Source: Planctomycetota bacterium (lineage in GTDB: Bacteria; Planctomycetota; Phycisphaerae; Phycisphaerales; SM1A02). Taken from it: DNA of 64,000 nucleotides. The position numbers and the translations under genes were made by a program. The notes beneath the pieces are model-generated. The model was not told where the DNA came from, ran no database searches, and saw only the letters and a list, made by a program, of their open reading frames with translations. The DNA is taken from positions 1 through 64,000 of the forward strand of contig RFON01000007.1 in NCBI GenBank assembly GCA_009926625.1, read 5' to 3'. How positions within the stretch are numbered: the first letter of the stretch is position 1; every line of letters starts with the position of its first letter. This document shows, in pieces, positions 1 to 64,000 of this stretch.

Positions 1-6
1 ACGAGG

Positions 7-957
7 TCACCCTGCGTGACCAGCGTTGTCTGCCGACTCGTTCGCAGGCTGCCGCGAGCGCGCCCACTTGGCGGCGAACGCGCGCACGGCGAGTTCCGTA
101 GGCGAGTCCGCCGTTGGCGTCGGTCCAGTACCGATTGCGTCGTGTGAAACGCACGGTTCCACAATCACCTGATCGGACAGTGGACCAGCAACGCTCCGCA
201 CATGGGCGAGAGGAATGTGCGTGTCGGAAGCCGATCCCACGATGAGCAGCGGAACACCCTGTGCATGCAGCGATGACACGGCAGCGGCTGTCGAACGCTC
301 TCGCCCGCAGATCGCATGCAGGACGGCCGTGCTGCACTCGGCGGCAGGCCACGCCGGCAATCCTTGCCTGCGAAGACGATTGGAAATCGGCTCGAGCACG
401 CTCTCGTATGGGGCGAACGCAACGGCACCATCGAGCATGCTTCGCGGCAGGAGTGATGCAACGCGAAGTGCTGTTGCTGCGCCAAGGGAGTGCCCGATGA
501 TCAACAACCGTGTGCCGGGACCTTCGCGTTCAACGAGGTCCGTGCAGAAGCGCACGATCATGTCGACATCGTGGGCACCGAGGTGAGTCGGTCCCGGCGG
601 AGCATCGCCGTGTCCAGCGAGATCGATCAGCCAGGCTGCTCGGATGCAGGGGAGCCAGATGCCTGCGCGGCGCATGGAATCGATGCGTGATCGTCGCCAT
701 CCATGCACAAACACGGCAGTTGGTCCCGCTTCGTTGTTGCCGACGACTCGCCATGCGGGAAGCACGCCGTTCCACACCTCATCGCTCGATGACCAGCCGA
801 CATCGGCTGGATGGGCCGGCAAACCGTTGGCGAGTGCCCAGCCAGCGGTGGCGCGCCGCGGATGCCGCGCGTCCCACACGATCCCCCAGACAAGCACGAG
901 CAGCAGCAGCAGCAGCGCCACGACGCCGAGCATCAAGAGTCCCAGCGCTTCGCTCAT
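7..957 (-). CDS. Membrane-anchored alpha/beta hydrolase
   Basis: The 316-residue protein starts with a Leu-rich membrane segment (about residues 5-25), so the hydrolase domain is probably anchored at the inner membrane. The fold is shown by VFVHGW near residue 83, the nucleophile elbow GHSLG with Ser157, and plausible acid and base residues Asp245 (SASDTHIP) and His272 (VSHDAIG), the usual Ser-Asp-His order of serine hydrolases. The substrate cannot be told from the sequence. I chose the ATG at 957 because it overlaps the TGA of the upstream cyclodeaminase gene as ATGA, which implies translational coupling. An in-frame ATG at 993 would only add a basic extension. The run of six Leu codons is an (agc)n stretch on the plus strand. 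Last gene of the pheT operon. Confidence 0.8.
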   Translation of the reverse strand: MSEALGLLMLGVVALLLLLLVLVWGIVWDARHPRRATAGWALANGLPAHPADVGWSSSDEVWNGVLPAWRVVGNNEAGPTAVFVHGWRRSRIDSMRRAGIWLPCIRAAWLIDLAGHGDAPPGPTHLGAHDVDMIVRFCTDLVEREGPGTRLLIIGHSLGAATALRVASLLPRSMLDGAVAFAPYESVLEPISNRLRRQGLPAWPAAECSTAVLHAICGRERSTAAAVSSLHAQGVPLLIVGSASDTHIPLAHVRSVAGPLSDQVIVEPCVSHDAIGTGPTPTADSPTELAVRAFAAKWARSRQPANESADNAGHAG

Positions 958-1565
958 GGAGTGGGCGCAGCGGCGGCATGGACGCCGTCGCATGCCGCGC
1001 GCCTTCGTTCGATGGACCGCAGTCCCTCCTCGCGCTGCGCGGCGTCAGCGCGGAGGGGGATGTTCACCTCGACATTGAGAAGCGCCGAGTGGAGCGCGGC
1101 GGCAGCAAGGATGAGCGCGATGCGAAGGTCGCTCGCCAGTTGCTTGGATGTGATCTCGCGCAGCGATGCGAGCGCCGCCTGCGTTGCCAGCGCGAGGTCG
1201 GCGATGGCTGTGGGCGCGGCGATCGCCTCCTCGACGGCGCCGAGCCATGTCGGGTCCGCGGCACGATCAGCCGCAGGGAGTTTCCAGAGCGCGCTCAGTG
1301 CCTCATACGCAGCCGCGTCGCGATCGGCAAGCAACAGCGCCTCGCGCCGCGAAGCGTCAAGCAGTTGATCGATGCGCTCAAGCCGAGGAAGATGCGGAGC
1401 GAACTTCGACTTGTCCTTCGAATACGCAATCACCATCGAGCCGAGGGAAGCCGATTGCGCCAGCACGATCGCGCTCGTCGCGCCCCCGCCTGGCGTTGGG
1501 CGGTGCGCGGCCAAGGCATCGCAGAAATCGCGGACGGTGAGATCGGCAAGTGGACGCGTCGTCAC
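954..1565 (-). CDS. Cyclodeaminase/cyclohydrolase (FtcD C-terminal family)
   Basis: A 203-residue all-helical protein of the formiminotransferase-cyclodeaminase family. The N-terminal signature PTPGGG (about residues 23-28) followed by a small-residue helix is typical. It is a stand-alone cyclodeaminase domain with no formiminotransferase part, as in bacterial FchA-like methenyl-tetrahydrofolate cyclohydrolases. It would act in the cytoplasm on formimino- or methenyl-tetrahydrofolate. The start is GTG at 1565, which overlaps the pheT stop as GTGA; the stop overlaps the next gene as ATGA. Its place directly behind pheT suggests constitutive expression in the same mRNA. Family assignment is good; the exact substrate is inferred. 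Confidence 0.82.
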   Translation of the reverse strand: MTTRPLADLTVRDFCDALAAHRPTPGGGATSAIVLAQSASLGSMVIAYSKDKSKFAPHLPRLERIDQLLDASRREALLLADRDAAAYEALSALWKLPAADRAADPTWLGAVEEAIAAPTAIADLALATQAALASLREITSKQLASDLRIALILAAAALHSALLNVEVNIPLRADAAQREEGLRSIERRRAACDGVHAAAAPTP

Positions 1566-3619
1566 GCCATGACCTCGGCTCCGACCGCCGCACGCATCGC
1601 ATCAAGAAGGCGGGTGATGTGAGGGTCAATCTCATCCTTGCGCAGCGTGCGGGTTGCGTCGCGAAATGTCAGGCGGAGCGTGGTGGATTTCCTGCTGCTG
1701 CCGATCTTCGCGCCGCGCCAAGTGCCAACGAAGGTGGCCGATTCCAGGTGCGGCAGTTCGGTCGCGCGAATCACCTGCTCGATCGCTGTCCATGGCACGG
1801 ACTCTTCCACCACGAAGGAAAGGTCGCGTGCGATGCTCGGGCTGTTCACGAGCGCACCGACGCTTGGCGTTGGCGGGAATGCGCATGCGAGGGCGTTCCA
1901 ATCGATCTCTGCCGCGGCCACGACGCCATCGAGCCCCGCTGCGCCCGCCACCGCCGCGCGCAGGAGACCGATGCATCCGAGCGACTTGCCTTGAACACTG
2001 ATCGCGCCGGCAGGTGCAAAGGCCGGCAGCGACCATTCGGCAAGATTCCCCGTGGCGGGCTCGACGTCAGCCGCATGGACGCCCGTGATCGTGCGAACGA
2101 CCACATCGACCGCGCCGCGCAGTTCCCGAAGCTGTTGCTGCGGATCGTTGGTGCCGCATGCAAGCAGCGACAGGACGCGCCGCTCCTCGTGATGCTCGGC
2201 TCCGCGTTCGGATCTGAGCCAGAAGGCGCTCGCAATCTCGAAGAGCCGAACCGACGACTGTCCGCGGTCGCGGTTCGTGCGCGCGACATGCAGCAGGCTC
2301 GGCAGGATGGAGGGGCGCAGCACGGGCTCTGCAACGGCACGCTCATCTTCGATCCGCAGGGCGCTCTCACCGTCACCAAAGAACGGTGCCGCTGATCGTT
2401 CGGCGATGAGGGTCGGTGTGACTGTTTCAAGGAATCCGATGCCCGCAAGGCAATCCTTCGCCGCACGAACGGCCTGCACCTGCGGTTGGCTGCGCGTCGG
2501 ACGAATTCGGACGCGCTCATCGACTGGAATGCGATCGAGCCCGACGACGCGGATGACTTCCTCGATGAGGTCGATCTCGCGGGTCAAGTCCAGTCGCTGC
2601 GGCGGGACGGTGCATTCAATCACCTCCGAACGCAGCACGGGTTGCAAACCAAGCGCCGCGAGCACGCGCACGGCATCCTGGGCTTCGATTTCGACGCCGG
2701 TCACTGCGCGCAGTTCGGAAAGCCGGAGCGAAAGGCGCTGCAGCATCGGGAGCGGCGCGCCGACGGCAACGGCTCCAGCGAGTCGAGTGCCCCCAGCCGT
2801 CGAGAGGATGAGGTGGACGAGCCGTTCCGCCGCAGCATCGACATCCGCTAGATGGATGCCGCGTTCAAATCGGTGGCTCGAATCGCTGGCCAATCGGGTG
2901 GAACGGCTGGATCGCCGCACGGCCACCGCATCGAAGGCGGCCGACTCGATGAGGAGGTCCACGGTCGACTCCGTGACGGCGGTCTCCGCACCGCCTTTCA
3001 CTCCAGCGAGCGCGATGGCGCGCTCCGCATCGGCAATGACCAGTTCCCCGCCGACAAGCGTGAGCGGACGCGCTCCCTCGCCAAGCGGAAGAAAGGGTTC
3101 TCCAGCGCGCGCAGGCCTGATTTCGACGGTACCCCCGCGAAGTGTCGACAGGTCGAACACATGCGTTGGTTGTCCCCACTCAAACAGGAGGAAGTTCGTG
3201 CAGTCCACCACATTGTTCCGTGGAATCTGCCCGATTGCGCGCAGGCGCTCCTGCAGCCAAGGTGGGCTTGCACCGACCCGTACGCCACGAATGATGCGCG
3301 CCGTGTACCGCGGACACCTCGCAGCATCCATGTTGGTGACGCGGACAGCCTGCTCGCACGCCTCGGCAATGCATGGCGAGTCCGACGGCGGCATCACCAC
3401 GGAACTCCCCGTGGCCGCAGCGATCTCCCGTGCGAGTCCGATGTGGCTGAGGCAGTCGCCACGGTTGCTGGTGGTCTCCACCTCAAGGACGGTGTCCCCC
3501 GACTCGAGGCGCTCCGATGACTCGCAAGGAAACCCTGCCGCCGTCAGGTGCTCTGCTGCTGCCGCTGCATCGACTGGTTTCGACAGGTAGGTGTTGAGCC
3601 ACTCGATGCTGCAGCGCAT
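1562..3619 (-). CDS. pheT: Phenylalanyl-tRNA synthetase beta subunit, short form
   Basis: Charges tRNA-Phe together with the alpha subunit PheS, which is not in this window. The 685-residue protein begins with the usual B1 start (MRCSIEWLNTYL), but the EMAP/OB-type tRNA-binding domain that normally follows (about 110 residues) is absent. The chain runs from GFPCESSERLESGD straight into VLEVETTSNRGDCLSHIG, the B3/4 region. The B5 and catalytic-like modules follow, and the C-terminus is a clear FDX-ACB anticodon-binding domain (SPSIARDLSFVVEE to LRKDEIDPHI). Bacterial PheT is usually near 800 residues, so the shortfall matches the missing domain. ATG 3619 fits the family start; ATG 3646 would add nine residues and is also possible. 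First gene of a three-gene operon. Confidence 0.93.
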   Translation of the reverse strand: MRCSIEWLNTYLSKPVDAAAAAEHLTAAGFPCESSERLESGDTVLEVETTSNRGDCLSHIGLAREIAAATGSSVVMPPSDSPCIAEACEQAVRVTNMDAARCPRYTARIIRGVRVGASPPWLQERLRAIGQIPRNNVVDCTNFLLFEWGQPTHVFDLSTLRGGTVEIRPARAGEPFLPLGEGARPLTLVGGELVIADAERAIALAGVKGGAETAVTESTVDLLIESAAFDAVAVRRSSRSTRLASDSSHRFERGIHLADVDAAAERLVHLILSTAGGTRLAGAVAVGAPLPMLQRLSLRLSELRAVTGVEIEAQDAVRVLAALGLQPVLRSEVIECTVPPQRLDLTREIDLIEEVIRVVGLDRIPVDERVRIRPTRSQPQVQAVRAAKDCLAGIGFLETVTPTLIAERSAAPFFGDGESALRIEDERAVAEPVLRPSILPSLLHVARTNRDRGQSSVRLFEIASAFWLRSERGAEHHEERRVLSLLACGTNDPQQQLRELRGAVDVVVRTITGVHAADVEPATGNLAEWSLPAFAPAGAISVQGKSLGCIGLLRAAVAGAAGLDGVVAAAEIDWNALACAFPPTPSVGALVNSPSIARDLSFVVEESVPWTAIEQVIRATELPHLESATFVGTWRGAKIGSSRKSTTLRLTFRDATRTLRKDEIDPHITRLLDAMRAAVGAEVMA

Positions 3620-3654
3620 GGAAGGCGGGGAGACTACCGCAGCCATTCCCTTGT

Positions 3655-3660
3655 TACCCT
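3655..3660 (+). promoter_or_regulatory. -10 hexamer TACCCT, leaderless lipoprotein gene
   Basis: TACCCT ends six bases before the ATG at 3667. A transcript starting about 7 bases after the hexamer would begin at the start codon itself. No ribosome binding site and no clear -35 are visible. Confidence 0.5.
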
Positions 3661-3666
3661 CCTGCG

Positions 3667-4302
3667 ATGGCTTGCCGCTGGTTCGGTGCATGTCGTTGGG
3701 TGGCGATCGCCGCCTGCCTCTGCATCGGCGGATGCAGCGACATTCGCGAGGCTCGGATCCCCAGCGGTGAAGTTCCCGACGACTCGTCGATTGATGTAAC
3801 GATTCTCACTGGGTCGGGGGTGAAGGACCTGCCGCAAGCGCACCTTCGGCAGGGCAAGTTCACGATGTTGAGCGATGGCAGTCTGCGCAGCGATTACGGC
3901 GACAGCCTGTCGTTCCTGACGCGGCCGGCGATCACACGATGGCTGTACCGCGAGCAGGTGGATGGAGTCTGGTCGCTCGCGCGCGAGACCGGATGGATCG
4001 ATCCATCGCAGTCGACGGTCGATGAGTGGCCGTCATCCGTCGTGCCGGCGAAGGATGAGATCGTCTACATCCTGTTCTTCCACGCCGACGGGACAGACTG
4101 GTGGTTCGTGCGGCGCTTCAAGGTCACCGAGGTTCCCGATGCGAACGCGGTCACACTCGTTCGATCGCTTTGTTCGCTCGCGTGGGCAACCGATCGAAGC
4201 GCGGATCGAAACTTGCCGCAGCGCTACGACTTTGGTCCCGATCCATATGCCGGCTTCGACAAGGCGCCGCCTTTCAAGCCAACAGCGCGCGAGGTGCAGT
4301 GA
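3667..4302 (+). CDS. Lipoprotein of unknown function
   Basis: The 211-residue product has a basic N-terminus, a hydrophobic stretch and a lipobox (LCIGGC, Cys23), so it should be a lipid-anchored protein beyond the inner membrane. The mature part is acidic and aromatic, with repeated Trp (DWWFVRRF near residue 145), and ends in a Pro/Lys tail. I do not recognise a family. It starts the unit 3667-4812 and its TGA overlaps the GTG of the next lipoprotein gene (GTGA), so the two are probably made together. The pheT gene lies head to head about 50 bp away. Confidence 0.75.
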   Translation: MACRWFGACRWVAIAACLCIGGCSDIREARIPSGEVPDDSSIDVTILTGSGVKDLPQAHLRQGKFTMLSDGSLRSDYGDSLSFLTRPAITRWLYREQVDGVWSLARETGWIDPSQSTVDEWPSSVVPAKDEIVYILFFHADGTDWWFVRRFKVTEVPDANAVTLVRSLCSLAWATDRSADRNLPQRYDFGPDPYAGFDKAPPFKPTAREVQ

Positions 4303-4812
4303 ATCGACCGCTCCACTGCAGCTCGGCGCTTTCCGTGGTCGGTGCCCTGATCGCGGGTGGGTTCGTGCCGTCAGGCTGCAACGCACTGCCAACCAAGTTG
4401 GAGTCGCCGAGCGCGTGCGGCATCAGCCTGATGATCTGGTCACGCGAGCCTTCCGAGGCGAAGTACGAGTACTTCGAGGTCGACCGCGGCACATTCGGCT
4501 ACGGCGGTGGCAAGGATGGACTTGCAATGGTGCCATCGTGGGAAACGCCGCACTTCTTGCAAGCCCGGTCTTGAAAGTCGTCTCGGGACGCGCGCGAGAA
4601 ACAAGCCTGCTTGGATGGCTGTTCCAGTGCCCGAAGGCGGTGATCGGCTTGCTGATGTTGCCGTCATGTGGGAGGGCGGGCAACGGCAGTTTGCTGCGAG
4701 CGGTGACGATCCGAGTGTCCGCGAGGCAGTCGCGATGCTTTCGCAGATCGCGGCGGCACGATTTCAGCGGCAGCTCGATCGGCTGCCCGAAGCAGGCAAG
4801 CAACCGCGTTGA
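4299..4812 (+). pseudogene. Lipoprotein gene broken by a 72-bp foreign segment
   Basis: Translation starts at GTG 4299 (GTGA overlap with the previous gene) and gives a signal sequence with lipobox VPSGC (Cys29), then a sensible domain ending DRGTFGYGGGKDGLAMVPSWE. From 4550 the DNA is a 72-bp exact copy of part of the permease gene near 12.1 kb. In this frame it gives TPHFLQARS and a stop at 4574. Just after the copy, the next forward frame carries what looks like the rest of the gene (VPVPEGGDRLADVAVMWEGG onward, stop at 4812). The two halves are therefore in different frames and separated by foreign sequence. As written it encodes only about 91 residues. Either the gene is dead or the assembly is wrong here. 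Confidence 0.65.
4550..4621 (+). repeat. 72-bp exact direct repeat, copy A
   Basis: Identical base for base, by eye, to 12070-12141 in the same orientation. It starts gcacttcttgcaagc and ends ttggatggctg. The flanking bases differ at once on both sides. Here it interrupts a lipoprotein gene; in the permease it is in frame and fits the protein (LLASPVLKVVSGRARETS), so the permease copy is the likely source. Confidence 0.95.
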
Positions 4813-4973
4813 GGCGCGATGCCCGCCGCGCGGTCATCCGCGGTGTGGACAAGCGGTGCACAACCCGTTGACAAGTCGGCGATCCGCAGTTTTTCCCGAA
4901 GAATTTGGGTGTTGCTTGTGTGTGCGGGCGGAGTGGCGATTTAGCGTGGAGCCCAACCGAAAGGGGGATTCGC

Positions 4974-5561
4974 ATGGATCGACTCGACGCTTCGGCAGCA
5001 GAGAACGATTGGGCAACGCGCGTGGGCGCAACATATGTGGACCATATTGGAGCGCTCCAGGGCGTGCTCACGAAACGGCTTCGCGCACCGCGGCCAATCG
5101 TGGAGGACGCGCTGCACGATGTCTTCTGCGCGGTACTTCGCCTTCGCCAGATTCCAGGGCAGTCGCGTGATGGAGCGCTGTCATTCAGCTATCTCTGCGC
5201 CGCGGGACAGCGTCGCGTGCGGCGTTTGCTGCAGCAAGGTGTTGAGCGCCAGCGGAGGATCCAACGAGATGCGCTGCGCGATGCCGTTGGCGGTTCGAAC
5301 GAATCGCTGTGGGCTTCGCGAGCACGCGACGCGGAGTCCAACTTGTTGCACGAAGTGGATTGCGCGATGCGCGGGCTGAGTCGACGCCAGCGCGATGTTC
5401 TTCGAGTGGCGTTCTCGACCGTCGGCTGTGGGCGTGACGAGGCGCGGATGCTCGGCGTGTCGGCTGGTGCGCACGCCGTGGAGAAGCATCGTGCGATCAC
5501 AGCGCTTCGTCAGGCCCTCCATGTGGATGTTTCCCGCGAGGTGAGTCGGCGTTCCCGCTGA
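4974..5561 (+). CDS. ECF-like RNA polymerase sigma factor
   Basis: A 195-residue protein with the layout of a small sigma-70 family factor. A region-2 type helix, VEDALHDVFCAVLRLRQIPG (about residues 41-60), matches the E-D-hhQDVF pattern. A C-terminal region-4 type helix-turn-helix follows, LSRRQRDVLRVAF then EARMLGVSAGAHAVEKHRAITALRQAL (about residues 140-185), although the usual YxEIA is altered. The ATG at 4974 is preceded by a strong AAGGGGG site 6-12 bases upstream, one of the few clear ribosome binding sites here. It may control the neighbouring lipoprotein genes, but no anti-sigma factor is adjacent. Region 2.4 is weak, so the assignment is moderate. Confidence 0.65.
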   Translation: MDRLDASAAENDWATRVGATYVDHIGALQGVLTKRLRAPRPIVEDALHDVFCAVLRLRQIPGQSRDGALSFSYLCAAGQRRVRRLLQQGVERQRRIQRDALRDAVGGSNESLWASRARDAESNLLHEVDCAMRGLSRRQRDVLRVAFSTVGCGRDEARMLGVSAGAHAVEKHRAITALRQALHVDVSREVSRRSR

Positions 5562-5587
5562 CACCTCCGCAGTTTCGAGCGCATTCC

Positions 5588-5593
5588 TAGAAT
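5588..5593 (+). promoter_or_regulatory. -10 hexamer TAGAAT, leaderless hscA
   Basis: TAGAAT (five of six matches to the consensus) ends six bases before the ATG at 5600, with no space for an untranslated leader or ribosome binding site. Confidence 0.55.
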
Positions 5594-5599
5594 CGGGGA

Positions 5600-7528
5600 A
5601 TGGAAGGTGCGGAGGCTCGCGAGCCGATCATCGGCATCGATCTTGGAACAACCCATTCGCTTGTGGCTGTGTGCGATGCGGCAGGCCCGCGGGTGATCGA
5701 AGGTCCCGCGGGCGAGCGGCTGCTCCCCTCGGTCGTTCGTTACTCGAATGGGCGCGTGAGCGCGGTCGGGTCCGATGCGCGGAAGGGGGCAGCGGAGTTC
5801 CCTGATCAAACCATCGCAAGCGCGAAGCGGTGGATGGGCCGAGCACACGGGGAGGCGAGTGCGCTCGACGGAGCCTTCGGTGTCGAAGTCGTTGCTGGGC
5901 CCCGAGGCTTGGCGGCCCTTCGAGCGGGAGGTGCAACCGTGCTGCCGCAGGAGGTCGCGGCGGTCGTGCTTGCAGAACTGCGCGGCTGGGCTGAACGGGC
6001 GCTCGGTTGCGCGGCGCGCCGAGCAGTCATCACCGTGCCTGCGTACTTCGACGATGGTCAGCGACAAGCAACGCGCGATGCTGCTCGTCTCGCGGGGATC
6101 GAAGCGGTCCGACTCGTTCCTGAACCGACCGCTGCTGCGCTGGCCTATGGACTGGGGCGGCGCGGTCACCCCGAGACCATCGTGGTGTACGACCTCGGTG
6201 GCGGCACCTTCGATGTTTCGGTGCTTGAAGTGACCCCCGACGACGGCAGTGGCGCGGGGGCGATGTTCCGCGTCCTTGCAACGCACGGCGACACGCGGTT
6301 GGGCGGCGATGACATTGATCGCGCGCTCGCTGAGCGACTGCTCGCCGAAGCAGGGTTGGGCTCGGCGGGGCTCGATGGTGCGAGCCTCGCTCCAGCGTCG
6401 CGGCAAGCGCTGAGGGATTTCGCGGAGTCCGCCAAGATTGCTTTGTCGACCCGCGACAGCGCGACGGTGGATGTCGACCTTGGTGGTGGAGCGCGTCTGT
6501 CGCGTTCCCTGCTGCGCAGCGAATTCGAGGCCATTGCGCGACCCTTCGTCGAGCGCACCATCGAACTCTGCCGCCGCGCGCTTGATGATGCGGGGAATCC
6601 GCACTTGGATCGGGTGGTGCTTGTCGGCGGCTCCACTCGCATGCCGCTCGTGCGGCAGGAGGTCGCGCGGTTCTTCGGAGTCGAGCCGTACACAGCACTC
6701 GATCCAGACATGGTGGTTGCGCTCGGTGCTGCCGTGCAGGGTGCGCTCCTTGGCGGCGTTCGGCGGGATGCACTGTTGCTCGATGTGATTCCACTGTCGC
6801 TTGGCATCGAAACCGTTGGCGGCGCCGTCGCCAAACTGCTCATGCGAAACAGCGCGATCCCAGCCTTTGCGCGCGAAATGTTCTCGACGAGCGTCGACAA
6901 TCAGACGGCGGTGCGGCTGCATGTGGTGCAGGGAGAACGAGAGATGGCTGCCGACTGCAGGTCGCTCGCGCGCTTCGAACTGCGCAACATTCCGCCGATG
7001 CCAGCTGGCATCCCGCAAGTCGAGGTGGATTTCACGGTGGATGCAAATGGCGTCCTGCAGGTGCGCGCGGGGGAACGGCGCAGCGGTCAACGAGCATCCG
7101 TCCAAGTGGTTCCAAGCTATGGACTGACTGCCGAGGAGGTCGAGCGGATGGAGCGCGAGTCGCTGACGCACGCCCGAGATGACATGCGCCGACACAGGGT
7201 CATCGATCTGGCGGTCAACGCGTCACTCGATGTGAAGTGGATCGGCGATGCACTGGAGCGTGTCCGCGCACACCTTGACACCGCCGTGGTCGAGTCGGTC
7301 GACCAGGAACTGCATCGGGTTCGTGCCCTCATCGCGCTTGCGAAGTCTGCACCTGAATCGGTCGATGCAAACGCATTCCAACAGGCGAAAGAGGCGCTCG
7401 ACCGCGCGAGCGTGCCCGTACATGAGTCAGCGATCGCTGCAAGCCTTCGCGCGGAGCAGCAGGCGGCAGGATCGTCCGAACCGAACAGCGAACGAGGCGG
7501 CGGTGTTGCCCCAAGGAGTCCATCATGA
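5600..7528 (+). CDS. hscA: Hsp70-family chaperone, HscA type
   Basis: A full-length 642-residue Hsp70. ATPase motifs: GIDLGTTHS (12-20), VPAYFDD (146-152), VPEPTAAALAYG (173-184), VYDLGGGTFDVSVL (196-209) and VGGSTRMP (about 340). The substrate-binding part has VQGEREMAADCRSLARFEL followed by NIPPMPAG, which is characteristic of the HscA branch that serves Fe-S cluster assembly rather than of DnaK. The C-terminus lacks the Gly/Met-rich EEVD-like tail of general chaperones. Neither hscB nor isc genes are adjacent, so the partner is elsewhere or different. The stop overlaps ispD as ATGA. IspD is not an Fe-S protein, so the coupling may be fortuitous. Confidence 0.85.
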   Translation: MEGAEAREPIIGIDLGTTHSLVAVCDAAGPRVIEGPAGERLLPSVVRYSNGRVSAVGSDARKGAAEFPDQTIASAKRWMGRAHGEASALDGAFGVEVVAGPRGLAALRAGGATVLPQEVAAVVLAELRGWAERALGCAARRAVITVPAYFDDGQRQATRDAARLAGIEAVRLVPEPTAAALAYGLGRRGHPETIVVYDLGGGTFDVSVLEVTPDDGSGAGAMFRVLATHGDTRLGGDDIDRALAERLLAEAGLGSAGLDGASLAPASRQALRDFAESAKIALSTRDSATVDVDLGGGARLSRSLLRSEFEAIARPFVERTIELCRRALDDAGNPHLDRVVLVGGSTRMPLVRQEVARFFGVEPYTALDPDMVVALGAAVQGALLGGVRRDALLLDVIPLSLGIETVGGAVAKLLMRNSAIPAFAREMFSTSVDNQTAVRLHVVQGEREMAADCRSLARFELRNIPPMPAGIPQVEVDFTVDANGVLQVRAGERRSGQRASVQVVPSYGLTAEEVERMERESLTHARDDMRRHRVIDLAVNASLDVKWIGDALERVRAHLDTAVVESVDQELHRVRALIALAKSAPESVDANAFQQAKEALDRASVPVHESAIAASLRAEQQAAGSSEPNSERGGGVAPRSPS

Positions 7529-8328
7529 GCGAAGGTGCGAGCGCATTCCAGGTGGGGGTCATCATCCCCGCGGCAGGCCAGAGTTCTCGATTCGGGAGCG
7601 ACAAGTTGGGGCAGGATCTCGGCGGGCGTCCGCTGCTGCTCCGCACAGTGGAACTGTTCACGCGCCGCGAAGAGGTGCGATGCATCGTGGTGGCGGCGCC
7701 TCCCCATGCGCTGGAAGAGTTCCGCTCGCGCTACGGTGCACAGCTTGGTTTCCACGGCGTTCGAGTCGTGGCGGGCGGCATCGCGGACCGCTGGGAGAGC
7801 GTGCGGAACGCGCTCGCGGCAATGGACGAAGCCTGCACCCACATCGCCGTGCATGATGCAGCGCGACCTGCGGCATCGGATGGGCTCCTGTCGCGCGTCT
7901 TCGACGCCGCGCGGGTTGCACCCGCCGTGATTCCGGGTGATCCCGTTTCAGCAACGCTGAAGCGGATCAGTGCCGAGAGTTTCGCCGCTGCACCGGATGA
8001 GGAGGTTGCCGATGCGATCCTCGGCACGGAGGGTCGTGAGGCAACTCGTGGACACCGCGTGACCGAGACGATTGACCGGACGCGCATCGTGGCGGTGCAG
8101 ACCCCGCAGGTGTTCGAGGCATCACTGCTGCGCCGTGCCTACGCACAAGATGACCTTGAAGGGGCAACGGACGACAGCATGTTGGTCGAGCGGCTCGGCG
8201 AAGCAGTGCTGGTTGTTGCGGGCGAGGCGCGGAACATCAAGGTGACGACTCCAGCGGACTTGGCGCTCGTGAGAGCCGTGCTCGGCCACCGCGCACAAGA
8301 GGAAAGGCCGGCTCACAAGCGCTTCTGA
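7525..8328 (+). CDS. ispD: 2-C-methyl-D-erythritol 4-phosphate cytidylyltransferase
   Basis: Third step of the MEP isoprenoid pathway: CTP plus methylerythritol phosphate to CDP-methylerythritol. The nucleotide-binding loop is IIPAAGQSSRFGSDK (about residues 12-26). HDAARPAASD and RTRIVAVQTPQVF follow, with the C-terminal DDSMLVERLGEAVLVVAGEA then RNIKVTTPADL typical of IspD. At 267 residues it is slightly longer than the usual 230, because of an acidic stretch around residues 155-185. The start codon overlaps the hscA stop as ATGA. The last 16 bp overlap, tail to tail, the small gene on the other strand. Confidence 0.92.
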   Translation: MSEGASAFQVGVIIPAAGQSSRFGSDKLGQDLGGRPLLLRTVELFTRREEVRCIVVAAPPHALEEFRSRYGAQLGFHGVRVVAGGIADRWESVRNALAAMDEACTHIAVHDAARPAASDGLLSRVFDAARVAPAVIPGDPVSATLKRISAESFAAAPDEEVADAILGTEGREATRGHRVTETIDRTRIVAVQTPQVFEASLLRRAYAQDDLEGATDDSMLVERLGEAVLVVAGEARNIKVTTPADLALVRAVLGHRAQEERPAHKRF

Positions 8329-8531
8329 GCCCCTGACCCGCGCGCCGGTCGCTCCCCGTCGACGGTCAGTTCCGTGCGGACCGCGCCAGACTTGGGCTGC
8401 GGCGCAGTGCAACTCGGACACTTCGGGTTCTTTCGGCGTGACGGAAGAATCGGGCGCACGATGAACCAGAGTGCGAGCACTGCGAGGAGCGATGCCGTCC
8501 AGAATTGCCAATCGGTCCAAGGAATGTTCAT
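8313..8531 (-). CDS. Small membrane protein with Cys pair, FeoB partner
   Basis: A 72-residue protein with one N-terminal membrane helix (about residues 9-27), a basic patch PSRRKNP, and then CPSC. Small single-pass proteins with a Cys-rich tail directly behind feoB (FeoB-associated Cys-rich proteins, FeoC-like in position) are known from several phyla, and this matches in size and place. It may bind iron or an Fe-S cluster, or stabilise FeoB. I chose the ATG at 8531 because it overlaps the feoB stop (ATGA); the longer in-frame upstream region is shadow. The 3' end overlaps ispD by 16 bp on the opposite strand. Confidence 0.7.
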   Translation of the reverse strand: MNIPWTDWQFWTASLLAVLALWFIVRPILPSRRKNPKCPSCTAPQPKSGAVRTELTVDGERPARGSGAQKRL

Positions 8532-10480
8532 GCCAATACCCTGAATGTCGCCAGTGCGAGCGCGTATGCGGCGATGGACATGAACGCGAGTTGGCCGATC
8601 GCCCACTTCCAACTGCCGGTTTCGCGGGCGACGACCGCCACCGTCGGTAGGCACTGCAGCGCAAGCACGAAAAAGACGAGCAGGGACGCGCTCGTGGCAG
8701 TCGAGAAGAGGAGAGTGCCGTCGTCGCGCTTTGCACTGCGCACGACATCGAGCGTGGTGCCATCGCCGCTCTCGGCATCGCTGCCCGCTCCAGTCAGCAC
8801 GAAGACGGTCGTTGTGAACACCTCTCGCGCGAGGAAACTCGTCAGCACCGCCACGGTGAGTTGCCGATCAAGCCCAATCGGCGCAAAGATCGGCTCGAGC
8901 GCGCGACCAGCCGTTCCCGCGAAGGAGCCCGATTGCTGCGCTTGCTGCTCGATGCGTGCTGCGCGCAGGTCAAGCGCGTCGGCGGTAGCGGGGTCCTGCA
9001 GCTTCAGTTGCGACGCCTGCGCGCGAAGTTCCGTCGCGCTCTCGGGCGGCTGCACGACGGGATGCGCGCTCAGCCACCACATCACGACTGCGATCGCCAG
9101 GATGACGCTGCCCGCGTTCCGCAGGAACAGCAAGCCGCGGTCGAGCGAAACGCGCGCTGCCTGTGCGATGCTTGGAAGGCGGTAGGCGGGGAGTTCGAGC
9201 AGCATCGGAGTCGGCGATCCTCGCAGAACGCTGCGGCCAACGAGTGCCGCGGTCGCAATGCCGGCGACCGCGCCGAGTGCGTAGCACGAAATGAACGCTG
9301 CGCCTGCAGCCCAGGGTCGGCCGACGAACAGCAGGGTGGTCAGCAGCGCGTACACGGGAACGCGCGCGCTGCAACTCATGAAGGGAATCGCCATGATGGT
9401 GGCGATCCGATCGCGCCGACTCGGGATCAGGCGCGTCGCCATCACCGCCGGCAGTGCGCACGCATGTGCCGACAGGAGCGGCATGAACGCCTGCCCAGGC
9501 AGTCCAAAGCGGCGCATGATTCGGTCGATGGCAAACGCAGCGCGAGCGAGGTAGCCCGAGTCCTCGAGCAGCGCGAGAAGGAAGAACAGCAGCAGGATCT
9601 GCGGAAGGAAGACCACGGTGGCAGCGACACCGCCGATCACGCCGTTCACTATCAAGTCTTGAAGGATCCCCGTGGGGATGGCGCGTTGGGCAACTCCGCC
9701 GAGCGATGCAAAGAGCAGGTCAACCCATTCCATCGGATATTGCGCAAGCCAGAAGATCGCTGCAAACAGCATCGCCATGACACCTGCAAAGAGCAGAATC
9801 CCAAGCCTTGGATGCGTGAAGGCCCAGTCGAGCCTGTCGTGCAGCTGCGTGTGGCTCGCACGCTGCAGGCTGCCGGCGACAATGGCATCGAGCACCGATG
9901 CAGACCAGCGCGCACTCGCCGCAGACCCAGGCTCGCCGTTTGGAAGCTCGATCTCAGGCGCAGGCCGAGCCCGCGATGCAAGGGTCGCCGCGAGAGCCGC
10001 TTTCAGTTCATCCATGCCGCTCCCCGTGCGCGCAGACACCGGCACGACAGGAACGCCGAGCACGCGACTTGCCTGCGCTGCATCGATGTGCAGTCCGCGT
10101 CGCTGTGCCAAGTCGATCATGTTGACGGCAATGACAGTCGGAAGTCCACGCCGCAATGCGCTCGCTGCGAACTGCAGATTGCGCGGCAGGTTGTTCGCGT
10201 CCACGACGACGAGCGCGGCATCAGGCCGCCCATCGCCGATCCGTCCGTCGAGACAATCTGCACAAACAGCACTTTCAGGAAGTTCAAGCCGCAGGCTGTA
10301 GATGCCAGGCAGGTCAATGATGGTGACTTCGGCGCCGCTTGAAATCGCACAGGTGCCCACCTGATGCTCCACCGTGCTGCCAGGAAAGTTCGCAGTCTTT
10401 GAACGCAACCCGCACAGGCGGTTGAACAGCGAACTCTTCCCGGTGTTCGGGTTGCCGAGCAGGGCGACGCGCTTGCTCAC
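8528..10480 (-). CDS. feoB: Ferrous iron transporter FeoB
   Basis: An inner-membrane Fe(II) importer of 650 residues. The N-terminal G domain shows GNPNTGKS (9-16), FPGSTVE, DLPG and NMID. A membrane domain follows with the two Gate regions; the part beginning CSARVPVYALLTT and the region around SFLAREVFTTTVFVL carry the Cys and Gly-rich signature of FeoB channels. The start is GTG at 10480, overlapping the feoA stop as GTGA. It is therefore translated behind feoA from the Fur-like regulated promoter and followed by the small Cys protein: feoA-feoB-small protein. Confidence 0.95.
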   Translation of the reverse strand: MSKRVALLGNPNTGKSSLFNRLCGLRSKTANFPGSTVEHQVGTCAISSGAEVTIIDLPGIYSLRLELPESAVCADCLDGRIGDGRPDAALVVVDANNLPRNLQFAASALRRGLPTVIAVNMIDLAQRRGLHIDAAQASRVLGVPVVPVSARTGSGMDELKAALAATLASRARPAPEIELPNGEPGSAASARWSASVLDAIVAGSLQRASHTQLHDRLDWAFTHPRLGILLFAGVMAMLFAAIFWLAQYPMEWVDLLFASLGGVAQRAIPTGILQDLIVNGVIGGVAATVVFLPQILLLFFLLALLEDSGYLARAAFAIDRIMRRFGLPGQAFMPLLSAHACALPAVMATRLIPSRRDRIATIMAIPFMSCSARVPVYALLTTLLFVGRPWAAGAAFISCYALGAVAGIATAALVGRSVLRGSPTPMLLELPAYRLPSIAQAARVSLDRGLLFLRNAGSVILAIAVVMWWLSAHPVVQPPESATELRAQASQLKLQDPATADALDLRAARIEQQAQQSGSFAGTAGRALEPIFAPIGLDRQLTVAVLTSFLAREVFTTTVFVLTGAGSDAESGDGTTLDVVRSAKRDDGTLLFSTATSASLLVFFVLALQCLPTVAVVARETGSWKWAIGQLAFMSIAAYALALATFRVLA

Positions 10481-10737
10481 GGCTGCTCGGGAAGGACAGG
10501 CGTCACAAGTATTCGCTGGGCGATCTCATCCGGCAGCCCAAGCCGCGTCTGATCGATCTGGATGATGCAGGGCGTGCCCGGTTTGCACACGCGCACCTCG
10601 CAGCGTTCGCCCATGCCCATTGCAGACAGGAGGCAGCGCTCCGATTCGGGGAGCGCATCGAGCGCCGAACACTCCACGGTCGCGCGTTGTCCGCGTGCGA
10701 GTTGACTGAGCGGGATTCGGACGGGGGCACGCTCCAC
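10477..10737 (-). CDS. feoA: Ferrous iron transport protein FeoA
   Basis: A small SH3-like cytoplasmic protein required for FeoB activity. With the GTG start at 10737 it is 86 residues, the normal FeoA size. It carries the typical pattern IPLSQLARGQRATV, then ERCLLSAMGMGERCEVRV, then LGLPDEIAQRILV. A longer reading from ATG 10788 or 10809 exists, but it would place the promoter and operator inside the gene. The GTG lies seven bases after the proposed -10, so the message may be leaderless. The stop overlaps the feoB start (GTGA). Confidence 0.85.
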   Translation of the reverse strand: MERAPVRIPLSQLARGQRATVECSALDALPESERCLLSAMGMGERCEVRVCKPGTPCIIQIDQTRLGLPDEIAQRILVTPVLPEQP

Positions 10738-10743
10738 CCGATC

Positions 10744-10772
10744 ATCGTATTGAGACTGAGTCTCAACTGCAA
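10744..10772 (-). promoter_or_regulatory. feoA promoter with operator-filled spacer
   Basis: On the minus strand, TTGCAG (10772-10767) and TACGAT (10749-10744) are separated by exactly 17 bases, and those 17 bases are the palindrome listed separately. The first base of the GTG start is seven bases after the -10. The promoter is inferred from the sequence only. Confidence 0.55.
10750..10766 (-). promoter_or_regulatory. Fur-box-like palindrome, feoA operator
   Basis: TTGAGACTGAGTCTCAA is an inverted repeat with 7-bp arms and a 3-bp centre. The TGAGAnTnAnTCTCA-like layout resembles Fur operators. Lying between the -35 and -10 of an iron uptake operon, it would block RNA polymerase when iron is plentiful. 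The divergent permease gene starts 47 bp away and could also be affected. Confidence 0.6.
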
Positions 10773-10812
10773 TTGCCGCTGTCAGCATCGGCGGCGATCC
10801 GATACTCATGTG

Positions 10813-12183
10813 ATGATGGTCAAAGGCTTTGCCAACGAGGCACTTGCGGGAGCCACCACCTTCGTGGCGATGGTGGTGGTCATGGCGGTGCTGCCTGATG
10901 TGCTTTGCGGTCAAGCACTTGGCACGGCGACGGGCTTCGTTCCTGATGCGGTGGTGTGGTCGACAGCGATTGCCGTTGCCGCGGGCTGCGTGCTCATGGG
11001 CACGATCGGTCGGCTGCCGATCGCGGTGGGGCCGACCTACGGGCAGGCGTTCTTCCTGGTGCTGACGATGATTCCTGCGGCGGTTGCAGCAGGCAGCGCG
11101 GACCCATGGCGAACGGCGCTCGGTGCAACATTCGTTGCCGGAGTCGTTCTGCTGCTTCTGTCACTTGCAGGTCTTCGAACCGTCGTGCTGCGAGCGGTCG
11201 ATGCACAGTTGCAGACTGCCATCGGCTGCGGCATCGGGCTCCTGATTGCAACGATGGGGCTTCGCGCGGCTGGCATCATCGCGCCGGGTGCTGGTGCGTT
11301 TCGCCTCATCATCGACCTCCGCTCGCCCGATGTGATTGTGTGCATCATCGGGATCGTGACGGCAGGCGTCATGCAGGCACGCGGTTGGCGGACAGCGCTC
11401 CTGTTCGCAACCGCTGTGGCGTTCGCATGCGCATGGCTCCTTCGTTCGCTTGTGCCGTCGATGTTGCCGCAGTGGGCGGCATCGGATGCGTGGACCGCGT
11501 CACAGATTCTGGGGGCCACTGTCCCAACCGGCGCGATGGGGCTTCCCGCGCAGCACTTCGAGGGGCTGCTCTCGCTCGATGTCGTCGGGGCCTTGGCGCC
11601 GCAGATGTGGGCGCCCACGCTGCTCCTGATCTTCAGCATGCTGTGCGACTCGACGACCGGACTTCTCGCCCTCATGCATCATGGAGGGTTCATTTCAAGC
11701 AACGACGATCCGCCCGTGCGGCGCGCCATGATCGCCGACTCACTGTCCACATGTGCGTCGTCACTGCTCGGGGTCAGCGCGTGCGGCGCCTATGCCGAAA
11801 GCAACGCAGGCATTGCAGCGGGTGGGCGAAGCGGCACGACCGCGATCGTCGCGGGAGTGCTGATGCTCGCGGCGCTTGCGTTCGCACCGATCGTCGAGGC
11901 GCTCGGCAACTATCCGCCCGCCAGTGCGCCGGTCTTGGTACTCGTCGGCGCAGCCATGGCCAGCCAACTGCGGCGGCTTCAATGGAACGATTCGGCCGCG
12001 TCCGTGCCGATGCTGCTCGTGATCGTCGGCATCCCGTTGACTTCATCGATTGCCGACAGCATGGCCGCAGCACTTCTTGCAAGCCCGGTCTTGAAAGTCG
12101 TCTCGGGACGCGCGCGAGAAACAAGCCTGCTTGGATGGCTGCTTGCGGCCGCCATGGCCGCCTACTTCACTTGGCTTCGGTAG
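10813..12183 (+). CDS. AzgA-type purine (NCS2 family) permease
   Basis: A 456-residue inner-membrane protein with about 12 hydrophobic segments. Features of the AzgA/GhxP branch are TAIGCGIGLLIATMGL, the segment around FSMLCDSTTGLLAL (the position of the substrate-binding FDTVGTL), and ADSLSTCASSLLGVSACGAYAESNAGIAAGGRSG, which matches the conserved TSYIES-AAGVAAGGRTG region. It should import adenine, guanine or hypoxanthine, but the key FDT motif is altered (CDS), so the substrate is uncertain. I chose ATG 10813; ATG 10816 or GTG 10810 are close alternatives. It is divergent from feoA. Codons near the end contain the 72-bp sequence duplicated at 4550. The stop overlaps the BFD gene tail to tail by 22 bp. 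Confidence 0.82.
   Translation: MMVKGFANEALAGATTFVAMVVVMAVLPDVLCGQALGTATGFVPDAVVWSTAIAVAAGCVLMGTIGRLPIAVGPTYGQAFFLVLTMIPAAVAAGSADPWRTALGATFVAGVVLLLLSLAGLRTVVLRAVDAQLQTAIGCGIGLLIATMGLRAAGIIAPGAGAFRLIIDLRSPDVIVCIIGIVTAGVMQARGWRTALLFATAVAFACAWLLRSLVPSMLPQWAASDAWTASQILGATVPTGAMGLPAQHFEGLLSLDVVGALAPQMWAPTLLLIFSMLCDSTTGLLALMHHGGFISSNDDPPVRRAMIADSLSTCASSLLGVSACGAYAESNAGIAAGGRSGTTAIVAGVLMLAALAFAPIVEALGNYPPASAPVLVLVGAAMASQLRRLQWNDSAASVPMLLVIVGIPLTSSIADSMAAALLASPVLKVVSGRARETSLLGWLLAAAMAAYFTWLR
12070..12141 (+). repeat. 72-bp exact direct repeat, copy B (likely source)
   Basis: Identical to 4550-4621. It lies in frame inside the permease gene and encodes a natural C-terminal stretch of the protein, ALLASPVLKVVSGRARETS followed by LLGWL. 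Confidence 0.95.
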
Positions 12184-12416
12184 TCCGCGCGGCGCTTCGC
12201 GTACTCGGACGGCTCCATGTCGACATCGATCGGCTTCCCATCGATCCACTGCGCATGCAATTTCTCGAGGAATGGCACGCACCAGTGGCATCCCGTGCCT
12301 GCGCCGTGGCACTGTGACAGTTCGCTCGCCACCCGCGGGCGCTCACACTCCAGATAGGTCGTGAGCTTCCGCAGGCTCACGCGGAAACAAAGGCAGACAT
12401 GATCGTCAGGCAGCAT
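12162..12416 (-). CDS. BFD-like [2Fe-2S]-binding small protein
   Basis: An 84-residue protein with the bacterioferritin-associated ferredoxin pattern. CLC is at residues 8-10, and about 30 residues later GAGTGCHWC provides the second Cys pair, so C-x-C and C-x2-C would hold one [2Fe-2S] cluster. The loop contains one additional Cys (SQCHGAG). BFD proteins pass electrons to bacterioferritin or act as modules of larger oxidoreductases. Near feoAB it fits an iron storage or mobilisation role, but no bacterioferritin is present. It follows the 12423-13385 gene by only 6 bases, so the two share a transcript. Confidence 0.8.
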   Translation of the reverse strand: MLPDDHVCLCFRVSLRKLTTYLECERPRVASELSQCHGAGTGCHWCVPFLEKLHAQWIDGKPIDVDMEPSEYAKRRADYRSQVK

Positions 12417-12422
12417 CCGCCG

Positions 12423-13385
12423 TCACTCGGCGGACGGACGCAACTGCAGTCCTTGGACTCGCCAATCGGAAACACAGAGTGGACCGACCACATGACCGTT
12501 GCGGTCCCAGCGGTCATCGCGCTCATGTTCTGGGGAAAACGACAGCCGCGGATCCATGATGCCCACGAGGGTGAATACGCCTGTGCCTGAAGCCAAATCC
12601 AGCGAAGCCAGTCCGTCTGAAGGCATGTCGACTTCGAAGGTGTAGTCAATTCCATCCGCGGACTTCGCGTCCACGGCACAGAACAGCGACACTCCACCCG
12701 GCACCGTACGCGATGCAGTCACCCGAAGGACTCGCACCTGCCACTCGATTGGCTGACTCAAGATCCTGTTCTGTCCAACAGCCCATCGCTTGATGGCAAG
12801 CGAGTGGTCGTCGTAGTCGGATGCCATCCGAGGCTGCGGCGGAACCGCCACGCCGAAGCGATCCGCATACCGCGCGCGTAACTCAAGCAGGAATTCGGTC
12901 GGCGATGCAAATGGATCGTCGGGTCGCTTCGACGCCGACGTTATCGCAGGAGCCGGCGAGTCCGTCTGCGGCTTCAGGTCAGCCGTCGCTGCGGGCATTG
13001 CTGCATCAGCGTTCGCATCGGCAGTCGTGGGCTCGTTCGCTCCGTCGGCCGAGGCAGCATCCACCTCAGCCCCAGCCTCAGCCCCAGCCTCTGCCTCAGC
13101 ACCCGCTGGTCGTCCAGCCTGCAGGCGTTCTATCTCCTTGTTCTGGCGTTCGATGGTCTGCTCAAGACTGCGCACACGGGCATCGATAGCCTGCGATTGG
13201 GCGCGCAGTTGCTCAAGGATGCGCGCAAGATCCTCCTGCTGCGCGGGCGTTGGTGGTTGGCTCGCGCTACGAGGTGCGCCAGCTGGGCGCTCCACATCAG
13301 GCTGCTGGGCAAGGGCACTCGCTGCGGGCGTCAAGCAAAGGAGTCCAACCGCGGCGAACCTCCGAACAGCAGAAAACCAGTGCAT
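12423..13385 (-). CDS. Exported coiled-coil protein of unknown function
   Basis: A 320-residue protein with a signal peptide (residues 1-26, cleavage near SALAQQ), then a coiled coil (about 45-90, RSLEQTIERQNKEIERLQ). A low-complexity Ala/Glu/Asp linker (AEAGAEAGAEVD, from a 12-bp tandem repeat in the DNA) follows, then a folded C-terminal domain from about residue 165. I do not recognise that domain. The architecture suggests a periplasmic protein that oligomerises through the coiled coil. It is divergent from the 13406 gene over an unusually short promoter region. Confidence 0.75.
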   Translation of the reverse strand: MHWFSAVRRFAAVGLLCLTPAASALAQQPDVERPAGAPRSASQPPTPAQQEDLARILEQLRAQSQAIDARVRSLEQTIERQNKEIERLQAGRPAGAEAEAGAEAGAEVDAASADGANEPTTADANADAAMPAATADLKPQTDSPAPAITSASKRPDDPFASPTEFLLELRARYADRFGVAVPPQPRMASDYDDHSLAIKRWAVGQNRILSQPIEWQVRVLRVTASRTVPGGVSLFCAVDAKSADGIDYTFEVDMPSDGLASLDLASGTGVFTLVGIMDPRLSFSPEHERDDRWDRNGHVVGPLCVSDWRVQGLQLRPSAE

Positions 13386-13391
13386 CGGACC

Positions 13392-13397
13392 TATGCT
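13392..13397 (+). promoter_or_regulatory. -10 hexamer TATGCT for the 13406 gene
   Basis: TATGCT ends five bases before GTG 13403 and eight before ATG 13406. It overlaps the opposite-strand -10 (13393-13398) in five of six bases. Confidence 0.5.
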
Positions 13398-13398
13398 A
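13393..13398 (-). promoter_or_regulatory. -10 hexamer TAGCAT for the 13385 gene
   Basis: On the minus strand, TAGCAT ends seven bases before the ATG at 13385. It overlaps the plus-strand TATGCT, so only one polymerase could occupy the site at a time. Confidence 0.5.
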
Positions 13399-13405
13399 CA
13401 CCGTG

Positions 13406-15268
13406 ATGGGCAGTACCGATCCGATCCTCTCCATCGTGCGACGCGCTCGTCGCCGCATTGGCTTGCAGTCCGTGCTGTCTCGCTTCGCCGTGGCAGCGCT
13501 CTGGGTCGGCGCCTCGCTGCTCATCCTTGTCTGCGCATCGAAAGGTCTCGCCGCATGGTGGCCGGATCTGGGCGCGCGTGGCTGGTGGTTCCCCGTGCTT
13601 CTCGGACTTGCATTCGCTGGACTCGCATTGGCGCTTGTGCTGACACGCGGGCACCGACCTTCAGATGTCGCTGTTGCATCGTTGGTGGATGTGCAGCTGA
13701 AGTTGCATGATCGATTGTCGACGGCGATGGCGGTGGCTGGTCGGCAGGATCCGTTTGCGGCTGCAGCGATCGAAGACGGCGTGCGCCTCGCAAGCGATCG
13801 TCGGCTGACGGAGTCCCTCGGTCGGGCGATGCCAGTGCGCTGGCCGAAGAACAGTTGGATTGGCCCGCTGCTGTGCGTGCTTGCCGTCGCCGTGTGGTGG
13901 TTTGTGCCTGGATTGTCGCCGGCGGCAGTCCAAGCGGCGCCCGTGAGCGATCCAGAGTTGGCAGCAGCCGAGTCAGCCGCGCAAATGCAGATTGAGGCGG
14001 TTCAGCAGCAGATCGAGCAGAGCCCTGAGTTGTCAAAGGAACTCGGCGACATCGCGCCTCAGCAGGGCGCGAGCAACGATCCCACCAACGATCGAAAGAC
14101 GCCGGACGAGATTCACCGCGAGACTGCGCGGCGAATGACGGAGCTTTCGCAGAAACTGGATGATGTGCTGTCGAGTGAACGCACCCAGTCGCTTTCAGCG
14201 ATGCGGGATGCGCTCAGCAAGATCGAACCAGGCAAGAGTCCCGAAGTGAAGGCGCTTGCCGAAGCACTCAAGATTGGAGACGCGGCGGCGGCGAGTGAGG
14301 CGATGCAAGAGGTGATGGAACAGATCGCAAGCGGGAAGATGGATGAAGCCACGCGTGAGCAAATGGCCGCCGACCTCGAGCGCCTTGCGCAGCAGATCGC
14401 GGATGCAGCGGACTCGAACGAAGCGCTCCGCGAGGCGCTGGAGTCTGCGGGCATGGACGGCGAACTCGCATCCAACATGGAAGCCGTCGAGGCTGCGCTT
14501 GCTGCGTCAAAGAGCCTCAATGCGGAGCAGAAGGAGCGTCTCCGAAAGGCGATCAAGAGCCAGAAGTCTGCGAACGCGAAGTTGCGGAAACTCTCCGAGT
14601 CCTGCAAGAAGTCCTGTTCCCAGTGCAAGAACGGTGGCAGCAAGAGCAAGGACGGTACGCCTTCATCCGATTCGGAAGACGCAGACAGCGAAGCGGGTGA
14701 GCAGGCCGAAGGGGTGCTCAGTGAAATGGAGGCGGACGCAGAACTGGAGTCCGCGGCAAAGAGCTTGCGGTCACAGTGCCGAAGCGGTCAGTGCCAAGGA
14801 AGTCGCCCTGGACCCGAATCGCGCAAGAGCGGGACTGGGCGTGAGGGCGGCACCAAGGGCGGTGCGATCGGTGAAGGCGATGGAGGCGACGGAACCGATG
14901 CGGTTGCTGCGGAAGTCGCTGGGAAGAAGTCGCAGATGGGTTCCAAGCGGAAGGCGGTGATTGCAAGGCAACTTGTCGATGCGCCACCGTTGGTCGGCGA
15001 GAGTCGCGCCAGGTTGCGGGAGATCGCAGGCGACATCGAGCGCGGCTACGAGGAAGGCACTGACGACGATCCTGTTCCGCCGCACCTGCGCGATCTTCAC
15101 AAGCATTACTTCGGCGACCTGAAGCAGCGGATCGATGCCAAGAGTGCAGGCGGCGCGGCGGGTGGCAGCGGTGGCTCGGGCGGGGGGGCGCCACCAACTT
15201 CACCGAATGTGGACTCGACGGGGAAGCAATCATCGGACAAGGCTCCTTCGGCAGGGAGCAAGCCCTGA
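13406..15268 (+). CDS. Large membrane-anchored coiled-coil protein of the MoxR operon
   Basis: The 620-residue protein has three membrane segments in its first 170 residues (about 28-46, 60-78 and 151-169). A long Glu/Gln/Lys/Ala-rich helical region (about 180-395) follows, then low-complexity Ser/Gly/Lys with two Cys clusters (CKKSCSQCKNGG and RSQCRSGQCQG) and a Gly/Ser tail. The general shape resembles DUF4175-like proteins found before MoxR/DUF58 genes, but that is only a resemblance. ATG 13406 and GTG 13403 are equally possible starts. It is the first gene of the cluster and is followed after 5 bases by moxR. It may be the membrane scaffold on which the MoxR-VWA system works. Confidence 0.75.
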   Translation: MGSTDPILSIVRRARRRIGLQSVLSRFAVAALWVGASLLILVCASKGLAAWWPDLGARGWWFPVLLGLAFAGLALALVLTRGHRPSDVAVASLVDVQLKLHDRLSTAMAVAGRQDPFAAAAIEDGVRLASDRRLTESLGRAMPVRWPKNSWIGPLLCVLAVAVWWFVPGLSPAAVQAAPVSDPELAAAESAAQMQIEAVQQQIEQSPELSKELGDIAPQQGASNDPTNDRKTPDEIHRETARRMTELSQKLDDVLSSERTQSLSAMRDALSKIEPGKSPEVKALAEALKIGDAAAASEAMQEVMEQIASGKMDEATREQMAADLERLAQQIADAADSNEALREALESAGMDGELASNMEAVEAALAASKSLNAEQKERLRKAIKSQKSANAKLRKLSESCKKSCSQCKNGGSKSKDGTPSSDSEDADSEAGEQAEGVLSEMEADAELESAAKSLRSQCRSGQCQGSRPGPESRKSGTGREGGTKGGAIGEGDGGDGTDAVAAEVAGKKSQMGSKRKAVIARQLVDAPPLVGESRARLREIAGDIERGYEEGTDDDPVPPHLRDLHKHYFGDLKQRIDAKSAGGAAGGSGGSGGGAPPTSPNVDSTGKQSSDKAPSAGSKP

Positions 15269-15273
15269 TTGAC

Positions 15274-16329
15274 ATGAGCTCTGCAGACCAACTGCAGTCC
15301 ATCCGCACGAGCGAGGATGTGCGCGCCGCGTGCGAGGCGTTTCGCGTAGTCGCAAGTCGCCTTCGCGAGGAGATCGGTCGCGTGCTGGTTGGGCAGGAGC
15401 AGACCGTCACATCGGTGTTGGTCGCGCTGTTTTCCAATGGCCATGTGCTGCTCGAGGGAGTCCCCGGTCTCGGCAAGACGCTGCTCGTCCGAACCCTCGG
15501 ACAGGCGCTCGGACTCCGTTTCTCGCGAGTGCAGTTCACGCCCGATCTCATGCCCGCCGACATCATCGGGACGCAGATCGTGCTGGATGATCCGCGGACC
15601 AGTCAGCGCCAGTTCGCGTTTCGCCCTGGTCCGATCTTCACGCAAATCCTGTTGGCGGATGAAATCAATCGCGCATCGCCGAAGAGCCAATCCGCGCTGC
15701 TCGAGGCGATGCAGGAACGGTCGATCACCGTGGGCGGCACAACGCACAAGCTTGAACAGCCATTCCTCGTGCTCGCCACGCAGAATCCCATCGAGCAGGA
15801 AGGAACATATCCGTTGCCCGAGGCACAGCTCGACCGCTTCCTCATCAAGGTCATCGTGCCGCCTCCCGAGCGGGATTCACTGAATGAGATCATCGAGCGC
15901 ACGACGGGCGTGCAGTCGAAGGACAACGAAGTGAAGCCGGTGCTGAGTGCATCGCAGATCGCCTGGGCGCAGGGGCTCGCGAGGCTCATCGTGGTCGCGC
16001 CGCATGTGCAGGACTATGCAGTGCGACTGACCTTGGCGACACAGCCTGGCGGTGCATTCTCGCCGGCAGGGATGGAACACCTGATCGCAGTGGGCGCAAG
16101 CCCGCGCGGCGCACAAGCGCTCATGTCCTGCGCCAAGGTGCTGGCGCTCCTTGGCGGTCGCGCCGCGGTGAGCACGCAGGACATCGCTGCGGCCGCGATG
16201 CCCGCACTCCGTCACCGCGTGGTGCGGAGTTTCGAGGCGGAAGCAGCAGGCGTCACGACGGACGCGCTCGTCCAGCAGTTGATCGATGCAACGCCGCGAG
16301 AACTGCAGGCGGCGGGGGAGGCGCGATGA
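15274..16329 (+). CDS. MoxR family AAA+ ATPase
   Basis: A 351-residue AAA+ chaperone-like ATPase. Walker A is GVPGLGKT (62-69), Walker B is ILLADEIN (125-132), followed by a sensor region LATQNPIEQEGTYPLPEAQLDRF, the hallmark of MoxR. MoxR proteins remodel or activate VWA-domain partners, and here a DUF58/VWA gene and a BatA-like VWA gene follow directly. It overlaps the DUF58 gene by ATGA. Confidence 0.95.
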   Translation: MSSADQLQSIRTSEDVRAACEAFRVVASRLREEIGRVLVGQEQTVTSVLVALFSNGHVLLEGVPGLGKTLLVRTLGQALGLRFSRVQFTPDLMPADIIGTQIVLDDPRTSQRQFAFRPGPIFTQILLADEINRASPKSQSALLEAMQERSITVGGTTHKLEQPFLVLATQNPIEQEGTYPLPEAQLDRFLIKVIVPPPERDSLNEIIERTTGVQSKDNEVKPVLSASQIAWAQGLARLIVVAPHVQDYAVRLTLATQPGGAFSPAGMEHLIAVGASPRGAQALMSCAKVLALLGGRAAVSTQDIAAAAMPALRHRVVRSFEAEAAGVTTDALVQQLIDATPRELQAAGEAR

Positions 16330-17231
16330 GCGATCCGCAGACCGTCGATGCATTGCTCGACTCGCGCCTGATGGCGCATCTCGACCGTCTCGACGTGGTG
16401 AGCAAGAAGATCTTCTCGGGCAAGATTCACGGCGAACGCCGCAGCCGCCGACGCGGGCAGTCCGTGGAGTTCGCCGACTTCCGCAACTATTCGCATGGCG
16501 ATGACCTTCGCTTCATCGACTGGAACATCTATGCGCGCCTCGACCGACTCTTCCTGAAGATGTTCCTTGAGGAGGAGGATCTGTCGCTCGTGATCGCGGT
16601 GGATGCGAGCGCATCGATGGACTTTGGAACACCCAACAAGATGCAGTACGCACGGCGGCTGGCGATGGCGCTCGGGTACATCGGCCTGGTCAACAACAAT
16701 CGCGTCAGCCTGTTCGCCTTCGCGGGTGATCGCATCGAAAGGCTGACCGGCTTGCGCGGGCGCAGGCGGACGAGAGAGATGGGGCAGTGGCTGCTCGATG
16801 TGCAGCCCAACGGCGCGGCGGATTTCGCGCAAGCATGTCGCACGATTGCGCTCGGGGGACAGGGTCGTGGGGTGCTGCTCTTGATCAGCGACTTCCTCTT
16901 TCCCGATGGATTCGAGCGTGGACTGCGTTCGGTCGCCGGCCGCGGCTTCGATGTCTACGCATTGCAGTTGCTCGCACCCGACGAGATCGACCCGTCGCGC
17001 CACGGTGTGTTCGGTGACCTGCGGCTCGTCGACTCGGAGAGTGCTGCCGAAATCGAGGTCACTGCCTCGGCTTCGGTCGTCGAGCAGTACCGCGAGCGGC
17101 TCGATGCGCATGTTGCGGCACTGCGGCAGTACTGCGTTCGGCGCAGCATCGCCCACCAAGTCGTGGAGACCTCGATGCAGTTGGAGACGCTTCTGGTGGA
17201 CTACCTGCGCAAGCGAGGATTGCTTGCATGA
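16326..17231 (+). CDS. DUF58/VWA domain protein
   Basis: A 301-residue cytoplasmic protein. The DUF58 signature FADFRNYSHGDDLRFIDWN starts near residue 49 and is followed by LKMFLEEED and a VWA fold with MIDAS motif DASAS (93-97). The usual partner of MoxR. Start and stop both sit in ATGA overlaps with its neighbours, so the three proteins are probably made in fixed ratio. Confidence 0.93.
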   Translation: MSDPQTVDALLDSRLMAHLDRLDVVSKKIFSGKIHGERRSRRRGQSVEFADFRNYSHGDDLRFIDWNIYARLDRLFLKMFLEEEDLSLVIAVDASASMDFGTPNKMQYARRLAMALGYIGLVNNNRVSLFAFAGDRIERLTGLRGRRRTREMGQWLLDVQPNGAADFAQACRTIALGGQGRGVLLLISDFLFPDGFERGLRSVAGRGFDVYALQLLAPDEIDPSRHGVFGDLRLVDSESAAEIEVTASASVVEQYRERLDAHVAALRQYCVRRSIAHQVVETSMQLETLLVDYLRKRGLLA

Positions 17232-19243
17232 CGGTTGCGCCGCCAACAGTTCTTGCGATTGACTGGATTGCCCCCGTTGCCGGCGCGGTGATTGCTGCAT
17301 CCACGCTTCCGCCGCTGCTGGCGCTTTACTTCCTTCGGCTTCGGCGATCTCGGCGGGTCGTTGCTGCCACCATGCATTGGCGGCGTGCAGCCGAGGATGT
17401 CCGCGCAAATGCCCCCTTTCAGCGACTGCGGTTTTCCCTGCTGCTGCTGCTGCAGTGCCTCGCGCTCGCGTTGGTTGCGCTCGCGATTGCGCAGCCGCAG
17501 GTGGATCTTGGGTTGGGTGGCGCAAGAAAGATCGCTCTCTTCATCGACCGCTCTGGTTCGATGGGTGCGCTCGATGCGGCAGATGGCTCCACACGACTCG
17601 CCGAGGCAAAGCGCCAAGCGATCGATCGCGTCAGGGGGCTTCACGGTGGAGGCTTGTTCGCGGGACCCGCTCCATCCATCATGGTGATCGCTTTCGCCTC
17701 CGAGGCTGCGGTGCTCTGCCCATTCACCGACAGCGCTGCGCAAGCAATCGCAGCGATCGAGTCGATCGAAGCGACCGATGAGTCGACGGCAATCGGCGGC
17801 GGTATCGAATTCGCGAGGTCGTTTGCCGCGAGCGGCCGCGAGGATGCCGCGACGAGCGGATCGGCGCCCGCCGTCTGGGAGGTGTTCTCCGATGGACGCA
17901 TCGGCGATCTTGGCGGAGTGGCGCTCCGTGATGGCGAGGATTTGATCTTCCACCAAATCGGGAGCAGCGAGTCGAAGAACGCGGGGGTTGGCGCAATCGC
18001 CGTCTCGCGCATGCCGGAAAGCCCAACGGAAGTTCGCGTCTTTGCGCGCATCGTTTCGTGGGGCAAGGTCGAGACGACGACGGACCTCGAACTGCGTGTG
18101 GATGGACGGCTGCTCGCCGTGACGCCGTCGCCAGTTGAGTTGGCTGCAGCGACGGAAGACGCCGCCACGGGAACGCTGATTCCTGCACAAACACAAGCGG
18201 TCTTCCCAGGGGTGCAGGTGCCTTCAGGCGCAGTCGTTGAGGTCCGTGTGACGGCTGACGACTTGCTTCCCGCGGACAACGCCGCCCGAGTCGTCGCACC
18301 GCGGATCGGCGGGCTGAAGATCGCGCTCGTGGGCAGGGGCTCGTTCGTCCTGCGCTCCGTCGTCATGGGATTGTCGCCCGCCGCATTCGAGTCATTCACG
18401 CTCGAGACCTGGGACAAGCGTGTCGCGGCTGATCCATCTTCGCCGGATGCATTCGATGTCGTGATCCTCGAGCAGGTGGCGCCGCAATCAATGGCGCGCG
18501 GTCGCTATCTGATGTTTGGAGCGGCACCAGTTGGCACATCGATCGTCCCATTCGGTACGAAGGAGCAGGTGGTGCCGCGCAGCATCCGAAGCGAGCACCC
18601 GCTGATGCAGTATGTCAATCTCGACGACCTCTTTGTCGCGTCGATGACGGCCGTTGCACCTGGCAGCGACAGCGATGTGGTGGTCGAGGCGAGCGAGGGA
18701 CCGATGGTGCTGACGCTCAGCCGCGGACCGCTCACGATGGTGTATGTCTCCTTCGATCCACTGGAAACGGAGTGGCCGTTCCAACGCAGTTTCGTGAACT
18801 TCACTGCGAACGCTCTGGCGTGGCTCGCTGCGGGCGGACTCCCCGCTGCCGAGGAGCCGCTTCTGCCGGGCGCGGTCGCGGCGGGAAGGCTGCCGGCGGG
18901 CGCCCAATCGCCAATCGTGCGGGTTTCATCGGGGATGGCTGCGCCACTTGCGCTGCTCGAGGGTGGGCGATTCGCACTCGGTCCACTTCGACGAGCTGGA
19001 ACCGCCACCCTTGCTTGGCAGGGCGCGTCGCAACCCGCCACGCCCGCGTCGCTGTCGTTCGCGGTCAACATGGACTGCCAAGCCGAAGGTCGAATCGACG
19101 CGGCGGATCAGTTGCGTCTTGCGTCGAGCAGCATCGCTGCGCAGCCAAGTCGCTCGGCATCACAGTCGGCGTGGCCATGGTTGCTGCTTGCGGCAGCACT
19201 TGTCCTCTTGCTCGAGTGGTGGGTGTGGCTGCGTCGGATGTGA
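17228..19243 (+). CDS. BatA/VWA-type membrane protein
   Basis: A 671-residue protein that begins with the aerotolerance (BatA) N-terminal domain: membrane helices at about 15-36 and 69-88, with LYFLRLRRSRR between. A VWA domain with MIDAS DRSGS (107-111) follows, then a long beta-rich region with no recognised fold and a final membrane helix (about 650-667). It would sit in the inner membrane with the VWA domain outside. Bat-type operons are linked to envelope stress in other bacteria; the role here is unknown. Confidence 0.88.
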   Translation: MTVAPPTVLAIDWIAPVAGAVIAASTLPPLLALYFLRLRRSRRVVAATMHWRRAAEDVRANAPFQRLRFSLLLLLQCLALALVALAIAQPQVDLGLGGARKIALFIDRSGSMGALDAADGSTRLAEAKRQAIDRVRGLHGGGLFAGPAPSIMVIAFASEAAVLCPFTDSAAQAIAAIESIEATDESTAIGGGIEFARSFAASGREDAATSGSAPAVWEVFSDGRIGDLGGVALRDGEDLIFHQIGSSESKNAGVGAIAVSRMPESPTEVRVFARIVSWGKVETTTDLELRVDGRLLAVTPSPVELAAATEDAATGTLIPAQTQAVFPGVQVPSGAVVEVRVTADDLLPADNAARVVAPRIGGLKIALVGRGSFVLRSVVMGLSPAAFESFTLETWDKRVAADPSSPDAFDVVILEQVAPQSMARGRYLMFGAAPVGTSIVPFGTKEQVVPRSIRSEHPLMQYVNLDDLFVASMTAVAPGSDSDVVVEASEGPMVLTLSRGPLTMVYVSFDPLETEWPFQRSFVNFTANALAWLAAGGLPAAEEPLLPGAVAAGRLPAGAQSPIVRVSSGMAAPLALLEGGRFALGPLRRAGTATLAWQGASQPATPASLSFAVNMDCQAEGRIDAADQLRLASSSIAAQPSRSASQSAWPWLLLAAALVLLLEWWVWLRRM

Positions 19244-19251
19244 CCGCGCGG

Positions 19252-19890
19252 TCAGGCCACTGGCTTGACCGCACCGATCGCAGCAAGCACCTCGTCGTCG
19301 ATGCCGAGGTACTCGCGCATGTGTTGGTCGTAGATGTCCTGATCCTTGTCGCGCGAAAAGTCGAGGCGCATTTCGTTGATCACCTTGGTGCCTTGGCCGA
19401 TCCAGTTTCGCCAGGTTTCCGCTGAAATGTTCTCACCAATCCAAGCGCCAACGGGACCTCGAAATGGCGGGCCAGGCAGCCGCGTACCCGCTTGCCCTGA
19501 GCGTCGGCAGATGAAACCGCCATCCACGGCGACCGCAGCGGATTGCGCTGCGCGTTCGATCATCGGCGGCTCGCGGCCGATCGACTCGAGCGCCTTTGCG
19601 ATGGCTTGTTCGACCATGCGGTCGCCGCGTTCTGACGCGAGTCGGAAGCCGCGCTCGAGGGTGACCACCGCTTGATCCGCCCATCCAGCGCCAATTTGGG
19701 CCTGACCGCAGAGTTGATAGGCCTTGCTCATTCCAGGGCTCAACTCGATCACTCGTTGAAGGCTGCGCGCAGCTTCTGCATGGCGCCCCGCTTGGAGCAG
19801 GGCGTTCCCGAGGCTGAAGTGCGCCATTTCATTGGTCGGGTCCGCCGATGCCATCTTCTCGAACTGCGCGATGCGCTCTGGAGTGCTCAT
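19252..19890 (-). CDS. TPR protein fused to YggX-like Fe(II)-trafficking domain
   Basis: A 212-residue protein with two parts. Residues 1-105 are TPR-like helices (NEMAHFSLGNALLQAGRHAE, then a second repeat AYQLCGQAQIGAGWADQAV). Residues 125-196 look like the YggX family that protects Fe-S clusters and handles Fe(II): GFICRRSG with the conserved Cys128, LPGPPFRGPVGAWIGENIS, then AETWRNW and INEMRLDF. Classical YggX is a stand-alone protein of about 90 residues, so the fusion is notable. ATG 19890 follows a TACCAT -10 after eight bases. An upstream in-frame extension to 20343 runs through pyrD on the other strand and is shadow. Confidence 0.8.
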   Translation of the reverse strand: MSTPERIAQFEKMASADPTNEMAHFSLGNALLQAGRHAEAARSLQRVIELSPGMSKAYQLCGQAQIGAGWADQAVVTLERGFRLASERGDRMVEQAIAKALESIGREPPMIERAAQSAAVAVDGGFICRRSGQAGTRLPGPPFRGPVGAWIGENISAETWRNWIGQGTKVINEMRLDFSRDKDQDIYDQHMREYLGIDDEVLAAIGAVKPVA

Positions 19891-19898
19891 GCCAGAAC

Positions 19899-19904
19899 AT
19901 GGTA
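19899..19904 (-). promoter_or_regulatory. -10 hexamer TACCAT, TPR-YggX gene
   Basis: On the minus strand TACCAT ends eight bases before the ATG at 19890; no ribosome binding site is visible. Confidence 0.45.
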
Positions 19905-19923
19905 GATGTGTTACAACCACGGA

Positions 19924-20853
19924 GTGATCGCTCCGCCGCTGGGCACGACTCTCGCTGGCGTTCCGCTGCAGACGCCGCTGATTGCGGCCGCCGGAACCGC
20001 AGGTACGGTCGATGAGCTGGGCGATGTGATCGACCTTCGGCTGCTCGGCGCGGTCACCACCAAGAGCATCACGCACGAGCCGCGGGACGGCAACGCACCG
20101 TGGCGGATCATCCCGGCGCGTGGCGGGATGCTGAACGCAATTGGATTGGCCAACAGGGGGCTTGCGCGTTTCCTCGAGGAGGAACTGCCGCGGGTGCGCG
20201 CGCTTCCGTGCAAGGTCTTCGCCTCCGTGGCTGGACATTCGGAGGCGGACTATGTGGCGGTCGCTGGCGCGCTCGATGCGACGGGCGAGTTCCCGATCAT
20301 CGAACTGAATCTCTCCTGTCCAAACACGGGAACGGGGCGTCACTTCGGTTCAGATGCAGAATCGGTGCGCGGCATCCTCGCAGCCGTTCGCCCGGCGGTG
20401 CAGCGAAGTCGATTGTTCGTCAAGCTCGCGCCAGACCTTGCGGATCCAATCGCGACCTGTCGGGCAGCGATTGACGGCGGTGCGCAGGGGCTGACCCTCT
20501 GCAACACCATGCCTGCAATGGCCATTGATGTTCGGACGCGTCGACCGCGGCTGTCACGCGGCAGCGGGGGATTGTCGGGACCGGCAATCCACCCGATCGC
20601 GGTGCGAGTCGTCCGCGAAGTTCACCGCAGCGTTGCGAAGGATGCTCGCGTGCCGATCATCGGAATCGGCGGGGTCGTGCACTGGGAGGACGCAGCGGAA
20701 CTCCTGCTCGCAGGTGCAACAGCCGTGGGAATCGGGACGCTGCTCTTCATCGATCATGGTGCCGTGCGGCGAATCGTGCAAGGGCTCCAAGACTGGTGCA
20801 GCGAACAGGGGGTCCAGTCGATTGGCGAGTTGGTTGGTGCGGTGCAGGAATGA
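19924..20853 (+). CDS. pyrD: Dihydroorotate dehydrogenase, class 1B-like
   Basis: Oxidises dihydroorotate to orotate in pyrimidine synthesis. The 309-residue TIM barrel shows ELNLSCPNTGTGRHF (class 1 active-site loop), KLAPDLADP, and NTMPAMAIDVRTRRPRLSRG then GGLSGPAIHP, which is typical of class 1B. FMN phosphate contacts are GIGGVVHWEDA and AGATAVGIGT. Class 1B enzymes need the Fe-S/FAD subunit PyrK, which is not adjacent. GTG 19924 fits the family start best and follows TACAAC after six bases. ATG 19906 in frame would add six residues. It is coupled to the next gene by ATGA. Confidence 0.88.
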   Translation: MIAPPLGTTLAGVPLQTPLIAAAGTAGTVDELGDVIDLRLLGAVTTKSITHEPRDGNAPWRIIPARGGMLNAIGLANRGLARFLEEELPRVRALPCKVFASVAGHSEADYVAVAGALDATGEFPIIELNLSCPNTGTGRHFGSDAESVRGILAAVRPAVQRSRLFVKLAPDLADPIATCRAAIDGGAQGLTLCNTMPAMAIDVRTRRPRLSRGSGGLSGPAIHPIAVRVVREVHRSVAKDARVPIIGIGGVVHWEDAAELLLAGATAVGIGTLLFIDHGAVRRIVQGLQDWCSEQGVQSIGELVGAVQE

Positions 20854-21284
20854 GCACGCACATCGGTCGCGCGGAACGAGATCGCTTCGATGCGCTCCTC
20901 GAGCGCGTGCTTGCAGCGCTTCCGTCGCGCATCCACGCGATGCTGGAGGAGTCGCCGCTGGTGGTGGATGACGCACCACCACCTGAACTCCTGCTGGAGA
21001 TGGGACTGGATCCGCATGAGGACGACCTGTGTGGACTCCACAGTGGTGTGGCGCGGACGGACCGAAGCGTGGTTGACTCAGGGCAGCTGCCCGACACCAT
21101 TCACCTGTTCCGGCGCGGCATCATCGATGAGGCGGGAGGCTGGGAGGCCAGGATCGACGAATCAGGGCAGTCAATCGGCGGGGTAAACGCAGTCGTGCGC
21201 GAGATCCGCATCACGCTGCTGCATGAGATCGGTCATCACTTCGGACTCGAAGAAGACGACCTGCGTCGCCTCGGTTACGAGTGA
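20850..21284 (+). CDS. Small zincin-like metallopeptidase
   Basis: A 144-residue protein of the short zincin family. RITLLHEIGHHFGLEEDDLRRLGYE at the C-terminus supplies HExxH and the third ligand region (motif at about residues 122-126). Family members are found as single cytoplasmic domains; their substrates are unknown. The gene overlaps pyrD by ATGA and overlaps the zinc ribbon gene tail to tail by 10 bp. Confidence 0.85.
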   Translation: MSTHIGRAERDRFDALLERVLAALPSRIHAMLEESPLVVDDAPPPELLLEMGLDPHEDDLCGLHSGVARTDRSVVDSGQLPDTIHLFRRGIIDEAGGWEARIDESGQSIGGVNAVVREIRITLLHEIGHHFGLEEDDLRRLGYE

Positions 21285-22018
21285 GTGGCGGCAACCTGCG
21301 GAAGGAACAGGATGCGGTGGCAGGAAGTGCATGTCACCGCGACATCCTGGTTCGATGCCAGCGATGCATACTTCTCGGCAGGCAGTTCCATGTTGCACGC
21401 CCCGCAGACATACTCGCGTCGGCGCGCATCGATGGTCACGAGCTCGGCCATTGCTTCGCCCTCGTAGAGATCCGCCGCACGGTTGAACGCCTCAAGCTCG
21501 TTCCGTGGGATGCGCGCTGCCGCAGCAGTGCGCTCTTGTTCGAGCGATGCGAGGCGTTCGGCAACCTCGCCTCGGCAGGTGTTGAACTCGGACTTCGCAC
21601 TATCCACGACCTTTGCTCGTTCCGCTGCCTGCTGCTCGATCTCCGTGAGCTTGGACTGCAGTTCCTCCGCCTTCTGCAACTGGGCCAAGGCCAACTCATC
21701 GATCTCGTCGCGCTTCGTCTGCAGGGTCTTCATCTCCGCGAGGATGGCTGAGTACTGACGGGGATTCGTACTCGCATTCAACTGCCCGCGCAGCGCCTCC
21801 ACCCTCGCGTCCACGGATCCGCTCTCCGCCTCGTGGTTCGCCGCCGCCGACTGGTGATGCCGAATCTGCGCGCGAACTTCATCCGTGCGCGTCTGCAGTT
21901 GGGTGGCTTGCCGTTCCTGCAGCGTCTTGTGCCGCTCCGCCGCTTCGAGGCGAGAGCGCAGTGCGCGTGCCTGCGTGTCCACTTGGTGGAGGCTGACGAG
22001 ATTGGCAATCAAAGTCAT
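21275..22018 (-). CDS. Coiled-coil protein with C4 zinc ribbon
   Basis: The 247-residue protein is almost entirely coiled coil for residues 1-190. The C-terminus is a zinc ribbon with YVCGACNMELP and VTCTSCHRILFLP (two CxxC pairs), as in the widespread zf-RING_7 type proteins of unknown function. Cytoplasmic. Its ATG at 22018 lies nine bases after a TACCCT -10. Confidence 0.88.
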   Translation of the reverse strand: MTLIANLVSLHQVDTQARALRSRLEAAERHKTLQERQATQLQTRTDEVRAQIRHHQSAAANHEAESGSVDARVEALRGQLNASTNPRQYSAILAEMKTLQTKRDEIDELALAQLQKAEELQSKLTEIEQQAAERAKVVDSAKSEFNTCRGEVAERLASLEQERTAAAARIPRNELEAFNRAADLYEGEAMAELVTIDARRREYVCGACNMELPAEKYASLASNQDVAVTCTSCHRILFLPQVAATHS

Positions 22019-22027
22019 GAACGGTCG

Positions 22028-22033
22028 AGGGTA
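22028..22033 (-). promoter_or_regulatory. -10 hexamer TACCCT, zinc ribbon gene
   Basis: On the minus strand TACCCT ends nine bases before the ATG at 22018. Confidence 0.45.
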
Positions 22034-22055
22034 TCAGGAAGGGTGCCTTCCACGA

Positions 22056-22949
22056 TCAGGGAAAATCCGCCTTGCACGCCAAAAGCCACCAAGCAAGCGG
22101 TCCCGCCAACAGAAGCGAGTCGAAGACGTCGTACAACCCGCCCATTCCCGGCAGCAGCCTCCCCGAATCCTTCATTCCAGCGCCACGCTTGAGCAGACTC
22201 TCAAGCAGGTCGCCGAGGGTGCCAGCGATCCCCAGAAGTGCTGCGATCCACGCCGCCCGCAGCGGTTGCACCGCCTCAATGCCAGCGCTCGCTGCCGCAT
22301 CAGTGGCGCTGGCGAAGCCCGCTGCCACGCCCACCATCGCCGAAAGCACGACGCCGCCTGCGAACCCCTCCCAAGTCTTTCCTGGGCTGAGCCAAGGACA
22401 CATCTTGTTCCGACCGATCGCGACACCCGTGAAGTAGGCACCGATGTCTGCCGCCTTGACGCAGAGGATCCCTGCGGCAAGCGTCCATGCATCCGTGTCG
22501 CGCCGCAGCAGCAGCCAGAATCCGAGCGGCACGCCGATGAGTGCAAACCCGAGCAGGACAGATCCGCCTGCGCGAGCGAACCCATCGTTGTGGCGGCTTG
22601 CAACTTGCAGGATGCCGGCAATGCAGGCGGCTACGAATGGCGCCGTCAGGGCAGCAGGCGCGCCGTTCGACAGGGGAGGGGTGCCTGCCGTCGCAAGCAC
22701 GACGACCATCCCTCCAGCGATCGCGATCCAATGAAGCAGCGGATGTCGTGCATCACCGCGCGGCGTGACAATGGTTGAAAACTCAAGCGCCAACAGCGGC
22801 GCAAACACGAACAGGCTCACGAGCGTGAGGATCACGCCTGGTCCGAGCGTCGCATCGCCGATTCGCAGCGTAGACACATTCGCATCCGCCGATGCGAGTC
22901 CGAGCAGGCCTGCAATCAGCAGTGCACCCACGATGATTCGTGTCTGCAT
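22056..22949 (-). CDS. cdsA: Phosphatidate cytidylyltransferase
   Basis: An inner-membrane enzyme making CDP-diacylglycerol, 297 residues with about eight membrane helices. The C-terminal signature is visible: KTWEGFAGG, then GDLLESLLKRGAGMKDSGRL, then LPGMGGLYDVFDSLL. The canonical signature reads PGHGGxxDRxDS, so the His is Met and the Arg is Val here; the Asp residues, including the KDSG one, are kept. ATG 22949 follows a TATGCT -10. An upstream extension to 22991 is not needed. Confidence 0.88.
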   Translation of the reverse strand: MQTRIIVGALLIAGLLGLASADANVSTLRIGDATLGPGVILTLVSLFVFAPLLALEFSTIVTPRGDARHPLLHWIAIAGGMVVVLATAGTPPLSNGAPAALTAPFVAACIAGILQVASRHNDGFARAGGSVLLGFALIGVPLGFWLLLRRDTDAWTLAAGILCVKAADIGAYFTGVAIGRNKMCPWLSPGKTWEGFAGGVVLSAMVGVAAGFASATDAAASAGIEAVQPLRAAWIAALLGIAGTLGDLLESLLKRGAGMKDSGRLLPGMGGLYDVFDSLLLAGPLAWWLLACKADFP

Positions 22950-22957
22950 GAAGCACA

Positions 22958-22963
22958 AGCATA
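22958..22963 (-). promoter_or_regulatory. -10 hexamer TATGCT, cdsA
   Basis: On the minus strand TATGCT ends eight bases before the ATG at 22949. The divergent CPBP gene has its own -10 at 23008. Confidence 0.5.
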
Positions 22964-23007
22964 GATGCTTCGGTGGACTCTTCTGCGCCACTCCCGCGGG
23001 GAGCCGT

Positions 23008-23013
23008 TACGAT
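23008..23013 (+). promoter_or_regulatory. -10 hexamer TACGAT, CPBP gene
   Basis: TACGAT ends six bases before the GTG at 23020, the same hexamer and spacing as at feoA. Confidence 0.5.
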
Positions 23014-23019
23014 TGCGGA

Positions 23020-24303
23020 GTGGAGTTCGAGGCACACGAGGAGAAGGACGTGGCGCATCCGCCTCGCCGATGCGCTTTCGATCCCAAGCATCCTGTCATC
23101 CTGATTGTCACGGTGTGCTGCGCCTTGGTGTGCCTGCTCGATGCCGCGCGCATCGTGGTCATGTCGGTGGCAACGGGACCGTGGGATGTGCTTGAAGATC
23201 CGACGCGGGCGCTCGAGCTGGCGCAGCAGCTTGATGCTGCGGTGTTGCGCGACGATGTCGCATCCGGGTTTTATCCCGCATCGCCAGACGAACTTGCTGC
23301 GGCGGGCGAGGATGCCGCCATGCAGTGGGATCTCCTGCGCGATGAGGCGGTTGAGTTGGAGATCATCGATGACCCTGCATCCATCGATGAGATCCGCGAT
23401 GAATCCGTGTCGCTGTTTGATCCTTCGGTCAAACCGCCTCTTCTCCCATTCGCTTGGCGTGTGATCCTTGGATCCCTTGCCTCGAGCGTGTGGGTCCTGC
23501 CGGGTGTGGCGCTCCTCTGGCTGCTGTGGCGGCGCATGGAGATCTTTCGTGCGTGCAAGGCGGGCCTTTCGCTGCCGCTTGCCAACGGGGCTGGCGGGAT
23601 CTCCGCTGCGGTGATCGTCATGGGCGGCCTGAGCGCCTGGACGCTGTTGCTTGGCATCGTGGTGTCGTTCGCGAATCTCCTGCCGCCACTCGACGGGATT
23701 GTCGCGCTCCTGTCCGCGAGCGCGCTCCTCCTCTGGATCGTTCCAACTGTGCTGCTGATGTGGCTGTGCACTGTGTTCCCCAACGGTGGTGTGTGGTCGG
23801 CGCTGGGGCTCACGGCAGTGTCCGCGCGTGCTGGAACGCTGCAGTGTGTTGGCGCGGTCCTGTTCGCGCTTGGTGTTCAAGAGGTGGTCCTGCTGGCACT
23901 CGGCGTGGCGCTTCCCGATTTCTTCGCGGCTGGCGCTTGGTGGGAAGGCTTCGACGAACTGATTGCGTTCGGCCCCGTGTCGCTCGCGGTCCTCGACACG
24001 CTTGATGCGGTCGTCGGTGCGCCGATCGTCGAGGAAATCATCTTTCGCGGACTGCTCTTCGGCGCGCTCGTGCGCGGCATGGGCTTCACGGCGGCAGCGA
24101 TCGTGTCGAGCCTGGTCTTCGCAGCCGTTCATGGCTACGGGCTCGCGGGAACGGTTGCCGTGACTGCCACGGGCTCACTCCTGTGCTGGGTCTATTGGAG
24201 CACGGGTCGACTGTGGGCTGCGATGCTGGCGCATGGCGTTCACAACGCGATGGTGCTTCTGCCGCTGTGGGCTGCGCGCACGATGGCCAACGGATGGAGT
24301 TGA
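23020..24303 (+). CDS. CPBP family intramembrane metalloprotease
   Basis: A 427-residue membrane protein. The C-terminal third holds the CPBP (Rce1/ABI) motifs: PIVEEIIFRGLLFGAL, SLVFAAVHGYG and AAMLAHGVHNA, which supply the Glu and His residues of the glutamic-type intramembrane protease. The N-terminal half has a membrane helix near residue 30, an acidic loop rich in Asp/Glu (about 60-120) outside it, and several helices that are not part of the family core. The GTG start at 23020 is set by the close -10; the longer in-frame reading upstream runs into cdsA antisense. Confidence 0.85.
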   Translation: MEFEAHEEKDVAHPPRRCAFDPKHPVILIVTVCCALVCLLDAARIVVMSVATGPWDVLEDPTRALELAQQLDAAVLRDDVASGFYPASPDELAAAGEDAAMQWDLLRDEAVELEIIDDPASIDEIRDESVSLFDPSVKPPLLPFAWRVILGSLASSVWVLPGVALLWLLWRRMEIFRACKAGLSLPLANGAGGISAAVIVMGGLSAWTLLLGIVVSFANLLPPLDGIVALLSASALLLWIVPTVLLMWLCTVFPNGGVWSALGLTAVSARAGTLQCVGAVLFALGVQEVVLLALGVALPDFFAAGAWWEGFDELIAFGPVSLAVLDTLDAVVGAPIVEEIIFRGLLFGALVRGMGFTAAAIVSSLVFAAVHGYGLAGTVAVTATGSLLCWVYWSTGRLWAAMLAHGVHNAMVLLPLWAARTMANGWS

Positions 24304-24321
24304 CCGAGCGCCGCGCGCGGT

Positions 24322-25059
24322 TCACTGCGCTGCGATCGCATCTCGGATGGGCATCACCAGATGCGGAATCGCGCGCTCCTCCGCGAGCCGCTCTGCATGG
24401 CCGCACAGCGCGGCGAAGGATTCAGGCAGTTGCTCGAGCGACGCGAGCGGGCCGTTCTGCCGCACAGTGAGGTACACGCTGATCGGCTCCACAAAGCCAG
24501 GGTTCGCGTTGTCACCGTGGCGCGGTCGCGTCTTCACTTCGAAGGTGGCCATCAGGTTGCCAGTGGGTGACAACGACATGCCGACGAACGGCTGCACATC
24601 GATGGGACGGTCCATGTCGTTGTCGAAGAGCCGTGCGAGCGGCGACTGGGCGAGAAGCGCGTCGAAGACGACGCGGTCGCGCGGCTGGTCGGTCTCGAGG
24701 TCGAAGCCGAATGTCAGGTCGATGTGCTCGATGTCGAGAGGGCTGATCGACAGGAACCATGGTGCCGTTTCAAGGACGGCTCGGTGGATGCGATAGGCGT
24801 CCTGCAGTGACGATGGACTGGAGTGCCCGCTCCGAATCGATGTGCGGCGAAGCGACACCCACAGGAAGTCATCGCGCGCCTCGTCGCTCTCGAGAGCCAC
24901 CTCATCCTCGCCACGCCGAACGCGCGTGAGTGCGGGGAAGGACTTGCGCAGTCGATCAAACAGTTCAAGCGTCGGTTCGCGCGTGTCAGGCAGGTCCATC
25001 TTCAGCGCGATGCGCTGATTGACGCAGAAGTCGCTGCACAGTTCCGTCGGCTCGTTCAC
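24322..25059 (-). CDS. Hypothetical protein
   Basis: A 245-residue soluble protein with no signal peptide or membrane helix and a normal charge mix. The pattern ISPLDIEHIDLTFGFDLE and FEVKTRP suggests an alpha/beta fold. I do not recognise a family. GTG 25059 is the first codon after a TAGCCT -10 (six-base gap). It converges on the CPBP gene with an 18-bp gap. Confidence 0.7.
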   Translation of the reverse strand: MNEPTELCSDFCVNQRIALKMDLPDTREPTLELFDRLRKSFPALTRVRRGEDEVALESDEARDDFLWVSLRRTSIRSGHSSPSSLQDAYRIHRAVLETAPWFLSISPLDIEHIDLTFGFDLETDQPRDRVVFDALLAQSPLARLFDNDMDRPIDVQPFVGMSLSPTGNLMATFEVKTRPRHGDNANPGFVEPISVYLTVRQNGPLASLEQLPESFAALCGHAERLAEERAIPHLVMPIRDAIAAQ

Positions 25060-25065
25060 CCCTGA

Positions 25066-25071
25066 AGGCTA
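25066..25071 (-). promoter_or_regulatory. -10 hexamer TAGCCT, 25059 gene
   Basis: On the minus strand TAGCCT ends six bases before the GTG at 25059. Confidence 0.45.
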
Positions 25072-25096
25072 GTTCGCCACACATTGGCCTCGGGAA

Positions 25097-25783
25097 TCAT
25101 CGACAAGCAATCCACGACAGCACGGACTGCCAGTCGCCAAGGTCACGGAGCAGGAGATCGGGCTTGTGCTCGGCCAACTCGGACTCTCGGTGGATCCCCG
25201 TTGCGACTGCGATCGATCGGCAGCCATTGTGCCGCGCGCAGTCGATGTCATGGGGGGTGTCGCCAATGACGGTCACGCGCGCAGCCGCCAAGCGCAGTCC
25301 GCGTTCCAAAGCGTGGCGGTCCATGGCAACCCGTGGCAGGTCGCGGCGATGCTCGCCGTCATCCGCCCATCCATTGAATCGGAACACATCGGGTGTGAAC
25401 CCTGCCTTGGCGACCTTCAGGATGCCAGTGTGTTCATAGTTGCCCGTGACAATCCCCATGTCGACCCCCTCGGTCGCATGGATCGCATCAACGAGCGCAC
25501 GGGTTCCAGGCAGCGCATTGGATTGGCAGGTGCCGGCAAAGCCGCGGTGCAGGTGCTCGCCGTAAGTGCGGCGGAACACTCCATGAAGTTCGATGGTTGG
25601 TTCGATGCCGTGATTCTGCATGAACTCCCGCCAGATGAGCGTATCGAGGCGCCCAGATACCTCGATACCGTCGAAGGAGAAGGTGCGCTCGGGAAACAAC
25701 TCATGCGCTGCAGCCAGCATCGCACGAATGCCTGCCCCCTCGGTGCGCAGCAGCGTGGCATCGATGTCGAAGAGCACCAGCAT
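25097..25783 (-). CDS. HAD superfamily phosphatase
   Basis: A 228-residue HAD hydrolase of the phosphoglycolate phosphatase/beta-phosphoglucomutase type. Motif I is LFDIDATLL (nucleophile Asp6, acid Asp8; the common DxDGT reads DIDAT here), motif II is IVTGN, and motif IV is VIGDTPHDIDCA. It has a helical cap after motif I. The substrate is unknown. ATG 25783 follows sucC by about 19 bases with a good GGGAGGA site upstream, so it is probably in the sucC transcript. Confidence 0.82.
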   Translation of the reverse strand: MLVLFDIDATLLRTEGAGIRAMLAAAHELFPERTFSFDGIEVSGRLDTLIWREFMQNHGIEPTIELHGVFRRTYGEHLHRGFAGTCQSNALPGTRALVDAIHATEGVDMGIVTGNYEHTGILKVAKAGFTPDVFRFNGWADDGEHRRDLPRVAMDRHALERGLRLAAARVTVIGDTPHDIDCARHNGCRSIAVATGIHRESELAEHKPDLLLRDLGDWQSVLSWIACR

Positions 25784-25802
25784 GGGTCGGGCGCGTCCTC
25801 CC

Positions 25803-27008
25803 TCACGCGGGAGCGCCAACAGCGCCAACCACCTTCGCCGCGGCATCCGCAAGGTCCGCCGCCGATTGCATGGTGGGGATGCGGGTGCGCGCCTCATCCA
25901 GGATGGCGCGCGCCTCACGCACATTCGTCCCCTCCAAGCGAACCACCAGCGGAACGTCAAAGCCGATGGTCGACGCAGCGCCGACGATCGCGCGCGCGAT
26001 GCGATCGCACTGCATGATGCCGCCGAAGATGTTCACCAACACGCCCTCGACGCGCCCGTCGCTCAGGATGATGCGGAACGCCTCCGTCACTGCCTCCTCG
26101 CTCGCGCTGCCGCCGACGTCCAGGAAGTTCGCCGGCTCGCCGCCATGCAGCTTGATGATGTCCATGGTGCTCATCGCCAGACCAGCGCCGTTGACGAGGC
26201 AGCCGATGTTCCCATCGAGCGCAACATAGGAAAGCCCAAACGACTGGGCCCGAAGTTCAGCGGCATTCTCCTCGGTCGGATCGTGCAGCGCCTCGATCTC
26301 GGGATGGCGGAAGAGCGCGTTGTCGTCGAATGCAAACTTGGCATCGATCGCCATCACCTGCCCATCGGGGTGCGCGCTGCACGGTGGCGTCAGCACGAGC
26401 GGGTTGACTTCCACCAAGCTCGCGTCGAGTTTCTGTTGCAGACTGCTCAGTCGAGTCAGGACGGTCGCTGCTTGTGACGCCGCCTTTGCGCGAAAGCCGA
26501 GTGCCAGCGCCACCCGCCGCGCCTGGAACGGAAGCAGTCCAGCCAGCGGATCAAGCGGAACGCGGACGATTGCATCAGGTCGCTCTTCGGCAACCTTCTC
26601 GATCTCGACGCCGCCCTCCGCGCTCGCAATCAGCGTGTTCGTCCGCCGCTCGCGGTCCACGAGGACAGCGGCGTAGTACTCATGTGCGATGTCCACCGCA
26701 TCGGCCACCAGGAGACGCTTGACCTCAAGCCCCTCGGGTGGCGTTTGCGGGCTGTGCATCTTGTTGCCAAGCATGAATCGCGCCGCGCTCATCACCTCAT
26801 CGATCGAGCGCACGACCTTCACGAAGCCCGCCTTGCCACGCCCGCCCGCATGCACCTGCGCCTTCACCACGGCTTGGGTCGAGCCCGCGGTGAACAGTTC
26901 GCGGGCGGCTGCGTGTGCCTCATCGGTCGTCTGCACCATGCGGCCCTTTGGAACCGGAATGCCTGCATCGGAGAGCAGTTGGCGCGCCTGATACTCGTGA
27001 ATCTTCAT
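25803..27008 (-). CDS. sucC: Succinate-CoA ligase, beta subunit
   Basis: TCA cycle step: succinyl-CoA plus ADP or GDP plus phosphate to succinate plus nucleoside triphosphate. The 401-residue protein starts MKIHEYQARQLLSDAGIPVP (ATP-grasp), has KAQVHAGGRGKAGFVK near residue 45, and NGAGLAMSTMDIIKLHGG and GGSASEEAV in the C-terminal CoA-ligase domain. The alpha subunit gene sucD is not adjacent, which is unusual. The longer in-frame ORF to 27245 runs through the tRNA gene and is shadow. The -10 is TAGACT, ten bases before the ATG. Confidence 0.93.
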   Translation of the reverse strand: MKIHEYQARQLLSDAGIPVPKGRMVQTTDEAHAAARELFTAGSTQAVVKAQVHAGGRGKAGFVKVVRSIDEVMSAARFMLGNKMHSPQTPPEGLEVKRLLVADAVDIAHEYYAAVLVDRERRTNTLIASAEGGVEIEKVAEERPDAIVRVPLDPLAGLLPFQARRVALALGFRAKAASQAATVLTRLSSLQQKLDASLVEVNPLVLTPPCSAHPDGQVMAIDAKFAFDDNALFRHPEIEALHDPTEENAAELRAQSFGLSYVALDGNIGCLVNGAGLAMSTMDIIKLHGGEPANFLDVGGSASEEAVTEAFRIILSDGRVEGVLVNIFGGIMQCDRIARAIVGAASTIGFDVPLVVRLEGTNVREARAILDEARTRIPTMQSAADLADAAAKVVGAVGAPA

Positions 27009-27018
27009 GGGACCCCGA

Positions 27019-27024
27019 AGTCTA
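27019..27024 (-). promoter_or_regulatory. -10 hexamer TAGACT, sucC
   Basis: On the minus strand TAGACT ends ten bases before the ATG at 27008, giving a leader of only about three bases. Confidence 0.45.
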
Positions 27025-27096
27025 GCGACGACGGACCAACCAGCACCGACTCGGGCAAAGTCACGCATCGACGCCGAGGATTCAGGATGGTCGGAA

Positions 27097-27187
27097 CGGA
27101 CAGGGCGGGATTCGAACCCGCGATAGGGATTGAAGTCCCTATACCGGTTTAGCAAACCGACGCCTTCAGCCACTCGGCCACCTGTCC
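27097..27187 (-). tRNA. tRNA-Ser (anticodon GCU)
   Basis: The minus strand folds as a class II tRNA. Acceptor arms are GGACAGG and CCTGTCC with discriminator G. The anticodon stem TCGGT/ACCGG encloses the loop TTGCTAA, anticodon GCT. A long variable arm (about 16 bases with a 6-bp stem TAGGGA/TCCCTA) and the T-loop GTTCGAATC are present. It would read AGC and AGU codons. No CCA is encoded. It lies just upstream of sucC on the same strand. Confidence 0.95.
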
Positions 27188-27222
27188 AGCGCGGTGGCAG
27201 TGTAGCAGTGCAACGACCTCGG

Positions 27223-27921
27223 TCAGGGTCGGCACGCGATCGCACTCGTCATGCGAGCAGGATTCGATGGATCGCGGCGATAGCTCGGGAAACCAAGTTC
27301 ACCAATGGTGCAGGGCGCATTGCTCTCGACCGAATCAGCAGGCACTCCCGCTCGCTCGAGGAGCAGGCGAGCGGCCTTGGCGCAGTCGGCGAACGCATGT
27401 CCCGCTCTGGTTCCCGCGGGCACGCGGATGGCAGTTGAAAGCCCGCGCGCTTCGAATGCGCTGATGACATCCATGCCAACTTCGTAGCGTTCACCTGAAG
27501 CGCAGGGACCGATGGCCGCCACCATGCGGCTTGGCTGGGCTCCGTACTCCAGCACCATGCCGCCGAGCGCTGCCCCGATCACATCAGCTGCCAGCCCGCG
27601 CCACCCAGCGTGAATGGCGGCAACGCATCCCGAAGCGAGGCACGCGACAAGCACGGGGCAACAGTCGGCAGTGGAGATTGCTGCGACAAGTCGCGGATCA
27701 TGGCTCACGACGGCATCAGCCTCGCAGAGCCCATCGCACCGTGCCGCATCGACCCATCGCGCCCCGTGGACCTGCTTCGCGCGGCAAAGTCGCGCCCCAG
27801 CACCGCCGAGACGCGCTGCAGGCTCCGAGTCCGCTCCGCGAGCAACTGTTCCGCACCAATGCGGGACAGAGTGGGCGATCAGCAGCGGGGAAACCCATTC
27901 AGACAAGGATGCGAAAACCAA
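27223..27921 (-). CDS. pgeF: Polyphenol oxidase / purine nucleosidase family (YfiH, PgeF)
   Basis: A 232-residue protein with the DUF152 fold. The metal-binding signature is visible as KQVHGARW, STADCCPVL and AIHAGWRGL (His-Cys-His). Family members act as peptidoglycan-editing factors or purine nucleoside enzymes. It starts at TTG 27921 with GGAG five to eight bases before it, one of few Shine-Dalgarno type starts. The tRNA-Ser gene lies 35 bp downstream. Confidence 0.87.
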   Translation of the reverse strand: MVFASLSEWVSPLLIAHSVPHWCGTVARGADSEPAARLGGAGARLCRAKQVHGARWVDAARCDGLCEADAVVSHDPRLVAAISTADCCPVLVACLASGCVAAIHAGWRGLAADVIGAALGGMVLEYGAQPSRMVAAIGPCASGERYEVGMDVISAFEARGLSTAIRVPAGTRAGHAFADCAKAARLLLERAGVPADSVESNAPCTIGELGFPSYRRDPSNPARMTSAIACRP

Positions 27922-27961
27922 CGGAGCTCCGAGCGTCGGGGCACAGACTATGCAGCCTCAA

Positions 27962-29806
27962 TCAAGGCGCGCACTCGAGGTTGGCCGTCGTATCACCCTC
28001 ATTCGTCAAATCGAGCGTGGTCAGGTCGACTGACCAGCCGAACATATCGAGCGCCAGCCACTCGCGGCCCGTGAGGAAGTCAGGCATCTTTCCAAGCGGC
28101 GCCAAGTCAAGGGGACTGAAGCTGTACGAGCAGGGATCGCGACTGTAGAAGGTGACGCCTCGACCGATCTCCTTCCCCAACAGGCAGCGTGTGCCGAGGT
28201 CGCCCAGTTCATCCTGCTTGACGAAGGCACCACGTACTGGAGCCCCGTCATACATCTCGAACTCATAATCGCTCTGGGCACCAGTGACATCGACCATGAA
28301 GTTCAGGATCGAAGTGTTGGCTACTGTGTTCCGTGCAACCGTTCGCGGCATCGCACCGCGGAAGTCACGGTTCACTTGGGCTACTGCGGGCGGTCCTGCC
28401 ACCGCGGGAACCTTCGCGCGGAAATCAATGATTGCGCATCGAGCTCCAGCTCCAGCCCCCACCGTGGCGATGGTCTGCACCGCGCCATCTGGGTAGCCGC
28501 CAGTGCGCTGGGAAGCAGGAATTGCTGGCACAATCTCCGAGTCATCAAAGACATTCGTGTTTGCGCCGGGATTGCCAGCGATCTGGTGTCGCAGGAACTC
28601 GGTTGGATCCGGAAGATCGTTGACTGCAGCCGTTGCCGCGCCAAGCAGTTGGTTCGCGGTGTTTGCGGCATTCACGGCCTTCCAGTTCGCGATCAGCGTC
28701 TTGTTGAGTCCTGGGTTGTAGTCCAGTGCCCAGCCAATCGGCGGGAGCGATCCACCCAACAGCCCTCCCTCGAAGATCCCCGCCCACTGGGCACAGGTCA
28801 CCGGCGGCGCGCCTCCGAAGACATTGGTGTTGGATGCGATCAGATATGTGGGATCGATCGCGTCCGCCTGGAATCGGAACAGGTCCATGACGGTGCAGTC
28901 ACGGACGAGGAAGTCAGCCCCCGCCACAAAGCCCATGGCCTGAACGACCTCACGAATCAGGTGATCTTGGAATGAATACAAGTAGCCGGTACCGAATCGA
29001 AGCCCGTCTTGTGGGTTGAAGTCCCACTGGATTGCGGAGTTGAGCGAAACGGTTCCGTCATCACTCGGAGCGCTGATGCCACCGGCATCCAGCAGGCCGA
29101 GTGCCAACTTGAGCGGGCGGGTCACATAGACGCGGTTCTCTTGGGTGGCTGCGGTGGACACGCCGCTGTAGCGGATTGGGATTGACGGGCGAACTGGAAC
29201 TGGCGTGTCTTCGAGTTCATTGAGGCTGGCTCGGTCAAGGGCGTCGGCCACATCCGAGTACTTCTCGATGGAGTACCGCGCGGTCGTGAACCCCAATCGA
29301 CCCGCAGTGATCGGCACATAGGCAACCCGCAAGGTCACCGTGATGTTGAAGGACTGAATGTGATCCTCGAAATACCGCTCCACATCTGCGAGCGCTACGG
29401 TCAAGCCCTCGAGCTGTGAGGGCGGAACGATCGATCCGCTCGTCAGCAGCAATCGCAAGTTGAATGGCACCGCTGCTTGGCCCGCGATGCCTCCCTCGGC
29501 TGCGTCCTCGGAAGCCTGCTTGTACTCCGACCAAGACCTGCCGCCGATGGTGTTGTCCACCATCAACTCGAAACGGGGGGAGCGGACGGCCCTTTCGGTC
29601 ACCGCCACCATGGCGCGCAGTTCACTCAGACTGACTGGCCCGCCCTCACTTGTGATCGGTGTCGAAACGCAGAGGGTGGTCTGTGACCCACGCGCAACAC
29701 GGTCGTAACTGACCAGCACGGCATCTTGACGGGGAGCAGCCGCGAGTTGGTCCGAAGCCGCTGTCAGCAGGAGCAGTTCTGTGGCAAGTGTTGCGGAAAT
29801 CAGCAT
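27962..29806 (-). CDS. Exported metalloprotease-like protein with degenerate zinc site
   Basis: A 614-residue protein with a signal sequence. The region HLIREVVQAMGFVAGADFLV followed by MDLFRFQ (from residue 282) resembles the HEIGHALGFVSG...DLFRF block of the NF038122-like zincins. The two zinc-binding His are replaced by Arg285 and Gln289 while the Glu286 and MGF are kept. It is probably an inactive homologue or has another function. A good AAAGGA site precedes ATG 29806. It lies 63 bp behind the dockerin-type metalloprotease gene on the same strand, likely in one transcript. Confidence 0.7.
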   Translation of the reverse strand: MLISATLATELLLLTAASDQLAAAPRQDAVLVSYDRVARGSQTTLCVSTPITSEGGPVSLSELRAMVAVTERAVRSPRFELMVDNTIGGRSWSEYKQASEDAAEGGIAGQAAVPFNLRLLLTSGSIVPPSQLEGLTVALADVERYFEDHIQSFNITVTLRVAYVPITAGRLGFTTARYSIEKYSDVADALDRASLNELEDTPVPVRPSIPIRYSGVSTAATQENRVYVTRPLKLALGLLDAGGISAPSDDGTVSLNSAIQWDFNPQDGLRFGTGYLYSFQDHLIREVVQAMGFVAGADFLVRDCTVMDLFRFQADAIDPTYLIASNTNVFGGAPPVTCAQWAGIFEGGLLGGSLPPIGWALDYNPGLNKTLIANWKAVNAANTANQLLGAATAAVNDLPDPTEFLRHQIAGNPGANTNVFDDSEIVPAIPASQRTGGYPDGAVQTIATVGAGAGARCAIIDFRAKVPAVAGPPAVAQVNRDFRGAMPRTVARNTVANTSILNFMVDVTGAQSDYEFEMYDGAPVRGAFVKQDELGDLGTRCLLGKEIGRGVTFYSRDPCSYSFSPLDLAPLGKMPDFLTGREWLALDMFGWSVDLTTLDLTNEGDTTANLECAP

Positions 29807-29869
29807 GGGTAGTCCTTTAATTCAGGTCAGCGATCGGGCGGGATTCGCATGGAAGTCACGAGATATGGA

Positions 29870-32800
29870 TCAGCCTCCAGAGCCTCCGGGGCACGCGCCC
29901 CAGTTGGCGAGGACTTCAAGGAGGTCTGCAGAATCCACATCGCCATCATCGTCGAGGTCGGCGATCTCAGCGAGCGGATCGGCTGCAGGATCGCCGCCGT
30001 ACAGGGACAAGACGAAGACAAGGTCCTCCGCGGCAACGCGCCCGTCAGGCGTTGGCAGACCGGCCTGTGGGATGCCGCCTGCAATGTCGGGAGGGCATGC
30101 GGCAAACTCCTGCCCAAGATCAAAGGAGATGTTGTCCACCACGACGAATGCCCCGCTGATCCGAATCTCGTCGAACTCGAAGTCAGGGTCGGGAGCCTCT
30201 CCAAACTGTTGCGCAATTCGAACGGGTCCACCCTCGATGGTGGTGCTAGGGAACCCCGTTGGATACAGGGGGGTCTGGATCCCTCGCATGTCATAGACCT
30301 GCACAAACTTCTGTTCGAGCCCCGCGGGGGTGTTCAACAGGCCTTCGACCACAATCGAATTGGCCTCCAGATATGGATGATCTGCCAAGCCTGGGAATGT
30401 CCCTGGGTACAGATTCTCAAGGTCAAAGTAGGTCTTGAAGTCAAACGCGTTCATGAAGAACCGCGCCTCCCTGACTGGTCGGTAGGTGCGGATGATCGTG
30501 ACACCACTCGCTCCAGTTGCAGAGTCGCCAGAGGGGAACTCGCCGGTTGAGCCGTTGAAAACGAGGCGCTGACCATAACCGCGCGATCCGAAGGCCGGCG
30601 CAAAGCCCTGCCCCAGAATGCCGCCCCACTGACCGAACGAACCATTTTCTCCGAGCCCATACTGGAAGATTGAAGGGATGTTGTCGGTGTAGACGAACCC
30701 ACCCGTCACTGTGTCTTCGTTCTGGTCCTGCGTTTCGATGGTGGCGAAGTACTCGGGGAACTTTGGGTCATCAACCCGCAACTGCGCCAAGGCATCAGCT
30801 GAGACGCGTGCAATGTCCAACAACCCTTCCTGCGCTCCGTAGACCTTGGTCTCGAACCCCTCAAAGAACGCGAGCGTGGAGTCCTCGCACTCATCAGGAA
30901 CACCGTTATTGTTGATGTCCTCGCTGTCGCCGTTGGCGATGTCGCACGAGTCTGGCACCTCGTTCTGGTTGCAGTCCAGAGGGCTTGGAATACCCGGCTC
31001 CTCAACCGCGACCTGGCACGAATCTGGAATGCCATCGGCGTTGCAGTCGGCTCCGCCCGATGTGCCACCACCTTCGACCTGGATCTGCCCATCCACCGCC
31101 TCCACATAGTCGTCGATCTCGTTGTCGTTGCAGTCGACAACCGGGAAGATGCTGCAGCGGAACTTCGCGAAGTCGAACTTGACCTGCGAGATCGATCGGG
31201 CATTGTTGGCGCGGTCCTCGGCATTGTCCTCAACTCGCGAGTCGGTCGCGACAACCATCGCCGACGGGCTGTTTGGATCGTCGTCGGTCGTATTCGTGCA
31301 GGGGTCCTCGCCTGGCGCAACGATGCCGCTCTCTTCAATGAACTCCGCATCGGTCCCGTCGCCGTCGAGAATCGTGCAGTCGAAGTCGAACTCGACTCCC
31401 GCTTCCTGGGTGTCGTCGGCGCCACCGCCGTAATCCGCCCAAGTCTTGTTGGGATTGCTGTAGCCAGGCAGGCGAACATTCGCCCCAGCCGCGTAGGCCA
31501 TGACGGTTCGCCAATCATCATCGCCAAACCCGAAGGAATCCGGGAACAGGGCATCGCCAGGCTCCGCCGAGGGCGCCTCGTGGTTGTGCTGGCAGCCGAA
31601 GTTGTGCCCCAACTCGTGCGCGTAGACGAGATCTCCCAAGATCGTTGCATCAAGGAGGCAGAAGGGACTCTCCGAGAACGCTTGCAGCGTGGAGACATCC
31701 GATGGACCAAGGATCCCACCCACGGGAGCGGACAGGGGATTGGTTGCATCGACGACCGGGTGTGGATTGGCGGGAACGCTGAGCCCAGCAAGCGCTTGCC
31801 CCACATTGTTCGCATCCACCATGACGCTTGCCAATCCCACGAACGCGCTGTCCGATCCATAGTTCGTCCCAACGAGGGCGACTTCATCAGCGCCGAGCGC
31901 GTCGCGCCAGTCGATGACATAGTCGAGATAGCCATCTCCGTAGGTTTGCAGTCGATCGAGGTCAACGCCATATCCAGTGCTGATGAACGGCTCCTCTTGA
32001 CCGAAGAACCCATCGCACACCAAAGCGCCCACCAACCTCAGTCGGGGGAGGCACACATCAGTCTCAGCAGGTGTGACACCTGGACGAGCCTCGTGATACG
32101 CCACCTGATCTGTTCCAACGCAAGAGGCAGGGGGTTGGGGGGCAGGCGGTGGGACCGCAGGCGGATTGGCTACCGTGCCTGGCTCTGGGTAGGCACCGTA
32201 ACCGCATTGATTGTTGAGGTTGTTGTCGCCATCCGCTCCGTCGAACGCGGCACCGCCTTGTTCGGTTGACGTGTAAAGCGCGAGGTTGGCCTGCGCAATG
32301 GTTGCAACAGCTTGGTCATAGGGCGTGGACCCGCCTGCGCGGATGAACTCATCGGCATCAACGGAGAACACAAACAAGACATCGATGATGATCCCGCTGT
32401 CCTTCACCAAGCCAGGTGGCACATCGATAGGAGCCACCTCCGGAGGGCATGGGGTGACTGCTCCACCCGCAATACCGCCCTCGCTGACCGCCAACACTGG
32501 TTCACCACCAATGAACGGCTTGTCTGTCGGGCGGTACGCACCTTGGTCAGGATGACGCTTGAGCTCACGACCGACACCACACTCGAGAGGTCCGTAGTCC
32601 GGTCGGCGGGTCAGGCGATAGGTTCCGCCCTCCGATGGGGCGAGTGACGGAGTGATTGCGTACGCGGCACCAGAAGTTGCAAGCACATGTCCAGCAAGAC
32701 GCGGCCCCACTTGGCACACGATGCCGTAGATCGCATTCGCAGTGTCGGTCCTCCCGAGATACACCTGCGCCTCATCTGCGCCAGTCCATGCGCGACGCGT

Positions 32801-33220
32801 CACGCGGAGATCGAGCGTCTGTCCTTCAGGCGTGGCGAAGGAGATCTCATCGCCGATCTTCCAGGAGCGCACGCGCTCGGCGGTCAAACTTGGCATGCCG
32901 ACCTCTGACAGTCCAAGCGCGGACAGGTCAGGTCGCCCAGGTCCGGGCTGTGGCATCACTCCCTGAAGCGACTTCAACTTCAGTGAATTCAAATGATCCT
33001 GCTTTGCCGTCACTGCATGAGACTCAATAGCAGCCGCGTTGGCAGGCGTGTTCATGGTTCGCATGTCGGGCATGCCGCGCATGCCGCGCATGTCGCGCAT
33101 GTCGCGCATGAGATGCTGGCTCTTGTCGTTTGCAACCGACAGCGCCGTGAGCGCGAGCGTTGCGAGCACAAGAGCGGAGCACATGGAGCGGGAGGGTCGC
33201 ATGTTGTTCTGGGTCCTCAT
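29870..33220 (-). CDS. Giant secreted zinc metalloprotease with dockerin-like C-terminus
   Basis: A 1116-residue protein with a signal peptide (about 1-30) and an MRD/MRG tripeptide repeat after it (38-55). A long pro-region and then a zincin domain with HELGHNFGCQHNH (about 535-547), the reprolysin-like HExxHxxGxxH, follow. Downstream are DCN-type Asp/Asn repeats (DCNDNEIDD, DCNADGIPDSC, DCNQNEVPDSC, NNNGVPDEC), a beta-rich domain and a C-terminal dockerin-like pair (GRVAAEDLVFVLSLYGG and DLDDDGDVDSADLLEVLANWG). The tail is common in exported proteins of Phycisphaerae. It is probably a surface or secreted protease. The start may instead be ATG 33202. Confidence 0.85.
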   Translation of the reverse strand: MRTQNNMRPSRSMCSALVLATLALTALSVANDKSQHLMRDMRDMRGMRGMPDMRTMNTPANAAAIESHAVTAKQDHLNSLKLKSLQGVMPQPGPGRPDLSALGLSEVGMPSLTAERVRSWKIGDEISFATPEGQTLDLRVTRRAWTGADEAQVYLGRTDTANAIYGIVCQVGPRLAGHVLATSGAAYAITPSLAPSEGGTYRLTRRPDYGPLECGVGRELKRHPDQGAYRPTDKPFIGGEPVLAVSEGGIAGGAVTPCPPEVAPIDVPPGLVKDSGIIIDVLFVFSVDADEFIRAGGSTPYDQAVATIAQANLALYTSTEQGGAAFDGADGDNNLNNQCGYGAYPEPGTVANPPAVPPPAPQPPASCVGTDQVAYHEARPGVTPAETDVCLPRLRLVGALVCDGFFGQEEPFISTGYGVDLDRLQTYGDGYLDYVIDWRDALGADEVALVGTNYGSDSAFVGLASVMVDANNVGQALAGLSVPANPHPVVDATNPLSAPVGGILGPSDVSTLQAFSESPFCLLDATILGDLVYAHELGHNFGCQHNHEAPSAEPGDALFPDSFGFGDDDWRTVMAYAAGANVRLPGYSNPNKTWADYGGGADDTQEAGVEFDFDCTILDGDGTDAEFIEESGIVAPGEDPCTNTTDDDPNSPSAMVVATDSRVEDNAEDRANNARSISQVKFDFAKFRCSIFPVVDCNDNEIDDYVEAVDGQIQVEGGGTSGGADCNADGIPDSCQVAVEEPGIPSPLDCNQNEVPDSCDIANGDSEDINNNGVPDECEDSTLAFFEGFETKVYGAQEGLLDIARVSADALAQLRVDDPKFPEYFATIETQDQNEDTVTGGFVYTDNIPSIFQYGLGENGSFGQWGGILGQGFAPAFGSRGYGQRLVFNGSTGEFPSGDSATGASGVTIIRTYRPVREARFFMNAFDFKTYFDLENLYPGTFPGLADHPYLEANSIVVEGLLNTPAGLEQKFVQVYDMRGIQTPLYPTGFPSTTIEGGPVRIAQQFGEAPDPDFEFDEIRISGAFVVVDNISFDLGQEFAACPPDIAGGIPQAGLPTPDGRVAAEDLVFVLSLYGGDPAADPLAEIADLDDDGDVDSADLLEVLANWGACPGGSGG
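33062..33106 (-). repeat. 9-bp tandem repeat, five units
   Basis: Units catgtcggg, catgccgcg (twice) and catgtcgcg (twice) encode Met-Arg-Asp/Gly or Met-Pro-Asp tripeptides near the N-terminus of the secreted protease. Copy number could change by slippage. Confidence 0.9.
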
Positions 33221-33256
33221 TGAAGTCCAATCAAGCGAAGTTCGCAGTGCAGAGAA

Positions 33257-33280
33257 CGCCCTGTCTCGAACCGCAGGGCG
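33257..33280 (-). terminator. Possible terminator after the subtilase gene
   Basis: A hairpin with 7-bp arms CGCCCTG/CAGGGCG and a 10-base loop, followed on the minus strand by TTCTCT. It lies about 240 bases past the subtilase stop and 40 bases before the next start. The 296 bp between 33221 and 33516 hold nothing else that I can recognise; the ORFs there look like shadow. Confidence 0.35.
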
Positions 33281-33516
33281 CGATGCTGTTCCAATCGAAA
33301 GCGCGATGCAGTTTCAATTGAAGGTTTGAAGAGTCCTTGCCAAGCGGAGATCCAGACACCACCCTCGCCGCGGTGGACACACGCGCCAATGCACGCTGCA
33401 CACCTGCGGCTTGGGGGAGCCGGTCCTGCGACGCCCCGCAGACCAACAGACGCAACATGACCTTCATGGCGCGAAAGTCAAGCGAGACAGGGACTTTTCG
33501 TCGGTTCATGGTTCGG

Positions 33517-36500
33517 TCAACCACCGGCGTCGCCGCCGCATGCATCTCCGACATCACCGAGCGGGCTGTTGAAGAGAATCTCAATCTGATCGAGCCACAC
33601 TTGGGTCTGTCCAAATCCGCCGAGAGGCAGCACGACCACTCGGGTCGCAAGATCAACGCCTGCGCCATTGGGGATGCCGATGTACTGCGGATAGACACAC
33701 GCAGGCAGGCGGAACTGTCCAATGACAGCACCTGCGGACGTCATCTGTCCAATGTACGGGGGCATCACCACCCAACGATTCGTGACATAGTTGTAGATGA
33801 ATGCCATCACGAGCGCGCTCGGGGCAGAGACAGTTTGCCCCACGACGCGAACAGAGACTTGCGTGAGGTCGTCCACATCGTTCAGGGTCGTGGAACGCAC
33901 AACCTGAATGTCGAGGACGCGCTTTGATGTTGGATAGAACAGCGGCGGACCCAATCCTGAGGAAGCGGAACCGCTCGGGCGCGATGTGATCGTCTTCAGG
34001 AACTTGTTGTCAATCTCACGGATACTCAGCTGCGAACCACTCAAGAGAGTTCCCGTCACGATCTGGAAGTCGCACTGATTGTTGGTGAAGAAGTTCCCGG
34101 TGATGACATTGGAGCCGAGGCGGCGCATCGCTGGGAATCCACCGACGAGGGCCAGGTCTTCGCTTCCGTCGCCGATCAAGTCTCCCACGAGCACCCCGGG
34201 CGCGCCGTTCTGAGTCGGAAATGGAATCGCGCCCACACCAGGCGCCAGTCCGCACTGGGGGAATGAGCTGTCGGGTGCCTGAAGCGCTCCCTTGATGTCG
34301 AGGCTGCTCAACGGAAGTCCGTCGTAGACCTGCTTCGACAGGGCTTGCATCATCGCCGCAACTCCTGCGATCTGCGCGGCACCTGCGCTCGTGCCGCCCC
34401 ATGTTGCCGTATAGGAGCGAAGTCGATTCTGCTCGTACTCCTGAACCGCTGGAATTGGCGAAATGCCAGCGTTCTGACCGCAGAAAAGATCGCCGTATCC
34501 GAGGGTTGCAACGCCGCGTCCCCATCCAGAAACGTCGACGGCTGCGGTGCCGCTGAAGTTGCTGCTACCTGCACGGCAATAGTTCAAGCCGGGGTACACG
34601 CGGAAATCGGCTGGCGTCGTCGTGAATTGGAAGCCAGGGTTCACGCCACCAGCGATCACCGCCGCCTCGGAACCCGCGATCGGATCGCCGATCGCTTGCG
34701 ATGCATTGCCAGCGGCGAGCACCACTGCCACGCCACTGTTCATGGCAGTCGTGATCACAGCCGCTGTCGCTGCAAAGACATTCAGCGGCTGTCCGGCGAT
34801 GTCAATCGGCAGCAGCATGACATTGCCGGGATTCGGATCAGCCGCGGTGATGTCTGAAAGCACATACGCCGCATTCACCATTGCAGTGAGAAGGCGACCT
34901 TGTTCCTCGAACGACTCGGTCGGGAAAAACAAGGGGGTCGCCTCTGGCACGATTCCAGTGACCCCGATTGTGTTGTCGTTGGCGGAGATGATCCCAAGCG
35001 TTGCCGTGCCGTGCATGGGAGCGGCATCGAAACTGCCCTCGAAAGTCGGCGGCGGATCCGACTGGTCGTTGATCACCAGGGGAGTTTGCCCTGGCTCAAC
35101 GATCACCTTGGTGACGCCTGTGATCGGATCGATCAAGTCCTCGTGATTCGCGAGTGCAGACGGCTCGATCACTGCGATCTTGATCGTCGGTAGCTGCGGT
35201 CCGTTGTCACCCGGGAACTGGTTCAGCAGGCTGCGGAATCCAGCGAGGTCGAGTCCTCCCCCGCGAAAACCCGTTGCATTGATGAACGGCCCAAGGGTGC
35301 CAGGCGGGGTTGGCGGCGGTGGATTCGGCCCGTTGTACGGGTCGGGGAACTTCTGCGCCGTGGTGTACAAGCTGAGTGCAAAGCTGTCCGGCGTCGCAAC
35401 CGGCGGCGGCAACTCCAGCATGCTCGGATCGAAGAGCGGCGACGGATCCTGATTGCTCGGTGCCAGCGGCGAGCCGCCATTGATGAGCAAACCAGGCGTC
35501 GAGTAGCACGAGTCGTAGAGCCCGATGGCAATGGACGCGCAGTTTTCGTCCCAGTCGATCGTGCAGCATGACACATCCCTGAAGCACACCTCGCGGCAGC
35601 AGTCTGGGTTCGAACTTCCGGCGAGCCCATGGAGATCGAACGGGGAGTTGGTGATCACGATCGACTCCTCGATCGGATCCCAGTCGCAGTCGAAGGGCGG
35701 GACTGGGGGGTAACCGGGGGGCAGGGGCGTTCCCGCCTGAATTGTCTGAAGGCAGGTGTCGTAGATGCCATCACCGCCGAAAGCCGATGGACCGAGAAGG
35801 TTGGCCAAGGTCGCACAAACCTCGTCCCAGCACACCGCACAGGTTGGGCGAGCGCCGACCACGATTCCGCAGGTCACAACATCCGAGCAGTTGCCGACCA
35901 ACTGCGGCGGAGTGCCATTGTCGACCGTTCCCGGATGCGGGTAGACGCAGGGGAGGGCGATGCCGTCGGCGCAAACGCCGCACTGGGCGCACGCAGTATG
36001 AGCGTTTCCTGTGCTGCCGAATCCGCAAACCGGTGCTGGCGATCCGCATCCGCCTCCCTGTGGGGCACAGAGTGAAACCTTGCCTTCGACCTCCACCCAC
36101 TCGACATCGGACATCGCCAGAAACTCTCGCCCAGCAGCAAGGAGTTGGCTAGGGGCAACGCCCTCGATCATCATCATGGAGGCAAGGTCGGGCGAAGTTC
36201 GTCCCGATCGAGCCAAGCCTCGCGCTCGAAGTTCGGCAAGGCGCTCTGGATCGGTATTGATTGCCTGACGGATGGTGGCCCCGAATCGAAGCAGGGTGGA
36301 CTGCACCTCACCGATGTCGGACTTCGCGAGCGAGGACACCTCGATCCCCGCGGTAAGCGGCGCTCGCACGGCGGCCGATTCCTTGAACATGACAATGAGG
36401 CGCCCCGTGTGAACTGGCTGCCCAGTGCGCGGATTGAGAGGCAACTGCAGGAGCCCAGGATCCTTGGTCGGGGTCTTGGTTGGTCCAATCGGTTGGGCAG

Positions 36501-36705
36501 ACAGTCGCTTTGCCGCGGAATCGCGCAATTCTTGCGCAGTGCGCGGATCGATCTTCGATGCACCCGCCGTGGCAGTGCGCCCCACTTTCGATGCCTGCTG
36601 CGATGCAGCTGGTGATGCAAGCGTCAGGAAGAGCGCGGCCAGCGCGCTGCACGACACCAGCAGGCGAGACTGACGCATGGAGGGCATGTGAGTCATGAAT
36701 GTCAT
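33517..36705 (-). CDS. Giant exported subtilase with Glu at the Asp position
   Basis: A 1062-residue protein with a signal peptide, a pro-domain, then a Cys-rich region (about 200-400) with repeated CxxC and WDExC blocks such as CAVCWDEVCATLANLLG and CCTIDWDENCASIAIG. The S8 catalytic domain follows: IAVIEPSALANHEDL with Glu514 where Asp is expected, HGTATLGIIS with His565, VVLAAGN for the oxyanion Asn, and GGTSAGAAQIAG with Ser773. A beta-rich C-terminal domain ends in Gly/Asp. ATG 36705 was chosen because a signal peptide follows soon after; ATG 36690 or 36675 are also possible. Expressed separately from the metalloprotease 296 bp downstream. Confidence 0.82.
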   Translation of the reverse strand: MTFMTHMPSMRQSRLLVSCSALAALFLTLASPAASQQASKVGRTATAGASKIDPRTAQELRDSAAKRLSAQPIGPTKTPTKDPGLLQLPLNPRTGQPVHTGRLIVMFKESAAVRAPLTAGIEVSSLAKSDIGEVQSTLLRFGATIRQAINTDPERLAELRARGLARSGRTSPDLASMMMIEGVAPSQLLAAGREFLAMSDVEWVEVEGKVSLCAPQGGGCGSPAPVCGFGSTGNAHTACAQCGVCADGIALPCVYPHPGTVDNGTPPQLVGNCSDVVTCGIVVGARPTCAVCWDEVCATLANLLGPSAFGGDGIYDTCLQTIQAGTPLPPGYPPVPPFDCDWDPIEESIVITNSPFDLHGLAGSSNPDCCREVCFRDVSCCTIDWDENCASIAIGLYDSCYSTPGLLINGGSPLAPSNQDPSPLFDPSMLELPPPVATPDSFALSLYTTAQKFPDPYNGPNPPPPTPPGTLGPFINATGFRGGGLDLAGFRSLLNQFPGDNGPQLPTIKIAVIEPSALANHEDLIDPITGVTKVIVEPGQTPLVINDQSDPPPTFEGSFDAAPMHGTATLGIISANDNTIGVTGIVPEATPLFFPTESFEEQGRLLTAMVNAAYVLSDITAADPNPGNVMLLPIDIAGQPLNVFAATAAVITTAMNSGVAVVLAAGNASQAIGDPIAGSEAAVIAGGVNPGFQFTTTPADFRVYPGLNYCRAGSSNFSGTAAVDVSGWGRGVATLGYGDLFCGQNAGISPIPAVQEYEQNRLRSYTATWGGTSAGAAQIAGVAAMMQALSKQVYDGLPLSSLDIKGALQAPDSSFPQCGLAPGVGAIPFPTQNGAPGVLVGDLIGDGSEDLALVGGFPAMRRLGSNVITGNFFTNNQCDFQIVTGTLLSGSQLSIREIDNKFLKTITSRPSGSASSGLGPPLFYPTSKRVLDIQVVRSTTLNDVDDLTQVSVRVVGQTVSAPSALVMAFIYNYVTNRWVVMPPYIGQMTSAGAVIGQFRLPACVYPQYIGIPNGAGVDLATRVVVLPLGGFGQTQVWLDQIEILFNSPLGDVGDACGGDAGG

Positions 36706-36886
36706 GGATGTCCTACTCAACGAACTTTCGACGCTTCGGTGCGGATGCAAGCGAGCGCGGTTCAACCTAAACAACGCAGGCGCCGCGGTCTACGAAACCG
36801 CTGGCAAGGGGCAAACGAGCCAACAGGCAAAAGCATACCAATCGCCATACGGATCGCTCGCGCATCGCGTGCCGAGGCTTCGGCAA

Positions 36887-38227
36887 TTATCCGCCCGAAA
36901 CGGTCTTGCGAATGAGGCGCGATCCGATGTCGCGGCGGAAGAAAGCCCCGCTGAACCGCACCGATTCCGCAAGCGCAGTCGCCCGCGCGCACGCGTCGGC
37001 CAAGTCTTCCCCAAGGCATGTTGCGCCCGCCACCCGCCCACCAGAAGTGACGATCTCGCCCGACTTGGTCGCCCGCGTTCCCGCCTGAAAAATGACCCCG
37101 CTGTCACATGTGCGGGGAAGGGTGGCGCCGAGCCCCTCGATCGGGTCACCTGAGCGCGCCGATGCTGGATACCCCGCGCTGCAAACCACAACGCAACACG
37201 CTGGCCGCGGGTCAAAGGAAAACTGCGCTTCAGCCAACCTTCCCTGCGCAGTCAACCAAAGGGTTTCGAGCAAGTCGCCTTGGAATCGCGCCATCAAGAC
37301 CTGCGTCTCTGGATCGCCAAACCTGCAGTTGAACTCCAGCACCTTCGGTCCTGCGGGTGTCAGCATCAGCCCGGCAAAGAGCACGCCTCGGTACTCGATT
37401 CCCTGCCGACGCAGTCCGTCGACCGCGGGCACGAATACCTCGCGCGCGACGGTCTTGAGTTCCTCATCACCGAGCAGCGGGGTGGGGCAAATCGTTCCCA
37501 TGCCACCCGTATTCGGCCCCTTGTCACCTTCGCCCACCTGCTTGTGGTCCTGCACCGTATCGAGCAGCGTGATCGTGCGCCCGTCCACGAGCGCGAGCAG
37601 CGACACTTCCTGTCCCTCCAAGCGTTCTTCGATGACGACGGTCTGTCCTGCATCGCCGAACTGCCGCGTATCCATGCAGGCGCGGACGGCGGTGATCGCC
37701 TGTTCACGCGTCTCGCACACACTCACTCCCTTGCCCGCGCAGAGACCCGCAGCCTTCACCACGCAAGGTTCGTCGCGCTCAGTCACATAGGCGAGCGCCG
37801 CATCGAGCGAAGTGAACGCCCGACCCTCACCAGTGGGGATCGATGTCTGGCGCATCAAGGTCTTGGCGAATGCCTTGTCCGACTCGATGCGCGCGGCTGC
37901 CTTCACTGGACCGAAGACAGGGCGGTGTGGTGTGGCAAGGCGGTCAGCCAATCCCTCGGCGAGGGGCACTTCGGGTCCAACGACAACAAACCCGATCTGT
38001 TCGCGCGTCAGCCAGCGTTCGAGGTTGAACCTGTTTCGCGCTCCAAGATCTTCTGGGCACGCCGTGCCAAGGGCAAGCAACCCAGGATGCGCGTTCTGCT
38101 CCACAAAGAGCTTGCCGAGTCGCGGCGACTGCGAAAGTCGCCACGCAAGCGCGTGCTCGCGCCCACCCGAGCCCACGAGCAGGACATTCAGGAGGTCGGG
38201 TATGGGCTGCGAGGGGGAATCCGTCAT
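36887..38227 (-). CDS. purD: Phosphoribosylamine-glycine ligase
   Basis: Purine synthesis step 2, an ATP-grasp enzyme of 446 residues. The N-terminus has LLVGSGGREHALAWRL, the ATP-binding loop VVKAAGLCAGKGVSVC follows, and NTGGMGTICP and FNCRFGDPETQVLM complete the signature. It starts with ATG 38227 in an ATGA overlap with ald, so the two are in one operon. Confidence 0.94.
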   Translation of the reverse strand: MTDSPSQPIPDLLNVLLVGSGGREHALAWRLSQSPRLGKLFVEQNAHPGLLALGTACPEDLGARNRFNLERWLTREQIGFVVVGPEVPLAEGLADRLATPHRPVFGPVKAAARIESDKAFAKTLMRQTSIPTGEGRAFTSLDAALAYVTERDEPCVVKAAGLCAGKGVSVCETREQAITAVRACMDTRQFGDAGQTVVIEERLEGQEVSLLALVDGRTITLLDTVQDHKQVGEGDKGPNTGGMGTICPTPLLGDEELKTVAREVFVPAVDGLRRQGIEYRGVLFAGLMLTPAGPKVLEFNCRFGDPETQVLMARFQGDLLETLWLTAQGRLAEAQFSFDPRPACCVVVCSAGYPASARSGDPIEGLGATLPRTCDSGVIFQAGTRATKSGEIVTSGGRVAGATCLGEDLADACARATALAESVRFSGAFFRRDIGSRLIRKTVSGG

Positions 38228-39330
38228 GTGCTGAGCGCAGCGCACTCGAGATCATGCGCCTCTGCAACAGGCCTGTTCACGAGCGTGCCACGCGTGGCGT
38301 TGATGCAGTTTGCGAAGTGGTGGTCCATGCGCGCGAGTTGGTCTGCGCCGACCTTCGCCAGCTTCAGCACCCATGGCAGCGTGGCGTTCGTCAGTGCCTG
38401 CGTCGATGTGCGCGCCACGGCGCCAGGCATGTTTCCGACGCAGTAGTGCACGACGCCATCCACGGTGTAGACAGGGTTTCGGTGCGTGGTGACCTTCGCC
38501 GTCTCCACGCAACCACCTTGGTCGATCGCCACATCGACGATCACCGAACCAGGTCGGATGTGCTTGAGATCATCGCGGCGGATCAACTTCGGTGCTCGCG
38601 CACCCGGCAGCAGCACCGCGCCGACGATGAGATCTGCCCACGCGAGGCGTTCGCGGATCGCCTGCGGATCCGAGTAGATGGTGTGCACGTTTTCCGGCAT
38701 GAACTCGTCGAGGGCTCGCAGGCGATCGAGGTTGATGTCGGCGATCACGACATCCGCGCCGAGTCCGGCCGCCATCCGAGCGGCACAGGTTCCGACCACA
38801 CCGCCGCCGATCACCAGCACATTTCCTGGTGCGACGCCCGGCACGCCGCCGAGCAGCACGCCCGATCCGCCCCACGGTCGCTCGAGGTGCTTTGCGCCTT
38901 CCTGGATCGACAACTTGCCCGCCACTTCGCTCATCGGCGTCAGCAGCGGCAAGCGGCCCTCGTCGTCGGTCAGGGTCTCGTACGCACAGGCAATGCACTT
39001 CGATTCGAGGCAGCCGATCGTGAGGTCTCGGTCCGCGGCAAAGTGAAAATAGGTGAACACAATCTGGTCCGCCTTGATCATCGGGATCTCGGCGGGCTGC
39101 GGCTCCTTCACCTTGACGATCATGTGCGATCGTTCCCAAACTTCGGATGCCTTCGCGAGCAGTGTGGCGCCGGCCAAGGAATACTGTTCGTCGGAAAACC
39201 CACTGCCGAGCCCAGCGCCCGATTGGACAAACACCGTGTGCCCATCGCGGACGAGCATCTCGACGCCCACAGGGCGCATGCCGACCCGAAACTCGTCTGT
39301 CTTGACTTCCGTGGGAACGCCGACAATCAT
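38224..39330 (-). CDS. ald: Alanine dehydrogenase
   Basis: Converts L-alanine and NAD to pyruvate and ammonia. The 368-residue protein starts MIVGVPTEVKTDEFRVGMRP with active-site residues as in the family. The Rossmann fold is VLVIGGGVVGTCAARMAAGLG (about 169-189), and GAVLLPGARAPKLI and DGVVHYCVGNMPGAVARTST follow. A Shine-Dalgarno type GGAG lies about nine bases before ATG 39330. It leads purD. Confidence 0.93.
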   Translation of the reverse strand: MIVGVPTEVKTDEFRVGMRPVGVEMLVRDGHTVFVQSGAGLGSGFSDEQYSLAGATLLAKASEVWERSHMIVKVKEPQPAEIPMIKADQIVFTYFHFAADRDLTIGCLESKCIACAYETLTDDEGRLPLLTPMSEVAGKLSIQEGAKHLERPWGGSGVLLGGVPGVAPGNVLVIGGGVVGTCAARMAAGLGADVVIADINLDRLRALDEFMPENVHTIYSDPQAIRERLAWADLIVGAVLLPGARAPKLIRRDDLKHIRPGSVIVDVAIDQGGCVETAKVTTHRNPVYTVDGVVHYCVGNMPGAVARTSTQALTNATLPWVLKLAKVGADQLARMDHHFANCINATRGTLVNRPVAEAHDLECAALST

Positions 39331-39410
39331 GTGCTTTGCTCCAGTTGCGGTGATGGTGTGTGCCTGCGCAGCGAACGGTCGAGTGTAGCGATCGGGCGCA
39401 GTTGACTTGC

Positions 39411-39416
39411 TACCCT
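39411..39416 (+). promoter_or_regulatory. -10 hexamer TACCCT, 39426 gene
   Basis: TACCCT ends nine bases before the ATG at 39426, the same hexamer and distance as at lpxB and the zinc ribbon gene. Confidence 0.45.
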
Positions 39417-39425
39417 TCGACCTTC

Positions 39426-40913
39426 ATGACCCTGCCTGACCACGCTCCCGTTCGGTGGATGCTGCGCGCAGTCGCACTCTTGCTTTGCGCGGTTTCACTG
39501 CCCACTGCGGCGGCAGAGGACACCGTGCTCGTGGGGCTTCTGAACAAGCCGCTCGCCGACATCGCGGAGCGGGACCGAAGTGCCCCCATCGTCTTTGAGG
39601 CGTTCACCCGCGCAACGCCGCCGCCGCAGGTTGCGGGCGAGGATTTGTCGCAGTCCACGGTGTGGCCGTCCATGGAAGGGTGGAAGGAAGTGTCCGCCTG
39701 GGCAAAGGCGAACGCGCCACTCGGCGAGGCGCTGATCAAGGCGCAGTCCGCGAGTTTGCTCGGACTGCCCTATGGGACCACGAAGTCGAATCCGAAGTGG
39801 GTCCAGTCGGGTGCTGTCATCGAGGTCAGCGATCTCGAGGGCGGTCCGCCCGTGCGCCCCATCTACTTCCGAGTCGTTCGCACCATCGGCGCGTACGCAA
39901 CGGCGGAGATGTATCGGCTGGGTGAAGCGAAGGACTTCGACGGCGCGTTCAACATCGGCATCGCCTATGCGCGTTTCCTTCGGCAGGTTTGCGAGCAGTC
40001 GATGCTGGAAGAAAAGGTCTTTGGGCTGCAGAACCTCTCGGAGTGCATGACCGTTCACCGAGACTTCATGTGGTCCTACCTCGACCAGATTCCCTCGTCG
40101 GTGTTCCAGCGGGTGGCGATGAAGGAGTATGTGTTCCTGAAGCCATCGGACAATGAACGCATGCGCCGCCTGCAGCTGCCCGAGGGGGACAGCATCGTGG
40201 TGGCACGCGTGCTGGAAAAGGTGCTCGGGGCAGGATCAATCGACAGCGAGCGCTTTGCGGACCTCATGGCGTCGCAGGATGCGGGTGGGGACGACCTGAG
40301 CGCATTCGGCAGTCGGGAACTTTGGCGGCGCGTGGGCGAGGTGCATGGTTCCTTCGATGCAAGCAAGGAACGGCTCGCCGACATCTACGACGATTGGTGG
40401 CGGCGCTGGAAACTGCGCGCCAACTCGCCGATGCAGAAGGTCAAGACCCAGTTGTCCGCGACGAATCCGCTGAAGTACCGCGTGGTGGTGGATCTCGTGG
40501 GTGATGTCACCGTGGCGTTCCTGTGGAGGAGCGTGACCATCGCGGAGATCAACGGCACGGTCGTCGCGGCGGGCGTGTGCGGTGCGTACCGCGACTCGAA
40601 GAACACATGGCCCAAGGATGTCGAGCGTGCGTACGCGACCTACATGCCGAAGCGGTCGAACTTCGATCCGTTCGCGAAGGTCGTCGAGGGAGTGAAGCGT
40701 TCCTATCCGCTCGCCTATCGCACGCTCGCGCAGCGCTTGGCGATTGATTCGCCGTACGGGCGCGTGTGGGCGACGGGTTGCATCCTGCTTGCGGTGGGCA
40801 AGAACGCCGAGGACGACAGCGGGGCAACGCATTCGGTCGACGGCAGCGTCGGCGATCTCGTGCTGTGGCCGCCCGTGCGTGCGCTTGCGCGAAAGGAAGG
40901 TCTGCTGAAGTGA
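39426..40913 (+). CDS. Exported protein of unknown function, coupled to trxB
   Basis: A 495-residue protein with a signal peptide (about 1-30, ending LPTAAAEDT). The mature protein is alpha-helical with many Trp and no Cys pair or known motif. I do not recognise a family. The stop overlaps the trxB start (GTGA), so the two are made from one message. A role in an extracytoplasmic process that needs reductant is only a guess. Confidence 0.75.
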   Translation: MTLPDHAPVRWMLRAVALLLCAVSLPTAAAEDTVLVGLLNKPLADIAERDRSAPIVFEAFTRATPPPQVAGEDLSQSTVWPSMEGWKEVSAWAKANAPLGEALIKAQSASLLGLPYGTTKSNPKWVQSGAVIEVSDLEGGPPVRPIYFRVVRTIGAYATAEMYRLGEAKDFDGAFNIGIAYARFLRQVCEQSMLEEKVFGLQNLSECMTVHRDFMWSYLDQIPSSVFQRVAMKEYVFLKPSDNERMRRLQLPEGDSIVVARVLEKVLGAGSIDSERFADLMASQDAGGDDLSAFGSRELWRRVGEVHGSFDASKERLADIYDDWWRRWKLRANSPMQKVKTQLSATNPLKYRVVVDLVGDVTVAFLWRSVTIAEINGTVVAAGVCGAYRDSKNTWPKDVERAYATYMPKRSNFDPFAKVVEGVKRSYPLAYRTLAQRLAIDSPYGRVWATGCILLAVGKNAEDDSGATHSVDGSVGDLVLWPPVRALARKEGLLK

Positions 40914-41890
40914 GTGGAAGCGGCACTGAGCGCATCGTGATCATCGGATCGGGACCTGCGGGATGGACCGCGGCGATTTATGCGGCGCGTGCGAACCTGA
41001 ACCCGCTTTGCATCGTTGGCGTGCCGCGCACCGACCCTGCACCCGTCCTTCCAGGTGGACAGTTGATGTTGACGACGGAGGTGGAGAACTACCCCGGCTT
41101 TCCAAGCGGCATCACGGGCCCCGAACTGATGGACCACTTCCGCGCACAGGCGCTTCGGTTCGGCGCGCGCGTGCTCGATGAGGATGTGGCATCGTGTGAC
41201 TTCTCCAAGCGTCCATTCCGTTTGACTCTTGCGGGCGGTTCAACGGTGGAGTCGAACGCCGTGATTGTTGCGACGGGCGCGGTTGCCAACTGGCTTGGCG
41301 TCCCGAACGAACTGCGGCTTGCCCAAAGCGGCGGGGGCGTCAGTGCATGTGCCGTGTGCGACGGCGCGCTGCCTGTGTACCGCGGCAAGGAGTTGGGTGT
41401 CGTCGGGGGCGGCGATACCGCGATGGAGGAGGCGATCTACCTCACCAAGTTCGCATCGAGGGTGCACATCATCCATCGGCGCGATTCGTTCCGTGCGTCG
41501 AAGGCGATGCAGGATCGTCTGCTTTCCATGCCGAACGCCGTTGCCGTGTGGAACAGCCGTGTCGTGGAAGTGCTTGGCGGCGAACGGATCGAAGGCGTCG
41601 TGCTTGAGGACACGGTCACGGGCGCTCGCAGGAATCTTCCGCTTGGCGGGCTGTTCATCGCCATCGGACATTCACCCGCCACGGGCTTCCTGCGTGCGAG
41701 CGGCGTGGAACTCGATCCGCAGGGGTATGTCGCGCTGCGAACGCGCTCGAGCGCAACGAACATCGAGGGTGTTTTCGCTGCGGGCGATGTTGCGGACCCG
41801 CACTATCGGCAGGCGATCACCGCTGCGGGAATGGGCTGTCAAGCGGCGCTCGAGTGCGAGCGTTGGCTTGCATCGTCGGGGATTCACTGA
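40910..41890 (+). CDS. trxB: Thioredoxin reductase
   Basis: A 326-residue FAD/NADPH enzyme. FAD site IIGSGPAGWTAAIYAARANL (residues 10-29) and PGGQLMLTTEVENYPGF follow the family. The redox pair is CAVCDG, the NADPH site is GVVGGGDTAMEEAIYLT, and the C-terminal FAD block is GVFAAGDVADPHYRQAITAAG. The GTG start at 40910 overlaps the upstream stop. No thioredoxin gene is adjacent. Confidence 0.94.
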   Translation: MSGSGTERIVIIGSGPAGWTAAIYAARANLNPLCIVGVPRTDPAPVLPGGQLMLTTEVENYPGFPSGITGPELMDHFRAQALRFGARVLDEDVASCDFSKRPFRLTLAGGSTVESNAVIVATGAVANWLGVPNELRLAQSGGGVSACAVCDGALPVYRGKELGVVGGGDTAMEEAIYLTKFASRVHIIHRRDSFRASKAMQDRLLSMPNAVAVWNSRVVEVLGGERIEGVVLEDTVTGARRNLPLGGLFIAIGHSPATGFLRASGVELDPQGYVALRTRSSATNIEGVFAAGDVADPHYRQAITAAGMGCQAALECERWLASSGIH

Positions 41891-41950
41891 ACGGCGCGCT
41901 CGCCGACCCGATCAGCCAAGTCACCCCGATCGCTTGGGTCATCGCGCAGA

Positions 41951-43747
41951 TCAGTGAGAGACCGGCGCGGGCGCCGCACTTCGCACGCTCAGTTCGCGCA
42001 GTTGTTCGTCGCTGATCGGGCTCGGGGCGTCGATCATCAGGTCCGCACCCGACTGCGTCTTGGGGAATGCAATCACATCGCGGATGTTGTCCGTGCCGAC
42101 GACATGCATCACGAGTCGGTCGAGACCGAACGCCATCCCGCCGTGCGGCGGCGCGCCGTGGCGCAGCGCAGAGAGAAGGAAGCCGAACTTCGCCTGCGCT
42201 TCCTCGTCGCTGAGTCCGATCAGGTTGAAGACGCGCTGCTGCACATCCATGCGATGGATTCGGATGGACCCTCCGGCAATCTCGCTGCCATTGAGTACGA
42301 GGTCGTAGCCCGCGCTGAGGCACGCCCCGGGATCGCTCTCAAGGATCGGGAACTGATCAGGGTTTGGGCTCGTGAAGGGATGGTGCAGCGCAACCCAACG
42401 GCGACCCTCATCATCCCAGTCGAACATCGGGAAGTCGACGACCCACAGGAAGTTCCAGCCCTCCTTTGGGATGAGACCGAGGTCCGAGGCCACGCGCAGG
42501 CGCAGCTCGCCGAGCGTCTTTGTTGCGATCTCCCAGGTGTCGCATGCGAAGAGCAGCGCATCGCCGACTTCCAGCCCGACGCGCTCGACGAGTGCGTCCT
42601 TGATGGGCTCGAGGAACTTCGCGATGCCCGTCTCGAGTCCTGCAGCGGTGCGCTTCACCACTGGAACGCCGCCGGCGCGGAATGTGCGGACCCATTCGGA
42701 GTAGCCGTCGGTGAGTTTTCGGGTCAGTTTCTCCGCGCCGCCCGGCACGCGGATGCACTTGACGACGCCGCTTCGCCCAGCGGGGCTGCGCTTGGCAAGC
42801 GCCTCCTGGAAAACCTTGAAGTCGCACTTCGCAGCGAGGTCGCTGATGTCGTCGATGTGCAGCGCGAAGCGTGTGTCGGGGCGGTCGATGCCGTACCGAT
42901 CCATCGCCTCCTGCCATGTCATGCGTGGGATCTCGCCGATGTCCGACGCGAAGAGTTCCTTCCACAAGCCTCGCGTGAAGCCGCTCATCATGTCGATCAC
43001 ATCGTCGCGGTCCACAAATGACATCTCGAGATCGATCTGGCTGAACTCTGCCTGACGGTCTGCGCGTGGATCCTCGTCGCGCAGGCAGCGGCAGATCTGC
43101 AGGTAGCGATCGCAGCCGGCCACCATCAGGATCTGCTTGAAGAGCTGGGGGCTCTGTGGCAGCGCGTACCAACTGCCTGGGTGCAGGCGGCTCGGCACCA
43201 CGAAGTCGCGCGCTCCCTCAGGGGTCGACTTGATCAGCAGCGGCGTCTCGATCTCCATGAATCCCTGCGCGGCGAAGTAGTCGCGCGTGAACTTCGTGAT
43301 CCTCGAACGCGTCCGCAGGATCGACTGCATGCGCGGGCGGCGCAGGTCGATGTAGCGGTACTGCAGTCGCGTCTCCTCGTTGATGCGGTCTGCATCGTGC
43401 TCGTCGGGCAGGATCGGCGGTGCTTCCGCCTTGTTGAACACTTCCAGTTCCTCGGCCACGAGTTCGACTTCGCCGCTCGCAAGCTTCGGATTGGCGCCGC
43501 CAGTCCGAATGCGGATGCGCCCGCGCACACCGACCACATCTTCGCGGCGCACGGCTCGTGCGCGTTCCATCAATTCGTCAGGTGCACCCTCGAACACCAC
43601 TTGCGCGAGTCCTTCCTTGTCGCGGAGATCAACGAAGAACAGTCCCTTGCCTTGCTCGCGGTAGGTGTTCACCCACCCACAGAGTGCGGCGGTCTTGCCC
43701 GCATCGGTTGCTCGCAGTTGTCCGCAGAAGTGTGTGCGCTTGATCAT
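41951..43747 (-). CDS. aspS: Aspartyl-tRNA synthetase
   Basis: A class II synthetase of 598 residues. The N-terminal OB domain (CGWVNTYREQGKGLFFVDLRD) is followed by motif 2 in CLRDEDPRADRQAEFSQIDLEM, a bacterial GAD-type insertion, and motif 3 GMAFGLDRLVMHVVG. ATG 43747 fits the family start (MIKRTHFCGQL); the longer reading to 43828 is not needed. The gene is divergent from lpxB. A TAGCAT hexamer (minus strand 43793-43788) about 40 bases before the ATG may be its -10. Confidence 0.94.
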   Translation of the reverse strand: MIKRTHFCGQLRATDAGKTAALCGWVNTYREQGKGLFFVDLRDKEGLAQVVFEGAPDELMERARAVRREDVVGVRGRIRIRTGGANPKLASGEVELVAEELEVFNKAEAPPILPDEHDADRINEETRLQYRYIDLRRPRMQSILRTRSRITKFTRDYFAAQGFMEIETPLLIKSTPEGARDFVVPSRLHPGSWYALPQSPQLFKQILMVAGCDRYLQICRCLRDEDPRADRQAEFSQIDLEMSFVDRDDVIDMMSGFTRGLWKELFASDIGEIPRMTWQEAMDRYGIDRPDTRFALHIDDISDLAAKCDFKVFQEALAKRSPAGRSGVVKCIRVPGGAEKLTRKLTDGYSEWVRTFRAGGVPVVKRTAAGLETGIAKFLEPIKDALVERVGLEVGDALLFACDTWEIATKTLGELRLRVASDLGLIPKEGWNFLWVVDFPMFDWDDEGRRWVALHHPFTSPNPDQFPILESDPGACLSAGYDLVLNGSEIAGGSIRIHRMDVQQRVFNLIGLSDEEAQAKFGFLLSALRHGAPPHGGMAFGLDRLVMHVVGTDNIRDVIAFPKTQSGADLMIDAPSPISDEQLRELSVRSAAPAPVSH

Positions 43748-43818
43748 GACTTTCGGAGTCGGTGAAAAGGGGGGCGGAAGGCGAGGGATGCTACAGACAC
43801 GGCACCGCAGGCACGGGC

Positions 43819-43824
43819 TACCCT
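43819..43824 (+). promoter_or_regulatory. -10 hexamer TACCCT, lpxB
   Basis: TACCCT ends nine bases before the ATG at 43834. Confidence 0.45.
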
Positions 43825-43833
43825 TCACGCACG

Positions 43834-45066
43834 ATGGCGCAGACGGCGTCCGACAGGCGAAGCACCGTGCTGTTCACCGCGTTCGAGCCATCAGGCGATG
43901 CGCACGCTGCGCCCGTGATCGCGGCGCTTCGGCAACGCGATCCGACGCTCCGCATCGCCGCATGGGGTGGTCCCCGCATGCGCGCGGCTGGCGCAGAGAT
44001 GCTCGGCGTCACCGCCGAGGATGGCGCCATGGGACTTGCGGGCCTCGCGAAGATCGGACTCGTTCACCGAGTGCGCGCTGAAGCGGTCGAGTGGTCGCGC
44101 AAGAACGCCGTCGAGGTGCATGTGCCCGTGGACAGCCCTGCGGCGAATTTCCCCGTCGTGCGAGCGCTGCGCCGCATGGGAGTCAAGACCGTTCACCTGG
44201 TTGCCCCGCAGTTGTGGGCGTGGGGCGGTTGGCGAATCCGCAAGCTGCGTCGGCGCACCGACCTCGTGCTGTGCCTGCTGCCCTTTGAGCAGGAGTGGTT
44301 CCGCCTTCGCGGCGTTCCTGCTGCGTTCATCGGACATCCCGTGATGGAGCGGCGCCTCGATGCTGCGACGCTCGATGCGGAGGCGCTGCAGTTGCCGTTC
44401 GGCCTGCCGCGCATTGCAATGTTGCCAGGCAGTCGGAGTCAGGAGTTGCACGCGAACCTGCGGTCGCTGGTGGATGCATTCTCGATCCTGCGTCGAAAAC
44501 ACCCGCAGGCCGTGTGCGTGCTCGTCGCCGCGAATGGCAATCTGCGCGAGCTCGCGCGGCACATCGTTCCGTTGATGCCTGATGGACTGCATGTGCAGGT
44601 CGGCGGACTTGATGCGGTCCTGCACTGGTGCGACCTTGCCCTCAATGTTTCTGGCACCGTGTCGCTCGATGTCGCGCTCCATGCGAAGCCCATGGTGGGC
44701 GTCTACGGCGTATCGCCGCTGTCGCTCGCTGTGTCGCGGCTGCTGCTGCGATCGCCTGTTCGGCTGCTGCCGAACATCATCGCTGGCCGAAAGATCGTGC
44801 CTGAGTTCGTACCGACGGCGGCGGGTCCGCAGGCGTTCGCCGCCGCTGCCGACGGGCTGATCGGCGATGTGCGCGCCGCGGAGGAGGCGCGTGCTGCGCT
44901 GCGGGCGGTGGCACGGTGTTTCGCAGGACACGATTCGGGCTTTGAGGCGGCGGCGTTCATCGACCATGTCCGCCGTGGCGGCGGCACGGAGCCGAGGGAA
45001 CTCGACGGCGTCGTTCCCGCTGCCGAGGCGGCCCGCGCCACCTCGCGAAGCCAGCGTTCGCCGTAG
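43834..45066 (+). CDS. lpxB: Lipid-A-disaccharide synthase
   Basis: A GT19 family glycosyltransferase of 410 residues. It has FTAFEPSGDAHAAPVIAAL (the GExSGD loop, here FEPSGD), LVAPQLWAWGGWR, AMLPGSRSQELHANL and LNVSGTVSLDVAL, and AKPMVGVYGVSPLS. It joins UDP-diacylglucosamine and lipid X to lipid A disaccharide at the inner membrane. Its presence implies a lipid A containing outer membrane. ATG 43834 is chosen because of the -10; the upstream reading to 43762 is shadow. livK starts 18 bases after the stop. Confidence 0.9.
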   Translation: MAQTASDRRSTVLFTAFEPSGDAHAAPVIAALRQRDPTLRIAAWGGPRMRAAGAEMLGVTAEDGAMGLAGLAKIGLVHRVRAEAVEWSRKNAVEVHVPVDSPAANFPVVRALRRMGVKTVHLVAPQLWAWGGWRIRKLRRRTDLVLCLLPFEQEWFRLRGVPAAFIGHPVMERRLDAATLDAEALQLPFGLPRIAMLPGSRSQELHANLRSLVDAFSILRRKHPQAVCVLVAANGNLRELARHIVPLMPDGLHVQVGGLDAVLHWCDLALNVSGTVSLDVALHAKPMVGVYGVSPLSLAVSRLLLRSPVRLLPNIIAGRKIVPEFVPTAAGPQAFAAAADGLIGDVRAAEEARAALRAVARCFAGHDSGFEAAAFIDHVRRGGGTEPRELDGVVPAAEAARATSRSQRSP

Positions 45067-45084
45067 CATCCAAGGCAACTACCG

Positions 45085-46335
45085 ATGAACACCCTTCCCA
45101 CGATCGTTGCTGCGTGGCTTTCGCTGGTGATCGCCGCAGCTTCTTCCGCCCAGAACGGCACCATCAAGATCGTCAGCAGCCTGCCCCGCACGGGGAGCGC
45201 CAACGCGCAGACCGGCACGATCGTCAACGGCATCAAGATGGCGATCGCCGAGGTCGGCGGCAAGATCGACGGCTACGAGATTGCCTACGAAGACTGGGAT
45301 GATGCGAGCCCGCAGCGTGGCAACTGGGATCCAACGGTGGAGGCGCAGAACGCCAACAAAGCAGTGACCGACAGCTCGATCGTGGGCTACATCGGCACCT
45401 TCAACAGTGGTGCGGCGAAGATCTCGATGCCCGAACTCAATCGCGCCGGATTGGTGATGATCAGTCCCGCGAACACCTACTCAGGACTGACGAAGCCGGG
45501 GCTTGGCGAGGCGAACGAGCCTGCCATCTATCGCCCGTCAGGAAAGATCAGTTACTTCCGCGTGGTGCCAACGGACGACTTGCAGGGAGCCGTCGCTGCA
45601 GAGTTCGTGGCGGCATCGGGGGCAAAGCGCGTGTTCGTCCTTCACGACCGCGAGCTCTACGGCAAGGGGATTGCCGAAGTGTTCGAGCGGCGGGCAAAGG
45701 AACTCGGGTTGCAGGTCAGCGGCATGGAGGGAATCGACACCAAGGCGGCGAACTACAAGTCGCTCGCGCAGAAGGTGAAGTTCTCCAAGAGCGATGCAGC
45801 GTTCTTCGGTGGCACCACGCAGACCAACGCGGGTCAGGTGGCGAAGGATCTGCGGAGCGCGGGGTTCCTCGGCACCTTGGTGGTGCCGGATGGCTGCTGT
45901 GAGGAGGCGTTCATCCAGGCGGCGGGAGCGAACAACCTCGAAGGCAATACCTTCGTGACTTTCGGCGGTCTGCCTCCAGCGGAATTGACTGGTCGCGGCG
46001 CGCAGTTCCGCGATGGCTACCGCAAGATGTTCGATGCCGATCCCGAGGCGTATGCGGTGTATGGATACGAGTGCGCGCGGGTGCTGCTCGATGCGATCCG
46101 ACGCGCGGCGTCAAAGGACCGCGCAGGGGTGTTGCAGGCCGTTGCGCAGACCAAGGACTTCGACGGGGCACTTGGGCGTTGGAGTTTCGATGCCAACGGC
46201 GACACGACCAATCGCGTCATGAGCATCAACGCGGTCAAGGACGGGAAGTTCGTCTTCGTCAAGCGCGTAGGTGACGCGGCTGCTGGCGGTGCGGCCAAGG
46301 GACCGGAAACGCCATCGGACGCAGCGGCGCGTTGA
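45085..46335 (+). CDS. livK: ABC transporter substrate-binding protein, Leu/Ile/Val type
   Basis: A periplasmic binding protein of 416 residues with a signal peptide (1-22, IAAASSAQNG). Two alpha/beta lobes follow the type I fold of LivJ/K: IKIVSSLPRTGSANAQTGTI for lobe 1 and a hinge GYIGTFNSGAAKISMPELN. The ligand is probably a branched-chain amino acid, but urea or amide substrates are possible. The start has AAGG nine to twelve bases upstream; TAGCAT at 45064, overlapping the lpxB stop, may be its -10. First of five genes livKHMGF. Confidence 0.9.
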   Translation: MNTLPTIVAAWLSLVIAAASSAQNGTIKIVSSLPRTGSANAQTGTIVNGIKMAIAEVGGKIDGYEIAYEDWDDASPQRGNWDPTVEAQNANKAVTDSSIVGYIGTFNSGAAKISMPELNRAGLVMISPANTYSGLTKPGLGEANEPAIYRPSGKISYFRVVPTDDLQGAVAAEFVAASGAKRVFVLHDRELYGKGIAEVFERRAKELGLQVSGMEGIDTKAANYKSLAQKVKFSKSDAAFFGGTTQTNAGQVAKDLRSAGFLGTLVVPDGCCEEAFIQAAGANNLEGNTFVTFGGLPPAELTGRGAQFRDGYRKMFDADPEAYAVYGYECARVLLDAIRRAASKDRAGVLQAVAQTKDFDGALGRWSFDANGDTTNRVMSINAVKDGKFVFVKRVGDAAAGGAAKGPETPSDAAAR

Positions 46336-46393
46336 ACGCGAGGGCCACGCGCCGCGATCGGCGCGAGGCGGCGTGAAGAAGCGGCTCGACAGC

Positions 46394-47350
46394 ATGGAAC
46401 TCGACTTCTTCCTTCAGCAACTGATCACGGGCCTGTCCAACGGCATGATCATTGCGCTGATCGCCATCGGCTACACGATGGTGTACGGGATCATCGAACT
46501 CATCAACTTTGCGCATGGCGACCTGTTCATGCTTGGGTCGTTTCTCGCGCTGACGGTCCTTGGTGTGCTCGGGATTGACGCATGGACGGGCGGCGGCACT
46601 TGGCTCGGCGTGCTGTTGCTGCTCCTGAGTTCCGCAGCGTTCTGCGCGGGACTCAACTGGAGCATCGAGCGCATCGCCTATCGCCCGCTGCGCGCATCGG
46701 GCAAGCTGTCGCTCCTCGTGAGCGCAATCGGCGCCAGTTTCATCCTGGTCAATCTTGGATTGTTCTGGGGTGGGCTTCCGCTGGATGTCTTTGCGGGTGG
46801 CGTCGCCGCTGCGGCACCGAAGGACTTTCCACCGCTCGTTCCCAACACGAATTTGCTCGGCGAAGATTCGCTGGTGCAACTGACGCCGAAGGATCTCCTG
46901 GTGCTTGGCGTCACGCTCCCCACGATGCTGGCGCTCACATGGATCGTCACCCGCACGCGGCTCGGCAAGGCGATGCGTGCCACTGCGCAGAATCCCGTCG
47001 CGGCACGGCTGATGGGGATCGATACCGACCGCGTCATCGGCGCGACATTCCTCATCGGGGGCGCCCTCGGCGGCTTTGCGAGCGTGATCTACGCGCTCTA
47101 CAACAACACGATCTCCTTCCAGATGGGCTATCGCGCGGGCATGGATGCGTTCACCGCCGCCGTGCTCGGAGGGATCGGCAGCATGCCAGGCGCGGTTGCA
47201 GGCGCTTTGGTCATCGGACTCGTGCGTGCGATGAGTGATGGATACCTCGAGACGCGCTGGACCAACACGATCGTGTTCGGCATCCTTGTGCTGATCCTGA
47301 TTTTCCGGCCGAGCGGGCTCCTCGGCTCGCGCGCGAAGGAGAAGGTGTGA
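46394..47350 (+). CDS. livH: ABC permease, LivH type
   Basis: A 318-residue inner-membrane permease with about eight helices. It begins MELDFFLQQLITGLSNGMII and continues LIAIGYTMVYGIIELINFAHGD, the typical LivH N-terminus, and has the cytoplasmic loop AQNPVAARLMGIDTDRVI. GTG 46373 is an alternative start. It ends in a GTGA overlap with livM. Confidence 0.93.
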   Translation: MELDFFLQQLITGLSNGMIIALIAIGYTMVYGIIELINFAHGDLFMLGSFLALTVLGVLGIDAWTGGGTWLGVLLLLLSSAAFCAGLNWSIERIAYRPLRASGKLSLLVSAIGASFILVNLGLFWGGLPLDVFAGGVAAAAPKDFPPLVPNTNLLGEDSLVQLTPKDLLVLGVTLPTMLALTWIVTRTRLGKAMRATAQNPVAARLMGIDTDRVIGATFLIGGALGGFASVIYALYNNTISFQMGYRAGMDAFTAAVLGGIGSMPGAVAGALVIGLVRAMSDGYLETRWTNTIVFGILVLILIFRPSGLLGSRAKEKV

Positions 47351-48408
47351 TGGCCGCGCGCCTCAACCCCATACTCGCTTTCTTCGCCATTGCCGCGGCG
47401 CTGCCGCTGTTCTTCGGTGCTTCGGGGCTGTTCTACGACGCCTTTCAGTCGATCTTCGTGTTTGCGCTCGTGGGACTTGGGTTGAACATCATCACTGGCT
47501 TCACGGGCATGCTCAATCTCGGCATGGCGGCGTTCATGGCCATCGGTGCCTATGCCTTCGCCATCCTCACATGCGACATCTATCCATTCCAGGTCGGCTT
47601 CTGGTGGGGGCTGCTTCTGGCTGGCGCCGTCGGTGCAGTGGCGGGATTCCTGCTCGGTGCGCCGACGCTCGGCTTGAGCGGCGACTATCTCGCGATCGTC
47701 ACGATGGGCTTCGGCGAGATCACGCTCGATGTCCTGAAGAATCTCGAGGCGATCACGAAGGGCACGCAAGGGATCAATCCGCTGCCGCGCCCAACGATCG
47801 GCGGGTGGACGATCGAACTGCAGGACGAGCGCAGTTGGTACTACCTGCTTCTCGTGCTGCTCGGCGTGGCAGTCCTGTTCGTCCGTCGGCTCGAACGAAG
47901 CCGCACGGGACGCGCATGGCTGTCGATCCGTGAAGACGCGCTCGCGAGCCAGTGCATGGGCATTCCACCCAAGCGCACACGGATGATCGCTTTCGCCACG
48001 GGCAGTGCGGTCGCGGCGTTCGGCGGCGCATTGTTCGCGGCGCTGTTGAGTTCCACGGGCGAGCCGAACTCCTACGACTTCCAGGTGTCCATCCTCGCGT
48101 TGTGCATCATCATCGTCGGGGGCATGGGGAGCGTTGCAGGAACGCTCGTCGGTGCCGCCGTGATGGTTGGCATGAACGCCATCGTGCTCGTGAAGATCGC
48201 CGACTGGTTTGGGGCAGGCGATTCCGGCTCATCGTCCAATGTGCTTGCGAGCCCGAACAACTGGAAGTACCTCATCTTTGGGCTGGCGCTGATCCTCGTC
48301 ATGCGCCTGAAGCCCGAAGGGCTGGTTCCGCCGCGCCTGGAGAGCACCGCAACTGGCGTGCCGCCGGGACCCACCGTGTCAGTGCCGCCTGCAGGAGGTC
48401 GTGCGTGA
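47347..48408 (+). CDS. livM: ABC permease, LivM type
   Basis: A 353-residue permease partner of LivH. Signature parts are LGLNIITGFTGMLNLGMAAF, the loop LGLSGDYLAIVTMGFGEI, and SIREDALASQCMGIPPKRTR, the coupling helix region that contacts the ATPases. The start is GTG 47347 or ATG 47350; both overlap the livH stop. The stop overlaps the livG GTG. Confidence 0.93.
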   Translation: MMAARLNPILAFFAIAAALPLFFGASGLFYDAFQSIFVFALVGLGLNIITGFTGMLNLGMAAFMAIGAYAFAILTCDIYPFQVGFWWGLLLAGAVGAVAGFLLGAPTLGLSGDYLAIVTMGFGEITLDVLKNLEAITKGTQGINPLPRPTIGGWTIELQDERSWYYLLLVLLGVAVLFVRRLERSRTGRAWLSIREDALASQCMGIPPKRTRMIAFATGSAVAAFGGALFAALLSSTGEPNSYDFQVSILALCIIIVGGMGSVAGTLVGAAVMVGMNAIVLVKIADWFGAGDSGSSSNVLASPNNWKYLIFGLALILVMRLKPEGLVPPRLESTATGVPPGPTVSVPPAGGRA

Positions 48409-49439
48409 GTTTGCTTGAAGTACGCGACATCACCATGCGCTTCGGCGGACTCACGGCGGTCGATGGAGTCTCGTTCGATGTGCGGGAGGGGGAGATCTTC
48501 GCGGTGATCGGTCCGAACGGCGCGGGGAAGACAACGCTCTTCAATGCGATCACTGGCGTGTACGAACCGACCCGCGGCAGCGTGCGCTTTCGCGGTTCGC
48601 AAGTTCGGCAGAACCCCGACGCGCGACTTGTGCGTCGCACGCTCGTGGTGGGGGTGACTGGAGCCATCAGCACATTCCTTGCGCTGAATTCCCAGGAGAT
48701 CTGGACTGCTGCGATTGGCGCGAACTACCTGCTCGGCAAACCGTTTCCATGGCAGCAGGCGCTTGCCGATGCATGGGCGACCGCGCGCGCCGTCCCTGCG
48801 GTCTGGGGGGTCATCCCAGCGATTGTCGGTGGAGTCATCGGTGCCGCAACAGTGCTTGCGCTCTGGCAACGCCTTCGCCGCACGCCCGACCTGATTGCGC
48901 GAGCGGGGCTCGCACGGACATTCCAGAACATCCGCCTGTTCACCGACCTGAGCCTGATCGAGAATGTGCTCGTTGGGATGGACAGCCGCCTGCACTGTGG
49001 CTACTGGACCAATCTGCTGCGATTGCCAGGGTTTCTCGGCGAAAGCAAGCGAAGCACTGCAGAGGCGATGGACCTGTTGGCATTCGTGGGACTGGCCGAT
49101 CGAGCGCAGTCGGCCGCTGGCAGCCTGCCGTACGGTCATCGGCGTCGTCTGGAGATTGCGCGGGCACTGGCCAGTCGCCCGACTGTCCTGCTGCTCGATG
49201 AGCCGGCTGCGGGAATGAACCCATCGGAAGTGACTTCGCTGATGCAACTGATCCAGCGCGTGCGCGACCGTGGCATCACGGTGATCCTCATCGAGCACCA
49301 CATGAAGTTGGTGATGGGCATCAGCGACCGAATCGTCGTGCTCCAGTACGGGAAGAAGATCGGCGAAGGCACGCCGCAGGAGATACAAGCGGACCGCCGA
49401 TGCATCGAGGCATATCTCGGTGCGGAGGATGAACTGTGA
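48405..49439 (+). CDS. livG: ABC ATPase, LivG type, with membrane-like insertion
   Basis: A 344-residue ATPase, about 90 residues longer than LivG usually is. The core is complete: Walker A GPNGAGKT (36-43), Q-loop in RTFQNIRLF (171-179), signature LPYGHRRRLEIARAL (the LivG form of LSGGQ), Walker B VLLLDEPAAGMNP and the H-loop in LIEHHM. Residues 68-160, between Walker A and the Q-loop, are extra. They hold two hydrophobic stretches (about 79-95 and 131-153), joined by a basic, Trp-rich loop. GTG 48405 overlaps the livM stop, and the stop overlaps livF. The insertion is described as a finding. Confidence 0.93.
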   Translation: MSLLEVRDITMRFGGLTAVDGVSFDVREGEIFAVIGPNGAGKTTLFNAITGVYEPTRGSVRFRGSQVRQNPDARLVRRTLVVGVTGAISTFLALNSQEIWTAAIGANYLLGKPFPWQQALADAWATARAVPAVWGVIPAIVGGVIGAATVLALWQRLRRTPDLIARAGLARTFQNIRLFTDLSLIENVLVGMDSRLHCGYWTNLLRLPGFLGESKRSTAEAMDLLAFVGLADRAQSAAGSLPYGHRRRLEIARALASRPTVLLLDEPAAGMNPSEVTSLMQLIQRVRDRGITVILIEHHMKLVMGISDRIVVLQYGKKIGEGTPQEIQADRRCIEAYLGAEDEL

Positions 49440-50149
49440 GCGATCTCATGCTTGAGGTGCGCGGGCTCGAAGTCCGCTACGGTGCGGTGCAGGCGCTGCG
49501 CGGCGTGTCGCTCGATGTGCGCCAGGGGGAAATCGTCTCACTCATCGGCACCAACGGCGCGGGCAAGAGTTCGACGCTGATGGCCATCTCGGGGATCGCG
49601 CGCGCGAGCGCAGGGGCAATCGCATTCGAGGGAAGGGACATCCTTGGTCGGCCCGCCCATGAGATCGTTGCGCGTGGGCTTGCGCAGGTCCCCGAGGGTC
49701 GTCGCGTCTTCCCGCGGTTGACCGTGCGCGAGAACTTGGAGATGGGCGCGTTCCTGCAACGAGGATCGATCGATGGGGACCTCGCCCGCGTCCACACGCT
49801 CTTCCCCGTCCTTCAGGAGCGGGCGCAGCAACTCGCTGGAACGCTTTCTGGTGGCGAGCAGCAGATGCTGGCCATTGGACGAGCGTTGATGGGCCGCCCG
49901 CGGCTGCTGATGATGGACGAACCAAGCATGGGTATCGCACCGATCCTGGTCGCGCGCATCTTCGAGGCGATCCGCGAGTTGAACACGCAGGGGCTGACCG
50001 TTCTGCTCGTCGAGCAGAATGCGCGCGCTGCGCTTCGACTCTCCAGCCGTGCCTTCGTGGTCGAGAACGGACGGACCACGATCACGGGATCCGGCCGCGA
50101 ACTTCTCCACGACGAGCGGATCGCGAGTGCGTATCTCGGTGGCGCCTGA
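49436..50149 (+). CDS. livF: ABC ATPase, LivF type
   Basis: A 237-residue ATPase, the normal size. It has Walker A GTNGAGKSS (36-44 range), LAQVPEGRRVFPRLTV with the Q-loop region, signature LSGGEQQMLAIGRAL, Walker B LLMMDEPSMGIAP and H-loop equivalent LVEQN. It pairs with LivG beneath the LivH/LivM permeases. The GTG start 49436 overlaps the livG stop. Confidence 0.93.
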   Translation: MSDLMLEVRGLEVRYGAVQALRGVSLDVRQGEIVSLIGTNGAGKSSTLMAISGIARASAGAIAFEGRDILGRPAHEIVARGLAQVPEGRRVFPRLTVRENLEMGAFLQRGSIDGDLARVHTLFPVLQERAQQLAGTLSGGEQQMLAIGRALMGRPRLLMMDEPSMGIAPILVARIFEAIRELNTQGLTVLLVEQNARAALRLSSRAFVVENGRTTITGSGRELLHDERIASAYLGGA

Positions 50150-50161
50150 AGCGCCGCACAC

Positions 50162-51124
50162 TCACCACTCTTCGATGCCGCTTTGATGGACCTCTGCGGC
50201 ACTGCGCCGCGGCGGCAGATCCACGAGATCCTCGGGGCGATCGTCAAACGCAACGCGGTCCACGGAATAAAAGCCATCGCATCTCCACGATGGCAGGTGC
50301 TGATCGAAGTGCTCGTTCACGAGCCGTTCCATTTGGCTCAAGCTGCCTGCCGTGGCCCAGATCGTGACATACGCACCCTTGTTGGGTCGATCGTGACGCG
50401 TTGCAAGCACGATCGCATGCCACAGCACGAGTCCGAGCTTGCGCCCCGTGTCGTCGACGTTCGCGTCAGGATCGACATCCAGTTCGAGCCGCCAGGCATC
50501 GCGCAGTTGCAGGAGGATCTCGTCGAGATCAGGGCTTTGGTCGTCGAGGACCTGCAGCACCTCACGAAGCTGCGACGGCGGTTCGTCCGAGCGTTCGAGA
50601 TCGTGCGGCCATGTCTCGAGCACCTCGCGCACACCATGCTTGGCCAGCATCGACTCCACCTGTCGCCGCATCGGAATCGGCACATTGATCAGCAACCCCT
50701 TCCAGGTGTCGAGGAAGACCTCCACGAACGGCTGTTCGGCGTTCGCCCCCGCACCGATCGAGCCATCCTCGAGCAGCAGCAACTCGTAATGGTCCCACAC
50801 GCGCAAGAAGTGTTCGCGCCCGATCGGTTCGGTGCCGAGGTAAATGTCGAGCGCGCGGTATGCATCGCGCGAGCCGATCTCCACGATGGGAACGACCTCC
50901 GTGGGCAGGAACGCGAACGCATCGCGGATGAGATTCCCGAGCCGGTCATGGCTGATCACCACATGAAACGCGTAGGTGTCGGGATCGCCGTCTTCGCCGG
51001 GGCAATACTCGAGGGTGTAGCCCTGTTGAGGCGCTGGGAGCGAAATCGGTTCGATGCCGAGCGGAAACTTGTAGCCCGCTACCTCGGAGCGTGTCAGGTC
51101 GTTCCGAAGTTCATACTCCCGCAT
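50162..51124 (-). CDS. Hypothetical protein
   Basis: A 320-residue acidic, soluble protein. MREYELRNDLTRSEVAGYKFPLG starts the reading, with a Leu/Trp-rich middle (REHFLRVWDHYELLLLED). There is no signal peptide, membrane helix or recognisable motif. ATG 51124 follows a TACCAT -10 by seven bases. The longer reading to 51388 is shadow over a YkgJ gene. It overlaps that gene's end by 14 bp and may also be read from the rpoBC transcript. Confidence 0.7.
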   Translation of the reverse strand: MREYELRNDLTRSEVAGYKFPLGIEPISLPAPQQGYTLEYCPGEDGDPDTYAFHVVISHDRLGNLIRDAFAFLPTEVVPIVEIGSRDAYRALDIYLGTEPIGREHFLRVWDHYELLLLEDGSIGAGANAEQPFVEVFLDTWKGLLINVPIPMRRQVESMLAKHGVREVLETWPHDLERSDEPPSQLREVLQVLDDQSPDLDEILLQLRDAWRLELDVDPDANVDDTGRKLGLVLWHAIVLATRHDRPNKGAYVTIWATAGSLSQMERLVNEHFDQHLPSWRCDGFYSVDRVAFDDRPEDLVDLPPRRSAAEVHQSGIEEW

Positions 51125-51680
51125 GGAAGGAATGGTACGCCCCTTGCCGTCCACCAAGAAGCCCTCGCCCTCGTGCGTGCTCGATCGCATGCAACAGCCA
51201 TGTCCATTCGGCAAGCAAGTACGGAACGCCCATGTCCGTATGCAGCGTCCGCACCGCATCGTGCACGGACTCAGCAAGCGGTTCCTGCCAGATGCGCGCC
51301 GAGCGATCGCAGTGGTAGGTGCGGCAGGCGGTGGGGCGCGTGCCGTGGATGCTGCACATGTTGTCCACAAGGAATGCGCAGGTTGCACGGCTCAGTGCGC
51401 GCGCGGCCTCATCCGCGCCGAGCGATCGTCCTGTCCGCTGGAGTGTCCAGACCGCTTCAAGTCCCGTGACGGCGAGGAGATGCCCATGTTCGCCGAAGCG
51501 GCAGCAGCGACCGGACGCGACGCAGATCGGACGATGCAATTGTGTGACATCGTCGATGTGTACGTGAAGCGATCCAAGGGAATTGTCCACATCGACGCGC
51601 GCCGCTGCGACCGCCCATTGATCGATCCATTCGTCGGATGGTGGCGTGGCTGGGATGAGGGGGTGCACGGCGCGCCTCAC
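51111..51680 (-). CDS. YkgJ family Cys-cluster protein
   Basis: A 189-residue protein with the CxxCxxxxCC-like cluster of the YkgJ (zinc or iron chelatase-like, UPF0153) family. GRCCRFGEHGHLLAV starts near residue 57, and TCAFLVDNMCSIHGTRPTAC RTYHCD (about residues 100-125) supplies the remaining Cys and His. The function is unknown; metal binding is likely. GTG 51680 overlaps the stop of the other YkgJ gene (GTGA). Two adjacent members of the family in one operon are unusual. Confidence 0.75.
   Translation of the reverse strand: MRRAVHPLIPATPPSDEWIDQWAVAAARVDVDNSLGSLHVHIDDVTQLHRPICVASGRCCRFGEHGHLLAVTGLEAVWTLQRTGRSLGADEAARALSRATCAFLVDNMCSIHGTRPTACRTYHCDRSARIWQEPLAESVHDAVRTLHTDMGVPYLLAEWTWLLHAIEHARGRGLLGGRQGAYHSFHAGV
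51132..51137 (-). promoter_or_regulatory. -10 hexamer TACCAT, 51124 gene
   Basis: On the minus strand TACCAT ends seven bases before the ATG at 51124. It lies inside the 3' end of the YkgJ gene. Confidence 0.4.
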
Positions 51681-52162
51681 CAAGGCGCTGCCGCGTTGTC
51701 CGCATCATCCTGCCCGCGGAGGATGCGAATCTGATCCACTGGAATCAGCGTGCCGGAATCCATGCCGGGGCAGGGGGTTCGCTCTTTCGCGGCGCGCCAT
51801 GCGCGTGCGCTACGGATGTTGTCGCCCCAGAACGGCCATGTTCGGCACTGTGTCGGGCGGGCGAGATAGACGCGGCAGAGTGCCTTCCCAGGCTGCGTGG
51901 TGCGGTCCAGGAAGACGCAGTCGAACCCGTGCTCTGTTTCGTGTTCGTTCAGCGACCGCCGACCTTCGATGACCCGCGAGAATCGCTTCAGGAATTCACC
52001 GCTCGTGATGCCCAGCGCCGCTGCCATGGCATCCGCCTCAGCATCGGTGTGCCACACTGCACCAGGCCCGCCGGTACAGCAGTTGCCGCACTGGGTACAG
52101 GAAAAACGAAGTCCTTCCTGATACCAAGGTGGTTCAGCCGATTGCCGCTGCGACTCGGCCAT
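51677..52162 (-). CDS. YkgJ family Cys-cluster protein
   Basis: A 161-residue protein. FSCTQCGNCCTGGPGAVW near residue 20 and CRVYLARPTQCRTWPFW further on give the YkgJ cluster (CxxCxxCC plus later Cys and His). ATG 52162 lies 25 bases after the rpoC stop, so it is probably in the rpoBC transcript. The in-frame reading to 52381 overlaps rpoC and is shadow. Confidence 0.8.
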   Translation of the reverse strand: MAESQRQSAEPPWYQEGLRFSCTQCGNCCTGGPGAVWHTDAEADAMAAALGITSGEFLKRFSRVIEGRRSLNEHETEHGFDCVFLDRTTQPGKALCRVYLARPTQCRTWPFWGDNIRSARAWRAAKERTPCPGMDSGTLIPVDQIRILRGQDDADNAAAPW

Positions 52163-52187
52163 GGCGCATTCGTCGGATCCGTCGGAC

Positions 52188-55100
52188 TTACTCGTCGCCG
52201 CCTTCGTCGTCGCCTGCCGGCTCCGACGCTTCGTCAACGACTTCCTCTGACTCGACAGCAACCGCGGCCTCCTGGATGGTGGGGGCTGCGCCGCGTCGAT
52301 CTGCTCCGAGTTCCTCGGCCATTCGCGCTGCAGAAGCCATTTCGGCGGCCTCGGAATAGTCGTACTCGTAGCCCTCGACAAGGGGCTTGACCACCATGCT
52401 GGTGTAGGCGTCGAACCCGGTGCCAGCAGGGATCAAGTGTCCGAGCAGGACGTTTTCCTTGAGTCCGACGAGCGTGTCGACCGCACCCTTGAGCGCCGCT
52501 TCGGTGAGCACCTTCGTGGTCTCCTGGAAGCTCGCGCCAGACAGGAAGCTCTCCGATTGCAGCGACGCCTTGGTGATGCCGAGCAGCAGCGTTCGTGCGC
52601 GTGCCGGCTTTGGCTTGCGCGTCTTCGCTGTCGCCTTGCCGGCAAGTTCGGCCTCGGCGTTCGCCTGCTTGGCCTCATCCTTGGTCACGAGTGTTCCCTT
52701 CACCAGCGTGGTGCCGCCACCATCCTCGACGCGGAGGCACTGTGCGAGTCGATCGTTGACCTCGCGGAACACATATCGCTCGACCACATCGTTGGGGAGC
52801 AGATCGCTGTCGCCAACATCCACGACTCGGACCTTGGAGAGCATCTGCCGCAGCACGACTTCAATGTGCTTGTCAGAGATCGGCACGCCCTGTGCGCGGT
52901 ACACATTCTGCACTTCCGTGAGCATGTAGCGGTACAGCTCATCCTCACCCTTGATGGCGAGGATCTCGGCGGGTGTCAGCGCGCCTTCGGTCAGCGGGTC
53001 GCCAGCTTCGATCTCGTCGCCCGAGTGCACCAGAAGACGCTTGCCCTGCAGCACAAAGTGGTCTTCGGCCAGTTCCTCCTTGGCGCCTTCGGCATGGACG
53101 CGAATGGTCATCTTGCCGCGGCGTTCATTGGGCAGCAGTTCGACGCGTCCAGAGATGCGAGCAAGCACGGCGGGGTCGCGCGGGATGCGCGCCTCGAAGA
53201 TCTCGGTGACGCGCGGGAGACCTCCCACGATGTCCGCGCTGCGCGCTGCACCCTTCGGGGTGAACGCGATTCGCTGGCCAGCCTCGATCTGCTGTCCATC
53301 GCGAACCTCGATGTGCGCCTTCGCTGGGAGATGGTGGAGATCGAGCACCTTGCCCGCTGCATCCTCGATCGTGATGCGCGGGTGCATCTCACCCTTGTGC
53401 TCAATGACGACCATCTCCTCCTTGTTCGCCTTGCGCTCGATGCGGACGGTTTCGCCTTCCTCGATGTCGCGGAACTGGATCTTTCCACTCTTCTCGGCGA
53501 GGATCGGCGAGACGTGCACATCCCACTCGAGTACGGGCTGACCCTTCTTGACCTCGGTGCCCGACGCGACCAAGAGTTGCGCTCCGTAAGGCACCTTGTA
53601 CTTCTCCAGTTCGCGACCCTTCGCGTCGAGCACCCGCACCTCGCCTGTCTTGCGGAGTGCGATGCGCTTGGAGGCGTCGCCGTGGAACGGGACATCGCCG
53701 CAGTCGACGAACTCCACACGACCAGCCTGCGTGACCTTCCACTGGTTCTCGGTGGTTGCACTGACCGCGATGCCTCCCGTGTGGAAGGTGCGCATCGTCA
53801 ACTGCGTACCCGGCTCGCCGATCGACTGCGCCGCGATGATGCCCACGGCCAGTCCTTCCTCGACCATGCGCCCCGTCGACATGTCCATGCCATAGCAGGT
53901 CGCGCAAACGCCGCGAGGGGTGAGGCAGGTGAGCGGGCTGCGGACATACACGGTTCGGACGCCCATGTCCTCGATCTGCCGCGCCTTCTCAAGCGTGATG
54001 ATCTCGTTCTTGGCGACGATGGTCTTGTCCGTCCGGGGATCAACGATGCTTTCGCAACTGGTACGGCCCTTGATGATGTCGCGAAGCGGAACATCGATCT
54101 CCTCGCCCTTGTAGATCGCTTCCTTGGCGATGCCACGGGTTTGTTCGCAGTCATGCTCGATGACCACGACCGACTGCGCCACATCGCACAGCTTGCGCGT
54201 GAGATAGCCGGAGTCTGCGGTCTTGAGCGCGGTATCCGACAGTCCCTTTCGAGCGCCGTGGGTGGAGGAGAAGTACTCGATCACCGACAGTCCTTCGCGG
54301 AAGTTCGACTTGATCGGCGTCTCCATGATCTCACCGCTCGGCTTGGCCATCTGGCCGCGCATGCCCGCGAGCTGCTGCATCTGGGTCTTATTGCCTCGCG
54401 CGCCCGAGTCCATGAACATGTACACAGGGTTCATGTAACGCGCATTCCGCTGCGCACCTGACGGCTTGCCGGGCACATTGCCGGCCACGAGCGTGCTCGA
54501 TGCCGTCGTCGTCCGACGATCGTTCTTCAGCGACTCAAGCACGAGCGCCGACAGGGCGTCGCGGCACTGGGCCCACGCATCCATCACGCGGTTTCGGCGC
54601 TCGTCGTCGGTGGTGTTGCCGTCCTCGTACGCGGAACGAGCCGAGTCCACCTTGCGCTGGCTCGCCTCGATGAGGCGCTCCTTGTCGGCGGGAATGCTGA
54701 GATCCGTGATGCCGAAGGAGAGTCCGCTGGTGGTGCTCGCCTTGAAGCCGGTCTCCTTGAGGGCGTCGAGCAGTTCGATGGTGGCACCCTTGCCGAGGCG
54801 TGCGAATGTGTCGTCGATCACACGGGCCGCGCCCTTCTTGCCGAGCGCGCAGTTGTAGAACGGCATGCCGTCAGCGAGGATTTGCGAGAACACCACGCGC
54901 CCGACGGTGGTGCGAAGCCTGCGGTTGGTCGGTGTCGCAACGGGCGCATCGCCGGCAGCCTGGATGACCTGCGCGAAGCGCTCGAGCCGCACATCCACCC
55001 ATTCATGGACACCGATCTTGCCGAGGTCGTGCGCAAGCAACATCTCCTGCACGCTGCTGAATGCGGGCACCTTGGCGTCTGCGGCGGGCTTGTCGATCGG

Positions 55101-56648
55101 CGCTGCCGTCAGGAAGTACACGCCCATGACGATGTCCTGCGACGGACTGACAATCGGGTTTCCGTTGGCGGGCGAGAAAATGTTGTGCGTGCTCATCATC
55201 AGCACCTGCGCTTCCACTTGCGCCTCGACCGACAGCGGCAGGTGGACGGCCATCTGATCGCCGTCGAAATCTGCGTTGTAGGCCGTGCACACGAGCGGAT
55301 GCACCTTGATCGCATTGCCTTCGACGAGCACAGGTTCGAACGCCTGAATGCCCATTCGGTGAAGGGTTGGGGCGCGGTTCAACAGCACGGGGTGGTTCCG
55401 CGTGACCTGGTCGAGAATGTCCCACACCTGGCTGTCGCGCCTCTCGAGCATTCGCTTGGCGCTCTTGATGGTGTCGGCGAGCCCCTGCTCCTTCAGCTTG
55501 CGGATGATGAAGGGTTGGAAGAGTTCGAGCGCGATCTTCTTCGGAAGTCCGCACTGCCAGAGCTTCAGTTCCGGACCGACCACGATCACCGATCGCGCCG
55601 AGTAGTCGACGCGCTTGCCGAGCAGGTTCTCGCGGAAGCGGCCCTGCTTGCCCTTGATCATGTCCGTGATCGACTTCAGCGGTCGATTGCTCGAGCCGAG
55701 CACCGGGCGTCGGCAGCGGCCGTTGTCGAACAACGCATCCACTGCCTGCTGCAGCATGCGCTTTTCGTTGCGAATGATGACCTCTGGGGCGTTGAGGTCC
55801 ATCAACTTCTTGAGGCGGTTGTTGCGGTTGATGATGCGCCTGTACAGGTCGTTGAGGTCGCTTGTTGCGAAGTTGCCGCTCTGCAGCAGCACGAGCGGGC
55901 GCAGCTGCGGCGGAATCACGGGGACTACATCAAGCACCATCCACTGCGGGTCATTCTGCGAGCCACGGATCTGCTCGACGATCTTCAGGCGCTTGGAGAG
56001 GTCCTTGGCCTTCTGCTTGCTTCGCGTCTCCGCGAGTTCCGTCCGAACCTCCGTCGCGATGGCGTCGAGGTCAAGCAGGGCGGGTGAAAGCAGTTCGCGG
56101 ATCGCCTCCGCGCCCATCATTGCGGTGAACTTCCCGCCGTGCTTCGCGGAGTACTCGCGGAACTCGTCGTCGGTCAGCACCTGCTTGAACTCAAGATCCG
56201 TCGATCCTGGATCGGTCACGACATAATCCTGGAAGTAGACGATCTTCTCGATGTCGCCCGTTCGCATGCCAAGCAGCGTCCCGAGCCGACTGGGCAGCGC
56301 CTTGAAGAACCAGATGTGCACGGCGGGTGCCGCAAGGTTGATGTGCCCCATGCGCTTGCGACGGACGCGGGAATGCGTCACCTTCACGCCGCAGCGGTCA
56401 CAGATGATCCCCTTGTACTTGGTGCCCTTGTACTTGCCGCAGGCGCACTCGTAATCGCGCTCGGGGCCGAAGATCCGCTCGCAGAAAAGTCCATCGCGCT
56501 CTGGGCGATAGGTGCGGTAATTGATCGTCTCGGGCTTCTTGACCTCGCCGAAGCTCCAACTTCGGATGTCGTTCGGGCTCGCCAGCTGGATGCGGACGGC
56601 GCCATAGTCGTTCACGCGGTCAAAAACGCTTTCGGCCATGTTGTTCAT
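52188..56648 (-). CDS. rpoC: RNA polymerase beta' subunit
   Basis: A 1486-residue subunit. Zinc site 1 is [20 protein letters not shown] (about 68-87), and the catalytic motif [12 protein letters not shown] is near residue 457. The lid, rudder and trigger loop ([24 protein letters not shown]) are as expected. The tail is acidic, with repeated Asp and Glu. ATG 56648 or ATG 56639 is the start. It is separated from rpoB by 114 bp that contain a short tandem repeat. Confidence 0.96.
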
Positions 56649-56672
56649 GGTGTGTCTCTCGAATCTGCGGTC

Positions 56673-56708
56673 GGTGACAGGTCGGTCGTCAGGTCAGTTG
56701 TCAGGTCA
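56673..56708 (-). repeat. 12-bp tandem repeat between rpoB and rpoC
   Basis: Three units of about 12 bp with the core gtcaggtca (plus strand), one of them with two changes. It is short and imperfect, and its meaning is unknown. The rest of the 114-bp gap shows nothing clear. Confidence 0.5.
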
Positions 56709-56762
56709 GGGGAGTATCAGTCGTGAGGAGTTCAGCTTGGGGGGCAGAGGTTGCGTCGATGG

Positions 56763-60593
<3,831 letters not shown>

Positions 60594-60737
60594 CTCAGGA
60601 GAGTCTCGCTCGGTCCGCAGCCACGCGCGCTCGGCCCGAACCCTTCACGAAGACAACGCAACAGCGAGCCACAGGGGCGTTTTCGCCGTCGATTGCTGAA
60701 GTGAAGTGCACCTGCCTGAACGTGCGCCAAGTCCCGA

Positions 60738-60767
60738 AGAGTAGCACGCCCCGCGTTCGCCGCGCAA
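60738..60767 (-). promoter_or_regulatory. rpoB promoter
   Basis: On the minus strand TTGCGC (60767-60762) and TACTCT (60743-60738) with an 18-base spacer. It leaves a leader of about 140 bases, unlike most genes here. The 429-bp stretch 60594-61022 holds this promoter, the terminator at 60940 and nothing else that I can recognise. Confidence 0.5.
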
Positions 60768-60939
60768 GGGGCTCGATCTTGAACTTCGAGGAATTTTGTC
60801 CAATCCACGCGCGAAACAAACTCGGACATTGCCTGCGGGTCGCTTTGCAAGCGCAAAGTGCGCTGCCGCCCGCGTCCCCCATGTTCCCGTGCGTTTCCAT
60901 GCCAAGGGTCTCTGACCTTGGAAGCCCTCGGAAGTGAAA

Positions 60940-60965
60940 GCGGACCCCACTTGCGTGGGGTCCGC
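60940..60965 (-). terminator. Intrinsic terminator after rplL
   Basis: A perfect 11-bp inverted repeat GCGGACCCCAC/GTGGGGTCCGC with a 4-base loop, followed on the minus strand by TTTCACTT. It lies 58 bases past the rplL stop and 350 before rpoB. The T-run is short, so it may act partly as an attenuator. Confidence 0.7.
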
Positions 60966-61022
60966 CTGATGTGCTCCTTCACCTATTGCTTCAGCGGGCC
61001 AACGAACGGGCTCGCCTTTCAA

Positions 61023-61433
61023 TCACTTCATCGTGACCTTGCCGCCAGCCGCCTCGAGAGCGGCCTTGAGCTTCTCTGCCTCTTCCTTGGGGATGTTCTC
61101 CTTCACGGGCTTCGGTGCACCGTCGACCAGGTCCTTTGCTTCCTTCAGACCAAGTCCCGTTGCCTCGCGAACAACCTTGATCACATTGATCTTGCTCGCG
61201 CCTGAGTTTTCGAGAACAACGGTGAACTCGGTCTGCTCGACAGCAGCTGCGGCGCCACCGCCAGCATCGCCAGCCGCCGCCATCATCACGGCTCCACCCG
61301 CAGCGGGCTCGATGCCGTACTTGTCCTTCATGTAATCCGCCAATTCAACGGCCTCCTTGAGGGTGAGGCCGGCGATCGAGTCGCCGAGCGTTGAGATCTT
61401 CGCGTCGTAGGTCTTTGCTTCTGCATCTGACAT
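61023..61433 (-). CDS. rplL: Ribosomal protein L7/L12
   Basis: 136 residues: an N-terminal dimerisation helix ([20 protein letters not shown]), an Ala/Gly hinge ([15 protein letters not shown]) and the C-terminal factor-binding domain ([20 protein letters not shown] and [13 protein letters not shown]). It is about 15 residues longer than usual at the N-terminus. Confidence 0.96.
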
Positions 61434-61534
61434 GGTGAAACTCCTGAGTGTGAATGCTTCCCAGAGGCGGCACCACGAGGTGCCATTTCATCCCCGAAGG
61501 GACCAGTGGAAACGCGTTTGGGGTCTTGATCGGT

Positions 61535-62080
61535 TCAGCCCGCCTTGGCGATGGTCTCGCCTTTCTCGAGGCGTTCCTGAACCTGCTTGACGATGCCGAG
61601 CACACGCTTGCCCGGCGAAACGACGGTGCCCATCACCTTGCGTGCTGGGGAGAGGATGAGGGTGACGAACTGCGACTGCGCCTCTTCACGGGTCGGGAAC
61701 TTGCTGAGGCGCTTCACGCCCTCCGCTCCCTCGAACCACGCGCCATCGATGCAGGCACCCATGAGCGAAAGTTGCTCGTTGGTCTCGGCAGTCTTGACGA
61801 GTTCGCGCGCGATCGACACCACGCTGCTCTGACCGTAGACGATTGCCCGAGGACCCTTCAGTCCGGGGTTCAGCGCCTCGAGCGGCGTTCCTGCGAACGC
61901 GCGCTTGGCGAGCGAGTTCTTCACGACGGTCACGCGCACCTGGCTGGTGCGCAGCTGCGCACGCAGTTGCGTGTTGGCGCGCGCGGGCATCCCGCGCAGT
62001 TCGACGAGCACCGCGCCTTCGACCTGCTCAAAGCGCTTGCGGTACTCCGACACGATCATGTTCTTGATTGGCTTGCTCAT
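61535..62080 (-). CDS. rplJ: Ribosomal protein L10
   Basis: 181 residues with the L10 N-terminal rRNA-binding domain (KPIKNMIVSEYRKRFEQVEG) and a C-terminal helix for L12 dimers. It lies between rplA (29-base gap) and rplL (101-base gap). No long leader precedes it, so the usual L10 autoregulation site upstream of rplJ is not obvious. Confidence 0.93.
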   Translation of the reverse strand: MSKPIKNMIVSEYRKRFEQVEGAVLVELRGMPARANTQLRAQLRTSQVRVTVVKNSLAKRAFAGTPLEALNPGLKGPRAIVYGQSSVVSIARELVKTAETNEQLSLMGACIDGAWFEGAEGVKRLSKFPTREEAQSQFVTLILSPARKVMGTVVSPGKRVLGIVKQVQERLEKGETIAKAG

Positions 62081-62109
62081 GGGAAGTCCTTGGGTCCTTG
62101 ATCGCTTGG

Positions 62110-62820
62110 TCAGACGGCCAGCGGAACGCCTGGGCTCATTGCCGCGCTGATGACGCAGCGACGGATGTACATGCCCTTGGCTGCCGACGGCTTGGCCTTC
62201 TGGATGATGCCGATGAAGTGCTCGATGTTGGCGATGAGATCCGAGTCATCGAATGACATCTTGCCAACCACGCAGTGGACATTGCCGCCCTCGTCGTTGC
62301 GGTACTCGACCTTTCCCGCGGCATACTCACGAACAGCGGTGGCAACATCGGGGGTGACGGTGCCGGCCTTCGGCGATGGCATGAGTCCCTTGGGACCAAG
62401 CACCTTGCCGAGCTTGCTGACCACGCGCATCATGTCGGGGCTGGCCACCGCGACATCGAAGTCCATCCACCCGCCTTCGATGCGCGCGACGAGGTCATCG
62501 CCGCCCGCCTCCACCGCGCCAGCGGCCTTTGCGCCAGCGATCTTGTCACTGCCGCAGAAGCACACGACGCGGGCAGTCTTGCCGACGCCCTTGGGGAAGG
62601 AGATTGCGCCGCGAAGTGCCTGGTCTGCTGCCTTGGGGTCGATGCCGAGATGCACCACGATGTTCACGGTTTGATCGAACTTTGGCGCCTTGTACTTCCG
62701 CAGCGCAGCAATGGCGGCGGATGGCGACTGTGGTTCCGTGATGCGCTCCTCAAGGTTCTTGCGGACGCGCTTGCTGTGACCGACGAGGCGTGCTCGTGCG
62801 TTGGGTGTTCGAAGTGCCAT
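62110..62820 (-). CDS. rplA: Ribosomal protein L1
   Basis: 236 residues. The L1 signature is DVAVASPDMMRVVSKLGKVL followed by GPKGLMPSPKAGTV. It follows rplK by 4 bases. L1 normally binds its own mRNA near rplK. Confidence 0.95.
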   Translation of the reverse strand: MALRTPNARARLVGHSKRVRKNLEERITEPQSPSAAIAALRKYKAPKFDQTVNIVVHLGIDPKAADQALRGAISFPKGVGKTARVVCFCGSDKIAGAKAAGAVEAGGDDLVARIEGGWMDFDVAVASPDMMRVVSKLGKVLGPKGLMPSPKAGTVTPDVATAVREYAAGKVEYRNDEGGNVHCVVGKMSFDDSDLIANIEHFIGIIQKAKPSAAKGMYIRRCVISAAMSPGVPLAV

Positions 62821-62824
62821 GCGT

Positions 62825-63250
62825 TCAGCCCTCCACCGTGACGCCCATCGAGCGGGCAGTTCCTGCGATCACGCGCATGGCAGCCTCGACACTGCCGGCG
62901 TTCAAGTCCTTCATCTTGTCTTCGGCGATCTTGCGAAGCTGTGCTTGCGACAACTTGCCGACCTTTTCCGAGTTCGGCTTGCCCGAACCCTTTTCGATCT
63001 TGAGTGCGGTTGCGATCAGCACCGACGACGGCGAACTCTTGATCTCGAGGTCAAAGGTGCGGTCGGCGTAGACGGTCACCACGCAACCAACGACACGGCC
63101 GTTGAACTCGCGGGTGGCGTCGTTGAACTTCTGGATGAACTGTCCGGGATTGACGCCATTGGCGCCGAGCACCGGTCCGAGCGGAGGAGCCGGGGTTGCC
63201 TTGCCGCCCGGGGCAAGGATCTTGAACTGCTTCTGGATCTTCTTGGCCAT
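62825..63250 (-). CDS. rplK: Ribosomal protein L11
   Basis: 141 residues, starting MAKKIQKQFKILAPGGKATP then APPLGPVLGANGVNPGQF, with the C-terminal rRNA-binding domain KLSQAQLRKIAEDKMKDL. First gene of rplKAJL. The longer reading to 63988 is shadow over tyrS. Confidence 0.96.
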   Translation of the reverse strand: MAKKIQKQFKILAPGGKATPAPPLGPVLGANGVNPGQFIQKFNDATREFNGRVVGCVVTVYADRTFDLEIKSSPSSVLIATALKIEKGSGKPNSEKVGKLSQAQLRKIAEDKMKDLNAGSVEAAMRVIAGTARSMGVTVEG

Positions 63251-63354
63251 GTCTGGAACCTCCCACCTGGCGTGCCCCGACGGGGGGCGAAGCCGGCCCA
63301 GCCAAGGTCCGGCGCGCGCAAGTAGTGCATGCGGTCTGGGATTTCGAGCCGCAC

Positions 63355-63383
63355 AGGGTAGCCGTGTGTCCGGCACGGTGCAA
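63355..63383 (-). promoter_or_regulatory. rplK promoter
   Basis: On the minus strand TTGCAC (63383-63378), a 17-base spacer and TACCCT (63360-63355). The leader is about 100 bases long, which leaves room for L1 feedback control. It is back to back with the tyrS promoter. Confidence 0.6.
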
Positions 63384-63400
63384 GGGCGGAGGTGCATGAA

Positions 63401-63429
63401 TTGCGCATGAACCCGTGTCCACTTATAGG
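63401..63429 (+). promoter_or_regulatory. tyrS promoter
   Basis: TTGCGC (63401-63406), a 17-base spacer and TATAGG (63424-63429), 13 bases before the ATG. The same -35 as at rpoB. Confidence 0.5.
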
Positions 63430-63442
63430 ATGCAAAGTCCTC

Positions 63443-64000
63443 ATGTCCACGGACTTCCTGAGCGAACTGAATTGGCGTGGACTGCTGCACCAAACGACTT
63501 CGCCGCTGCTCCAAGGGCACCTGCTCTCGGCATCGCGCCTGGGTTACTGCGGGTTCGACCCGACGAGCGACAGCCTGACTGTCGGCAATCTCGTGCCGCT
63601 GCTGATCCTTGCGCGTTGGCAGCAGGCTGGTCACCGCCCGCTCGTGGTGATGGGCGGCGCAACCGGACTGATCGGTGATCCGAGCGGCAAATCGGCAGAA
63701 CGCCAGTTGCTGAGCGCCGACCGAGTGCTGCACAACATTTCGCAGCAGCGGCCTGTGTTCACGCGACTGCTCGACTTTTCCGGAAAGCACGCCGCAAGCA
63801 TCGTCGACAATGCCGATTGGTTGCTGCGGCTCGGCTATGTCGAAGTGCTTCGTGAGGTCGGCAAGCACTTCTCGGTGAATCAGATGATTGCGCGGGACTC
63901 CGTCGCGGTTCGACTGAACGAGCGCGAGCAGGGCATCTCGTACACGGAATTCAGCTACATGGTGCTGCAGGCGTACGACTTCCTGCACCTGCAGCGCACC
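63443..64000 (+). CDS. tyrS: Tyrosyl-tRNA synthetase (cut by window end)
   Basis: The first 186 residues are in the window. A class I synthetase: YCGFDPTSDSLTVGNLVPLL carries the HIGH-like motif (TVGN), and GGATGLIGDPSGKSAERQLL follows. The region GISYTEFSYMVLQAYDFLHL is typical of TyrRS. The KMSKS motif lies beyond the window. No stop is met before 64000. Confidence 0.93.
   Translation, partial: MSTDFLSELNWRGLLHQTTSPLLQGHLLSASRLGYCGFDPTSDSLTVGNLVPLLILARWQQAGHRPLVVMGGATGLIGDPSGKSAERQLLSADRVLHNISQQRPVFTRLLDFSGKHAASIVDNADWLLRLGYVEVLREVGKHFSVNQMIARDSVAVRLNEREQGISYTEFSYMVLQAYDFLHLQRT

Follow-up and report, generated by a model that had tools for sequence, protein, structure and literature searches.

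A lipoprotein-like gene in the 64-kb stretch of DNA analysed here, called the window, is broken by a 72-bp patch that exactly copies part of a permease gene 7.5 kb away. Measured against the closest related genomes, the patch takes the place of about 80 native base pairs. The best explanation, in which we have moderate confidence, is a single, recent, non-reciprocal ectopic replacement of a short patch by illegitimate recombination, resembling the process that is named short-patch double illegitimate recombination (SPDIR), with a reference to Harms et al. 2016, in PMC7192050. The event was observed once, in a single draft genome that consists of 105 contigs. The genes and segments of the window described below lie on its + strand.

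The two copies of the segment, at 4550-4621 and 12070-12141, are identical at 72 of 72 positions and run along the same strand. The match extends by 0 bases beyond either end, both ends being sharp, which confirmed the exact same-direction identity with immediately diverging flanks that the earlier note had described. Within the window the segment occurs at these two places only, and no exact repeat is longer than this pair; a 20-bp inverted pair was the one further exact repeat of at least 18 bp on either strand. The chance level was set by simulating the window 20 times with a first-order Markov model, which gave longest same-strand repeats of 15-18 bp as against the 72 bp observed. The match is not due to chance. 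A search of the genome's own assembly (2.58 Mb) with the 72-bp segment also gave two matches, both on contig C62.

The broken gene begins, in its upstream half (4299..4549), with a GTG start codon that overlaps the stop codon of its neighbour, an intact lipoprotein-like gene (3667..4302) that precedes the target and adjoins it in the three closest relatives as well. From this GTG at 4299 the reading frame continues into the patch (4550..4621) and stops there at a TGA (4572-4574). The downstream half (4622..4812) is open to 4812 in a frame that differs from that of the upstream half, and an ATG within the patch (4615-4617) is in frame with it. The claims that the patch introduces a stop and that the two halves no longer share a frame thus hold. 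The target gene is followed by a weakly sigma-factor-like gene (4974..5561), whose likeness to sigma-70/ECF proteins reached a best E of 1.1e-4 with all scores below the curated cut-offs, yet which has a counterpart at the corresponding position behind the target in the three closest relatives too.

Comparison with related genomes, for which the earlier note had called, revealed that an intact allele exists in other species. In 18 of 18 congeners the counterpart of the target gene has no internal stop, and the window's own genome matches it only as two pieces, 4302-4553 and 4576-4809. A relative of the target gene was found in 44 genomes of a family sample of 61 (own genome included), and in one other of these 44, G087, the matching region contains a TGA. 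The target protein matched no Pfam model (E up to 0.01) and no NCBIfam model (E up to 0.1). The knocked-out gene is a genus-wide gene with no assigned family. It is called lipoprotein-like because, read by eye, its product has a signal-like N-terminus and a cysteine; the lipobox departs from the textbook form.

The three closest relatives, G006, G003 and G010, share 75, 71 and 71% DNA identity with the window over the aligned region, and in each of them 26 codons lie between a conserved WETP and the next VP.P. In the window the patch is found at this position. It shares one base with each neighbouring codon, so that 72 bp in the window stand against 80 bp in the three relatives. The lost stretch can be aligned in all 18 congeners, where it starts with L(S/T) in 18 of 18 and retains a C and a W in 18, a QC in 17 and a GGW in 15. 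Since about 80 bp of native sequence are missing relative to the three closest relatives, the patch is a substitution and not an added piece, the former allele of the species being approximated by the alleles of these relatives. An inserted element is ruled out on the same ground. The TGA and the change of frame arise because of the net difference of −8 bp. Of the earlier proposal that a copied permease segment breaks the gene, the exact copy and the break stand, with the amendment that about 80 bp gave way to the copy.

The permease gene (10813..12183) is intact and belongs to the Xan_ur_permease family (PF00860, E 4.4e-22). The donor segment (12070..12141) lies near its 3' end. Clear orthologues of the permease, 79-86% identical over the protein, were present in three of the 18 congeners (G003, G006 and G010); a match in G008 (18 bits, E 8.7e-4, 29% identity) was not counted as an orthologue. 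The Xan_ur_permease gene is accordingly patchy in the genus. In all three genomes with a clear orthologue the donor stretch is read through without a break, which bears out the view that the segment is natural coding sequence in the permease. This continuity identifies the permease as the donor and rules out copying in the reverse direction, from the lipoprotein-like gene into the permease. In G010 and G003 the permease and the target gene are located on one contig and on the same strand at a distance of about 6 kb, an arrangement much like that of the window, whereas G006 carries them on separate contigs.

Self-comparison of the genome covered 758 kb of 2,577 kb (29%) on both strands and considered pairs with both ends inside this part. 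Here too no exact repeat exceeded the 72-bp pair. Besides it, the exact matches of at least 26 bp comprised tandem arrays on contigs C19 and C2, the C10 repeat described below and a 26-bp match on C1, which has similar flanks and represents ordinary homology. No further sharp-ended non-tandem exact copies were seen in the 758 kb compared, and the picture of a genome full of such patches does not apply to this 29%. Contig C10 carries an apparently intergenic 80-bp repeat with one mismatch and weaker similarity beyond it (2316-2395 and 6225-6304, same strand, 3.9 kb apart). An open reading frame at 2372-2899 overlaps one copy, the reading frames near the second copy resemble acetyltransferases, and Rfam gave no match at gathering scores at this repeat. 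Five contigs of the own genome of about 1 kb each, C4-C8, consist entirely of N.

To estimate the age of the break, selection on the two halves was compared with that in the relatives. Between the window and the relatives omega was 0.13-0.17 for the upstream half and 0.09-0.13 for the downstream half; among the relatives themselves the values were 0.13-0.19 and 0.11-0.20. By this measure there was no clear sign of relaxed selection or decay in the halves of the broken gene. The dS values were 0.48-1.54 across the comparisons and 0.8-1.1 to the nearest relative. The upstream half agreed with the relatives in 73-77% of the residues, slightly below the 75-81% found among the relatives, and residue 63 is an R in the window and a G, A or D in the 18 congeners. 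Since both halves still look conserved and under purifying selection at a dS of 0.8-1.1, the break appears to be young, and, as the patch and the donor differ at 0 of 72 positions, the event probably occurred recently in comparison with the split from the nearest species examined. The absence of clear decay fits a real mutation and an artefact alike.

The relation between donor and recipient was examined with the sequences of the relatives as stand-ins for the lost target allele, both for overall similarity and for the junctions. The donor and the lost target showed no similarity above chance: of 150 random 72-mers of the window used as controls, 62-100% reached or exceeded the donor's score in local alignment and 83-93% did so in global alignment. 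This lack of similarity points to illegitimate and not homologous recombination. Microhomology at the junctions was assessed against 1500 controls, again with the lost allele approximated by the relatives, and was not above chance. The left junction has a CGC beside a mismatch, for which a fraction of 0.12-0.29 of the controls was as good; the right junction has one base and a further match two bases in, with 0.59-0.60 of the controls as good.

In the explanation that we prefer, a short stretch of permease-derived DNA would have become part of the lipoprotein-like gene at a distance of 7.5 kb. The donor strand was probably single-stranded DNA that annealed at a replication gap. This would have displaced about 80 native base pairs while the donor permease stayed unchanged, and the outcome would be a net loss of 8 bp with a stop and a frameshift, amounting to a knockout of the gene. 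Both the single-stranded intermediate and the replication context are inferred. Against this explanation stand the junctions, where microhomology, expected for SPDIR, was not above chance with the relatives as stand-ins. The own genome also carries recA, recJ and dprA, so that a lack of any of these three was discarded as the cause of the event.

This explanation presupposes that the allele is real, which is likely. The alternative is an assembly or library artefact, in which a chimeric read or assembly path placed a permease fragment between the halves of an intact gene. The genome is a single draft, the three close relatives are apparently metagenome-assembled, the halves are without clear decay as they would be in an intact gene, and the lack of junction microhomology above chance is also what an artefact could produce. 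However, an artefact needs two separate false junctions plus the loss of the true 80 bp, and no second, intact copy of the target was found in the assembly. The window and the 758 kb compared contain no N, and no gap filling is therefore visible there. If such joins were numerous, more sharp-ended non-tandem copies would be predicted than the one pair seen in the compared part. We therefore regard an artefact as unlikely.

Even less likely, in our judgement, is the repair of a double-strand break or stalled fork with long-distance polymerase template switching, by which 80 bp would have been lost and a 72-bp filler templated by the permease. The end product would be identical: a deletion with a templated filler on the same strand, from a source 7.5 kb away and with little or no microhomology. 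The product alone does not distinguish template switching from the joining of a short donor strand. A search for Ku gave 0 matches in the own genome (assembly 91% complete), which counts only against a Ku-dependent form of such repair; the control search matched in one of 14 genomes, that of B. subtilis.

Homologous gene conversion between related sequences would account for a non-reciprocal copy with an intact donor, but it is very improbable and can be set aside, because donor and lost target (the latter represented by the relatives) are no more alike than random pairs and the permease is a PF00860 protein whereas the target protein has no Pfam family. The earlier note had listed gene conversion by template switching, a captured fragment and an assembly chimera as options; homology-driven conversion drops out for want of donor-target similarity, and template switching is kept as a rival. 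A mobile or programmed element (transposon, diversity-generating retroelement or cassette switching) could leave a short exact copy near its source, but is hardly credible here, since native DNA was lost, the assembly contains the segment just twice, inspection by eye showed neither inverted ends nor a target duplication, in agreement with the earlier view that this is no normal transposon, the 72/72 identity leaves no adenine-directed changes and so argues against a diversity-generating retroelement, and the uninterrupted target in 18 of 18 congeners gives no sign of cassette switching. A virus-borne copy was likewise rejected: the 72-bp segment had 0 exact matches in viral_contigs, a collection that may omit records of the own genome or near ones. 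In the same collection, and with the same proviso, 59 stretches fitted a peptide pattern taken from the upstream half, and 0 of them encoded a relative.

The short-patch replacement that we favour is a kind of mutation already known, and the present case is one event in which one gene was broken. If sequencing reads confirm it, it would provide a clean natural example of ectopic short-patch replacement in which donor, recipient, direction and the approximate state before the event can all be read, and it would come from a lineage only distantly related to the organism used for studies of the process. Without a search for a donor such events resemble ordinary frameshifts or clusters of substitutions and may therefore be under-counted. 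A stronger reading, which we consider conceivable but doubtful, is that the knockout is real, fixed or segregating in a wild planctomycete, and was produced by short-patch replacement from within the genome, with essentially no need for microhomology. If that were true, the copying of scraps of 70-80 bp between neighbouring unrelated genes would be a general and overlooked source of mutation in bacteria, and would not be peculiar to recombination-defective laboratory strains.

Several known processes resemble the proposed event. Templated fillers and template switching in eukaryotic rearrangements likewise place short ectopic templated segments at a deletion; they concern other organisms and enzymes, and here no Ku was found. 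Double illegitimate and homology-facilitated illegitimate recombination during natural transformation also join DNA where homology is missing at one end or at both. These processes act on incoming DNA, whereas in the window the donor sequence is that of the genome's own permease, whichever route it took. The closest counterpart is SPDIR, which Harms et al. (PNAS, 2016, doi 10.1073/pnas.1615819114) reportedly described in Acinetobacter baylyi. In SPDIR a piece of DNA tens of base pairs long, of intragenomic or external origin, replaces an unrelated stretch of the recipient while the donor remains unchanged, leaving clustered changes and a small net gain or loss of bases. It is independent of RecA, becomes more frequent in the absence of RecA or of single-strand exonucleases, and is expected to show microhomology at its junctions. 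The present case differs in that the genome is that of an uncultured bacterium, planctomycete-like to judge from its relatives, and that junction microhomology, judged with the lost allele approximated by the relatives, was not above chance; a patch of 72 bp also seems long for SPDIR. It agrees with SPDIR in that donor and recipient, the latter again represented by the relatives, lack overall homology, in that a recipient segment of 80 bp in the relatives is replaced by 72 bp in the window, and in that the donor is an intragenomic piece of tens of base pairs which is unchanged at its source.
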